NCBI GenBank assembly: GCA_030693205.1
Contig: JAUYBG010000003.1
Span: 1 to 37,993 of the forward strand
Direction: 5' to 3'
From: a bacterium
GTDB lineage: Bacteria; Patescibacteriota; Minisyncoccia; JAHIHE01
Length of the DNA: 37,993 bases
Shown here: positions 1 to 37,993 of the stretch, piece after piece
Layout of the letters: every line of letters starts with the position of its first letter
Numbering within the stretch: the first letter of the stretch is position 1
Program-made: the position numbers and the translations under genes
Notes under the pieces: model-generated
What the model saw: only the letters and a program-made list of their open reading frames with translations
Database searches by the model: none
What the model was told of the DNA's origin: nothing

Positions 1-153
1 AACGAGAGAAGAAGCAGCCGCCTAAAAGAGCTTTTGCGGGTTCGAGAAATATTATCCGATCATTTTATTTTTGAAAATAGTTATGGATCGTCGGATAAAA
101 AATGGCAAAGTTATTTCTACGCTTTTAATTTTGCGGCAAGAATGAATTTATAA
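1..153 (+). CDS. C-terminal end of an unidentified protein (partial)
   Basis: Frame 1 is open from the window edge to a TAA at 151-153 and gives 50 residues ending in AFNFAARMNL. The piece is charged at its start and aromatic near its end (WQSYFYAF), with no motif I recognise. It ends 17 bases before the next start codon in the same direction, so the two may be co-transcribed. That the frame is coding rests on its openness and its tight spacing to the next gene; no function is proposed. Confidence 0.6.
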   Translation, partial: NERRSSRLKELLRVREILSDHFIFENSYGSSDKKWQSYFYAFNFAARMNL

Positions 154-170
154 TTAAATAAAATTTTAAT

Positions 171-815
171 ATGGGAATTTCTAACAGGTTGAACAAAAAA
201 TTTATCGCAATTATCGTTTTAATTTTAGCTGTTGTTGGCGGATATTTTATTGTAAAAAAATATCGAATTCCAAAACCGCCGGAACAGCCGGCAGTAGCTC
301 CAACTCCATCAATGGATCCCAAAGAAGCGGAATATCAGAAATATTTGGCGGAAGCCATGGGCTATCGGACGGCCGGTTTTCAGGGCGACAAAACCGCTTT
401 TTACAAAGCCATAGATTCTTATAAAAAAGCGGTGGAAATTTCGGAAGGAAAAGTCTGGGTGCCATATTTGAATTTGGGCAATACTTATCGGCTAGTCGAG
501 GATTACAAGAACGCGGAAGATTCCTATAATAAGGCGCTGGAAATTACAGAAGGGGAAAGTATGATCTATTTGGCGAAAATTGAAATGTATAGGTATGAAA
601 TGAAAAAGAGTAATAAAGACGTCAATGCTCTTTACGACGAAGCGCTGAAAAGAGTTGTGGACAATACCAATCTTGTGATCAGCTATGCCGCGTTTTTGCG
701 CGATACCGGAAAATATTCCGAAGCTTTGGGATATTACAAAATTTTATCCGAGAGGTATCCGGATAATCAGGCGTACAAAGACGAAATCGCGGAGCTGGAG
801 AAGAAAATTAAATAA
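171..815 (+). CDS. Membrane-anchored TPR protein
   Basis: A 214-residue protein with a short basic N-terminus and one hydrophobic segment at about residues 10-27, so probably anchored in the cytoplasmic membrane with the rest outside. A proline-rich linker (about 33-48) is followed by helical repeats of the tetratricopeptide type. The clearest unit is at about 98-130, with the pattern W-x2-LGNTY-x-A-x-Y-A-x-A, and another lies at about 165-200 (YAAFLRDTGKYSEALGYY). TPR repeats bind other proteins, but the partner cannot be told from here. No SD site is visible before the ATG. Length and fold fit the small anchored TPR proteins common in Parcubacteria. Confidence 0.85.
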   Translation: MGISNRLNKKFIAIIVLILAVVGGYFIVKKYRIPKPPEQPAVAPTPSMDPKEAEYQKYLAEAMGYRTAGFQGDKTAFYKAIDSYKKAVEISEGKVWVPYLNLGNTYRLVEDYKNAEDSYNKALEITEGESMIYLAKIEMYRYEMKKSNKDVNALYDEALKRVVDNTNLVISYAAFLRDTGKYSEALGYYKILSERYPDNQAYKDEIAELEKKIK

Positions 816-963
816 CTTTGGCAGTATAAGATCACCTAAGGTTTTTTCTATCCGAAATTTTGTAAGGAACGGCGGATGAGTGCGTCTTTAATATGAAAAG
901 GTCGAATATAGTCATTAAAAGATTTTAGCATAATATTAATTTAATAAAGACAAACTAAAAACT

Positions 964-2091
964 ATGAAAATAAAATTTATAAAAATATTAACAGCGTTGT
1001 TTTTGCTTGCCGCATTGGTTATGCCGGCTGTGTCTCAAGCAGTTGATCCCACGCCGACACCAACCCCAACAGCTACGCCAACTCCTACTCCAACAGTTAC
1101 GCCTACCCCAACCCCGACGCCTACTCCAACTTCCACTCCGACCCCGACAGTTTCACCTACACCTACGCCAACTCCGGCGCCTGTTTTGGTTTCGGCATAT
1201 TGGTCAACTGTTACCGCATCTCCATTGGTTATAGCCATTATTGACGGAGGTTCAACAGCAACTGTAACTGTAGTTGTAAAAAATAGCGTAGGAGTTGTTT
1301 TAACCGGTAAAACCGTCGCTATCTCCTCAAGCCGGGGAGCAATCGATACGATTACGCCTGCTATAAGCACAACTGGCGCTGATGGCGTGGCGAGTTTTAC
1401 AGTGAAGTCAAGCACAGCCGGTAAAGCGGTCATCACTGCTAAAGTCGGTGATCTGACCTTATCACAAACTGCTGCGATAAATTTCTTGCCTGTCGGTTCA
1501 GAGGTCGGGAATCCGACCACGCCCAATGAAAATTCCGGAGTAATTCTCTACAGAGTTTCGGGCGATCACAGAGTTTATGTCATCAAGAATAAGAAAAAGC
1601 AATGGATAAAAGACGAGCATGAATTTGAACAAGGCGGTTATAGCTGGAAAAATATCCAGGAAGTATCAGCCGCGATTTTGGCAAAATATCCGGATGCCGC
1701 GCAGGCGATAACCGAACTTTTTAGGGCTATTGGCGATTCCAAAGTTTATGTTATCAATAATGGTAAAAAACAATGGATCAAGTCCGCGGAAGAATTCAAT
1801 GCCGCCGGATATGATTGGGGTAATATCAAAAACGTAACGCCGGATACTCTGGCAACCTACACCGATGCGCAATTGGCCGACGCTTTGGTAAAAATTGTGA
1901 ATGCGATGAATTTGAGAGTGCGAAGCGCCGATTCCGCCAATAGCGCAGTTTTGGGCGCGGTGAAAAATTCGGAAGTCTATAAGATTATTGAGAAGAAAAA
2001 CGGCTGGTATAAGATTAAAATGAAAAATGGAAAACAAGGCTGGATTTCCGGCAATTATGCCAAGGAAGAGGATGAAGACGATGAAGACTAA
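964..2091 (+). CDS. Secreted surface protein: TP-rich linker, Ig-like domain, two YVI-x(2)-KKQWI repeats, SH3-like domain
   Basis: A 375-residue exported protein. Residues 1-27 form a signal peptide ending near SQAVD. Residues about 29-75 are almost only Thr and Pro with some Ala, Val and Ser, which looks like an extended cell-wall or surface linker. Residues about 80-175 look like a bacterial Ig-like (Big_1/invasin type) domain, with TVTVVVKNSVG and GVASFTVKSSTAG. Two related units follow at about 191-245 and 250-305, each with VYVI-(K/N)N-x-KKQWIK and then a Phe, Gly and Tyr pattern. The last part (about 308-365) matches a bacterial SH3 domain (LRVRSADSANSAVLGAV, GWYKIKMKNGKQGWISG). The acidic tail is EEDEDDED. 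The fold suggests a cell-envelope or adhesion role; the ligand is unknown. It is followed by an intrinsic terminator. Confidence 0.85.
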   Translation: MKIKFIKILTALFLLAALVMPAVSQAVDPTPTPTPTATPTPTPTVTPTPTPTPTPTSTPTPTVSPTPTPTPAPVLVSAYWSTVTASPLVIAIIDGGSTATVTVVVKNSVGVVLTGKTVAISSSRGAIDTITPAISTTGADGVASFTVKSSTAGKAVITAKVGDLTLSQTAAINFLPVGSEVGNPTTPNENSGVILYRVSGDHRVYVIKNKKKQWIKDEHEFEQGGYSWKNIQEVSAAILAKYPDAAQAITELFRAIGDSKVYVINNGKKQWIKSAEEFNAAGYDWGNIKNVTPDTLATYTDAQLADALVKIVNAMNLRVRSADSANSAVLGAVKNSEVYKIIEKKNGWYKIKMKNGKQGWISGNYAKEEDEDDED

Positions 2092-2113
2092 TACGCAAGC
2101 AGAAAAAATATTC

Positions 2114-2146
2114 AAACCTCGGGATTAATGTCTCGGGGTTTGTTTT
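2114..2146 (+). terminator. Intrinsic terminator after the surface protein gene
   Basis: AACCTCGGG at 2115-2123 pairs fully, with two G-T wobbles, with CTCGGGGTT at 2132-2140 around an 8-base loop. TGTTTT follows. It lies 23 bases after the stop codon. Confidence 0.85.
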
Positions 2147-2150
2147 AGTC

Positions 2151-2180
2151 TTGACAAAAAGCTTATTTTGATGTTAAAAT
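2151..2180 (+). promoter_or_regulatory. Sigma-70-type promoter for the unrecognised gene at 2230
   Basis: TTGACA at 2151-2156, then 18 bases to TAAAAT at 2175-2180, with TG at 2172-2173 giving an extended -10. It follows directly on the preceding terminator, so the next gene starts its own transcript. Confidence 0.8.
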
Positions 2181-2229
2181 GCGGGAGCTATGGAAAAACC
2201 ATAAGCTTAAAATCAATGGAGGAATATGA

Positions 2230-3270
2230 ATGAGCAGTGAAGGAAATGCGTGCGGATGCGAAGCGCTGGACACGAACGCGGAGATCTTTAAAGGATTTCC
2301 ATCCGATATTCGGGTAATGCAAGCGTTGCGTGTAATACCGAGAATGTTCACTGAAAAAAGAAAATTTTCGGAAATTGTCAGGATAGCGGCTTTGCTTCCG
2401 TCACCAGAAAATATGGTCCTTGTGATCAAGCAAAACCAAAGAGGTTTGGATCGGCTTGATTTCGGGGAGATAACCAAAATTCAAGAAGAACACACAAAAA
2501 AATTCGCAGAACTTTTGTTGGCGATTCGGGGTTCTTGCGCTCAAGAAATAAGAAAGGGTGTATGGTTATTCGATCCCGATGTACAAGAGTTCCTGCATAA
2601 ATTTGCGGAAGAAAGCGAGGAAAAAGAAGCTTATTGGAAAGACCTGATGCTTCAGGATTTTCTGAATGGCAATGTTTTATCAGTATTAAACAACTGGTTT
2701 AGCCACTCTAAAGGCATAAAAAACTGCGTTAAACTGTTCGATCTTCCGGAAGAAAAAATTCGAACCAGGGTAGAAAATCTGGTTTTGGAGTGGGGCGACA
2801 AAGCAAGCATCGGCGATTGGAATTCTTCTACAAAAAGCATAAAAATGCTTATCAAAGAATTTGGCGTCTCGGAAGAAAAAATCCGCCAGAAGCTCGGCGA
2901 AGCAATAAATCGGGAAATGAGAGAGCAACCTCTTGATTGCATAGCGGTCGCGAAAGAGATGGGCGTATCAATTGAACCATGGCATTTGTTTCTTTATGAG
3001 GGAGCAAATGGACTTATATTAAAGGCTAATGACGAAGAATGTTCTAGCAATCGGCGGAAGAAAATTCAATTGGCTTGCGATATATACGAAGCTCTCAAAA
3101 GAGACCTTGGCGATTTAAAAGGAGATGCTCTACTGGAATTGTGGAAAAACAAAGATGTTGAAAATGCTTCAAGGGATTTCCTGAGGCGAGCAAGCAAAAT
3201 TTTGCAATTTAAGTACAAAGCCGTAGGCTTTAATGACACCGTATGGGTGTGGTGGCACAGGATATTTTAA
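2230..3270 (+). CDS. Unrecognised helical protein (346 aa)
   Basis: I do not recognise this family. The protein is soluble, charged and helical throughout, with no signal peptide or membrane segment. Two helix-pair repeats are visible at about residues 161-189 and 202-230: each has a KxIK-x(2)-(V/M)-x-(L/I) helix, then (L/F)-(D/G)-(L/V)-x-EEKIR and a second helix. A weaker third copy starts near 236 (AVAKEMGVSIEP). The N-terminus has a CGC motif (C8, C10) and the C-terminus is very aromatic (VWVWWHRIF). GGAGGA at 2218-2223 sits six bases before the ATG and decides the start; an ATG at 2226 in another frame stops at once. The gene is a single unit with a strong promoter before it and a terminator overlapping its stop codon. 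Repeats of this size often bind protein or nucleic acid, but no function is claimed. Confidence 0.8.
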   Translation: MSSEGNACGCEALDTNAEIFKGFPSDIRVMQALRVIPRMFTEKRKFSEIVRIAALLPSPENMVLVIKQNQRGLDRLDFGEITKIQEEHTKKFAELLLAIRGSCAQEIRKGVWLFDPDVQEFLHKFAEESEEKEAYWKDLMLQDFLNGNVLSVLNNWFSHSKGIKNCVKLFDLPEEKIRTRVENLVLEWGDKASIGDWNSSTKSIKMLIKEFGVSEEKIRQKLGEAINREMREQPLDCIAVAKEMGVSIEPWHLFLYEGANGLILKANDEECSSNRRKKIQLACDIYEALKRDLGDLKGDALLELWKNKDVENASRDFLRRASKILQFKYKAVGFNDTVWVWWHRIF

Positions 3271-3286
3271 TATCCTGCTTTTTTTT
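3258..3286 (+). terminator. Intrinsic terminator containing the stop codon of the 2230 gene
   Basis: CAGGATAT at 3258-3265 and ATATCCTG at 3270-3277 form a perfect 8-bp stem with a 4-base loop. C and eight T follow. The TAA stop (3268-3270) lies in the loop and at the foot of the right arm. Confidence 0.85.
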
Positions 3287-3335
3287 GCGCATTGGGGGTT
3301 TGTTTTAGTGACAGAGGAGTTATACAGTAATTTCA

Positions 3336-3363
3336 TTGACAAATTTTATTAGTTTGTTAGACT
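3336..3363 (+). promoter_or_regulatory. Promoter for secD-secF
   Basis: TTGACA at 3336-3341, then 16 bases to TAGACT at 3358-3363, with TG at 3355-3356 (extended -10). Predicted transcription starts about 120 bases before the secD ATG, leaving a long leader. Confidence 0.7.
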
Positions 3364-3370
3364 ATTAAAA

Positions 3371-3490
3371 GTGAAATAGACATCAAAATACCCCACTTAT
3401 ATGAAGAAGCGGAGTGGAAACGGATAATCATTTCTGTTTATCGGTTCAGAAGAGCTTTGGGGTTTTATTTATTATCAGGTAATAAAATTT
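3371..3490 (+). other. Possibly structured leader of secD
   Basis: This non-coding stretch can fold. ACCCCA (3390-3395) pairs with TGGGGT (3458-3463), AAGC (3407-3410) with GCTT (3454-3457), and GATAA (3423-3427) with TTATC (3438-3442) inside, extended past a G-G mismatch by AAC/GTT. The outer right arm runs into TTTTATTTATT, so the closed form would resemble a terminator. I cannot match it to a known riboswitch. There is no good SD before the secD ATG. Confidence 0.35.
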
Positions 3491-4864
3491 ATGACTCAAA
3501 AAATTAAAATTCGACTTTTGTTTTTATTCATTATCGTGCTGGCGATCGTCTCGGCTTTTATTGCCAGTCCGAAAACTCTTTCTTTTAAAGTTTATAAATG
3601 GAACGTGAAATTTCCGCCGGAAAAAGTTTCCGCGTATCTGAAAGAGAAAAATATCGGATATCACCTGGGCCTGGATCTGCAGGGAGGCACTCATTTGGTC
3701 TATGAAGCGGAATTGAATAATTTATCATCCACCAAGGCGGCGGAAGCCATGGAAGGCGTGCGGGACGTGATCGAACGCCGTGTAAATATTTTTGGCGTAG
3801 CCGAACCTCTTATCCAGATCGAAGGAAAAAATCGATTAGTGATCGACCTGGCGGGGGTAAAAGAAATCAGTCAGGCGATAAAAATGATCGGCGAGACTCC
3901 TTCGCTGGAATTTCGCGAAGAAACCCCGAGAGATCAGGTTGCCGCGGAATACAAAAAACAAACCGGCCAGGATCTGCCGGCGGAAGCGGTGGGGCCGTTC
4001 TTTCTTGCTTCCAGCGATCTGACGGGAAAAGATCTGGTGCGCGGACAGGCGGACTATGATCAGTCAACAGGCGCTTTAAGGCAGCCGATAGTGAAACTGG
4101 AATTTAACGAAGAAGGCAAGAAAAAATTCGCCGCTCTGACCACCAGAAATGTCGGGAAAGTCATAGCGATATATTTGGATGGCGTAAGCATTACCGCGCC
4201 AAGAGTAAATGAGGCGATTACCGACGGAAGCGCCATAATCAGCGGCAATTTTACCATTGAAGAGGCAAAAACTTTGGCTAAGAGGCTGAATGCCGGCGCT
4301 TTGCCTGTGCCGATAAAACTGATCAGCCAGCAGACGGTTGGCGCGACGCTTGGGCAGGATTCTTTGGCTAAAAGCTTGAAAGCCGGATCTTTTGGATTTT
4401 TATTGATCGCGCTTTTTATGATCTTGTATTATCGCTTGCCGGGATTGATAGCCAGTATTTCTTTGGTGATCTATACTTTGATCGTGGTAGCGATATTTAA
4501 TTTTCTTTCGATCACTTTGACTCTGGCGGGAATCGCCGGCCTGATCTTGTCTATCGGTATGGCTGTGGACGCCAATGTTTTGATCTTTGAGAGAATGAGA
4601 GAGGAATTGACCGGCGGCCGGTCTTTCAAGCTCGCGGTCGAAGATGGTTTCAGCCGGGCCTGGCCTTCGATTCGGGATTCCAATCTGACGACTTTGATCA
4701 CCGCGATGGCGCTATTTTGGTTTGGTTCAGGTTCGATCAAGGGTTTCGCGATCGCTTTGTCGATCGGTATTCTTATCAGTATGTTTTCGGCCATTACTAT
4801 CACCAGAAATTTTCTTCTTTTGATCCTAAGCCCGAAATTGGAAAAATATAAACAATTGTTTTAA
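3491..4864 (+). CDS. secD: Protein translocase subunit SecD
   Basis: SecD works with SecF in the membrane and uses the proton gradient to help pull exported proteins through SecYEG on the outer side. The 457-residue product has the family layout: an N-terminal membrane segment (about 9-26), the P1 head domain starting with GLDLQGGTHLVYE (about 60-72), and a C-terminal block of five membrane segments from about 300. The conserved AGLILSIGMAVDANVLIFER (about 350-369) carries the Asp expected in proton transfer. The length fits a separate SecD. It is followed after 22 bases by secF, the usual order. Its DNA is very rich in GATC: I counted 25 sites in 1374 bases. Confidence 0.97.
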   Translation: MTQKIKIRLLFLFIIVLAIVSAFIASPKTLSFKVYKWNVKFPPEKVSAYLKEKNIGYHLGLDLQGGTHLVYEAELNNLSSTKAAEAMEGVRDVIERRVNIFGVAEPLIQIEGKNRLVIDLAGVKEISQAIKMIGETPSLEFREETPRDQVAAEYKKQTGQDLPAEAVGPFFLASSDLTGKDLVRGQADYDQSTGALRQPIVKLEFNEEGKKKFAALTTRNVGKVIAIYLDGVSITAPRVNEAITDGSAIISGNFTIEEAKTLAKRLNAGALPVPIKLISQQTVGATLGQDSLAKSLKAGSFGFLLIALFMILYYRLPGLIASISLVIYTLIVVAIFNFLSITLTLAGIAGLILSIGMAVDANVLIFERMREELTGGRSFKLAVEDGFSRAWPSIRDSNLTTLITAMALFWFGSGSIKGFAIALSIGILISMFSAITITRNFLLLILSPKLEKYKQLF

Positions 4865-4886
4865 ATCATTTTAGAGTTTTAATATT

Positions 4887-5786
4887 ATGTTAAATATTAT
4901 TGGATATCGAAAATTTTTCTTCGCTTTCTCCGGCATTATGATAATTCTTTCTATTGCCGCATTGGCAAAATGGAACTTGAATTATTCCATTGATTTTACC
5001 GGCGGCGCGGTCAGCGAAATCACTTTTAGCGCTGCTCCCGACGTCAAAGCCATAAAAGAAGTTTTGGAAAAACCGGATAAAGGTTTTGATATTGGCAATC
5101 CGACTGTGACTCCCACCGGCTCCAACAGTGTTTTTATAAAAACAAAAACTCTTGACGAAGAAACTCATCAAAAAATGCTCGCGGCGCTTAGCGGGAAATT
5201 CAAAGACGCCAAAGAGATCAGGTTTGATTCGATCGGCGCGGTTATCGGGCAGGAAATGAAGCAAAAATCAATTTGGGCGATAATTATGGTGGCCGTCGGC
5301 ATTTCTCTTTATGTGGCTTGGGCTTTTCGAAAAGTGACGCGTCCGATCTCATCCTGGAAATATGGAGTTGTTTCGGTAGTAACTATGTTTCATGATATCA
5401 TTGTTCCAGTTGGTTTGTTTGCTTATTTGGGGCATTACGCAGACGTGCAAGTTGATCTGACTTTTATTGTCGCGGTTTTGACGATCTTGGGTTATTCGAT
5501 CAACGACACGATCGTGGTCTTCGACCGAACTCGTGAAAATTTATTAAGATATAATATCAAGGAGTTCGAGGAAACCGTCAACCGGAGCCTGAATCAAACT
5601 TTGATTAGGTCTATCAATACCAGCTTGACGGTCATTATCATATTAGTTTCTCTTTATTTCTTTGGCGGCGAGACGCTTAAATATTTCGCTTTAGCTTTAT
5701 TGGTTGGAGTTGTGGTGGGAACATATTCATCGATTTTTATCGCGAGTCCGCTTTTGGTGGAATGGCACAAAAGAAGCGCTAAATAA
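4887..5786 (+). CDS. secF: Protein translocase subunit SecF
   Basis: The partner of SecD in the Sec translocon. The 299-residue product starts with a membrane segment (about 9-27), then YSIDFTGGAVSEITF (about 32-46), the standard SecF signature, and a small periplasmic-type domain. Five membrane segments follow from about 130, with LTILGYSINDTIVVFDRTRE (about 196-215) carrying the conserved Asn-Asp and Arg. It ends at SPLLVEWHKRSAK. Spacing to secD is 22 bases and a strong terminator follows, so secD-secF is a two-gene operon. No unusual feature was seen in the protein. Confidence 0.97.
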   Translation: MLNIIGYRKFFFAFSGIMIILSIAALAKWNLNYSIDFTGGAVSEITFSAAPDVKAIKEVLEKPDKGFDIGNPTVTPTGSNSVFIKTKTLDEETHQKMLAALSGKFKDAKEIRFDSIGAVIGQEMKQKSIWAIIMVAVGISLYVAWAFRKVTRPISSWKYGVVSVVTMFHDIIVPVGLFAYLGHYADVQVDLTFIVAVLTILGYSINDTIVVFDRTRENLLRYNIKEFEETVNRSLNQTLIRSINTSLTVIIILVSLYFFGGETLKYFALALLVGVVVGTYSSIFIASPLLVEWHKRSAK

Positions 5787-5824
5787 AGCGCCTAAATAAC
5801 AAAAAGAAAAAAGAACTCGTCTAA

Positions 5825-5875
5825 GCCTGCGTCAGAGCAGGCACAGGCCTGCCTTGTAACATCGGCGGGCTTTTT
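5825..5875 (+). terminator. Tandem hairpins ending the secDF operon
   Basis: The first hairpin is GCCTGC (5825-5830) with GCAGGC (5837-5842). The second is GCCTGCC (5847-5853) with GGCGGGC (5864-5870), one G-T wobble and a 10-base loop, followed by TTTTT. The second is the likely terminator. GC-rich GCCTGC hairpins like these are frequent between genes in Parcubacteria (from memory, not checked). Confidence 0.85.
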
Positions 5876-5914
5876 AATTTGTTTTGCGTTAGGGTGGAGC
5901 TTATCTTCCGTAGT

Positions 5915-5943
5915 TTGACAGTTTCTTTAAAATATGTTATGCT
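5915..5943 (+). promoter_or_regulatory. Promoter for the sigma4/HARE-HTH gene
   Basis: TTGACA at 5915-5920, a 17-base spacer, and TATGCT at 5938-5943 with TG at 5935-5936 (extended -10). It starts a new transcript after the secDF terminator. Confidence 0.85.
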
Positions 5944-5997
5944 TATTTTAACAGTAAAAAGCTTAAAAGCCGATATTTTTAGAAGAAATTAGACAAT

Positions 5998-7113
5998 ATG
6001 GAGCCACGAAAACCACAAGAATTAAACAGTCAAAACAAAACAGTATCTTCCCTTTTGCCGAGCGAGTTTGCGGAGAGGGCTTTTTTGGCTTTACTTAGCC
6101 GTTCGAAGGAGGTTGTACTGAAAAGGTTCAGTTTAAACGGCGAAAAAGAATCCACTCTGGATAAGATCGGGCAGCAATTCAAGATCACTCGCGAGCGAGT
6201 GCGCCAGATAGAAAAAGGCGCAATGGCAAAAATTAACAGCGCCTCTGCCAAAGAAGTTTCAGAATTTAACTCGCTTTTTCAGAATATTATCGGCAAATAC
6301 GGCGGAGTAATGGAGCGCAATTTTTTCCTGGACAGGACGATAGCTTTTATGGAAGAAGAGCGCGGCGCGAAAGTGAAGGATGCCGAGGAAGAAAAACGAG
6401 GACTTATTTTGATCGTTGCTTTGATCAATGAAATAAAACACGATCTGGCGGACAAAAAACACAAAGATATTTTTTATTTGAACAAAGAGAGCCTGGAGGC
6501 GGCTTCTTTGGCGGTCGGCGAGGCAATAAAAATTTTCACGCAGGAGAAAAAAGCGATGGGGTTATCCGATATTTTTAATCTGGTAAAAGGAAGGCCGGCT
6601 CTGAAAGAAAAAAATATAAATCTGATCGAGGATGCTTTTCTTTCTTATTTTATGCTTTCGGCGGAAATCGAATCCAATGCGCGAGGCCAGTGGGGTCTGA
6701 AAACGTGGCCGTTTATTTTCCCCAGAAGCGTGCGGGACAAGGCTTATCTGATCCTGTTTTATAAAAAAGAGCCGTTTCACTTCAAAACGATCGCCGGTTT
6801 GATCAATGAAACATGGACCAAGAAAAAAAAGCCCGCCCTGGCGGAAACAGTCCACAACGAACTTATCAAAGACAAGAGATTTGTTTTGGTCGGGCGCGGA
6901 ATATACGCTTTGGCCGAATGGGGCTATGAAAAAGGAACAGTACAGGATATAATTAAGAGGGTTCTGGTAAAAAAAGGCCAGCCGATGAAGAAAGAAGAAA
7001 TTATCAAAGAAGTTTCTGCGCAAAGACTGGTTAAGCCCAGCACGATCATTTTGAATCTTAAGAACAAGGATATTTTTGTTGCGATAGCGGAAGGAACGTA
7101 TACATTAAAGTAA
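5998..7113 (+). CDS. Sigma-70 region 4-like / HARE-HTH transcription-associated protein
   Basis: A 371-residue cytoplasmic protein. Residues about 25-80 match sigma region 4: an L-x(3)-S-x-EVVLKRFSL helix and then TLDKIGQQF-x-ITRERVRQIEKGAMAKI, the helix-turn-helix that reads -35 elements in true sigma factors. Regions 2 and 3 of a sigma factor are absent, so it should not melt DNA alone. Residues about 243-310 look like a HARE-HTH domain, the winged helix also found in the RNA polymerase delta subunit (SVRDKAYLILFYKKEPFHF ... FVLVGRGIYALAEWGY). A second winged-helix-like copy follows at about 313-371, ending FVAIAEGTYTLK. The middle part is helical and unassigned. The likely role is a regulator binding RNA polymerase or DNA; this is inferred from domains. 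It has its own promoter and no good SD. Confidence 0.85.
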   Translation: MEPRKPQELNSQNKTVSSLLPSEFAERAFLALLSRSKEVVLKRFSLNGEKESTLDKIGQQFKITRERVRQIEKGAMAKINSASAKEVSEFNSLFQNIIGKYGGVMERNFFLDRTIAFMEEERGAKVKDAEEEKRGLILIVALINEIKHDLADKKHKDIFYLNKESLEAASLAVGEAIKIFTQEKKAMGLSDIFNLVKGRPALKEKNINLIEDAFLSYFMLSAEIESNARGQWGLKTWPFIFPRSVRDKAYLILFYKKEPFHFKTIAGLINETWTKKKKPALAETVHNELIKDKRFVLVGRGIYALAEWGYEKGTVQDIIKRVLVKKGQPMKKEEIIKEVSAQRLVKPSTIILNLKNKDIFVAIAEGTYTLK

Positions 7114-7223
7114 TTTTCAATTTTCAAATACCAATTTTTAATGAATTTTTAATTATTTAATTTTCATTGAAAATTTGGAAATTAGGATTTGATTGTAAAT
7201 TGAAAATTGTAAATTGAAAATTA
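7111..7223. repeat. AT-rich inverted repeat after the sigma4/HARE-HTH gene
   Basis: TAATTTTCAATTT (7111-7123), which includes the TAA stop of the preceding gene, is the exact reverse complement of AAATTGAAAATTA (7211-7223). The space between is filled with degenerate copies of AATTTTCA and TGAAAATT. A related block lies at 8590-8760, on the other side of the next gene. The rest of the gap to 7301 holds nothing else I can name. Confidence 0.7.
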
Positions 7224-7300
7224 TAAAGCCATTATTCAAACCAAATTTTATTTTTAGTTGAATTCAGGGAATAAGCAGGATTTAAATTAAATAGAATTAC

Positions 7301-8584
7301 ATGATTGTAGCATTTCAGCTTATAGAAATTTCGCAGAGCATGGGAAGCGTTCTGAAAGATTATTGGTGGTTTTTTCTGCCAAATCTTCTTTTGATCGTTT
7401 TTGAAATGGCCTGGATGAATTATATTTTTGGAAAAGCCGATCGTGAGTTGAAATGGGTATTGTTGGAAATAAAAACTGTGCCGGGAAACGAAAAAGGACC
7501 GCAAATTTTTGAACACATTCTAAGCGGTCTTTATGCGACAAAGGGCGGAGCTATTGATACTGTTTATGACATATATCTTAAAGGCATAACTGAAACATAT
7601 TTCAGTTTGGAACTTGCCGGCATCGAGGGTCAAGTGCATTTTTATATTCGGACGCCGTTAGCATCAAAGGATATGGTGGAAGCGCAGATCTATGCTCAAT
7701 ACCCCAAGGCGGAAATTGAACAGGTGGAAGATTATGCGGAAATCGGCGCTAGGCGTTTTCCCGACAAAAATTGGGATATATGGGGTTCGGAAATGATCTT
7801 AAAAAAAGAAGATGCCTATCCTATCCGCACTTACAATCAATTTCAGGAAAAAATTACTAATGAACTGATCGATCCTATCGCTTCGTTTATTGAAGAGCTG
7901 AGCAAAAATACTCCCGGCGAATATACTTGGTTTCAGGTCTTGATCAGGCCGGCGGATGATTATTGGAAAAAAGACGCGGAAGAATTGATAGGAAAACTGA
8001 TCGGAAGAAAGAAAAAAGAAAAAAAAAGCATACTGGGTGATATTTGGGAAGACTTTCAGGATATTTTTAAGAATCTTTGGACCGCTCCTTTTGAACCTCC
8101 TGTTTACGCGGAAAAGCAAAAAGAAAAGGAAGCTGATCTGAAAGAAAGCCTGATGCTTTATTTGTCGCCTGATGAAAAAGAAGTAGTTGAAGCGATCGGT
8201 AAAAATATAGCCAAGCATGGTTTTGAAACAACGATTAGATGGCTTTATATCGGCAGGAAAGAATCATTTAATAAGGGCAAGGGATTTTTTTCAGTAATGG
8301 CGCCGCTGAGCCAATTCAATTCCCATAATTTAAATAGTTTTACCCTTAATCTGGAGACCAAGACATCGGCTTATTATGTGGCGACCGAGTTCCGAAAAAA
8401 TATCAAGAAAAATGAGCTGATAAAGAAATATCGAGAGCGAAAGATCGAGTATCGGGGGATTGTTCTGAACATGGAAGAACTGGCAACGGTGTATCATTTC
8501 CCGACGATCGGGGTTGAAGCGCCGCAGACGCCATGGGTCAAGGCGCGCCGCGGCGGTTCCCCGAAAGAATTGCCGGTAGGGTAG
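7301..8584 (+). CDS. Membrane-anchored protein of the DUF8128 type, partner of the VirD4-like ATPase
   Basis: A 427-residue protein with one strong hydrophobic segment at about 22-44 (WWFFLPNLLLIVFEMAW) and a large soluble remainder. It has no enzyme motif I can see. The pattern GGAIDTVYDIYLKG, then F-x-ELAG-x-EGQVHFYIR and AQIYAQYPKAEIEQV at about 79-143, is what I recall from Patescibacteria proteins annotated as DUF8128, which tend to sit directly before a VirD4/TraG-like ATPase, as here; the family name is from memory. A basic, charged linker is at about 228-245. ATG 7301 is used; the ATG at 7340 (MGSVLKDYWW) is a possible shorter start that keeps the membrane segment. No SD is visible. 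The role may be to anchor or regulate the ATPase (inference). Confidence 0.75.
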   Translation: MIVAFQLIEISQSMGSVLKDYWWFFLPNLLLIVFEMAWMNYIFGKADRELKWVLLEIKTVPGNEKGPQIFEHILSGLYATKGGAIDTVYDIYLKGITETYFSLELAGIEGQVHFYIRTPLASKDMVEAQIYAQYPKAEIEQVEDYAEIGARRFPDKNWDIWGSEMILKKEDAYPIRTYNQFQEKITNELIDPIASFIEELSKNTPGEYTWFQVLIRPADDYWKKDAEELIGKLIGRKKKEKKSILGDIWEDFQDIFKNLWTAPFEPPVYAEKQKEKEADLKESLMLYLSPDEKEVVEAIGKNIAKHGFETTIRWLYIGRKESFNKGKGFFSVMAPLSQFNSHNLNSFTLNLETKTSAYYVATEFRKNIKKNELIKKYRERKIEYRGIVLNMEELATVYHFPTIGVEAPQTPWVKARRGGSPKELPVG

Positions 8585-8811
8585 GTGTTGAAATTTTCAA
8601 ATCCCAAATTTCAAATCCCAATCAAATTCTAATGAATCAATTTTCAAATGTTAATAATAGATTAATACTTAGTATAGTTTGAAAATTAAAATATTGAAAA
8701 TTTATTGAAAATTGAGAATTGGTGCTTGAAAATTATAAAAAATTTTATTATTTTCAAAATACTGACTGATTAGTTTTTTATTCTTAGCTTTTTAAATTAT
8801 AAACTAATAAC
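8585..8811. repeat. AT-rich degenerate repeats between the DUF8128-type and VirD4-like genes
   Basis: A 227-base gap with several copies of TTTTCAAAT on the left (8590-8650) and of TTGAAAATT on the right (8678-8735), so it can fold back on itself. It is the same sequence type as 7111-7223. I see no gene, and no convincing promoter or T-tract terminator. Confidence 0.55.
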
Positions 8812-10689
8812 ATGGCTGAAGAAATTTCATTTTTTGCCGAAACAAATTATCGCGGGAAGAGGGTTAGATTTGGCATCAAGCAGGATGACCGAAGACGTCA
8901 TATGTATCTTATCGGTAAAACCGGCATGGGCAAGACAACCATGCTTGAGCATATGGTCTATTCCGATATAGCCAACGGCAACGGTTTGGCGTTGGTTGAT
9001 CCGCATGGCGATTTTGCCGAAAAGATCTTGAATTACATTCCTTCCTCGAGGATCAATGACGTCATTTATTTCAACCCTGCCGACGTAGAGTGGCCGATCG
9101 CTTTCAACGTAATGGAGTATGTTGATCCCAAATTTATGCCGCTCGTGGCCTCCGGCCTTATCGGCGTATTTAAGAAAATTTGGGCGGATTCTTGGGGTCC
9201 GCGTTTGGAATATGTGCTGAGAAACGCGATTTTGGCGCTTTTAGAATATCCCGGCAGTACGCTTTTGGGCGTGCCGCGCATGCTGATCGATAAAACTTAT
9301 CGCGCGAAAGTGGTCAAGAAGATCACTGATCCGGTTGTTCGGTCGTTTTGGGTCGATGAATTTTCCCGGTATCCCGACAAATTCCAGACGGAAGCGATCT
9401 CGCCGATACAAAACAAGATCGGGCAATTTTTATCAAGTTCGATGGTCCGCAATATTATCAGCCAGACCAAGTCGTCAATTGACCTAAGGCAAGTAATGGA
9501 TGGCAAGAAAATTCTTATAATCAATTTATCAAAAGGCAAGATCGGCGAAGATTATTCGGCGCTGATCGGCGCGATGATGATCACCAAGCTTCAGCTGGCG
9601 GCGATGGGGCGGGTTGATATTCCGGAAAGCGAGCGCAGCGATTTTTATCTTTATGTCGATGAATTTCAGAACTTTGCCACCGAATCTTTTGCCAATATTC
9701 TTTCGGAAGCCAGAAAATACCGTCTTAACCTGATCATTGCCCATCAGTATATCGGCCAACTGATCAACGGACAGAACACAGTGGTGCGCGACGCGGTTTT
9801 TGGCAATGTGGGAACTATCGTTTCTTTCAGGATAGGCGCCGCGGACGCGGAATTCTTGGAAAAAGAATTTGAGCCTACATTTATGATGAACGATCTGGTG
9901 AATTTGCCGAAGTATAATGTCTATATGAAGTTGATGATAGACGGCATGACCAGCGAGGCTTTTTCCGCCAATACCTTGCGTCCTTTGGGCGCTGAATCAA
10001 TGGAGGAGAACGCGGAAAAAATAATCAAGAATTCCCGCCAGAGATATTCCACACCCAGGAGTATTATCGAGGAAAAGATCCTGAGATGGAGCGAGGCGTC
10101 GAGCGTTAATGTGGCAAACGGAAAAGACGCGGGCAACAATAAAGCGAAAAAATTCACCCCAAGCGGAGATTTTGGAGAGCTGAATAATTTTCAAAAACCG
10201 CGCGGCGCGGAAAATATATCCGATAGAAAAAATTCAGGAATGCCTCCGGACGGCGCGGCGTCGAGCGTAAAAAAAGAACCGCTGAAGAATATTGCGGCGG
10301 GAGATAATAAAACTTGGTATGACGCGGTTTGCCAGAAATGTTTTAAGCCGATATTGGTGCCTTTTAAGCCGGATCCGGCCAGGAAAACTTATTGCCGGGA
10401 ATGCTTGAGGGGAGTGCGGGCGGTTTTGCAAAAAGACGGCGCGGGAGAAACAATGAAAAAATATACAAAAAATATTGCGGAAGATCGGCCGGAAGAAAAA
10501 AGTCCTGAAAAATTTATTTCACTGGCGGAAGTGATGAGCGCCAGGCCGGTTAATTTTTCCGCCAAAAAAGAAGTTTCTGTTGAAGGGACAAAAAAAACGG
10601 TTGAAAAACCGGATGAAGCGGCGCGAGCCGGGGGAAAAATTTCTCACTCCGGAACGATCAAGCCGCGGGAAAAAGCGAAATTTGAATAA
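8812..10689 (+). CDS. VirD4/TraG-like AAA+ ATPase with C-terminal zinc ribbon
   Basis: A 625-residue ATPase of the FtsK/HerA/VirD4 superfamily that moves DNA or protein in type IV secretion. Walker A is GKTGMGKT at 35-42. A second conserved stretch LVDPHGDFAEKIL is at about 61-73, the Walker B acidic pair is in LYVDEFQNFA (D283, E284), and the sensor-like IIAHQYIGQL follows at about 308-317. Residues about 400-500 are low-complexity and charged. A zinc ribbon follows with C507, C510, C528 and C531 (VCQKC ... YCRECL). The last 90 residues are basic and disordered. No membrane segment is present, unlike classical VirD4; the preceding gene could supply the anchor. No relaxase or VirB genes are nearby, so the transported molecule is unknown. 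Confidence 0.88.
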   Translation: MAEEISFFAETNYRGKRVRFGIKQDDRRRHMYLIGKTGMGKTTMLEHMVYSDIANGNGLALVDPHGDFAEKILNYIPSSRINDVIYFNPADVEWPIAFNVMEYVDPKFMPLVASGLIGVFKKIWADSWGPRLEYVLRNAILALLEYPGSTLLGVPRMLIDKTYRAKVVKKITDPVVRSFWVDEFSRYPDKFQTEAISPIQNKIGQFLSSSMVRNIISQTKSSIDLRQVMDGKKILIINLSKGKIGEDYSALIGAMMITKLQLAAMGRVDIPESERSDFYLYVDEFQNFATESFANILSEARKYRLNLIIAHQYIGQLINGQNTVVRDAVFGNVGTIVSFRIGAADAEFLEKEFEPTFMMNDLVNLPKYNVYMKLMIDGMTSEAFSANTLRPLGAESMEENAEKIIKNSRQRYSTPRSIIEEKILRWSEASSVNVANGKDAGNNKAKKFTPSGDFGELNNFQKPRGAENISDRKNSGMPPDGAASSVKKEPLKNIAAGDNKTWYDAVCQKCFKPILVPFKPDPARKTYCRECLRGVRAVLQKDGAGETMKKYTKNIAEDRPEEKSPEKFISLAEVMSARPVNFSAKKEVSVEGTKKTVEKPDEAARAGGKISHSGTIKPREKAKFE

Positions 10690-10724
10690 AAATTTTAAAT
10701 AAAAATAATATTTTGGCTTTTTGA

Positions 10725-10776
10725 AAAGGAAGACGAATTATTCGTTTTCCTTTGAGCCCTAAAAAATTGCGGGCTC
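10725..10776. terminator. Two hairpins between convergent genes, possible transcription end
   Basis: Hairpin one is a 13-bp stem (10725-10737 with 10741-10753, one G-T wobble, 3-base loop). Hairpin two is GAGCCC (10754-10759) with GGGCTC (10771-10776). They lie between the converging ends of the VirD4-like gene and the small minus-strand gene. Neither has a good T-run on either strand, so this is a structural rather than a textbook terminator. Confidence 0.5.
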
Positions 10777-10781
10777 TGTTG

Positions 10782-11036
10782 TTAATAGCGATTTCTTGTG
10801 TCAGTTTCAGATTCAGGTGTGGGTAGCCCTGTAACTGGCACTCCGGCTTTTTTCTTTTCTTCGTAGTATTCTTTTATTCCGGTTTCTTTTTTTCTTGCTT
10901 CCTCCTCTTTTTCTTTTTCTTTTTTTGTTTTAATTTCCGGTTTTTCGAAAGAAATCTGTAGATTTCCTCCGGTAAAATTTCCCGGTTTAAACCCTTTAGT
11001 TCTTATTTCCTTTTCTTTCTTCCCTTCTTTCTTCAT
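10782..11036 (-). CDS. Small Lys/Glu-rich protein, unknown
   Basis: An 84-residue protein made almost wholly of charged residues. It starts MKKEGKKEKE, has a Gly-containing stretch KGFKPGNFTGGNLQISF at about 14-30, a strongly charged helix (about 37-63, possibly coiled) and a Pro/Thr tail. There is no signal peptide or membrane segment. It is convincing as a gene because AAGGAGGAGA (plus positions 11046-11055) precedes the ATG at a normal distance, and a good minus-strand promoter lies about 50 bases further up. It is divergent from secA. I do not recognise a family; a small basic/acidic protein could be a ribosome-, RNA- or protein-binding factor, but this is a guess. Confidence 0.75.
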   Translation of the reverse strand: MKKEGKKEKEIRTKGFKPGNFTGGNLQISFEKPEIKTKKEKEKEEEARKKETGIKEYYEEKKKAGVPVTGLPTPESETDTRNRY

Positions 11037-11084
11037 TTTTTACTTCTCCTCCTTTTGTTCTATTGTCTTTTTAACCTATTCGTT

Positions 11085-11112
11085 ATAATATGTATTGATA
11101 TTGATTTATCAA
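11085..11112 (-). promoter_or_regulatory. Promoter of the small minus-strand gene, overlapping a possible secA promoter
   Basis: On the minus strand TTGATA (11107-11112), a 16-base spacer, and TATTAT (11085-11090). On the plus strand TATAAT lies at 11084-11089, almost the same bases, with a weaker TTGTCT at 11063-11068 (15-base spacer), and could serve secA. Only one of the two could be occupied at a time. Confidence 0.6.
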
Positions 11113-11168
11113 AGTATTGTAAAGAAGGGGTTTTAAAGACCTTTTAAGTTAAGCATAAAAATATAATT

Positions 11169-13808
11169 ATGTCAATATTGTCTTTAATTTTCGGCGATGC
11201 CAACGCGAAATATTTAAAAAATCTTGAACCGGTTATCAACGAGATCAATGAGCTGGAAGAAGGCTTTAAGAAGCTGAGTCCGGAAGAATTGAAAGCCAAA
11301 ACCGCGGAATTCAAGGCCAGGCTTGCGGAAGGAAAAACTCTGGATGATATTCTGCCTGAGGCTTTTGCCGCTGTCCGCGAATCAGCCAGGCGCGCGATCG
11401 GACAGAGGCATTTTGATGTTCAATTGATCGGAGGCATTGTGCTTCACGAGGGGAAGATCGCGGAAATGAAAACCGGCGAAGGAAAAACCCTAGTGGCTAC
11501 CTTGCCGCTTTATCTTAATGCGCTTGAGGGCAAAGGCAGCCACTTGATCACGGTGAATGATTATCTGGCCCGCCGCGACGTAAACTGGATGGGTCCGATC
11601 TTTCACGCGCTTGGACTTTCGATCGCTTGCATCAATCACGATGTGTCTTATATTTTTAATCCCAAAAGCGCGGCGGACAAAAATGAAGTGACGATAGAAA
11701 TTGAAAACTTGCAAGCTATCAGCCGGCAAGCGGCTTATGGCGCGGATATTTTATACGGGACGAACAATGAATTCGGTTTTGATTATTTGCGCGACAATAT
11801 GGTTTGGGATAAAAAACAGATGGCGCAGCGCCCGCTTAATTATGCGATCGTCGATGAGGTTGATAATATTTTGATCGACGAGGCCCGCACTCCTTTGATC
11901 ATTTCTTCTCCTGATGAAGAGTCGGCCAAGCTATATGAAAGATTTTCCGGTTTTATTCCGAAGCTTAAAGAAGACAAAGATTATATTATCGATCACAAGA
12001 TGCGTTCGGCGGCTTTGACCGAAGAAGGAATTGATAAAGTTGAAAAAGAACTGGGCGTGGGAAATATTTATCAGGAAGGCAAGATGAGTTATGTTCATCA
12101 TTTGGAACAGGCGCTGAAAGCCGAGACGCTTTTTAAGCGCGATAAAGATTATGTGGTAAAAAACGGCGAAGTGATCATCGTTGATGATTTTACCGGACGG
12201 CTTATGACAGGCCGGAGATATTCGGGCGGTTTGCATCAGGCGATCGAAGCCAAGGAAGGCGTGCCGGTCCAGAAAGAATCAAAAACAATGGCGACGATCA
12301 CTTTTCAGAATTATTTCCGACTATACAAGAAATTAGCCGGTATGACCGGAACTGCGGCTTCCAGCGCGGAAGAATTCCACAAAGTTTATAAGCTGGATGT
12401 GATCATTATTCCCACCAACAAGAAAACGATCCGCATCGATTTGGAAGATCAGGTTTACAAGACCGGGGATGGAAAATATCGGGCGGTGATAAAAGAGATA
12501 AAAGAGCGCTGCAAAAAAGGCCAGCCGGTGCTGGTCGGTACGATCGCGATCGAGAAATCGGAAGTTCTGAGCGCGATGCTTGCGAGGGAAGGGTTGCCTC
12601 ATGAAGTTTTAAACGCGAAGAATCACGAACGGGAAGCGCTGATCATTGCCAATGCGGGTCAAAAAGGAGCGATCACGATTGCCACTAATATGGCAGGCAG
12701 AGGAACGGATATCAAGCTTGGCGAGGGTGTGGCGGATCTGGGAGGATTGCATATTATCGGCACGGAGCGGCATGAAGCGCGCCGCATAGACGATCAGTTG
12801 CGCGGCAGGGCAGGGCGGCAGGGCGATCCGGGCTCCAGCCAGTTTTTCGTTTCGCTGGAAGACGAGCTAATGCGCATTTTGGGTTCGGAAAGAATAAAAT
12901 CCCTGATGACCACTTTGGGCGTGGATGAAGATCAACCGATTGAAAACCCGATAATTTCCCGGTCTATTGGAATGGCGCAAGAAAAGATCGAAGGGCATAA
13001 CTTTGATTTGAGAAAACATATTTTGGATTACGACGACGTAATGAACAAGCATCGGGAAATAATTTATGCTATGCGCCGGAAGTTTTTGAACGATGATGAC
13101 AAAAGCCTTGTCAGGAAAGAGATTCTTAGAATTTTGGAACTGGAAATAGAAAAGATCATCACGTATCATACCAATGGCAGTCCAAGCGCTTGGGACAGCA
13201 AAGAAATTTTTGAAGCGATAAATTTAATTTTTCCATTGGGAACCGAAGCTAAAGAAAAAATAGAAGAAATTTCCAAAAGCTATTCCGATGATGAAAAAAT
13301 GCGTCAAGAAATAAATAATTATTTTTTAGATCTTTTGATAAAATATTACAATAAGCGTGAAAGCGAAGCGGGAGCGGATACGATGCGGCAGATCGAGCGG
13401 ATGGTGAGCCTCCGCACGATTGATATAATTTGGGTTGATCATTTGGTGCTGATGGAACACTTGAGAGATAGCGTGGGACTTAGAGGTTATGGACAGAAAG
13501 ATCCTTTGGTTGAATATAAAAAGGAAGGGCATTTGATGTTCCAAAAATTATTGGCGGCGATAAATTCGGAAATTGCCAATACTGTATTTAAGGTGGCGAT
13601 CGCGCCGCCGGCGCCGAGCCCAATGCCGATCATTTTGGGGCCGCAAGGCGGCGAGTCAGGGCCTTTTGTTTCGCCTCCTTCCAATCTTGGGAACGCGGCC
13701 AAAAATATTTCTAAAAAATCCACCGTGCCGGGCGATGTCGGACGAAATGACGCCTGTCCGTGCGGAAGCGGGAAGAAATATAAAAAATGTTGTGGTAAGA
13801 ATATATAA
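11169..13808 (+). CDS. secA: Preprotein translocase ATPase SecA
   Basis: SecA is the ATPase that drives proteins through SecYEG. The 879-residue product is full length. It starts MSILSLIFGDANAKYLKNLE. Walker A is KTGEGKT at 101-107, the LVTVNDYLA-type motif (HLITVNDYLARRD) is near 128, and Walker B (IVDEVDNILIDEARTPLIIS) is near 225. The helicase-like second domain has NMAGRGTDIKLG and the arginine-finger motif QLRGRAGRQGDPGSS. The C-terminal zinc-binding motif CPCGSGKKYKKCC has C863, C865, C874 and C875. There is no SD before the ATG. A second, out-of-frame copy of the FKKCCGKN coding sequence lies just after the stop (see the repeat at 13777-13886). I counted about 33 GATC sites. Confidence 0.97.
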   Translation: MSILSLIFGDANAKYLKNLEPVINEINELEEGFKKLSPEELKAKTAEFKARLAEGKTLDDILPEAFAAVRESARRAIGQRHFDVQLIGGIVLHEGKIAEMKTGEGKTLVATLPLYLNALEGKGSHLITVNDYLARRDVNWMGPIFHALGLSIACINHDVSYIFNPKSAADKNEVTIEIENLQAISRQAAYGADILYGTNNEFGFDYLRDNMVWDKKQMAQRPLNYAIVDEVDNILIDEARTPLIISSPDEESAKLYERFSGFIPKLKEDKDYIIDHKMRSAALTEEGIDKVEKELGVGNIYQEGKMSYVHHLEQALKAETLFKRDKDYVVKNGEVIIVDDFTGRLMTGRRYSGGLHQAIEAKEGVPVQKESKTMATITFQNYFRLYKKLAGMTGTAASSAEEFHKVYKLDVIIIPTNKKTIRIDLEDQVYKTGDGKYRAVIKEIKERCKKGQPVLVGTIAIEKSEVLSAMLAREGLPHEVLNAKNHEREALIIANAGQKGAITIATNMAGRGTDIKLGEGVADLGGLHIIGTERHEARRIDDQLRGRAGRQGDPGSSQFFVSLEDELMRILGSERIKSLMTTLGVDEDQPIENPIISRSIGMAQEKIEGHNFDLRKHILDYDDVMNKHREIIYAMRRKFLNDDDKSLVRKEILRILELEIEKIITYHTNGSPSAWDSKEIFEAINLIFPLGTEAKEKIEEISKSYSDDEKMRQEINNYFLDLLIKYYNKRESEAGADTMRQIERMVSLRTIDIIWVDHLVLMEHLRDSVGLRGYGQKDPLVEYKKEGHLMFQKLLAAINSEIANTVFKVAIAPPAPSPMPIILGPQGGESGPFVSPPSNLGNAAKNISKKSTVPGDVGRNDACPCGSGKKYKKCCGKNI

Positions 13809-13886
13809 AAAAACAAGCGAAGCGCGGCCTCGTCGCTCGTGAGCGACGGGGTTTAAGAAGTGTTGCGGAAAAAATAGTTAAAAATG
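13777..13886 (+). repeat. Duplicated SecA tail sequence around a palindrome
   Basis: The last codons of secA (13779-13805, KYKKCCGKN) are echoed at 13852-13878 as FKKCCGKNS followed by TAA, offset by 73 bases and so out of frame with secA. In the shared KKCCGKN codons the two copies differ only at synonymous third positions. Between them is a GC-rich palindrome, CCTCGTCGCTC (13828-13838) with GAGCGACGGGG (13841-13851), which may act as the secA terminator. Confidence 0.7.
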
Positions 13887-13928
13887 TGCGCGCCGCTATT
13901 GCGGAATTTTTAAAATTCTTCTAAAATG

Positions 13929-13969
13929 AACTCAGACATATAAAATAAATTTTTAGTCTGAGTTTTTTT
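13929..13969 (+). terminator. Intrinsic terminator between secA and the homospermidine synthase gene
   Basis: AACTCAGAC (13929-13937) and GTCTGAGTT (13956-13964) form a perfect 9-bp stem around an 18-base AT-only loop, followed by a T-run to 13969. It is only 20 bases before the next ATG, so it could also act as an attenuator of that gene. Confidence 0.75.
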
Positions 13970-13989
13970 ATTAAAATTAATTTTAAAAA

Positions 13990-15438
13990 ATGAAAAGAAA
14001 ATTTAATCATAAGATTTTAATTATCGGTTATGGCTCGGTCTCGCAATGCACGCTTCCTGTTTTGCTGGACAAGATCGATATTCCTTTAAAAGATATTACC
14101 ATTTTGGATTTTGAAGATAAGGCAAAGGCTTTGAAAAAATATACTGATCAGGGTTTAAAATTTGTCAGAGAAAAAATTACTCCGGAAAATCTAGGCCAGG
14201 TTTTGGCGGAACAGGTGGATAGCGGCGGGCTCTTGATCGATCTCGCGTGGAATATCGGCGCCAATGATATTATCGGGTGGTGCCATGATCATAATGTTTT
14301 ATATATCAATACTTCAGTGGAACTTTGGGATCCGCTCAAAGGAATGTTCACGAAAAATCCTTTTGAAAAATCTCTTTATTGGCGGCAAATGCAATTGCGA
14401 GATCTTTCTCGTGACTGGAAAAACGCGCCAACCGCCGTCATCGAACATGGCGCCAATCCCGGCCTTATTTCTCATTTTGTCAAGCAGGGCTTGCTGGATA
14501 TTGCCGCGCGAGTTATCGCCGATAAAAAATTTACTCCAAAAGACGAAGAAGAATTGGGACATTACGCTCAGGAAAAAGATTTTGCCAAACTTGCCAGGAA
14601 ATTGGGAGTTAAAGTGATCCATTGCAGCGAACGCGACACGCAGATCACTAATCGTCCGAAGGAGGTCAATGAATTTGTCGGCACGTGGAGCATTGAAGGA
14701 TTGCGGGAAGAGGGAACGGCGCCTTCCGAAATGGGCTGGGGCACGCACGAGCGGAAACTTCCCGCTCTGGCGAACATACCGCCATATGGGCCCAAGAACC
14801 AGATCTTTCTTTCTCAAATGGGAATTAATACCTGGGTAAGATCATGGATACCGGACGAAGAAATTGTCGGCATGGCGATCCGCCACGGCGAAGCGTTCGG
14901 GCTTTCGGATTTTTTGACGGTTTGGGAAAATGGCAAAGCAGTTTATCGGCCGACCGTGCATTACGCGTATATGCCTTGCCATGAAACGCTTTCTTCGCTT
15001 TGTGAATTACGAGGCCGAAATTACGAACTTCAGCCTAAAATTAGAATTATGGGAAATGAAATTACGAAGGGCGCTGATACGCTCGGCGCGCTTCTAATGG
15101 GACATCCGTATAATTCCTGGTGGACAGGCAGTTCTTTGGATATTAACGAAGCGAGAATTCTGGCTCCCGGACAAAACGCCACCACTCTTCAGGTGGCGGC
15201 CGGCATAATTGCCGCCGTGCTTTGGATGATCGAAAATCCGCTGAAAGGCATTAATTCACCCGATGGCTTGCCTCATGACGCGGTGCTGAAATTTGCCAAG
15301 CCGTATCTTGGAAAATTTATTTCTACTCCGTCAGATTGGACGCCGCTAAAAAATCGCAAAATATTTTTCAAAGAAAATCCGGCGTCAAAGGTCAATTCCG
15401 ACCCTTGGCAGTTTGAAAATTTTCTATTTGTTGATTAA
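13990..15438 (+). CDS. hss: Homospermidine synthase
   Basis: This enzyme makes sym-homospermidine from putrescine (two putrescines, or putrescine plus spermidine), using NAD as a redox carrier, in the cytoplasm. The 482-residue product has the length of the bacterial family. The NAD-binding motif is IIGYGSVSQCTLPVL (about 11-25), and the next strand ends in an Asp (ITILDFED) for ribose binding. Family stretches include INTSVELWDP, EHGANPGLISHFVKQGL, and the C-terminal GALLMGHPYNSWWTGSSL. It is related to saccharopine dehydrogenase. It stands alone, with a terminator on both sides and no other polyamine gene in view, so its putrescine source must be encoded elsewhere or taken up. No SD is visible. 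Confidence 0.93.
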   Translation: MKRKFNHKILIIGYGSVSQCTLPVLLDKIDIPLKDITILDFEDKAKALKKYTDQGLKFVREKITPENLGQVLAEQVDSGGLLIDLAWNIGANDIIGWCHDHNVLYINTSVELWDPLKGMFTKNPFEKSLYWRQMQLRDLSRDWKNAPTAVIEHGANPGLISHFVKQGLLDIAARVIADKKFTPKDEEELGHYAQEKDFAKLARKLGVKVIHCSERDTQITNRPKEVNEFVGTWSIEGLREEGTAPSEMGWGTHERKLPALANIPPYGPKNQIFLSQMGINTWVRSWIPDEEIVGMAIRHGEAFGLSDFLTVWENGKAVYRPTVHYAYMPCHETLSSLCELRGRNYELQPKIRIMGNEITKGADTLGALLMGHPYNSWWTGSSLDINEARILAPGQNATTLQVAAGIIAAVLWMIENPLKGINSPDGLPHDAVLKFAKPYLGKFISTPSDWTPLKNRKIFFKENPASKVNSDPWQFENFLFVD

Positions 15439-15481
15439 AAAACGCGGTTCTGCCGCCCAGAAGCGGGGTTTTGACATATAA

Positions 15482-15506
15482 TAGGCCGGTTTTTCCGGTC
15501 TATTTT
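15482..15506 (+). terminator. Intrinsic terminator after hss
   Basis: TAGGCCGG (15482-15489) pairs with CCGGTCTA (15495-15502), one G-T wobble, loop TTTTT, followed by TTTT. A weaker, interrupted hairpin (AAAAC at 15437-15441 up to GGGTTTT ending near 15472) lies just before it. Confidence 0.8.
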
Positions 15507-15522
15507 ATATTAATCATTTTTA

Positions 15523-15632
15523 TGTTATAATATAGGCAGTTAATTATATATAATCATCAAATGACGAGGAGGACTAAAATTAATAATATAAATTTTTATA
15601 ACCTTTTTAAAAAGACTATTTTTTAGTCTTTT
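15523..15632 (+). promoter_or_regulatory. Leader of the pilB operon: extended -10, SD, short ORF and terminator-like hairpin
   Basis: TG at 15523-15524 and TATAAT at 15526-15531 form an extended -10; the -35 is weak. An SD-like AGGAGGA is at 15567-15573. A 21-codon frame runs from ATG 15561 through this SD to TAG 15624-15626. A stem of AAAAGACTA (15610-15618) with TAGTCTTTT (15624-15632), loop TTTTT, sits 12 bases before the pilB ATG and is followed by a T-rich run. No SD lies between this hairpin and pilB. The layout resembles an attenuator, but translation of the short frame is unproven. Confidence 0.45.
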
Positions 15633-15644
15633 ATTTATTTGCGT

Positions 15645-17402
15645 ATGCAATCAGAATTACAGGAAAAAATCAAAAAATTTATTTTAGACGAAGGCATAGC
15701 GGATCGGAAGAAAACCGAAGACGCTTTTATTGAAGCGCAAAAAACCGTAAAAAAGTTTAGCGATGTTTTGATCGAGAAAAAGATCATTCCTGAAGAAAAA
15801 GTAATGAAGATCAGCGCTTATGTTCTGGGCGTTCCGTTTATTGATCTGATGGACGAAGAGATTCCAAAAGATGTTCTGATGGTAATACCCGAGCCGATCG
15901 CCAGAGAGCATAGCATCATAGCTTACAAAAAGAAAGGCAACGAGCTGTTTGTAGCCATGCTTGATCCTGAGGATCTTCAGACGATCGAATTTATTAAGAA
16001 AAAAACCGGACTAAAGATTTCCGCCAGCCTTACCACGAGAGAGAGCATTAAAAATAGTCTCAAGCAGTATCAAAAAAGCCTGGAAGCGGAATTCGATGAT
16101 CTGATTAATAAAGGCTCTCCCGAAGGCGGATTAAAAATTGTTGAAGAGGGAGGAGAAGAACAGTCGGGCGATCTGGAGAAAAAAGCCTATGATATGCCGG
16201 TGGTAAAAATTGTCGATACTTTATTAAGCCACGCGATCAGCGAGGGAGCCAGCGATATTCATATTGAGCCGGAAGAAAAGGATGTTTTGGTCCGTTATCG
16301 GGTTGACGGCGTTTTAAAAAAAGCCATGATTTTACCTAAAACGGTTCATCAGGGAATTATTGCCAGAATAAAAGTATTGGCAAATCTTAAATTGGATGAA
16401 CACCGGCTTCCTCAAGACGGAAGATTTAAAATAGAAGGGGATGACTATAAAATGGCATTTCGCGTTTCGGTATTGCCTATTTTTGACGGCGAGAAGATCG
16501 TTATGCGCCTTTTAAATGAAAATTTACATGGACTCAGTTTGGAAAAAATAGGCTTTTGGGGAAAAGCTTATGAAAATCTAAAAGAAGAAATTGCCAAGCC
16601 CAATGGCATAATTTTGGTGACGGGACCCACAGGAAGCGGGAAAACCACGACGCTTTATTCAATATTGGAAATATTGAATACGCCCGATGTTAATATTAAT
16701 ACCATTGAAGATCCGGTTGAGTATCGGATGCCTCACGTCAATCAAACCCAGGTGCATGTAAAAGTAGGACTGACTTTCGCTTCCGGGCTAAGATCGCTAT
16801 TGCGCCAAGATCCGGATATTATCATGGTTGGAGAAATTCGAGACGAAGAGACGGCGGAAATGGCTATTCACGCGGCTTTGACCGGACATCTTGTACTTTC
16901 GACATTGCATACCAATTCGGCCGTCGCAACAATACCCAGATTGATCGATATGAAAGTAGAACCATTTTTGATCGCTACCACGATAAACGTTATTATCGCC
17001 CAGAGATTGGTGCGCCGATTATGCACCGAATGCCGCAAAGCGTATCATTTGGATAAAGATACTTTGAATAATTTATCAAAAAGGATCGACCTGGAAAAGA
17101 TCCTTAATGTTGTCAATAAAGAAAAAATAGCCAATATTAAAAAATGGGAAAATCACGTATTTTATAAACCGGCTGGGTGCGATCGCTGCCAGAAAGAAGG
17201 ATACAAAGGGCGGGTCGGGGTTTATGAAGTGTTTAAAAGCAACGAAGCGATCAGAGTTTTGGTTAACAAAGGCTCCAATGCCGATCTTATCCAGAAACAG
17301 GCCGTCGAGGATGGTATGCTGACAATGCTTGAGGATGGATTTGTTAAATTTGTCCAAGGAATAACATCCATCGAAGAAGTTTTAAGAGCAACGCAGGAAT
17401 AA
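15645..17402 (+). CDS. pilB: Type IV pilus assembly ATPase PilB
   Basis: PilB is the cytoplasmic hexameric ATPase that drives pilus extension; GspE is its type II secretion relative. The product is 585 residues from ATG 15645. A TTG at 15639 would add two residues, but ATG is preferred. Residues about 1-140 form an MshEN/GSPII_E N-domain. The catalytic part begins near 180 and has SEGASDIHIEPEE, Walker A GPTGSGKT (about 327-334), the Asp box (VNINTIEDPVE), Walker B (LRQDPDIIMVGEIRDEETAE) and the His box (HAALTGHLVLSTLHTN). The tetracysteine zinc site is present as CTEC and CDRC, about 50 residues apart. It is 23 bases from pilC and first in the locus. A separate retraction ATPase (PilT) is not in the window. 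Confidence 0.96.
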   Translation: MQSELQEKIKKFILDEGIADRKKTEDAFIEAQKTVKKFSDVLIEKKIIPEEKVMKISAYVLGVPFIDLMDEEIPKDVLMVIPEPIAREHSIIAYKKKGNELFVAMLDPEDLQTIEFIKKKTGLKISASLTTRESIKNSLKQYQKSLEAEFDDLINKGSPEGGLKIVEEGGEEQSGDLEKKAYDMPVVKIVDTLLSHAISEGASDIHIEPEEKDVLVRYRVDGVLKKAMILPKTVHQGIIARIKVLANLKLDEHRLPQDGRFKIEGDDYKMAFRVSVLPIFDGEKIVMRLLNENLHGLSLEKIGFWGKAYENLKEEIAKPNGIILVTGPTGSGKTTTLYSILEILNTPDVNINTIEDPVEYRMPHVNQTQVHVKVGLTFASGLRSLLRQDPDIIMVGEIRDEETAEMAIHAALTGHLVLSTLHTNSAVATIPRLIDMKVEPFLIATTINVIIAQRLVRRLCTECRKAYHLDKDTLNNLSKRIDLEKILNVVNKEKIANIKKWENHVFYKPAGCDRCQKEGYKGRVGVYEVFKSNEAIRVLVNKGSNADLIQKQAVEDGMLTMLEDGFVKFVQGITSIEEVLRATQE

Positions 17403-17425
17403 TTTTTAATTTAAGCTGATAGTAC

Positions 17426-18640
17426 ATGCCAAAATATTCTTATAAGGCAAAAGGTAAAAATGGAGAAATAAAAGCCGGTGTTTTAAATGCGGCCGATGAA
17501 GCGTCTTTGCGCAAAAAGCTTAAAGAAACCGGATTCGCGCTTTTTTCCCTTAAAGAGGAAAAGAAGAGCAAGGATATTGATTTAGAATTTATAACCAAAT
17601 ATCTGGGAGTGCCGCAATTGGAGATCATAACTTTTGTCCATCTTCTGACAGTAATGGTTAAGGCCGGGCTTTCTTTGTCCAAATCGCTTGATGCTTTGAG
17701 CCGGCAGACGACCAACGCAAGGTTCGCTAAAATTATCAGCGAGGTAAATATTGACGTGGCTAAGGGCAACAGTTTCGCGGATTCTCTGGCCAGGCATCCG
17801 GATGTTTTTGACGAGCTTTTTGTAAATATGGTGCGCGTGGGGGAGTTGAGCGGCACATTGGATACTATTCTTGAACTTTCAGCGGAACAAATGAGAAAAG
17901 ATTATGAGCTTAAAAGCCGAGTAAAAGGAGCGATGATGTATCCGGCGGTGATATTGCTTGTTATGCTGGCGGTGGGAGTGGTTGTAATGGTTTATATAAT
18001 TCCAAAATTAACCGTCATCTTCACTTCGATGAATGTTGATCTGCCTCTCTCGACCAAGATTTTGATCGGAATAAGCAACTTGCTCACCAAACACGGACTT
18101 GAGATATTTGGCGTAGTTTTGGTGCTCGGTTATTTTTTTAGGATGTTTTTGCGGACAATTACCGGCATTAAAATTTTTGATAAGCTTATTCTGAAATTGC
18201 CTGTTTTTGGCGATATTTCCAAAAAAATAAATATTGCGCGCTTTGCCAGGACGACATCTTCTTTGATAAAAGGCGGAGTGTCTATCAGTACCGCTTTGAA
18301 AACTGTTTCCAAAACCCTGTCCAATTATTATTACAAAGAATCAATCAGAATCGCTGCCGAGAAAATTGAAAAAGGTGATACTTTGAAAGATATACTGGAA
18401 GAAACCGAAAATCTTTATTCTCCTCTGGTGCTCCAGATGATCGAAGTGGGAGAGGAAACCGGATCGCTGGATTCTATTTTGATGGATTTGGCGGAATTTT
18501 ATGAAGGGGAAATCACTGAAACGACAAAAAATCTATCCACTATCATTGAGCCGATCCTAATGGTGTTAATGGGCGTGGCTGTTGGTTTTTTCGCGATTTC
18601 GATGATCCAGCCGATGTATTCAATAGGAGATTCAATATGA
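17426..18640 (+). CDS. pilC: Type IV pilus inner-membrane platform protein PilC
   Basis: PilC is the membrane platform on which PilB acts to add pilins. The 404-residue product starts MPKYSYKAKGKNGEIKAG, a usual PilC start, and has two T2SSF domains, at about 65-190 and 268-395, each with the conserved (V)-x-VGE-x-(S/T)G-x-LD pattern (MVRVGELSGTLD and MIEVGEETGSLD). Three membrane segments lie near 170-192, 215-240 and 375-398. The length is that of the family. Its stop codon overlaps the start of the next gene by four bases (ATGA), so the pseudopilin is translationally coupled to it. Confidence 0.96.
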   Translation: MPKYSYKAKGKNGEIKAGVLNAADEASLRKKLKETGFALFSLKEEKKSKDIDLEFITKYLGVPQLEIITFVHLLTVMVKAGLSLSKSLDALSRQTTNARFAKIISEVNIDVAKGNSFADSLARHPDVFDELFVNMVRVGELSGTLDTILELSAEQMRKDYELKSRVKGAMMYPAVILLVMLAVGVVVMVYIIPKLTVIFTSMNVDLPLSTKILIGISNLLTKHGLEIFGVVLVLGYFFRMFLRTITGIKIFDKLILKLPVFGDISKKINIARFARTTSSLIKGGVSISTALKTVSKTLSNYYYKESIRIAAEKIEKGDTLKDILEETENLYSPLVLQMIEVGEETGSLDSILMDLAEFYEGEITETTKNLSTIIEPILMVLMGVAVGFFAISMIQPMYSIGDSI

Positions 18641-19617
18641 AAAAAGAAAAAGGGTTTACTTTAATTGAAGTTATTCTTGTAGTTGCGATTATGTCGATAG
18701 TTGTGACAGTTTCTCTTTCTTCTTGGCGATCTTTTTCTGACGCGACAAATTTAGGTAACACCGCAAAAATGATAGAAACGAAAATTAAGCTGGCAAAAAG
18801 TTATTCGCTGAGCGCGTTAAACGATACAAATTACGGCATCCGTTTCGAAACCGATAAAATTATATTATTTAATGCCGGTACAAGCACGGATATCGAGCCT
18901 TATAATTTAACTGATGGAGTGGAAATTTATAATATTGGTCTTTTTGGGGGTGGTGTAGATGCATCATGCAATAATGGAATTATAGATATTGGAGAGATTG
19001 GAGTAGATTGTGGAGGATCGTGCATACCTTGTTCTTCTTTGGTATTTAATCGTTTGACAGGAACCAGTAATAATGGCTCTATCAGCACTAGAGTTAAAAA
19101 TAATATTTCTAAGACAAAAACTATTTTAATCAATTCACAAGGTCAAACAGGGACGGATACATTTGGGGTCAGCACTACCCCAGCAATTGTGGAAGACACC
19201 ACGAATAATATTAATGCCAGACATATTCATTTTAATCTTTCGGCATGGAGCATTCAGGAAGGTCCGCCGCCTACCGTAACAGATTTAATTTTTAAAAAAA
19301 GCGATGGTACTGCTATTGTTGGTGGCGATATTAGTATTTCTTCCTCTTCTTTCAGTAGCAGTATGTTTAATTGGGAAGGAACAATTACAGTTGATAGCGT
19401 GGTGCAGAAATTAAGAATTCACACCTTGGATACAAGTGGCACCACACTTTGCATAATGCGGGATCGTATGCAAAATAGTAAATCTATTAAAATTTATTTT
19501 AAATATAGCGGCATGGAAAAGGAAGTTGTCACTTATACTGAAAGTACTGATGGTAGTGGTACGGTGACAGTAACGCCGAATTATACTTTTGTAGATAATC
19601 CAATACTTTCACAGTAA
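18637..19617 (+). CDS. FimT/GspH-like pseudopilin with a cysteine-rich insert
   Basis: A 326-residue minor pilin. The type III signal peptide is KEKGFTLIEVILVVAIMSI: prepilin peptidase would cut after G6 and leave F7 with E11 at mature position 5. The hydrophobic helix runs to about 27. Residues about 60-220 look like the GspH/FimT beta fold (YGIRFETDKIILF, LVFNRLTGTSNNGSI). This fold is interrupted at 111-132 by a small motif with C111, C125, C129 and C132 in a C-N-G ... GE-x(2)-VDCGG-x-C-x(2)-C pattern, seen in many secreted proteins. The C-terminal 100 residues form an extra beta-rich part. Its start overlaps the pilC stop. Likely part of the pilus priming or tip complex. A terminator follows, ending the pilB-pilC transcript. 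Confidence 0.87.
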   Translation: MKKEKGFTLIEVILVVAIMSIVVTVSLSSWRSFSDATNLGNTAKMIETKIKLAKSYSLSALNDTNYGIRFETDKIILFNAGTSTDIEPYNLTDGVEIYNIGLFGGGVDASCNNGIIDIGEIGVDCGGSCIPCSSLVFNRLTGTSNNGSISTRVKNNISKTKTILINSQGQTGTDTFGVSTTPAIVEDTTNNINARHIHFNLSAWSIQEGPPPTVTDLIFKKSDGTAIVGGDISISSSSFSSSMFNWEGTITVDSVVQKLRIHTLDTSGTTLCIMRDRMQNSKSIKIYFKYSGMEKEVVTYTESTDGSGTVTVTPNYTFVDNPILSQ

Positions 19618-19645
19618 TTATTGTAGTGACTCGGATTCAATGTTT

Positions 19646-19671
19646 CCCCGAAATTTTTTCGCGGGGTTTTT
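19646..19671 (+). terminator. Terminator between the first pseudopilin and the M23 gene
   Basis: CCCCG (19646-19650) pairs with CGGGG (19662-19666); AAA/TTT can extend the stem inward with a two-base bulge. TTTTT follows. It would end the pilB-pilC-pseudopilin transcript. Confidence 0.75.
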
Positions 19672-19703
19672 AATACCAATATTTTTATTTATGCCTATTT
19701 TTA

Positions 19704-19732
19704 TTGACTTTTAGCTTATTTTGGTTTATTAT
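19704..19732 (+). promoter_or_regulatory. Promoter of the M23/beta-propeller gene
   Basis: TTGACT at 19704-19709, a 17-base spacer and TATTAT at 19727-19732. The same hexamers and spacing occur before clpC (33642-33670). Confidence 0.8.
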
Positions 19733-19739
19733 TAAATTT

Positions 19740-19843
19740 CAATCTGTCTCGAAGCAATGCTTGGAGTAGGTTGATTAAACGAGGGCAATTGTACCCTTAC
19801 AACTGAATAAAATGCCTTTTAAGGCAGGAAAAAGTGATCAGAA
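19740..19843 (+). other. Structured leader of the M23 gene (candidate RNA element)
   Basis: About 100 non-coding bases with several short stems: CTCG (19748-19751) with CGAG (19780-19783) enclosing AAGC/GCTT (19752-19755, 19759-19762), GGG/CCC (19783-19785, 19794-19796), and TGCCTT/AAGGCA (19813-19818, 19821-19826). Some of these exclude one another. I cannot assign it to a known riboswitch class. Confidence 0.35.
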
Positions 19844-21850
19844 ATGAAAGGAAAGGGAATATTTAGAAATATAGCCATAATAATAGTTATGGTTGGATTA
19901 GTAATGTCATCGCTAATCGGAATAGCTGGAGCGGTTGCTCCTAATGAGGAATGGAATAAGACATATGGAGGAATGAGTAATGATTTAGTATGGTCTATGC
20001 AACAGACTTTAGATAGTGGATATGTTCTTGCTGGCGAGACAACTTCGTTTGGGGCTGGAAGTTCTGATGGCTGGTTAATTAAAACAGACTCATTTGGTAA
20101 TGAGCAGTGGAATAAGACATTTGGAGGAACAATATCTGACTATGTGTATTTTGTTCAACAAACCTCTGATAGTGGATATATTCTTGCGGGAGCTACAACC
20201 TCATATAGAGATCGTTCCGGTGATGGCTGGTTAATTAAAACAGACTCATTTGGTAATGAGCAGTGGAATAAGACATTTGGAGGAATAGGGGATTTGGAGG
20301 CTTTGTCTTCAGTGCAACAAACCTCAGAAGGTGGTTATATACTCGTAGGAACAAAGTTACTGTATGGAACAATAAACGAATACAATGCATGGCTTATTAA
20401 AACTGATGCAAGTGGTAATGAGTTATGGAGCAAGATATTTGGAGGAATATATTCTGATGGCGCTAAGTCGGTTCAACAAACCTCAGAAGGTGGATATATA
20501 ATAGCGGGATCTACTAAATCATACGGAGCAGGAAATGAGGACGCATGGCTTATTAAAACTGATGCCAACGGCAATGAACAATGGAATAAGACATTCGGAG
20601 GAATATACTATGATGCTGCTAAGTCGGTTCAACAAACATTAGATGGCGGATATATACTTGCAGGCTATAACTATCCATCCGGAATAATTGGATACAATGC
20701 TTGGCTTGTTAAAACTGATGTCAATGGCAATGAACAATGGAATAAGACAATCGGCGGAAGAAATGCTGACTACGCTTCTTCTGTTCGACAAATCTCGAAC
20801 GGAGGTTACATTATTGCAGGCTATACAGCCTTTTTTGATGCTAGTAAATATGATGCATGGCTTATAAAGATAGATTCGTCCGGTAATGAGCAATGGAATA
20901 AAACTTTTGGTGGAATAAATATTGATCAGGCTTATTTTGCTCAGCAGACCTCAGACGGTGGATATGTTCTCGCAGGTTATACAGCTTCTTATGGAGCTGG
21001 AGCCGGTAATTCTGACATTTGGCTAATTAAAGTTTCAAGTGATGCAGACGTTCCACCACCTATACTTATATCAACAGGACTCGCTTTTCCGCTTGAAGGA
21101 TATACACCATATACCGCGCCTGTGTCGTCAATAATGGATCATTCAATGACAAAGATTCTTACAAAAGACGGAATAGTGCGAGCGTTTGACGGAGAAGAAG
21201 GAAAAGTTAGTTATGGATGCTTTGATTATTCTACAAAAAGTATTTGTACCGAAAAAAACTACAGGAATAAGAAATATCAAGTTGTAGGCTATAAAAAAGC
21301 AGATGGTACTGATTTTCAGCTGCCATTAAACTATAAAGACCCCTATCTTTATTACGATGGACACCCTGGGTATGACTATCCTCAAGTAAAAGGAACGGAC
21401 ATCTTTGCACCAGCAAATGGCACGCTATGTATTATCATAAACAATAATAAGAAAGATGGAGAACTGTGGAGAAGTTCGACCAATTGTTCCTATTTAAGTG
21501 TTGCTCAGCAAACACTTGCATCATGGATAGGGTTCCACGCTTTCTATATTATTCATGAAGGATTGGAAATGAATGGTACTATTGGCGACTATATTACTGT
21601 TTTTATCCATAATGATAATCTAAGTGAGTCAGTATATAACGAAATTAAGACAAATGGTTACGTAAAAGTCAGTAAAAATCAGCATATTGCCGAAGTAGGC
21701 GGTTACGGGACAAACGGACCCAATACATTCGGTCCGCATATACATTTGGAGGTATTTAAGCGAAATGGAAACTTATGGGATCGAGTAGATCCTTACGGAG
21801 ACGGAATCAACGATATTCTATGGGAAGCTGGAAAGGTGCCCAGTACTTAA
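19844..21850 (+). CDS. Secreted seven-repeat beta-propeller protein with C-terminal M23 metallopeptidase domain
   Basis: A 668-residue exported protein. Residues 1-31 are a signal peptide. Seven tandem repeats, mostly 52 residues, run from about 35 to 402. Each begins E-(Q/E/L)-W-x-K-x-(F/Y/I)-GG and contains GGY-(I/V)-(L/I)-(A/V)-G and WL-(I/V)-K, as expected for a closed seven-bladed propeller. The C-terminal part carries a complete M23 (lysostaphin/LytM-type) zinc site: HPGYD (H507, D511) with the following GTDIFAPANG, and HIH (H632, H634). M23 enzymes cut peptide cross-links of peptidoglycan. The DNA is poor in GATC (6 sites in 2007 bases) and uses ATA and GGA often, unlike secD or secA. 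It has its own promoter and terminator inside the pilus locus. The repeats resemble surface proteins of methanogenic archaea (from memory), so transfer is possible. Confidence 0.88.
   Translation: MKGKGIFRNIAIIIVMVGLVMSSLIGIAGAVAPNEEWNKTYGGMSNDLVWSMQQTLDSGYVLAGETTSFGAGSSDGWLIKTDSFGNEQWNKTFGGTISDYVYFVQQTSDSGYILAGATTSYRDRSGDGWLIKTDSFGNEQWNKTFGGIGDLEALSSVQQTSEGGYILVGTKLLYGTINEYNAWLIKTDASGNELWSKIFGGIYSDGAKSVQQTSEGGYIIAGSTKSYGAGNEDAWLIKTDANGNEQWNKTFGGIYYDAAKSVQQTLDGGYILAGYNYPSGIIGYNAWLVKTDVNGNEQWNKTIGGRNADYASSVRQISNGGYIIAGYTAFFDASKYDAWLIKIDSSGNEQWNKTFGGINIDQAYFAQQTSDGGYVLAGYTASYGAGAGNSDIWLIKVSSDADVPPPILISTGLAFPLEGYTPYTAPVSSIMDHSMTKILTKDGIVRAFDGEEGKVSYGCFDYSTKSICTEKNYRNKKYQVVGYKKADGTDFQLPLNYKDPYLYYDGHPGYDYPQVKGTDIFAPANGTLCIIINNNKKDGELWRSSTNCSYLSVAQQTLASWIGFHAFYIIHEGLEMNGTIGDYITVFIHNDNLSESVYNEIKTNGYVKVSKNQHIAEVGGYGTNGPNTFGPHIHLEVFKRNGNLWDRVDPYGDGINDILWEAGKVPST
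19952..21050 (+). repeat. Seven tandem 156-nt coding repeats
   Basis: The repeated TGGAATAAGACA-like start occurs at 19952, 20108, 20264, 20426, 20582, 20738 and 20894, spaced 156 bases except for one interval of 162. The stretches 20066-20129 and 20222-20285 are identical over 64 bases, so at least two units were copied or homogenised recently. Confidence 0.9.
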
Positions 21851-21873
21851 ATAGAAATATATATAAAATTTAA

Positions 21874-21905
21874 CCGGAGATCAAACCTGATTTCCGGATT
21901 TTTTT
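21874..21905 (+). terminator. Intrinsic terminator after the M23 gene
   Basis: CCGGAGATCA (21874-21883) pairs over 10 bp, with one G-T wobble, with TGATTTCCGG (21888-21897) around the loop AACC. A run of seven T follows from 21899. Confidence 0.9.
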
Positions 21906-21935
21906 ATGCTTAGAATAAGCTTTAAAACGCCAATG

Positions 21936-21964
21936 TTGCGGAAGCGGTTAATTTGTAGTAAAAT
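21936..21964 (+). promoter_or_regulatory. Promoter for the distal pilus genes
   Basis: TTGCGG (21936-21941), a 17-base spacer and TAAAAT (21959-21964). The following SD-like GGAGGAG (22012-22018) is 23 bases before the ATG at 22042, unusually far, with a seven-T run between them. Confidence 0.65.
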
Positions 21965-22041
21965 ATAGACAGAGATAAATTTTTATAATAATTTTTTTAA
22001 ATAAAGTTTTTGGAGGAGCCACAGCTTTACACTATTTTTTT

Positions 22042-22572
22042 ATGATTGTAAAATTTTTTAAAAAATCAAATAGGTTTTCGCAAAAAGGCTTTGGCTTGAT
22101 CGAGATACTTTTAGTCGTCGGCGTGGGAATGGCAACTTTTTTGGGCATTGAACAATATTTAAACTTATCTTTGCGGGCGGCCATCCAGGATTCTCATCAG
22201 ACAGAAGCGCTTTATTGGGCTAAATCTAATTTGGAGCAAGCGCGAGCGGTCCGCGATGAAAATTGGGCATTGATCTCGGGATTGATTGTTGGGAATCAGT
22301 ATTCTTTTCTGCCTAGCGGGACAATTCCGCCTGTTGGGACAACTCCGCAAAAACTGGTAACCCAAAGCGGGACAAAAACCGAAGACAGATATACGGTTTG
22401 GATAACAACTTCCGCGGTTCAGCGCAAAAATGGAAGTGATAATATTGATACAAGCGGGGTAGATATTTATGATGACGTGAATACACTGAAAATCAATTCT
22501 AATGTTTCGTGGTTAGAAAATGGCGCGACAAAAACGATCACCATTTCGGAATATTTGGCAAATTTTAAATAG
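22042..22572 (+). CDS. PilV-like minor pilin
   Basis: A 176-residue minor pilin. The prepilin motif QKGFGLIEILLVVGVGMATF is at about 14-33: cleavage after the Gly before F17 leaves Glu at mature position 5. The basic stretch before it and the helix after it are typical. The body has the family stretch EALYWAKSNLEQARAVRDENW (about 54-74), common in PilV-like proteins of Patescibacteria, and then a beta-rich part. It probably joins the PilW- and PilX-like proteins encoded next in a tip or priming complex. The stop is one base before the next ATG, so the genes are coupled. The only good SD is 23 bases upstream. Confidence 0.88.
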   Translation: MIVKFFKKSNRFSQKGFGLIEILLVVGVGMATFLGIEQYLNLSLRAAIQDSHQTEALYWAKSNLEQARAVRDENWALISGLIVGNQYSFLPSGTIPPVGTTPQKLVTQSGTKTEDRYTVWITTSAVQRKNGSDNIDTSGVDIYDDVNTLKINSNVSWLENGATKTITISEYLANFK

Positions 22573-22573
22573 C

Positions 22574-23155
22574 ATGATTATATTAAAAAACAATATGATT
22601 AGCGGAAAAAATACATTGAAAATCTTAAAAAACAAAAAAGGATATACGTTGGTGGAAATGCTGATCTATGTCGCGCTTTTGGGGGTTATTACCGTAGTGA
22701 TCGTGGGGGTTTTTTTCGTGATCAGCCGGACTAATAGCAGAATAGTGTCACTGATCGAAATAAACTTCAATGCTTATTCGGCCATGGAAAGAATGATCTA
22801 TGAAGTAAGCAATGCCAATAATATCTATCTTCCAACCAGTAATTTCACGAATTATAATTATAACGCGGCAAAAGGAAGGCAGTTTTCCTTAGTGACCAAG
22901 CAGGCAGTGTCTGCCAACGAAAGCATCGCTTACTTTGATTTCTATCTGGAGAATGACACTATTTTTATGAAACAAGACGGAGTTGCTCCTGTTGCGCTGA
23001 CTTCTGAAAATGTAAAAGTGGAAAGTGTTAATTTTTATTATTATAAAAACGGTACGCGTGAGTCGATAAAAATTGATTTTACGGTTAAGTCGGGTAATGT
23101 TTTAAATCCCGACTCAAAGATCAATCTTATAACCACTATTGCGCTTCGATCTTAA
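22574..23155 (+). CDS. PilW/GspJ-like minor pilin
   Basis: A 193-residue minor pilin. The prepilin motif NKKGYTLVEMLIYVALLGVI lies at about 20-39, with Glu at mature position 5. After the helix comes FFVISRTNSRIVSLIEINFNAYSAMERMIYEVSNAN, the usual GspJ/PilW helical neck, then a beta-rich domain. I chose ATG 22574 because it comes one base after the preceding stop; the open frame extends further back to 22520, but that part lies inside the PilV-like gene and adds a non-pilin leader. ATG 22595 is a second possible start. It is 18 bases before the PilX-like gene. Confidence 0.87.
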   Translation: MIILKNNMISGKNTLKILKNKKGYTLVEMLIYVALLGVITVVIVGVFFVISRTNSRIVSLIEINFNAYSAMERMIYEVSNANNIYLPTSNFTNYNYNAAKGRQFSLVTKQAVSANESIAYFDFYLENDTIFMKQDGVAPVALTSENVKVESVNFYYYKNGTRESIKIDFTVKSGNVLNPDSKINLITTIALRS

Positions 23156-23173
23156 AAAATTGAATTTTTTAAA

Positions 23174-25042
23174 ATGAAAAATATATTAAAAAATAAAAAA
23201 AATATTAACGCTCGGGGTTTTGCCGGCATTATCGCTCTTTTGACCGTATGCAGCCTTGTTTTGATCTTAACTTTTTCTTTAAGCGCGAGCCTTTTCGCTA
23301 AAAAACAGATAAGCAAGAATTTGTTGAATTCTATTCGTTCTTATTATTTAGCGGAATCAGGAGTCGAAGACGCGGTTTTGCGCGTTTTAAAAGATTATGA
23401 ATATACGGCTGTAAATACTTTTACGCTTGACGGCGCTTCGGTCAGTCAAAATATTACCCAAAACGGCAATACTACAACCATTGAAACATCGTCTTCGTAT
23501 TCTAATAATGTCAGGAAACTCGCTTCGTCTTTAACTGTTACTACGACAGATGTTCAGTTTCATTATGGCGTTCAGGTGGGGGAAGGGGGTCTTAAGATGG
23601 AGAATGGTTCTAAAGTTAAAGGTTCTGGCACTGATGTAGGTAATATATATTCAAACGGATCAATAGATGGAGATCCTGGCGCGGAAATTACCGGAGATGC
23701 GATTGTTGCGGCTGGTATGTCGCCGGATGGCAACGATATAAATCATGATGAGTATGGCACAGGAAAAATATTTGGAAGAAAAGACGATTCTGCAAATACG
23801 GATATTGCTATGAAATTCATACCGGCGGCTTCCGGAGGTTTATCGCAAGTTGCTTTTTATTTAAAACGCGCAGGTTCTTTAAGCGATGGAACAGTCTATT
23901 TAACCGAGGACAATGGCAGCGGTTCTCCAAAAACAGTATCATTGGCGAGCACTATTTTTTACGCAGATAGAATCGGAGAATCTGATTATGGCTGGGTCAA
24001 TTACAGTTTTAATTCTCCTTACCCTGTAGTAGCCAGCAGTACCTATTGGATAGTTATCGATGTTGGCGAGTCTAGCAATATTAGTAGATATTTTTTAATC
24101 GGGCAAAATGCGGCTAATACGGATATTTCCAAGCATAGTATTAATTGGAGCAGTAATCCATGGTTGCCCTCTGGCGGAGAAGTGGCTGGAGGATTTGCTT
24201 TTAAAGCGTGGATAGGCGGCGTGGCCACTGTTCTTGAGCATGTGATTGTAGGCGGAAACGCATATGCAAATACTATTAAAGACAGTACGATTGTGGGCGA
24301 GGCGTTTTACCAGACTATTATTAACTCTACGGTAGGCGGTGCTGCATGTATGAATGCTAAATGTCATCCTGGCAGTGTTGATTATTCTATTGCGGCAATG
24401 CCGATATCGGATAGTAATATCGCGGATTGGAAAGCAACAGCTAGCGCGGGAATTGATTTAAGATCCCTTTGCAATGCTACAGGTACTGTATTAAATCCTA
24501 TAACTTTGGATACGGGTTACATGGATTGCGGCCCTTCGGGTTTTCAAGGCGATGGTCATATGATATTAAATGGAACAGTCTGGGTAAAAGGCAATATAAC
24601 TTTTGGTACGAATACCAGAGTGAAATTATCCGTTGCTTATGGCACCCGGAGCGGCGTATTAATAGCAGATTCTACTGATCCGGCGAAAGGAAAAATAACC
24701 ATTGGCAATAATTCACCGATATGCGGCACGCAAGGATATACAGCCGCTAACCCCCCCGAATGCAACCCTTCTAACGGGACTTATATTTTGGTATTGTCGA
24801 CACATGCCGGATACGCGGATAATGCCATTACGATTGCTAATAATAGCAACGGAGCGATATATTACGCCCATAATGGTTTAGCTCAAGTTTCCAATGGGGC
24901 AAATATTAAAGAGGTTACCGCTAAAAAATTATTATTAAAGCAAAACGCAATAGTGACTTATGAACAAGGTTTGGCTAATGCCAATTTTAGCAACGGTCCC
25001 GGAGCGGGTTGGGAAATTAACAGCTGGAATGAAACGCAATAA
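23174..25042 (+). CDS. PilX-like minor pilin fused to a large extracellular region
   Basis: A 622-residue protein, far longer than a normal PilX (about 150-200). Residues 1-80 are PilX-like: basic start, hydrophobic helix (about 15-40), and the family signature RSYYLAESGVEDAVLRVLKD (about 55-74). The prepilin Gly-Phe-x(3)-Glu pattern is degenerate here (GFAGII). The rest is extracellular. A domain at about 209-348 (FIPAASGGLSQVAFYLKRAG ... TYWIVIDVGE) looks like a choice-of-anchor or galactose-binding-like beta sandwich. It seems inserted into a repetitive, Gly/Asn-rich beta-helix-like part (HVIVGGNAYANTIKDSTIVG, GTVWVKGNITFGTNTRV), which includes several Cys (C395, C400 and others). This suggests an adhesin at the pilus tip (inference). 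It is last in the pseudopilin set. Confidence 0.83.
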   Translation: MKNILKNKKNINARGFAGIIALLTVCSLVLILTFSLSASLFAKKQISKNLLNSIRSYYLAESGVEDAVLRVLKDYEYTAVNTFTLDGASVSQNITQNGNTTTIETSSSYSNNVRKLASSLTVTTTDVQFHYGVQVGEGGLKMENGSKVKGSGTDVGNIYSNGSIDGDPGAEITGDAIVAAGMSPDGNDINHDEYGTGKIFGRKDDSANTDIAMKFIPAASGGLSQVAFYLKRAGSLSDGTVYLTEDNGSGSPKTVSLASTIFYADRIGESDYGWVNYSFNSPYPVVASSTYWIVIDVGESSNISRYFLIGQNAANTDISKHSINWSSNPWLPSGGEVAGGFAFKAWIGGVATVLEHVIVGGNAYANTIKDSTIVGEAFYQTIINSTVGGAACMNAKCHPGSVDYSIAAMPISDSNIADWKATASAGIDLRSLCNATGTVLNPITLDTGYMDCGPSGFQGDGHMILNGTVWVKGNITFGTNTRVKLSVAYGTRSGVLIADSTDPAKGKITIGNNSPICGTQGYTAANPPECNPSNGTYILVLSTHAGYADNAITIANNSNGAIYYAHNGLAQVSNGANIKEVTAKKLLLKQNAIVTYEQGLANANFSNGPGAGWEINSWNETQ

Positions 25043-25190
25043 TATGCTACAATAAAAATGTTCTTTGGTTTTCGGGCATGCCTCTTTAATTTTTTTGTTA
25101 GAAATAAATTTATTTTCGATATTAGGATATTGTGATATTAGATATTATGTTTTTAAATATTCTAATATTTAATATTTTAATATTTTACTC
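25043..25190. repeat. AT-rich gap before pilM
   Basis: Contains GGCATGCC near 25076 followed by a T-rich run, and then repeated ATATTAG/CTAATAT words (25115-25180) that can fold back. I see no clear promoter; TACAAT near 25049 is a weak candidate. It resembles the other AT-rich inverted repeats in this window in character but not in exact sequence. Confidence 0.4.
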
Positions 25191-26294
25191 ATGGTTTTTG
25201 ATATTATCAAAGATTCATTCAATGAACTGCCGGCTTTTGGCTTGGATTTTTCCGATCGATCGATCAAAGTAATGCAGCTGTATCGGGACGGGAAAAAGAT
25301 AAAAATATTAAGCTCGAACAGGATGGAAATTCCCGCCGGCTTGCTGGTTGACGGGGAGGTTAAAGATACGGATGGTTTAGTCAAAAAAATCCAAGAAACT
25401 CTAAGAACCGCCAAGCCTTATCCGATCACTAATAAAGAAACGATCCTAAGCCTTCCTGAATCGAAATGCTTTATCAAGGTTATAAAAATGCCTAAATCGA
25501 GCATGGAAGGCATTGAAGAAGCGATCCGGTTTAAGGCGGAAGAATATTTTCCCTTAAACGCCGAAGAAATGTATTTGGATTGGCGCTTGCTTGATACCGA
25601 GGAGTGCCCGGTAGACAGCAATAGAGATTGCTCGGATATATTAGTGGCGGTAGCTTCAAAAAATATAGTCGAATCGTATTTAGAGGTTATGGATAAAAGC
25701 GGCTTGGTTCCGGTTGTTTTTGAAGCGGAATCAGTGGCGACCACTCGCGCATTATTAAGAGATGAGGCATATACGACAGGCTCTGTTTTAATAATTGATC
25801 TGGGAAACGACAGAACCAGTTTTATTTTTTATAAATATCCGACATTAAAATTCACTCAAAGTATTCCTGTTTCAGGCGAAAAATTCACTTTGGCCATAGC
25901 AAAGGGGCTTAAGATCAGTTTTCTAAAAGCCGAGAAAATTAAATATGAGATGGGGCTTTCTCGCGACTCAAGAGAAGGAGAAAGGGTTTACGAATTACTG
26001 CTGCCTCTGATGGAGGATTTGGTTTCAAATATCGCCAAATCAATCGATTATTATAATGATTATTTTGGGACTTCTTCCGAAGAAGATTTCAAGATAGTGA
26101 TTTGCGGAGGCGGAGCGAATTTGAGAAGCATAGATACTTTTTTGTCAAAAGTATTAAACAGGCCGGTAGAGCTTGCGAATCCTTGGAGAGAAATTAACGC
26201 GACTCAGATCGTGGGGCAAGGAGGATCTACCAAGTATCGTACCCTTTTTTACACTACCGCGCTGGGATTATCTTTATATAATCTATCTAATTGA
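25191..26294 (+). CDS. pilM: Type IV pilus assembly protein PilM
   Basis: PilM is an actin-like (FtsA/MreB fold) cytoplasmic protein that binds the N-terminus of PilN and links it to the pilus motor. The 367-residue product has family length. The start gives FGLDFSDRSIKVMQL (about 16-30), the phosphate-1 loop region. VLIIDLGNDRTSFIF (about 200-214) is the phosphate-2 region, and VICGGGANLRSIDTFL (about 304-319) the adenosine-binding region. It is followed by pilN after 8 bases. No SD is visible. Confidence 0.95.
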   Translation: MVFDIIKDSFNELPAFGLDFSDRSIKVMQLYRDGKKIKILSSNRMEIPAGLLVDGEVKDTDGLVKKIQETLRTAKPYPITNKETILSLPESKCFIKVIKMPKSSMEGIEEAIRFKAEEYFPLNAEEMYLDWRLLDTEECPVDSNRDCSDILVAVASKNIVESYLEVMDKSGLVPVVFEAESVATTRALLRDEAYTTGSVLIIDLGNDRTSFIFYKYPTLKFTQSIPVSGEKFTLAIAKGLKISFLKAEKIKYEMGLSRDSREGERVYELLLPLMEDLVSNIAKSIDYYNDYFGTSSEEDFKIVICGGGANLRSIDTFLSKVLNRPVELANPWREINATQIVGQGGSTKYRTLFYTTALGLSLYNLSN

Positions 26295-26302
26295 TTTTTT
26301 GT

Positions 26303-26872
26303 ATGATTTCTTTGAATCTTTTGCCCCCCGGAAGAAAAGAGATATTTCGTTGGAGGCAGTATATAAAAAAAGTAATTTTAAACGGAATTGGAATAATTTT
26401 TTTATTAATTTGTTTTTCCGTTCCTCTTTTTGCGATCAATATTTATTTACAGGGAGAGATCAATGTTCTTGATACCCAAATTGATTCTTACGAGAAAACG
26501 GAAAGCGTACATCAGCTAAATTCGATGGAAAAATCCTTTAAGCAAATCAATAATGCTTTGGTAAAAATTGACAAGATCGGCGGAGAACAAATTTACTGGA
26601 TCGATGTTTTAGAAAAAATAACGACGATCATACCTCCCAACATTCAAATTTTTTCTTTGCAGATCGATCCGGACGGAGGGTTTATAGTTGTGGGCAACGC
26701 AAAGACGAGGGAAGATGTTTTGGAATTTGGAAAAAGACTGAAAAACTCTTCTGATTTCAGCAATATTCAAACACCTTTGGATAATTTAATAAAAAGCGAC
26801 GATGTTGACTTTAAGTTTAGCGGAAAGATCATACTTGATAACTTTAAAGCAAAGAGCGGCGTGAAAATATAA
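26303..26872 (+). CDS. pilN: Type IV pilus assembly protein PilN
   Basis: PilN is a bitopic inner-membrane protein of the alignment complex. From ATG 26303 it is 189 residues and starts MISLNLLPP, the conserved peptide that PilM binds; a TTG at 26291 would put MIFC before it and is rejected. One membrane segment lies at about 28-48 (ILNGIGIIFLLICFSVPLF), then a coiled helix and a small ferredoxin-like domain (IYWIDVLEKITTIIPPNIQI, GFIVVGNAKTREDVLEF). It sits between pilM and pilO, the standard order. Confidence 0.93.
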   Translation: MISLNLLPPGRKEIFRWRQYIKKVILNGIGIIFLLICFSVPLFAINIYLQGEINVLDTQIDSYEKTESVHQLNSMEKSFKQINNALVKIDKIGGEQIYWIDVLEKITTIIPPNIQIFSLQIDPDGGFIVVGNAKTREDVLEFGKRLKNSSDFSNIQTPLDNLIKSDDVDFKFSGKIILDNFKAKSGVKI

Positions 26873-26899
26873 ATTTTGGAAAAATAGTCAAAAAAGTCT

Positions 26900-27562
26900 A
26901 TGTTAAAAAACGAAAAAGGAAAATTTATAATATCCATAATTGTTGTTTTGGGCATTGCCGGTTTTTTAATATGGCAGGGGATCATTAGCGCCGATATGGA
27001 TATCAGCAAAAACATTAATGAGTTAAAGGATAAAAAAATATCCTTTAATGTCTATAACCTGAAAGTAAAATCAATGGATCAGGAGCGCGAAGCCTATGAT
27101 TTTTCCAAAAACAAGATTGAAAAAATCAATAATTATTTTGTTTACGCCAGCGATAATGATGATACGGAGTTCACTTCTTTTTTCGGGCAATTGGACAGCA
27201 TTGCGATGCAATCTACTCAAAAAGATAAATCTTTGACCATAGATCTATATCAGAATAAGCCCGTTGCGGCAAAAGATAAAACAAAAACAAGCATCTCGGC
27301 AAGCCCCTCTCCTGAAGCAAGCAATACGGAAGATAGCCGGCTCTTGAAATTAACGCTGCGGAGTAATTTTGAAAGCCTGCTTAAATTTATTTCATATTTG
27401 GAAGCAATGCCGTATTATATTTATATTGAATCGGCAAGTATTAACGCCGATAGCGGCGCGGGAACGACAAGAAGTTTGGATAAAAATATTCCGACAGACA
27501 ATTCCGTCAATTTGCAAAGCGTTTTAATCATAAAAGTTTTTAGAAAAATAAATATATTATGA
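26900..27562 (+). CDS. pilO: Type IV pilus assembly protein PilO
   Basis: A 220-residue bitopic membrane protein. It starts with MLKNEKGKF and one membrane segment (about 10-28), then a coiled helix (about 34-80) and a beta-alpha domain with the PilO-like stretch LKLTLRSNFESLLKFISYLE (about 148-167), followed by YIYIESASI. It lacks enzyme motifs, as expected. A Ser/Pro/Ala-rich insert is at about 131-142. PilO pairs with PilN in the membrane. Identification rests on topology, position after pilN and the one family stretch. Its stop overlaps the next ATG by four bases (ATGA). Confidence 0.88.
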   Translation: MLKNEKGKFIISIIVVLGIAGFLIWQGIISADMDISKNINELKDKKISFNVYNLKVKSMDQEREAYDFSKNKIEKINNYFVYASDNDDTEFTSFFGQLDSIAMQSTQKDKSLTIDLYQNKPVAAKDKTKTSISASPSPEASNTEDSRLLKLTLRSNFESLLKFISYLEAMPYYIYIESASINADSGAGTTRSLDKNIPTDNSVNLQSVLIIKVFRKINIL

Positions 27563-27903
27563 GCAATAAAAGCTATTTTGAAAATATTAGCGCAAAGTTT
27601 AGTTTCTTGATAAAATACCTTAGGGTTTTCAGGCTTTTAGTCATTATTTCTTATTTATTTTATTTAGAAATGCTGGTGGTCAATGTTTTTTCTGCCGTGG
27701 AATATGTTCCAAGCATTGATGAAGTAAAAGAAAGATTCTTGCCGGTTATGGCCAAGAGCGAAGTTGTTAATTCGATTGAAAAATATTTTTCGGATAAAGA
27801 AAATAATTTGGCCAAGAACCTGCAGAAAGAAGCAAGAAATAATCCTTTTCAGTCTTACAAAATAAATGATTTGAATAATCCCGCGAATGAGATCGTTGAA
27901 TAA
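27559..27903 (+). CDS. Small membrane protein in the pilP position
   Basis: A 114-residue protein whose ATG overlaps the pilO stop. It has one hydrophobic segment (about 25-47, FRLLVIISYLFYLEMLVVNVF), then a charged helical part, and ends with RNNPFQSYKINDLNNP. An (R)-x-PF motif at a similar place is seen in PilP, the lipoprotein that joins PilN/PilO to the secretin, but the lipobox and the PilP beta domain are missing and no secretin gene is in the window. It could be a reduced PilP-like subunit; this is inferred from position only. Confidence 0.7.
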   Translation: MSNKSYFENISAKFSFLIKYLRVFRLLVIISYLFYLEMLVVNVFSAVEYVPSIDEVKERFLPVMAKSEVVNSIEKYFSDKENNLAKNLQKEARNNPFQSYKINDLNNPANEIVE

Positions 27904-27970
27904 ATTTTTTGTAAAAATAATTTAAAGCAAGATCGGCTCGCCTAAGGCGGTGCGAAGCAATTTAACGGGG

Positions 27971-27998
27971 TTGACTTTATTTTAAAAAATGCTAATAT
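27971..27998 (+). promoter_or_regulatory. Promoter upstream of tRNA-Arg(TCT)
   Basis: TTGACT (27971-27976), a 16-base spacer and TAATAT (27993-27998) with TG at 27990-27991. Between it and the tRNA (about 145 bases) are a 7-bp hairpin (TAAACTC 28009-28015 with GAGTTTA 28020-28026) and the palindromic element at 28043-28156. Confidence 0.55.
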
Positions 27999-28042
27999 TT
28001 CTTGGTATTAAACTCTTGTGAGTTTATTTTAATATAATTTAA

Positions 28043-28156
28043 TTACGCTCTCGTAGCTTCCTCCTTCGCTCAAATTGCTATTTGAGCTCCCTCCGTCGCC
28101 AAAAGGCTATGGAGGGCAAAGTCGGAAGGATAAAAAAAGTTTACGCTCTCGTAGCT
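28043..28156. mobile_element. Small palindromic element with a 16-nt direct repeat of the tRNA-Arg 5' end
   Basis: TTACGCTCTCGTAGCT occurs at 28043-28058 and again at 28141-28156, where it overlaps the start of tRNA-Arg(TCT). The 82 bases between hold two perfect hairpins, GCTCAAAT/ATTTGAGC (28068-28075, 28080-28087) and CCCTCC/GGAGGG (28089-28094, 28111-28116, with inner GCC/GGC), and a weak outer stem CTTCC/GGAAG (28057-28061, 28124-28128). Deleting one repeat plus the middle gives an intact tRNA upstream region. No coding capacity; it would have to be moved by an enzyme encoded elsewhere. Confidence 0.6.
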
Positions 28157-28216
28157 CAATGGATAGAGCAAGACCCTTCTAAGGTCGAGATATAGGTCCG
28201 ATTCCTATCGAGAGCA
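28145..28216 (+). tRNA. tRNA-Arg (anticodon TCT)
   Basis: 72 bases fold as a cloverleaf. The acceptor stem is GCTCTCG/CGAGAGC, the D stem GCTC/GAGC, and the anticodon loop CTTCTAA, which reads TCT. The T stem is ATAGG/CCTAT. The discriminator is A and CCA is not encoded. Two oddities: the first anticodon-stem pair is A-G, and the T loop is TCCGATT, with C where T55 (pseudouridine) is almost universal. Confidence 0.9.
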
Positions 28217-28241
28217 CAAAATAAGCGATTAAAACAACAAT

Positions 28242-28272
28242 ATCCGGTTTCATTTTTGAAATGGGATTTTTT
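28242..28272 (+). terminator. Terminator after tRNA-Arg(TCT)
   Basis: ATCCGGTTTCA (28242-28252) pairs with TGAAATGGGAT (28257-28267), with one G-G mismatch and one wobble, loop TTTT, followed by a T-run to 28272. Confidence 0.75.
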
Positions 28273-28299
28273 GTATTTAAACGGAAATTCAGGTATAAT
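28271..28299 (+). promoter_or_regulatory. Promoter for the glycosidase cluster
   Basis: TTGTAT (28271-28276), a 17-base spacer and consensus TATAAT (28294-28299), directly after the tRNA terminator. Confidence 0.7.
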
Positions 28300-28335
28300 A
28301 TAAATATCGAAACTTGATGATCTAAATAATAATTT

Positions 28336-29514
28336 ATGAATATTTTAAAGTTCCCTTCCGGTTTCTTGTGGGGTTCAGCGGTTTCTTCGTATCAAGTGGA
28401 AGGCGGGATCGAGAACTGTGATTGGTCGCGAGATTATCCGGCTGGCCGCGCTTGCGATTATTACAATCAATATGAAAGATATTTTGATATGGCTAAGGAA
28501 TTAAATCAGAATATCCATCGAATGTCTCTTGAGTGGTCCAGGATCGAACCGGAGGAAGGCAAATTCGATAAGGAGGCAATTGGGCATTATAGGAAAATTC
28601 TTTTGGCGCTTAAGGCGCGCGGCATGAAATCAATGGTGACGATTTGGCATTGGACCAATCCCGTATGGTTTAGCGCCAAAGGCGGATGGGAAAATCCGAA
28701 ATCTTCCGAAGATTTTACGCGGTTTGTAAAGTTTGCAGTTTCGGAGTTAGGCGGGAATGTGGATCTTTGGATAACCTTGAATGAACCGATGGTCAATGTC
28801 TCAGAAGGCTATTTGCGGGGCAATCATCCTCCGTTTAAAAAAAATATTTTTGCGGCGGCAAAAGTTTATTTAAATTTTAAAGCCGCTCATCGCAAAACAT
28901 ATGGAATTATTCACGATCTTGATCAAAAGGCGAGAGTCGGCATTGCTTATAATTCCGCCTACGTCAAACCCGCCAATAAAAATTCCATAATGGAAAAAAT
29001 CGGAGTGTTCGTCTGGGATCATATTCGCAATCATATGTTTTTGGATGAAATTAAAAAAGAATCTGATTTTATCGGCTTAAATTATTATTTTCTGGATACG
29101 ATAAGGTTTGACCCGCTTAAGTTTCCTTTCTTGGCAATTGACAACAGAACAGAAGACGGCTCTGATATGGGTTGGGAAATATATCCGGAAGGAATATATC
29201 ACGTGCTGAAGGATTTGAAAAAAAGATACAATAAGCCCGTTTATATTACCGAGAACGGCATTGCGGACGCGCAAGATAAAAAACGCGCCAAATACATTGT
29301 TGATCATTTGAATTGGACGTATAAAGCGATAAGCGAAGGAGTGGATGTCGGGGGTTATTTTTATTGGTCTTTGCTTGATAATTTTGAATGGACATACGGT
29401 TTCAGTAAAAGATTTGGCTTGATCGAGATTGATTTTAATACGCTGGAAGCCAAGATTCGGCCGAGCGCTTATGAGTATGCTAAAATATGCAAAAATAATT
29501 TTTTAATGGTTTAA
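28336..29514 (+). CDS. Glycoside hydrolase family 1 (beta-glycosidase)
   Basis: A retaining beta-glycosidase with a TIM-barrel fold. The 392-residue product starts with the family pattern FPSGFLWGSAVSSYQVEGG (about 6-24). The acid/base Glu is E150 in TLNEP and the nucleophile is E306 in YITENG. Other family stretches are MSLEWSRIEPEEG and YFYWSLLDNFEW. At 392 residues it is shorter than the usual 440-480, with shortened loops. There is no signal peptide, so it acts in the cytoplasm on imported or turned-over glycosides; the exact sugar cannot be read from sequence. The stop is one base before the EamA transporter gene. Confidence 0.95.
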   Translation: MNILKFPSGFLWGSAVSSYQVEGGIENCDWSRDYPAGRACDYYNQYERYFDMAKELNQNIHRMSLEWSRIEPEEGKFDKEAIGHYRKILLALKARGMKSMVTIWHWTNPVWFSAKGGWENPKSSEDFTRFVKFAVSELGGNVDLWITLNEPMVNVSEGYLRGNHPPFKKNIFAAAKVYLNFKAAHRKTYGIIHDLDQKARVGIAYNSAYVKPANKNSIMEKIGVFVWDHIRNHMFLDEIKKESDFIGLNYYFLDTIRFDPLKFPFLAIDNRTEDGSDMGWEIYPEGIYHVLKDLKKRYNKPVYITENGIADAQDKKRAKYIVDHLNWTYKAISEGVDVGGYFYWSLLDNFEWTYGFSKRFGLIEIDFNTLEAKIRPSAYEYAKICKNNFLMV

Positions 29515-29515
29515 A

Positions 29516-30430
29516 ATGTTTTTTTGGATTGCGATCACAATTTTCGCTCATTTGTTGAATGCCATAGTTTTTATTATTGATAAGCATCTTGTTTCGAAAA
29601 CCGTTCTCCGCCCGATAGTTTATGCTTTTTATTCCAGCATTTTTCAGTTTGTTTATTTGATCTTGATACCGTTTGGTTTTATCGTGCCGGAAAATAAATA
29701 TATCGCCGCGTGTTTGTTCACCGGCATTTTATTTACTTTTATTCTAGCGGTTTTTTACAAAGCAATGCAGGCGGCGGAAAGTACGAGAGTTATTCCTGTT
29801 GTGGGCGGGCTTACTCCCGTTTTTACTTTTTTCATAGCGTATTTATTCATTGGCGAAAGATTAGGGCTTAATCAAAGTATTGCGTTTATTATTTTTATTC
29901 TGGGCGGTTTTTTGCTGTCTTTCAAATTTAACCGTGAACGTTCAAGGGTAATAAAAGGCATAGGCTGGGCGGTGCTGGCCGCTTTTCTTTTTGCCGTTTA
30001 TTATACCCTGATGAAATATATATTTTTGCACGTTGATTTTTTAAGCGGTTTTATCACTATTCAGTTCGGAAGTTTTGCCGGCGCTTTGATCTTGCTTTTA
30101 TTCAGCAAGAACCGGAAAAGTATAGTTGGTTCCGTAAAAACCGACAAGGCGGCCAGAAAAGAAACAGTCTATTTATTCATTTCGAACAAACTACTGGGAG
30201 CTTTGGCCGGCTTTTTGATCCCTTACGCGATTTCCCTGGAAGGATCCAGCGTGACAATGATCAACTCGTTGCAAGCGGTGCAATATGTTTTTTTGCTCAT
30301 TTTTGCCGTAATTTTATCGAAAAAATTTCCTTTATTTTTAAAAGAACAAATCGGCGAAAGAATAATTAAAAGAAAAATAGCCGCGATAATATTGATAGGG
30401 CTTGGCTTGCTGGTCATTTCTTGGGCATAA
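29516..30430 (+). CDS. EamA (DMT superfamily) transporter
   Basis: A 304-residue membrane protein with about ten hydrophobic segments in two halves, the layout of EamA proteins. The first half ends with TPVFTFFIAYLFIGERLGLNQ (about 100-120), the typical Pro and GE(R/K) pattern. The second has INSLQAVQYVFLLIFAVILS (about 250-269) in the same place. EamA proteins export or exchange small metabolites. It overlaps the transcription unit of the family 1 glycosidase (one base apart) and is followed by another glycosidase, so the substrate could be sugar-related, but this is context only. Confidence 0.88.
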   Translation: MFFWIAITIFAHLLNAIVFIIDKHLVSKTVLRPIVYAFYSSIFQFVYLILIPFGFIVPENKYIAACLFTGILFTFILAVFYKAMQAAESTRVIPVVGGLTPVFTFFIAYLFIGERLGLNQSIAFIIFILGGFLLSFKFNRERSRVIKGIGWAVLAAFLFAVYYTLMKYIFLHVDFLSGFITIQFGSFAGALILLLFSKNRKSIVGSVKTDKAARKETVYLFISNKLLGALAGFLIPYAISLEGSSVTMINSLQAVQYVFLLIFAVILSKKFPLFLKEQIGERIIKRKIAAIILIGLGLLVISWA

Positions 30431-30472
30431 ATTATTTCAGCGATCTTTAAATTAATAAATTAAATATCGATT

Positions 30473-31465
30473 ATGAGAAAACGCAAATTAATTAAAAAAA
30501 TAATCTATATTATTTTTGCCGGCGTGATGGTTTATATCGGCATTGACTATTCCGTCCCGCGGGAAAAAATGACTTTTGGCGTTACTTTCAGCAAGCCATT
30601 CGCGGAGTTTATGGGACTTGATTGGAAAGAGGCGTATTTGGCGGCCTTTAAGGATCTCCAGATAAAAAAAATCCGGTTATCGTCATATTGGAACGAGATC
30701 GAGCCGTCTCAAGAGGTTTTTAAATTTGACGATCTGGATTGGCAGATATTGGAAGCGGAAAAAAATAATGCGGAGATTATTATGGTGCTGGGGCAAAAAC
30801 AGCCGCGCTGGCCGGAGTGCCACATTCCCGATTGGGCAAGGAGCTTGAGCGTCAGCGACCGGCAGGAAAAAGTCATGAAAACGATAGCCAGAGTGGTCGA
30901 GCGTTATAAAGGGCAGAGGAATATTATAGCTTGGCAGATTGAGAATGAATTTTTTTTCCATTTTGGCGAATGTCCGGAATATGATATTGATTTTTTTGAC
31001 AAGGAGATAGCTTATGTCCGCTCTCTTGACAATAGCCGTCCGATCATAATTACCGACAGCGGAGAATTGAGTAGTTGGTATAGGGCGGCCAAAAGAGCTG
31101 ATATTCTGGGCACCACTATGTATCGAATAGTCTATAATAAGGATTATGGTTATTTTACTTATCCCATTCCTGCGTCTTTTTATACCGTGAAAGCGGAATT
31201 GATAAAACGGATAACCGGGGTTAAGAAGGTTATTGTTGTTGAATTGCAGGGGGAAGCCTGGGGTCCGCAAATGCCCAATGAGATGACTTTGGAAGAGCAA
31301 TCGAAGTCAATGAATTCCGAAAAGCTTAAGAATATTGCGGAATACGCCAGAAGCGCCGGGTTTTCGGAAAGTTATTTTTGGGGCGTGGAATATTGGTATT
31401 GGCTGAAAAAAGTGAAAGGGGAGCCGGGAATGTGGGAAGAAGCAAAAAAGATTTTCATTGAATAA
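30473..31465 (+). CDS. Membrane-anchored clan GH-A-like glycosidase
   Basis: A 330-residue protein with an N-terminal hydrophobic segment (about 8-24), so anchored or exported, unlike the cytoplasmic family 1 enzyme of the same cluster. The rest looks like a TIM barrel of clan GH-A (family 5/42-like): FGVTFSKPFAEFMGLDW at the first strand, KIRLSSYWNEIEP (about 66-78), the acid/base in AWQIENEF (E159) and a probable nucleophile in VVELQGEAWG (E257 or E261). WGVEYWYWLK is near the end of the barrel. The family cannot be fixed by eye and activity is assumed from the two Glu. It is 42 bases after the transporter gene and ends at a bidirectional terminator. Confidence 0.8.
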   Translation: MRKRKLIKKIIYIIFAGVMVYIGIDYSVPREKMTFGVTFSKPFAEFMGLDWKEAYLAAFKDLQIKKIRLSSYWNEIEPSQEVFKFDDLDWQILEAEKNNAEIIMVLGQKQPRWPECHIPDWARSLSVSDRQEKVMKTIARVVERYKGQRNIIAWQIENEFFFHFGECPEYDIDFFDKEIAYVRSLDNSRPIIITDSGELSSWYRAAKRADILGTTMYRIVYNKDYGYFTYPIPASFYTVKAELIKRITGVKKVIVVELQGEAWGPQMPNEMTLEEQSKSMNSEKLKNIAEYARSAGFSESYFWGVEYWYWLKKVKGEPGMWEEAKKIFIE

Positions 31466-31480
31466 AAATTATAATAAAAA

Positions 31481-31511
31481 AATACCCGCTTGTTTAAGCG
31501 GTTATTTTTTT
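31481..31511. terminator. Bidirectional terminator between the glycosidase gene and the tRNA operon
   Basis: CCGCTT (31486-31491) pairs with AAGCGG (31496-31501), extended past one mismatch by AATA/TATT. T-run at 31505-31511 on the plus strand and an A-run before the stem, which is a T-run on the minus strand. It serves converging transcripts. Confidence 0.88.
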
Positions 31512-31512
31512 A

Positions 31513-31587
31513 TGGGGTGACTATCGGGGTTCGAACCCGAGATAACAGGGCCACAGCCTGCTGTGTTACCACTACACTATAGCCACC
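31513..31587 (-). tRNA. tRNA-His (anticodon GTG)
   Basis: The minus strand gives a cloverleaf with acceptor GTGGCTA/TAGTCAC and anticodon loop CTGTGGC (GTG). It also has an extra 5' G (G-1) opposite C73, the identity mark of tRNA-His. T loop TTCGAAC. CCA is encoded (plus 31513-31515), alone among the four tRNAs here. Confidence 0.96.
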
Positions 31588-31590
31588 ATG

Positions 31591-31663
31591 TGGGTTCGGT
31601 GGGGATCGAACCCACGACCTTGGGCTTAAGAGGCCCCTGCTCTACCAACTGAGCTACGAACCC
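31591..31663 (-). tRNA. tRNA-Lys (anticodon CTT)
   Basis: 73 bases on the minus strand: acceptor GGGTTCG/CGAACCC, D stem GCTC/GAGC, anticodon loop CTCTTAA (CTT), T stem GTGGG/CCCAC, discriminator A. CCA is not encoded. The first anticodon-stem pair is G-A. Only three bases separate it from tRNA-His. Confidence 0.95.
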
Positions 31664-31754
31664 TAAAATAACTTAAAACAAATAACTAAAAACTTATAAC
31701 CTTAATGAATCTATTGTTATTAGTTATAGGTTATCAGTTATTAGTTGTTGTACG
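31664..31754. repeat. AT-rich inverted repeat inside the tRNA operon
   Basis: AACAAATAACT and TTATAACC words (31676-31702) are mirrored by GGTTATCAGTTATTAGTTGTT (31728-31749), so the spacer between tRNA-Arg and tRNA-Lys can form a long imperfect hairpin. No gene is seen. Confidence 0.55.
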
Positions 31755-31826
31755 TGCGCCCTGAGGGAATCGAACCCCCATAACTGGTTCCGAAGACCAG
31801 CACTCTATCCATTGAGCTAAGGGCGC
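31755..31826 (-). tRNA. tRNA-Arg (anticodon TCG)
   Basis: 72 bases on the minus strand: acceptor GCGCCCT/AGGGCGC, D stem GCTC/GAGT, anticodon stem CTGGT/ACCAG around CTTCGGA (TCG), normal T loop TTCGATT, discriminator A, no encoded CCA. First gene of the operon Arg-Lys-His. Confidence 0.95.
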
Positions 31827-31849
31827 GTCTCGCTCATAAACATCCAGCT

Positions 31850-31878
31850 AATATAGCGGAAAAACCGCAAAATGTCAA
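31850..31878 (-). promoter_or_regulatory. Promoter of the Arg-Lys-His tRNA operon
   Basis: On the minus strand TTGACA (31873-31878), a 17-base spacer and TATATT (31850-31855), ending 24 bases before tRNA-Arg. The spacer contains GCGG-TTTTT-CCGC, which may also slow transcription arriving from the VanW gene. Confidence 0.85.
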
Positions 31879-31888
31879 CACTGTTATT

Positions 31889-33610
31889 TTATTCCAGCGG
31901 ATTTTTATGGGGGTATTTTGCCGGTGAGGCGTAAGAGCTATAGAATGGTTCTTTTTTCTGCAGGACGTCTTTTTCATAGAACTCGCGCCAGAAAACCGCT
32001 TTCATTGAGCCGTCGGGCATTTTATCATAAATATTAGGTCCGATAATTTTTATAATACGGTTTTGTTTTACGCCAAAAAAATTAAAAATCAGATCATTGC
32101 CAATAACCGATGTTTGTATAAGAATGACGCCTCCCGTGTCATTTTTAAATCTTAGATCCGGACGTGGAGGATAAATAGTCGAGTCCATTCCTTGCGGGTT
32201 ATAATATGGAACGGCATAAGCATGGGGTCGGCGCTCAAGAATTGGCAAACCGGAATATATAGCCGCTCTAAAAGCGGTAGTGGACACTTGGCATAATCCG
32301 CCGCCAAGTTCCGCGATGACTTTATCTTCTTTGATCACCAGTTCAGGCAGGTATCCGGCCTTGGCGGTAATTTCTCCGAGAGTTTTTACAAAGGAAAATT
32401 CTTCGTCGGGCGCGATAAAAATATTATTGAATTTTGCCGCTCCGGTGGCTATATTACGGCGGCGGTTTGCGGGGGAGCCGGCGAAATTAGATTTTCCTTG
32501 GCCTAAAAGGCTGTCAATTTTCATTTCTTCAATAACTTTTTTTCCGATCTGCGGCTCTTTTTCTTCGATTATCAATTCTATTTTAACATCATCGATATTA
32601 TTTGCGGCTCCTTTTTGCATTTCGTCGGTAATTTTTGCGGTGCTTTTGTCCAGTGAAAGCACGGCTCCGATCTCTCCGCCGGATTCAACGATCATTTGGC
32701 CGTCTTTTATTCCAAAAACGGCATTCGATGGCTTGCGATTTATTTCTATCTGGATCTTCTCCAAATAGTCGTAGATAAAATCAGGAATGATCTCCATGCC
32801 GAGAATTATTTCGTTTTTATTTGCCGGATCAGCATTGGGAATAAATTTTAAGGAAGACTCCACCAGTTTTTTTTCTAAAACCCATGATTTTTTTTCGAAT
32901 TGCAAAGAAATTTTTCCGGTTGTTAAATTGACCGCTTGCGCTTTTGCTTTTTTGATTTTATCATCGGTGATCTTTGGAGAAGAAGTTAATAATTTAATCG
33001 AGATGGGATCGCTTGCCAGATTTTGAATATTAGCGGTAATTTTTTGTTTTAAATCATTTCTGTCGATGGCAAAGCCGGTTTGCGCCGGTATTTCTTTCAG
33101 ATTGTCATTGATGAATATCAAAGAGGCGTCTTTGCCGGGTTTTTCCAGGAAGGAAAAATTATTCTCAATATAATTATTAAATTTATTTTCATCCAAGTCG
33201 TAGGAAACGGGGATATCGTTTCCCTTGGCGGCCACGGTTGTTATTTGCCGGATAATATTCAAGATGTTTCCCGTACGGCCGATGTTGTAGGCGCTGAGAA
33301 TGTTTTTTTGAGTGCTGGGAATAATACCGAGCGCGGATGGTTCGATCCCCCAGCTTTTAGAAAGAGAAGAATCATTTGGATCGGAATAATTAATTTGTAT
33401 CTTGGCGTTTTGCCAGGCGTTTATCCGATTTTCAATTGATGCTTGGGCGATTTTTGGATTTATGCCGCCGATGTCGTTCCTCGCAATAGAGATGCGGGGA
33501 TAGATCTTTCCGGAAAAAGTGAGGTTAAATAAAAGCAAAAAAGACGCTCCGGCGGAGAATATTAGAAATAAGATCAAAAATATTATTTTAATTATCGAAC
33601 GTAATTTCAT
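31889..33610 (-). CDS. VanW family protein with peptidoglycan-binding-like domains
   Basis: A 573-residue envelope protein. One membrane segment lies at about 7-30 and the rest should be outside. Residues about 45-330 hold two PG_binding_4-like units (TGFAIDRNDLKQKI and GEIGAVLSLDKSTAKI are their repeated cores). The VanW domain is at about 375-490 with NIATGAAKFNNIFIAPDEEF, GGGLCQVSTTAFRAAIYSGL and ERRPHAYAVPYY. A C-terminal tail contains YDKMPDGSMKAVFWREFY. VanW-like proteins occur in Gram-positive bacteria and Patescibacteria and are linked to the cell wall, though their activity is not established. The gene has no partner; the tRNA-Arg lies 62 bases downstream with its own promoter. No SD is visible. 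Confidence 0.92.
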   Translation of the reverse strand: MKLRSIIKIIFLILFLIFSAGASFLLLFNLTFSGKIYPRISIARNDIGGINPKIAQASIENRINAWQNAKIQINYSDPNDSSLSKSWGIEPSALGIIPSTQKNILSAYNIGRTGNILNIIRQITTVAAKGNDIPVSYDLDENKFNNYIENNFSFLEKPGKDASLIFINDNLKEIPAQTGFAIDRNDLKQKITANIQNLASDPISIKLLTSSPKITDDKIKKAKAQAVNLTTGKISLQFEKKSWVLEKKLVESSLKFIPNADPANKNEIILGMEIIPDFIYDYLEKIQIEINRKPSNAVFGIKDGQMIVESGGEIGAVLSLDKSTAKITDEMQKGAANNIDDVKIELIIEEKEPQIGKKVIEEMKIDSLLGQGKSNFAGSPANRRRNIATGAAKFNNIFIAPDEEFSFVKTLGEITAKAGYLPELVIKEDKVIAELGGGLCQVSTTAFRAAIYSGLPILERRPHAYAVPYYNPQGMDSTIYPPRPDLRFKNDTGGVILIQTSVIGNDLIFNFFGVKQNRIIKIIGPNIYDKMPDGSMKAVFWREFYEKDVLQKKEPFYSSYASPAKYPHKNPLE

Positions 33611-33641
33611 AAAAACAAAAACCTAATAAGCCTGTCTTACA

Positions 33642-33670
33642 TTGACTCATGTATCAGTTTATTATATTAT
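33642..33670 (+). promoter_or_regulatory. Promoter of clpC
   Basis: TTGACT (33642-33647), 17 bases, TATTAT (33665-33670). A minus-strand TATAAT overlaps it at 33661-33666 and could serve the divergent VanW gene, though its -35 is poor. No inverted repeat resembling a CtsR or HrcA operator was seen. Confidence 0.75.
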
Positions 33671-33750
33671 ATAGTATAAGCTATAATTTTACCAGATATA
33701 CAAGCGGTTAATTTGGGCAAAAGAGCGTCAATCAATCAAAAAATAAATCT

Positions 33751-36279
33751 ATGATCTTGCCAAAAGATATTACGTCAAAATTCACGGAGCACGCCAAGAA
33801 CATCATCAATCTTGTTGATGAGCGCGAGAAAAAAGTCGAGAAGATCACTTTGCTCGAATGGCTTGTTTTGATCATGCGCGAGGAAGGCAGTTTGGGCGCC
33901 CACATCCTTAAAAATTTTAAGATCACCAAAGAATTGGTGGAAGAGGCGATTATCGCGGCTTTTCAGCAAAATGGAAAACCGGAAGATCGGGATTATATTC
34001 CGCTTGAAGAAGTAATAGTAAAATCCGCGCTGGTGGCGAAGGAGCAAAAAAGCGGCTATATCGGCACTGAACATTTTTTATTCGCCATTTTAAATATGAA
34101 AAGCCGCTTGCTTGATGAATTTTTTCTGGCCAAAAAGATCAACGCGGATGACATAAGGCGCGGCACAAAATCTATTCTGGACAATGCGAATAAATTTCCC
34201 GATGCGGCGAAAATCATCAATATCATAATGAACCAGAAAAATGATTTTCCCTCCGGCGGAATGATCGCGCCGGGCGCGATACCCGATCAAAAAATTATGG
34301 AAGAGAGCCAAGTTTCTTCTTTGGAGTTTTTTTGCACCGATCTGACCCGCGAAGCGGCTAAGAAAAAGATTGGTCCGATCATCGGCCGGGAAAAAGAATT
34401 GAAAAGAGTGATAAATATTTTAAACCGAAAAAACAAAAACAATCCTATTCTTATCGGCGAACCGGGAGTGGGCAAGACCGCCATAGTGGAAGCTTTGGCC
34501 ATACGGATCAACGAAGGCAGAGTTCCGTTCAGCTTATTGTCCAAGCGAGTGCTGATGCTGGATATGGGCTCTCTCATCGCCGGATCAATGTTCAGAGGCG
34601 AATTCGAATCCCGCCTCAAGGATATTTTGCGCGAGATCGCGAAAGACGATAAAACAATTTTATTCATTGATGAAGTGCATACCATTGTCGGGGCGGGAAG
34701 CGCGGCGGGAAGTTTGGACGCCGCCAATATCCTGAAGCCGGCGCTTACAGGAAGGCGGCTGCAATGCATCGGAGCCACCACCTTGAACGAGTATCGAAAA
34801 TATTTCAGCAAAGACGCGGCGCTCGAGCGGAGATTCCAGCCGATCACGGTTGAAGAGCCAAGCGCTCAGGAGACGATAAAAATGCTGGCGGGACTGAAAA
34901 AATCTTATGAAAATTATCATCATGTATTTATTGCTCCCGACGCGATCGAAGCGGCGGTGAATTTATCGGTAAGATTTGTGCCGGAAAGATTCTTGCCGGA
35001 CAAAGCGATCGATCTTCTTGACGAAGCCGCGTCATATCTGGTTAATTTTGATTCTCATGAAAGCCAATGGGTAAAAATGAAAGAACTGCTCCAGGAAAAA
35101 AACCGGGTGATCATTGCCAAAGACAAAGCGGTCGAAGGCGAGAAATATGAAGAAGCTTTGCTTTTGAAAAAAGAAGAAGACGCTTTGGACCAAAAGATCA
35201 AAAAGATCAAGGCGGAAGCCCGCAAGGCGGAAGGCCAGAAGAAACCGAAAATTTTGGACGCGAAAGTGATCTCCAAGATCGCTACCGATATTATTGGCGT
35301 TCCGAAAGAAGATATGAATGAATACGAGACCAGGAAGATCAAGAATTTGGAAAAAGTTTTAACCAGCAAAGTGATCGGGCAGGATAAAGCCATCAATACT
35401 TTGGCGAAAGTCGTGAGAAGGCATCGGGCGAATATTTCGAATCCCGCGCGGCCGATAGGTTCTTTTATCTTTATCGGGCCGACCGGAGTGGGGAAAACCG
35501 AATTGGTAAAAGTTTTGGCGGAAGAATTGTTCGGTTCGCAAAAGAATTTGATCAAGATCGATATGAGCGAGTTTATGGAGCGGCACAATGTCTCCCGCTT
35601 GCTGGGCGCGCCTCCGGGATATGTGGGTTTCGAGGAAGGCGGGAAGCTTACCGAACAAGTCCGCTTGAAGCCTTATTCCGTGATCCTTTTTGACGAGATC
35701 GAAAAAGCGCATCCGGAAGTGGTGAACATTTTGCTGCAGATCCTGGAAGACGGAGTGCTTTCCGACGCTCAAGGGAAAAAGATCAATTTTAAAAATACGA
35801 TCATAATTTTGACTTCCAATCTGGGTTCGGAAGAGTTCACTTCCAGCGCTTCGGCTTTGGGTTTTTCGGGCGCGGAAGGAGATAAGAAACTGCACCAGCA
35901 GTTTGAAGCGATAAAAAATAAAGCTCTCGCCGCGCTTAAAGAAAAATTCAAGCCGGAGCTTTTGAATCGCATTGATGAAGTGATCGTTTTCGACGCTTTG
36001 GATCTGGGGCATCTCGAGAAGATCACAGCTTTGCGATACAAGGAATTTGCCGCGCGGCTCAAAAATAACAAGATCAGCATTACAAAGGCCGCAATCAAGA
36101 AAATCGCCAAGATGTCTTTGAATCCGTCTTATGGCGCAAGAATGATCAGGAAAAATATGCAAGATCTGGTTGAAGATCCAATCGCGGAAAAGATAATTAA
36201 TGGAGAAATCAAAGCAGGAGATAAGGTTCTTGTTGATGTGGGAAAAAATAAGGAGATTGAAATAAAATTAGTTCGATAA
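33751..36279 (+). CDS. clpC: ATP-dependent Clp protease ATPase subunit ClpC
   Basis: A class I Hsp100 AAA+ unfoldase that feeds substrates to ClpP. The 842-residue product has the N-domain (about 1-145, with GTEHFLFAIL), and the first AAA domain with Walker A GEPGVGKT (236-243) and Walker B LFIDEVHTIVGAG. A middle region (about 430-520, KYEEALLLKKEEDALDQKI) resembles the short ClpC M-domain. The second AAA domain has Walker A GPTGVGKT (about 575-582) and VILFDEIEKAHPEV, then the D2-small domain. The N-terminal 180 residues are diverged from typical ClpC (EYIGTEHLL becomes YIGTEHFL). clpP is not in the window. comF follows after 23 bases. Confidence 0.95.
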   Translation: MILPKDITSKFTEHAKNIINLVDEREKKVEKITLLEWLVLIMREEGSLGAHILKNFKITKELVEEAIIAAFQQNGKPEDRDYIPLEEVIVKSALVAKEQKSGYIGTEHFLFAILNMKSRLLDEFFLAKKINADDIRRGTKSILDNANKFPDAAKIINIIMNQKNDFPSGGMIAPGAIPDQKIMEESQVSSLEFFCTDLTREAAKKKIGPIIGREKELKRVINILNRKNKNNPILIGEPGVGKTAIVEALAIRINEGRVPFSLLSKRVLMLDMGSLIAGSMFRGEFESRLKDILREIAKDDKTILFIDEVHTIVGAGSAAGSLDAANILKPALTGRRLQCIGATTLNEYRKYFSKDAALERRFQPITVEEPSAQETIKMLAGLKKSYENYHHVFIAPDAIEAAVNLSVRFVPERFLPDKAIDLLDEAASYLVNFDSHESQWVKMKELLQEKNRVIIAKDKAVEGEKYEEALLLKKEEDALDQKIKKIKAEARKAEGQKKPKILDAKVISKIATDIIGVPKEDMNEYETRKIKNLEKVLTSKVIGQDKAINTLAKVVRRHRANISNPARPIGSFIFIGPTGVGKTELVKVLAEELFGSQKNLIKIDMSEFMERHNVSRLLGAPPGYVGFEEGGKLTEQVRLKPYSVILFDEIEKAHPEVVNILLQILEDGVLSDAQGKKINFKNTIIILTSNLGSEEFTSSASALGFSGAEGDKKLHQQFEAIKNKALAALKEKFKPELLNRIDEVIVFDALDLGHLEKITALRYKEFAARLKNNKISITKAAIKKIAKMSLNPSYGARMIRKNMQDLVEDPIAEKIINGEIKAGDKVLVDVGKNKEIEIKLVR

Positions 36280-36302
36280 AATAAACTTATTCTAATCGCG
36301 AT

Positions 36303-37064
36303 ATGGAGATAAAAATTTATTTAGGGAAAATTACCACTTTTGTCCTCGATATTCTTTTTCCTATCTACTGCCTCGGTTGCGGCGAGGAAGGCGAGTGGAT
36401 TTGCGCCGATTGCCTGAAGAAAATTGAATTATTAAAAAAACAAGCGTGCCCTGTTTGCGGCGTTGAATCACGCACCGGGGCGCGCTGTTTTAATTGCCGG
36501 GCCAAAACCGAGCTTGACGGTGTGATCGCCGCGACGGCTTATTTTGGAAAAGAGCGGAAAGAAAGCCTGGCAAAAAAAGCGATCCATATTTTTAAATATC
36601 GATTTGTAAAAGATCTGGCCGGGCCGCTCGCGGCAATAATAACCCGCCAGATAAGAAATCGGCAAATTGTAAAAACCGAAGAAACTTTTATTTTTGGTCC
36701 GGATATGGATAATAAACTTATTATTCCGGTTCCACTTCATCCGAAGCGTTTTCGCTGGCGAGGATTCAATCAGGCTGAACTTTTGGCGGATGGGATCGCC
36801 GCCTATTTTAAGCTGCCGCTGGAAAAAACAATTTTAGTTCGCCGGAAAAATAATATTCCGCAAGTGGAAGTGAAAGACAGGCGGGATAGAATAGAAAATA
36901 TCCGCGATGCGTTTACTTGCCTTAACCAGACAAAAATAAAAGACAAGACGATAATTCTTGTCGATGATGTGGCGACAACTTCGGCGACGCTGGGCGAGTG
37001 CGCCAAAGCGCTCAAATCTTTTGGCGCCAAGGAAGTTTGGGGAGTGGTAGTGGCGAGAGGATAA
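36303..37064 (+). CDS. comF: ComF family protein (competence-associated phosphoribosyltransferase-like)
   Basis: ComF/GntX-like proteins carry an N-terminal double zinc finger and a phosphoribosyltransferase fold and are needed for DNA uptake in naturally competent bacteria. The 253-residue product has CLGC and CADC (C23, C26, C34, C37), then CPVC and CFNC (C49, C52, C62, C65). The PRTase part has LIIPVPLHPKRFRWRGFNQA (about 139-158), the ComF signature, and the PRPP-loop motif IILVDDVATTSATL (about 217-230). With the type IV pilus genes in this window it fits a pilus-based DNA uptake route (inference). It shares a transcript with clpC and ends at a bidirectional terminator. Confidence 0.94.
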   Translation: MEIKIYLGKITTFVLDILFPIYCLGCGEEGEWICADCLKKIELLKKQACPVCGVESRTGARCFNCRAKTELDGVIAATAYFGKERKESLAKKAIHIFKYRFVKDLAGPLAAIITRQIRNRQIVKTEETFIFGPDMDNKLIIPVPLHPKRFRWRGFNQAELLADGIAAYFKLPLEKTILVRRKNNIPQVEVKDRRDRIENIRDAFTCLNQTKIKDKTIILVDDVATTSATLGECAKALKSFGAKEVWGVVVARG

Positions 37065-37068
37065 ACTT

Positions 37069-37100
37069 AAAATAATCTTACTAAACGGTAAGATTATTTT
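37069..37100. terminator. Bidirectional terminator between comF and engB
   Basis: AAAATAATCTTAC (37069-37081) and GTAAGATTATTTT (37088-37100) form a perfect 13-bp stem with a 6-base loop. The stem's own ends supply A and T runs for both directions. Confidence 0.85.
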
Positions 37101-37150
37101 AATGACAAATGACAAATTTCCAATGACAAATAAATTTTAAAATGATAAAA
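37101..37150. repeat. Short AATGACAAAT repeats
   Basis: AATGACAAA occurs three times (37100-37135 region), in a spacer otherwise rich in A and T. Simple repeats of this sort also flank other genes here; function unknown. Confidence 0.45.
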
Positions 37151-37173
37151 AAAGATTATTTTATGAAAACTAA

Positions 37174-37761
37174 CTATTTCATTATTTCTTTTGTTAGATC
37201 ATTTATACCGATTCCTTTTTTCGAAGAATAAGGGATAACTTTATGATCCCCGACCGCTTCTTGGATTTTTTGAAGCTGTTTTTGATAATCGGATTTATTG
37301 ATCTTGTCGATTTTGTTGGCCGCAATAATAATATTTTTTTTATGTTCATCTAAAACTTGGAGAATTTCCAGATCTTTTTCCGTCGCGCCGATGTTCGCGT
37401 CTATGATCAAGACGATCATTTTTTGTTCATAGCCGGAGGTGAATAAATACCAATTGACCAATTCAAAAAGAGCTTCCTTGCTTTCTTTGGAACCGCTGGA
37501 ATAGCCATAGCCCGGCAAGTCAACCAAATAAAAAGAGTCATTGATCAAAAAAAGATTTATTTCTTGGGTGCGACCCGGTGTGCGGCTGGTTCTGGCCAGG
37601 TCTTTTTGGCGGGTCAAAGCATTGATAGTACTGGATTTGCCGACATTCGATCGGCCGATAAAAGCGACTTGGGGAATGCCGTCTTTTAAAGCTTCGTCAT
37701 CCCGGACTATGCCTTTTATAAATTTCGCGGAAGTTATTTTCAACCCGTTAGAAATTCCCAT
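37174..37761 (-). CDS. engB: Ribosome biogenesis GTPase EngB (YihA/YsxC)
   Basis: A small GTPase needed for late assembly of the large ribosomal subunit. The 195-residue product has all G motifs: G1 GRSNVGKSS (36-44), G2 around TPGRTQEINLF (61-71), G3 DLPGYGYS (81-88), G4 NKIDK (near 150) and G5 YSSKKG (near 178). Start ATG at 37761-37759 gives MGISNGLKITSAKFIKG, the normal family start. There is no SD. Codons 2-7 form one arm of a perfect 14-bp inverted repeat with the leader (see the feature at 37742-37820). An extended -10, TG-C-TAGAAT, lies at plus 37831-37838. Confidence 0.96.
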   Translation of the reverse strand: MGISNGLKITSAKFIKGIVRDDEALKDGIPQVAFIGRSNVGKSSTINALTRQKDLARTSRTPGRTQEINLFLINDSFYLVDLPGYGYSSGSKESKEALFELVNWYLFTSGYEQKMIVLIIDANIGATEKDLEILQVLDEHKKNIIIAANKIDKINKSDYQKQLQKIQEAVGDHKVIPYSSKKGIGINDLTKEIMK

Positions 37762-37820
37762 ATTTATGTTATTATTTATTGCTAAACCACATTAAAAAAA
37801 TTACATATTTCTAACGGGTT
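37742..37820 (-). promoter_or_regulatory. Perfect 14-bp inverted repeat over the engB start region
   Basis: AACCCGTTAGAAAT (37742-37755, coding for residues 3-7 of engB when read on the minus strand) is the exact reverse complement of ATTTCTAACGGGTT (37807-37820) in the leader. In the transcript the two arms would pair and hold the start codon inside a 51-base loop, next to the stem. Confidence 0.65.
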
Positions 37821-37874
37821 TCATATAGATATTCTAGCATTAAATTGGTTGGATGGCGATGGTTTATTGTTTTT

Positions 37875-37903
37875 TTGTCAATTTATTATTTTTGTGATAT
37901 ATT
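37875..37903 (+). promoter_or_regulatory. Promoter of the gene at the right edge
   Basis: TTGTCA (37875-37880), a 17-base spacer and TATATT (37898-37903), with TG at 37895-37896 (extended -10). Confidence 0.75.
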
Positions 37904-37934
37904 TATACCAAGAAAAATAAATGGAGGTGAAAAA

Positions 37935-37993
37935 TTGATTGACAGAAGAAACAACAGGGATAAAGCGATTTTTCGATATTTGCTGGCAAACCA
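37935..37993 (+). CDS. Start of an unidentified protein (partial, TTG start)
   Basis: GGAGGTGA (37923-37930), one of the best SD sites in the window, is followed by TTG at 37935, which opens a frame MIDRRNNRDKAIFRYLLAN to the edge. An ATG at 37921 overlaps the SD and stops after five codons, so TTG is the probable start. The basic, helical start gives no clue to function. A strong promoter precedes it. Confidence 0.6.
   Translation, partial: MIDRRNNRDKAIFRYLLAN

Follow-up and report, generated by a model that had tools for sequence, protein, structure and literature searches.

What is a gene for a predicted secreted peptidase doing inside a type IV pilus operon? The question is raised by contig C3 (37,993 bp) from the genome of a tiny, episymbiont-type patescibacterium; the whole contig was analyzed here and is referred to as the window. 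The gene (positions 19844 to 21850, forward strand) is not a pilus gene, and it sits among pilB/pilC, a GspH-like pseudopilin gene, PilV/W/X-like genes, and pilM. According to an original prediction, made from the letters of the sequence, it encodes a signal peptide, a seven-repeat propeller, and a complete M23 zinc site and would be a transferred surface enzyme placed where pili are made. About 98% of the window genome was covered by genome-wide reading. The comparison set, in which the genus was represented by a single genome and the family by two, comprised relatives with genomes of 0.5 to 1.5 Mb, typical of Patescibacteria/CPR.

Architecture of the propeller-M23 protein

The open reading frame (ORF), an alignment of the M23 residues, and, for the propeller, the AF2 model bear out the predicted layout of the 668-aa fusion protein. 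Residues ∼1 to 30 (19844 to 19933) make up a signal peptide that is type I-like by sequence inspection, lacks a lipobox cysteine, and forms a helix at residues 4 to 25 of the model; the Pfam scan returned no N_methyl match, so the signal is not of the class III prepilin kind. A β-propeller follows at residues 35 to 397 (19946 to 21034). In the AF2 model, built with 22 homologues from the fetched loci, the 28 strands of this region are arranged as seven four-stranded blades, mostly with pLDDT of ≥90, and the protein repeats of ∼52 residues correspond to seven blade repeats of ∼156 bp in the DNA. One 67-bp stretch is 99% identical between two neighboring blades, which indicates that blades were copied recently. 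The closest solved fold, and the top Foldseek match (E value, 4.5e-28; 26% identity), is the C-terminal propeller of CylK (7roo), a cyanobacterial alkylating enzyme and in that respect unlike the window protein. The curated cutoff of TIGR02608 is not reached by the propeller (19.3 versus 76.5 bits), and the archaeal (delta-60/SBBP-like) subtype was assigned by homology instead.

The C-terminal region (residues 409 to 668; 21068 to 21847) contains the peptidase domain. The HxxxD and HxH zinc/catalytic residues of M23 enzymes and the YxH histidine are all present: H507 and D511 are the zinc ligands (HPGYD, residues 507 to 511; 21362 to 21376), H589 occupies the YxH position (21608 to 21610) and is presumably a catalytic histidine, as in established M23/LytM chemistry, and in the HIH motif (residues 632 to 634; 21737 to 21745) H632 is catalytic and H634 is a zinc ligand. 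These residues, along with H571, are conserved without exception when the protein is aligned with four other M23 proteins from Patescibacteria. The Pfam M23 profile (PF01551) scores 28.5 bits (E value, 1.7e-6), just below the 28.7-bit cutoff, because inserts split the domain; on the strength of the residues and of homologues that do pass the cutoff, we file the domain as a divergent M23 peptidase. For lack of aligned homologues, the AF2 pLDDT over this part is ∼30.

A lineage-specific insertion in the pilus operon

The gene is bounded upstream by a GspH/FimU-like pseudopilin gene (18637 to 19617, forward strand; Pfam N_methyl, 33 bits; TIGR01708) and downstream by a gene for a PilV-like minor pilin (22042 to 22572, forward strand). 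In all 11 relatives with readable synteny, the homologues of these two genes adjoin each other, 6 to 137 nt apart, whereas in the window they are separated by an inserted segment of 2,424 nt (19618 to 22041). The 11 relatives include the sole other family member compared (G001; pilB 65% identical). The propeller-M23 gene is missing at this junction from every one of them and thus is not a core pilus-locus protein of the order. A whole-protein search of the 53 other relatives returned matches in two, which cover the propeller only and are 37% and 27% identical; the nearest relative, G001, gave no match. The gene is therefore a lineage-specific insertion into the pilus operon. The two findings named in advance as fatal to the idea of a transferred gene, namely, its presence at this site in all relatives and the fusion as a standard core protein of the group, were both looked for, and neither was found. 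No convincing repeats indicative of mobile-element ends flank the inserted segment.

The codon usage of the gene also sets it apart from its own genome, to which it has the 6th worst fit among 375 long ORFs; genome-wide, it ranks 19 of 663 ORFs, having looked extreme on the window alone, and more weight was therefore given to the comparison of family genes described below. Along with the pattern of presence in relatives, this misfit supports the predicted transfer. As a means of identifying the donor, codon usage was abandoned, because several archaeal groups and Patescibacteria of the same order fit the gene about equally well. The density of GATC sites, which had been offered as a further sign of transfer, was rejected. 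The counts are right (6 in the gene and 25 in secD), but the gene, at 3.0/kb, lies at the 17th percentile of the long ORFs of the genome, and it is secD, at 18.2/kb and the 99th percentile, that is the outlier.

Archaeal-type propeller and bacterial-like M23 domain: an apparent chimera

The relatives of the propeller were sought in 84,980 species genomes by a scan with peptide patterns that were derived from the query propeller itself. The scan identified 58 loci, nearly all of them archaeal and 46 to 60% identical in the alignment used, in Methanosarcinales, Methanophagales, Thermoplasmatota, Methanoperedens, and some DPANN. The best match (60% identity) is from Methanophagales, and the best plasmid match is to an archaeal plasmid from Methanomethylovorans; no relatives were found in viral contigs. 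Over residues 1 to 405, L011 is 59 to 60% identical to the window protein, and the Methanosarcinales ORFs L012 and L013, which align from residue 1 to ∼400, are 53 to 54% identical. These archaeal delta-60/“WNKTFGG” propeller proteins (L011 to L013 and the one on the Methanomethylovorans plasmid, within the same 46 to 60% range) have the same repeat and seven blades and are secreted; unlike the window protein, none of the propeller ORFs fetched from archaea contains an M23 domain. The resemblance to methanogen surface proteins that was noticed initially is thus borne out, and the assignment of the propeller to an archaeal type is well supported by these comparisons.

Of the separate trees proposed for the two domains, those of the propeller place the window sequence among those of Methanophagales and Methanosarcinales, with weak support. 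A topology that unites all bacterial propellers in a single clade is rejected (P = 7e-54); one that unites just the four from Patescibacteria narrowly escapes rejection (P = 0.056). The propeller was probably captured from archaea, a direction of transfer that we infer; an attempt to name the donor from the tree was dropped, given that the tree is too weakly resolved. The M23 domain, conversely, has weak relatives in 12 of 379 other Patescibacteria and groups with most of these 12 (support of 98, in a small tree with a long branch and biased sampling). Searches of 45 propeller genomes, archaeal and other, and of 238 genomes from the class of an ANME-2 archaeon discussed below turned up no match to this domain, and no relatives were detected in plasmids, phages, or viral contigs. 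Zoocin A is the nearest M23 chain in the PDB, at a weak E value of 0.022.

Since the propeller type is almost exclusively archaeal, while the M23 domain groups with those of Patescibacteria, the protein looks like a chimera of an archaeal-type propeller and a bacterial M23 enzyme. No other instance of this exact fusion was found. The general plan, a propeller followed by M23, is a recurring one in Patescibacteria, judging from three of the M23 relatives (L127, L129, and L130), which come from another Patescibacteria family, f88: these proteins are secreted and possess a different propeller-like part before an M23 domain of the same subfamily, with all catalytic residues aligned. The f88 proteins differ from the window protein in that the propeller is of the BNR/sortilin type, where Pfam recognizes it, in the extra C-terminal parts, and in the M23 domain itself, which is ∼31 to 35% identical to that of the window protein.

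A structured leader and a strong terminator delimit the gene

The gene was predicted to be a self-contained transcription unit, with a terminator before it, its own promoter and structured leader, and a strong terminator after it. The last of these is evident, as an intrinsic terminator with a 10-bp stem (21874 to 21905, forward strand; z score, −5.2). The terminator proposed upstream is a weak, terminator-like hairpin (19645 to 19675, forward strand; −8.4 kcal/mol), which at 19646 to 19670 ends in U5 and folds no better than shuffled sequences (z score, −0.86). A comparable GC-rich hairpin is also present 3′ of the pseudopilin gene in the nearest relative (L101).

The leader (19733 to 19843, forward strand) holds up well. 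It folds more stably than shuffled sequences (z scores of −4.5 for 19735 to 19800 and −3.6 for 19730 to 19835), includes the element AAGTGATCAGAA, and matches no RNA known to Rfam. Its last ∼56 nt (19788 to 19843) are common to other peptidase genes of the genome: in a blastn comparison of upstream intergenic DNA, this stretch is 79 to 80% identical to leaders on contigs C19 and C6 (E value, 1e-5). The leader runs into the 15-mer AAGTGATCAGAAATG (19832 to 19846, forward strand), which ends in the start codon ATG. The promoter is less distinct. A TTGACT-17-TATTAT box (19704 to 19732, forward strand) has 10 of 12 consensus matches, yet the promoter scan yielded 12 matches against 10.7 expected in shuffles; what speaks for the box is its position, because TTGACA boxes likewise lie upstream of related leaders at other places in the genome. 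The separate promoter predicted for the distal pilus genes was not established, the scan having produced a single box, which overlaps the start of pilV.

The leader marks a dispersed family of wall peptidase genes

At least five genes for secreted wall peptidases (M23 and CHAP) share the leader that ends in AAGTGATCAGAAATG. The 15-mer occurs in four exact copies in the genome, against 0.005 expected, and in three more copies with one or two changes; each copy, apart from one remnant, precedes a gene for a secreted protein, mostly a peptidase. In addition to the window gene, the motif introduces M23+Kre9/GENW+NosD β-helix proteins on contigs C6 and C10, an M23+GENW+NosD protein on C19, a CHAP protein on C11, a 139-aa secreted protein on C6, and, also on C6, a gene-less remnant. 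On C10, a C39+GENW+NosD gene lies behind a related leader, and the C-terminal part of its product is 90% identical to that of an M23 sister, indicating that the catalytic domain was swapped. Outside this genome, the 15-mer was found once among 361 other Patescibacteria genomes (L225), in front of a 22-codon ORF, and this copy was taken as a chance occurrence; none was found in the 58 propeller loci with one mismatch allowed.

Four of the sister proteins (three with M23 and one with C39) bear GENW and NosD β-helix modules of archaeal type, the NosD part being 56 to 57% identical to Methanoperedens proteins. The combination of M23 and NosD exists within a single 1,530-aa protein of an ANME-2 archaeon (G440, L223), in which, as in the sister proteins described here, a secreted M23 domain is attached to a large archaeal β-helix. 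In the tree, the archaeal M23 domain is sister to those of the pair in the window genome; it belongs to a branch other than that of the window M23, and the archaeal protein has no propeller of the window type.

The family genes stand singly beside rplL/rplJ/uvrB, groES/groEL, and uvrD, as identified by sequence inspection of their neighbors. This scatter among ribosomal, chaperonin, and DNA-repair genes makes the pilus site look incidental. The suggestion that the enzyme was placed where pili are made thus loses its ground: the position in the pilus operon is probably incidental and calls for no functional reason. The family as a whole fits the genome poorly in codon usage, with ranks of 3, 8, 14, 17, 19, and 45 of 663 for six of its genes; no set as low was obtained in 200,000 random draws, and the median rank of 92 other secreted-like proteins is 336.

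These observations bear on two other accounts of the gene. The first is that the gene is an artefact, an assembly chimera or archaeal contamination, as might be suspected of a draft genome (1.0 Mb in 23 contigs) with many related sequences coming from archaeal MAGs. Such an origin is very improbable, given that one continuous pilus operon, syntenic with those of relatives, extends on both sides of the gene, that the leader is repeated on at least three other contigs beside bacterial housekeeping genes, and that the genome has a completeness of 100% and a contamination of 0.25%; the plainly bacterial neighbors of the family genes likewise argue against contamination. The second is that the protein is an ordinary secreted M23 endopeptidase that remodels the peptidoglycan of the cell's own wall. 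M23 enzymes are indeed common in Patescibacteria, and there are six other M23 matches in the window genome. The window protein matches none of them, and it is lineage-specific, codon-atypical, fused to a propeller, and part of a diversified set, so that self-wall maintenance appears quite improbable.

Pilus tip, competitor, or partner

A link with the pilus would be direct if the propeller protein were an adhesin that works with minor pilins, its M23 domain opening a wall at the point of contact or letting the pilus through. The gene does lie inside a minor-pilin cluster, as does the gene for PilY1 in other bacteria. Seven-bladed propellers have precedents in type IV pilus loci, namely, PilY1 and PilX2, the latter a hepta-bladed propeller pilin of the CPR bacterium Nanosynbacter (Saccharibacteria) that is required for normal host binding (PMC12206443). 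Along with the BNR propeller-M23 proteins of the f88 family, these precedents narrow the initial claim that such a fusion had not been described in a pilus locus to the exact fusion. Unlike PilX2, whose RCC1 propeller is part of a minor pilin, the window protein is an M23 enzyme without a pilin part or prepilin motif, and its gene has its own leader and strong terminator. Moreover, no match to PF05567 (PilY1/PilC) was found in the Pfam scan at E values of up to 1, the gene is missing from 11 relatives in which this set of pilins is retained, and the sister genes with the same leader are far from pilus genes. Taken together, these features render a pilus-tip role improbable.

The explanation that we favor, with a probability of roughly one in two, is that the window bacterium possesses a set of secreted wall peptidases, specific to its lineage and equipped with archaeal-type adhesion or targeting modules, for use on the surface of a neighbor. 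The propeller-M23 gene would be one member of a dispersed set (M23, CHAP, and the related-leader C39) whose genes were inserted one by one, every one behind a leader of its own, among housekeeping genes to which they are unrelated, the pilus operon being one landing place among others. The propeller, as well as the GENW-plus-NosD modules of the four sisters, was probably acquired from archaea. The protein, presumably secreted, would be held by its propeller, or by GENW and NosD in the sisters, on the surface of a neighbor or in the extracellular matrix, and its M23 domain would cut wall or matrix peptides at the bound surface, a target suggested by the mix of M23, C39, and CHAP. That the binding modules are of archaeal type points to a partner among the archaea, or to a matrix rich in them, and hints at contact of the bacterium with archaea; the place of action could be the surface of the archaeal partner or the bacteria around it. 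To our knowledge, Methanosarcinales walls contain no peptidoglycan, so an M23 enzyme would have to cut something else on a host of this kind.

The alternative nearest in standing to this explanation is an antibacterial weapon, a bacteriocin-like modular hydrolase following the logic of zoocin and lysostaphin, in which the propeller or NosD recognizes competitor or host bacteria and M23, CHAP, or C39 breaks their peptidoglycan. The three catalytic domains do amount to a wall-lytic set, and zoocin A is the nearest, if weak, match among the M23 chains of the PDB. Archaea, furthermore, make chimeric bacteria-killing M23 hydrolases by domain shuffling (PMC12352652), and in the class of the ANME-2 archaeon M23 is carried by 64 of 238 genomes, several times in large secreted proteins. 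The archaeal modules may have come together with archaeal antibacterial hydrolases. For Vampirococcus, a predatory bacterium of the CPR, degradation of the host wall by secreted peptidoglycan hydrolases has also been proposed (PMC8080830). As in hydrolases of the Woldo/zoocin A type (PMC12352652), M23 is joined in the window protein to another domain, apparently by cross-domain shuffling. The targeting domain of those enzymes binds peptidoglycan, whereas its counterpart here is a propeller, a putative targeting module; no known peptidoglycan-binding domain was recognized in the window protein by the Pfam scan, although the protein may still work in a similar manner. In addition, no immunity gene was recognized beside the gene, and the window M23 clusters with Patescibacteria rather than archaeal M23 domains. 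An antibacterial function accordingly seems rather unlikely.

Implications for contact between Patescibacteria and archaea

Patescibacteria are regarded as dwellers on other microbes, and for a few of them growth on methanogens, namely, Methanothrix and Methanospirillum, is documented (PMC9600506, PMC9763046, PMC12281837). In these methanogen-associated lineages, peptidase-like proteins that are secreted and active have been noted (PMC10936435). Against this background, the peptidase set with archaeal-type modules can be given a more specific and, for now, tentative reading: a patescibacterium living on or with an archaeon might have built a coregulated peptidase set, dispersed in its genome behind a common leader, by coupling catalytic modules to surface modules captured from archaea, so that the enzymes attach to the surface of the partner or merge with it in a form of cross-domain mimicry. 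This is possible but, on balance, doubtful. The leader-marked peptidases are named, expressible candidates for the molecules of the contact between Patescibacteria and methanogens; the closest relatives of their archaeal modules offer a way to guess the partner. If the reading is true, the set would be a bacterial counterpart of the recently described domain-shuffled archaeal wall hydrolases.

Surface peptidases of the genome and their archaeal-type modules

Four secreted proteins encoded elsewhere in the genome join a peptidase domain (M23 in three, C39 in one) to archaeal-type C-terminal modules, namely GENW and a NosD beta-helix. Their genes lie on contigs C6 (locus L160, 12215-14095, minus strand), C10 (L165, 17480-19270, plus strand, and L168, 17533-19401, minus strand) and C19 (L179, 7017-8864, minus strand). 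Within this set, catalytic domains have been swapped on C-terminal parts that are nearly identical. M23 domains are frequent in the archaeal class of the ANME-2 archaeon G440, occurring in 64 of the 238 genomes (e.g., loci L228-L234 and L241), and several sit in large secreted surface proteins, joined to other extracellular modules.

A secreted, codon-atypical C39_2-PA14-DUF11 protein of 1176 aa on contig C11 (L174, 6143-9673) lacks the exact family leader and probably belongs to the same surface-peptidase repertoire as the leader family. Read by eye, several family leaders contain a short upstream frame that closes immediately 5' of the ATG or across it (e.g., window 19788-19843; L165, 17330-17485; L168, 19396-19555). 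One example is closed by the TGA within AAGTGATCAGAAATG, and the frame in the L165 leader, also read by eye, spans ~30 codons, beginning MHTTIERQK. Such a frame looks like a leader peptide or a device for translational coupling.

Small membrane proteins repeatedly adjoin the three M23-NosD genes (L160, 14361-14933 and 15193-15825; L165, 15747-16574 and 16637-17215; L179, 9053-9637). Their sequences are of the forms MAENK...SLLIF... and MKLT..., with a YGFEIKYP-like motif; two are PsbP-like (Pfam). A PsbP-like match also occurs among the extra genes at the G015 pilus locus.

Other window genes and cargo at the pilus locus

In the window, secD (3491-4864) holds 25 GATC sites; this density, 18.2 per kb, ranks at the 99th percentile genome-wide. 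The PilX-like protein (23174-25042; 622 aa), which has a DUF4082-like insert and is kept in relatives, is a possible tip adhesin of the pilus. A Saccharopine-dehydrogenase-like gene (13990-15438) lies between secA and pilB, where the nearest relative (L101) lacks it: a second insertion in the neighborhood of the propeller-M23 gene. The pilus locus acquires cargo genes repeatedly: in g11, a related genus, the stretch between pilC and the pseudopilin gene holds other genes, namely DKNYY repeats, AAA/DUF4143 and unknowns (L106, 6195-8586; L107, 3435-4523; L108, 1469-4951).
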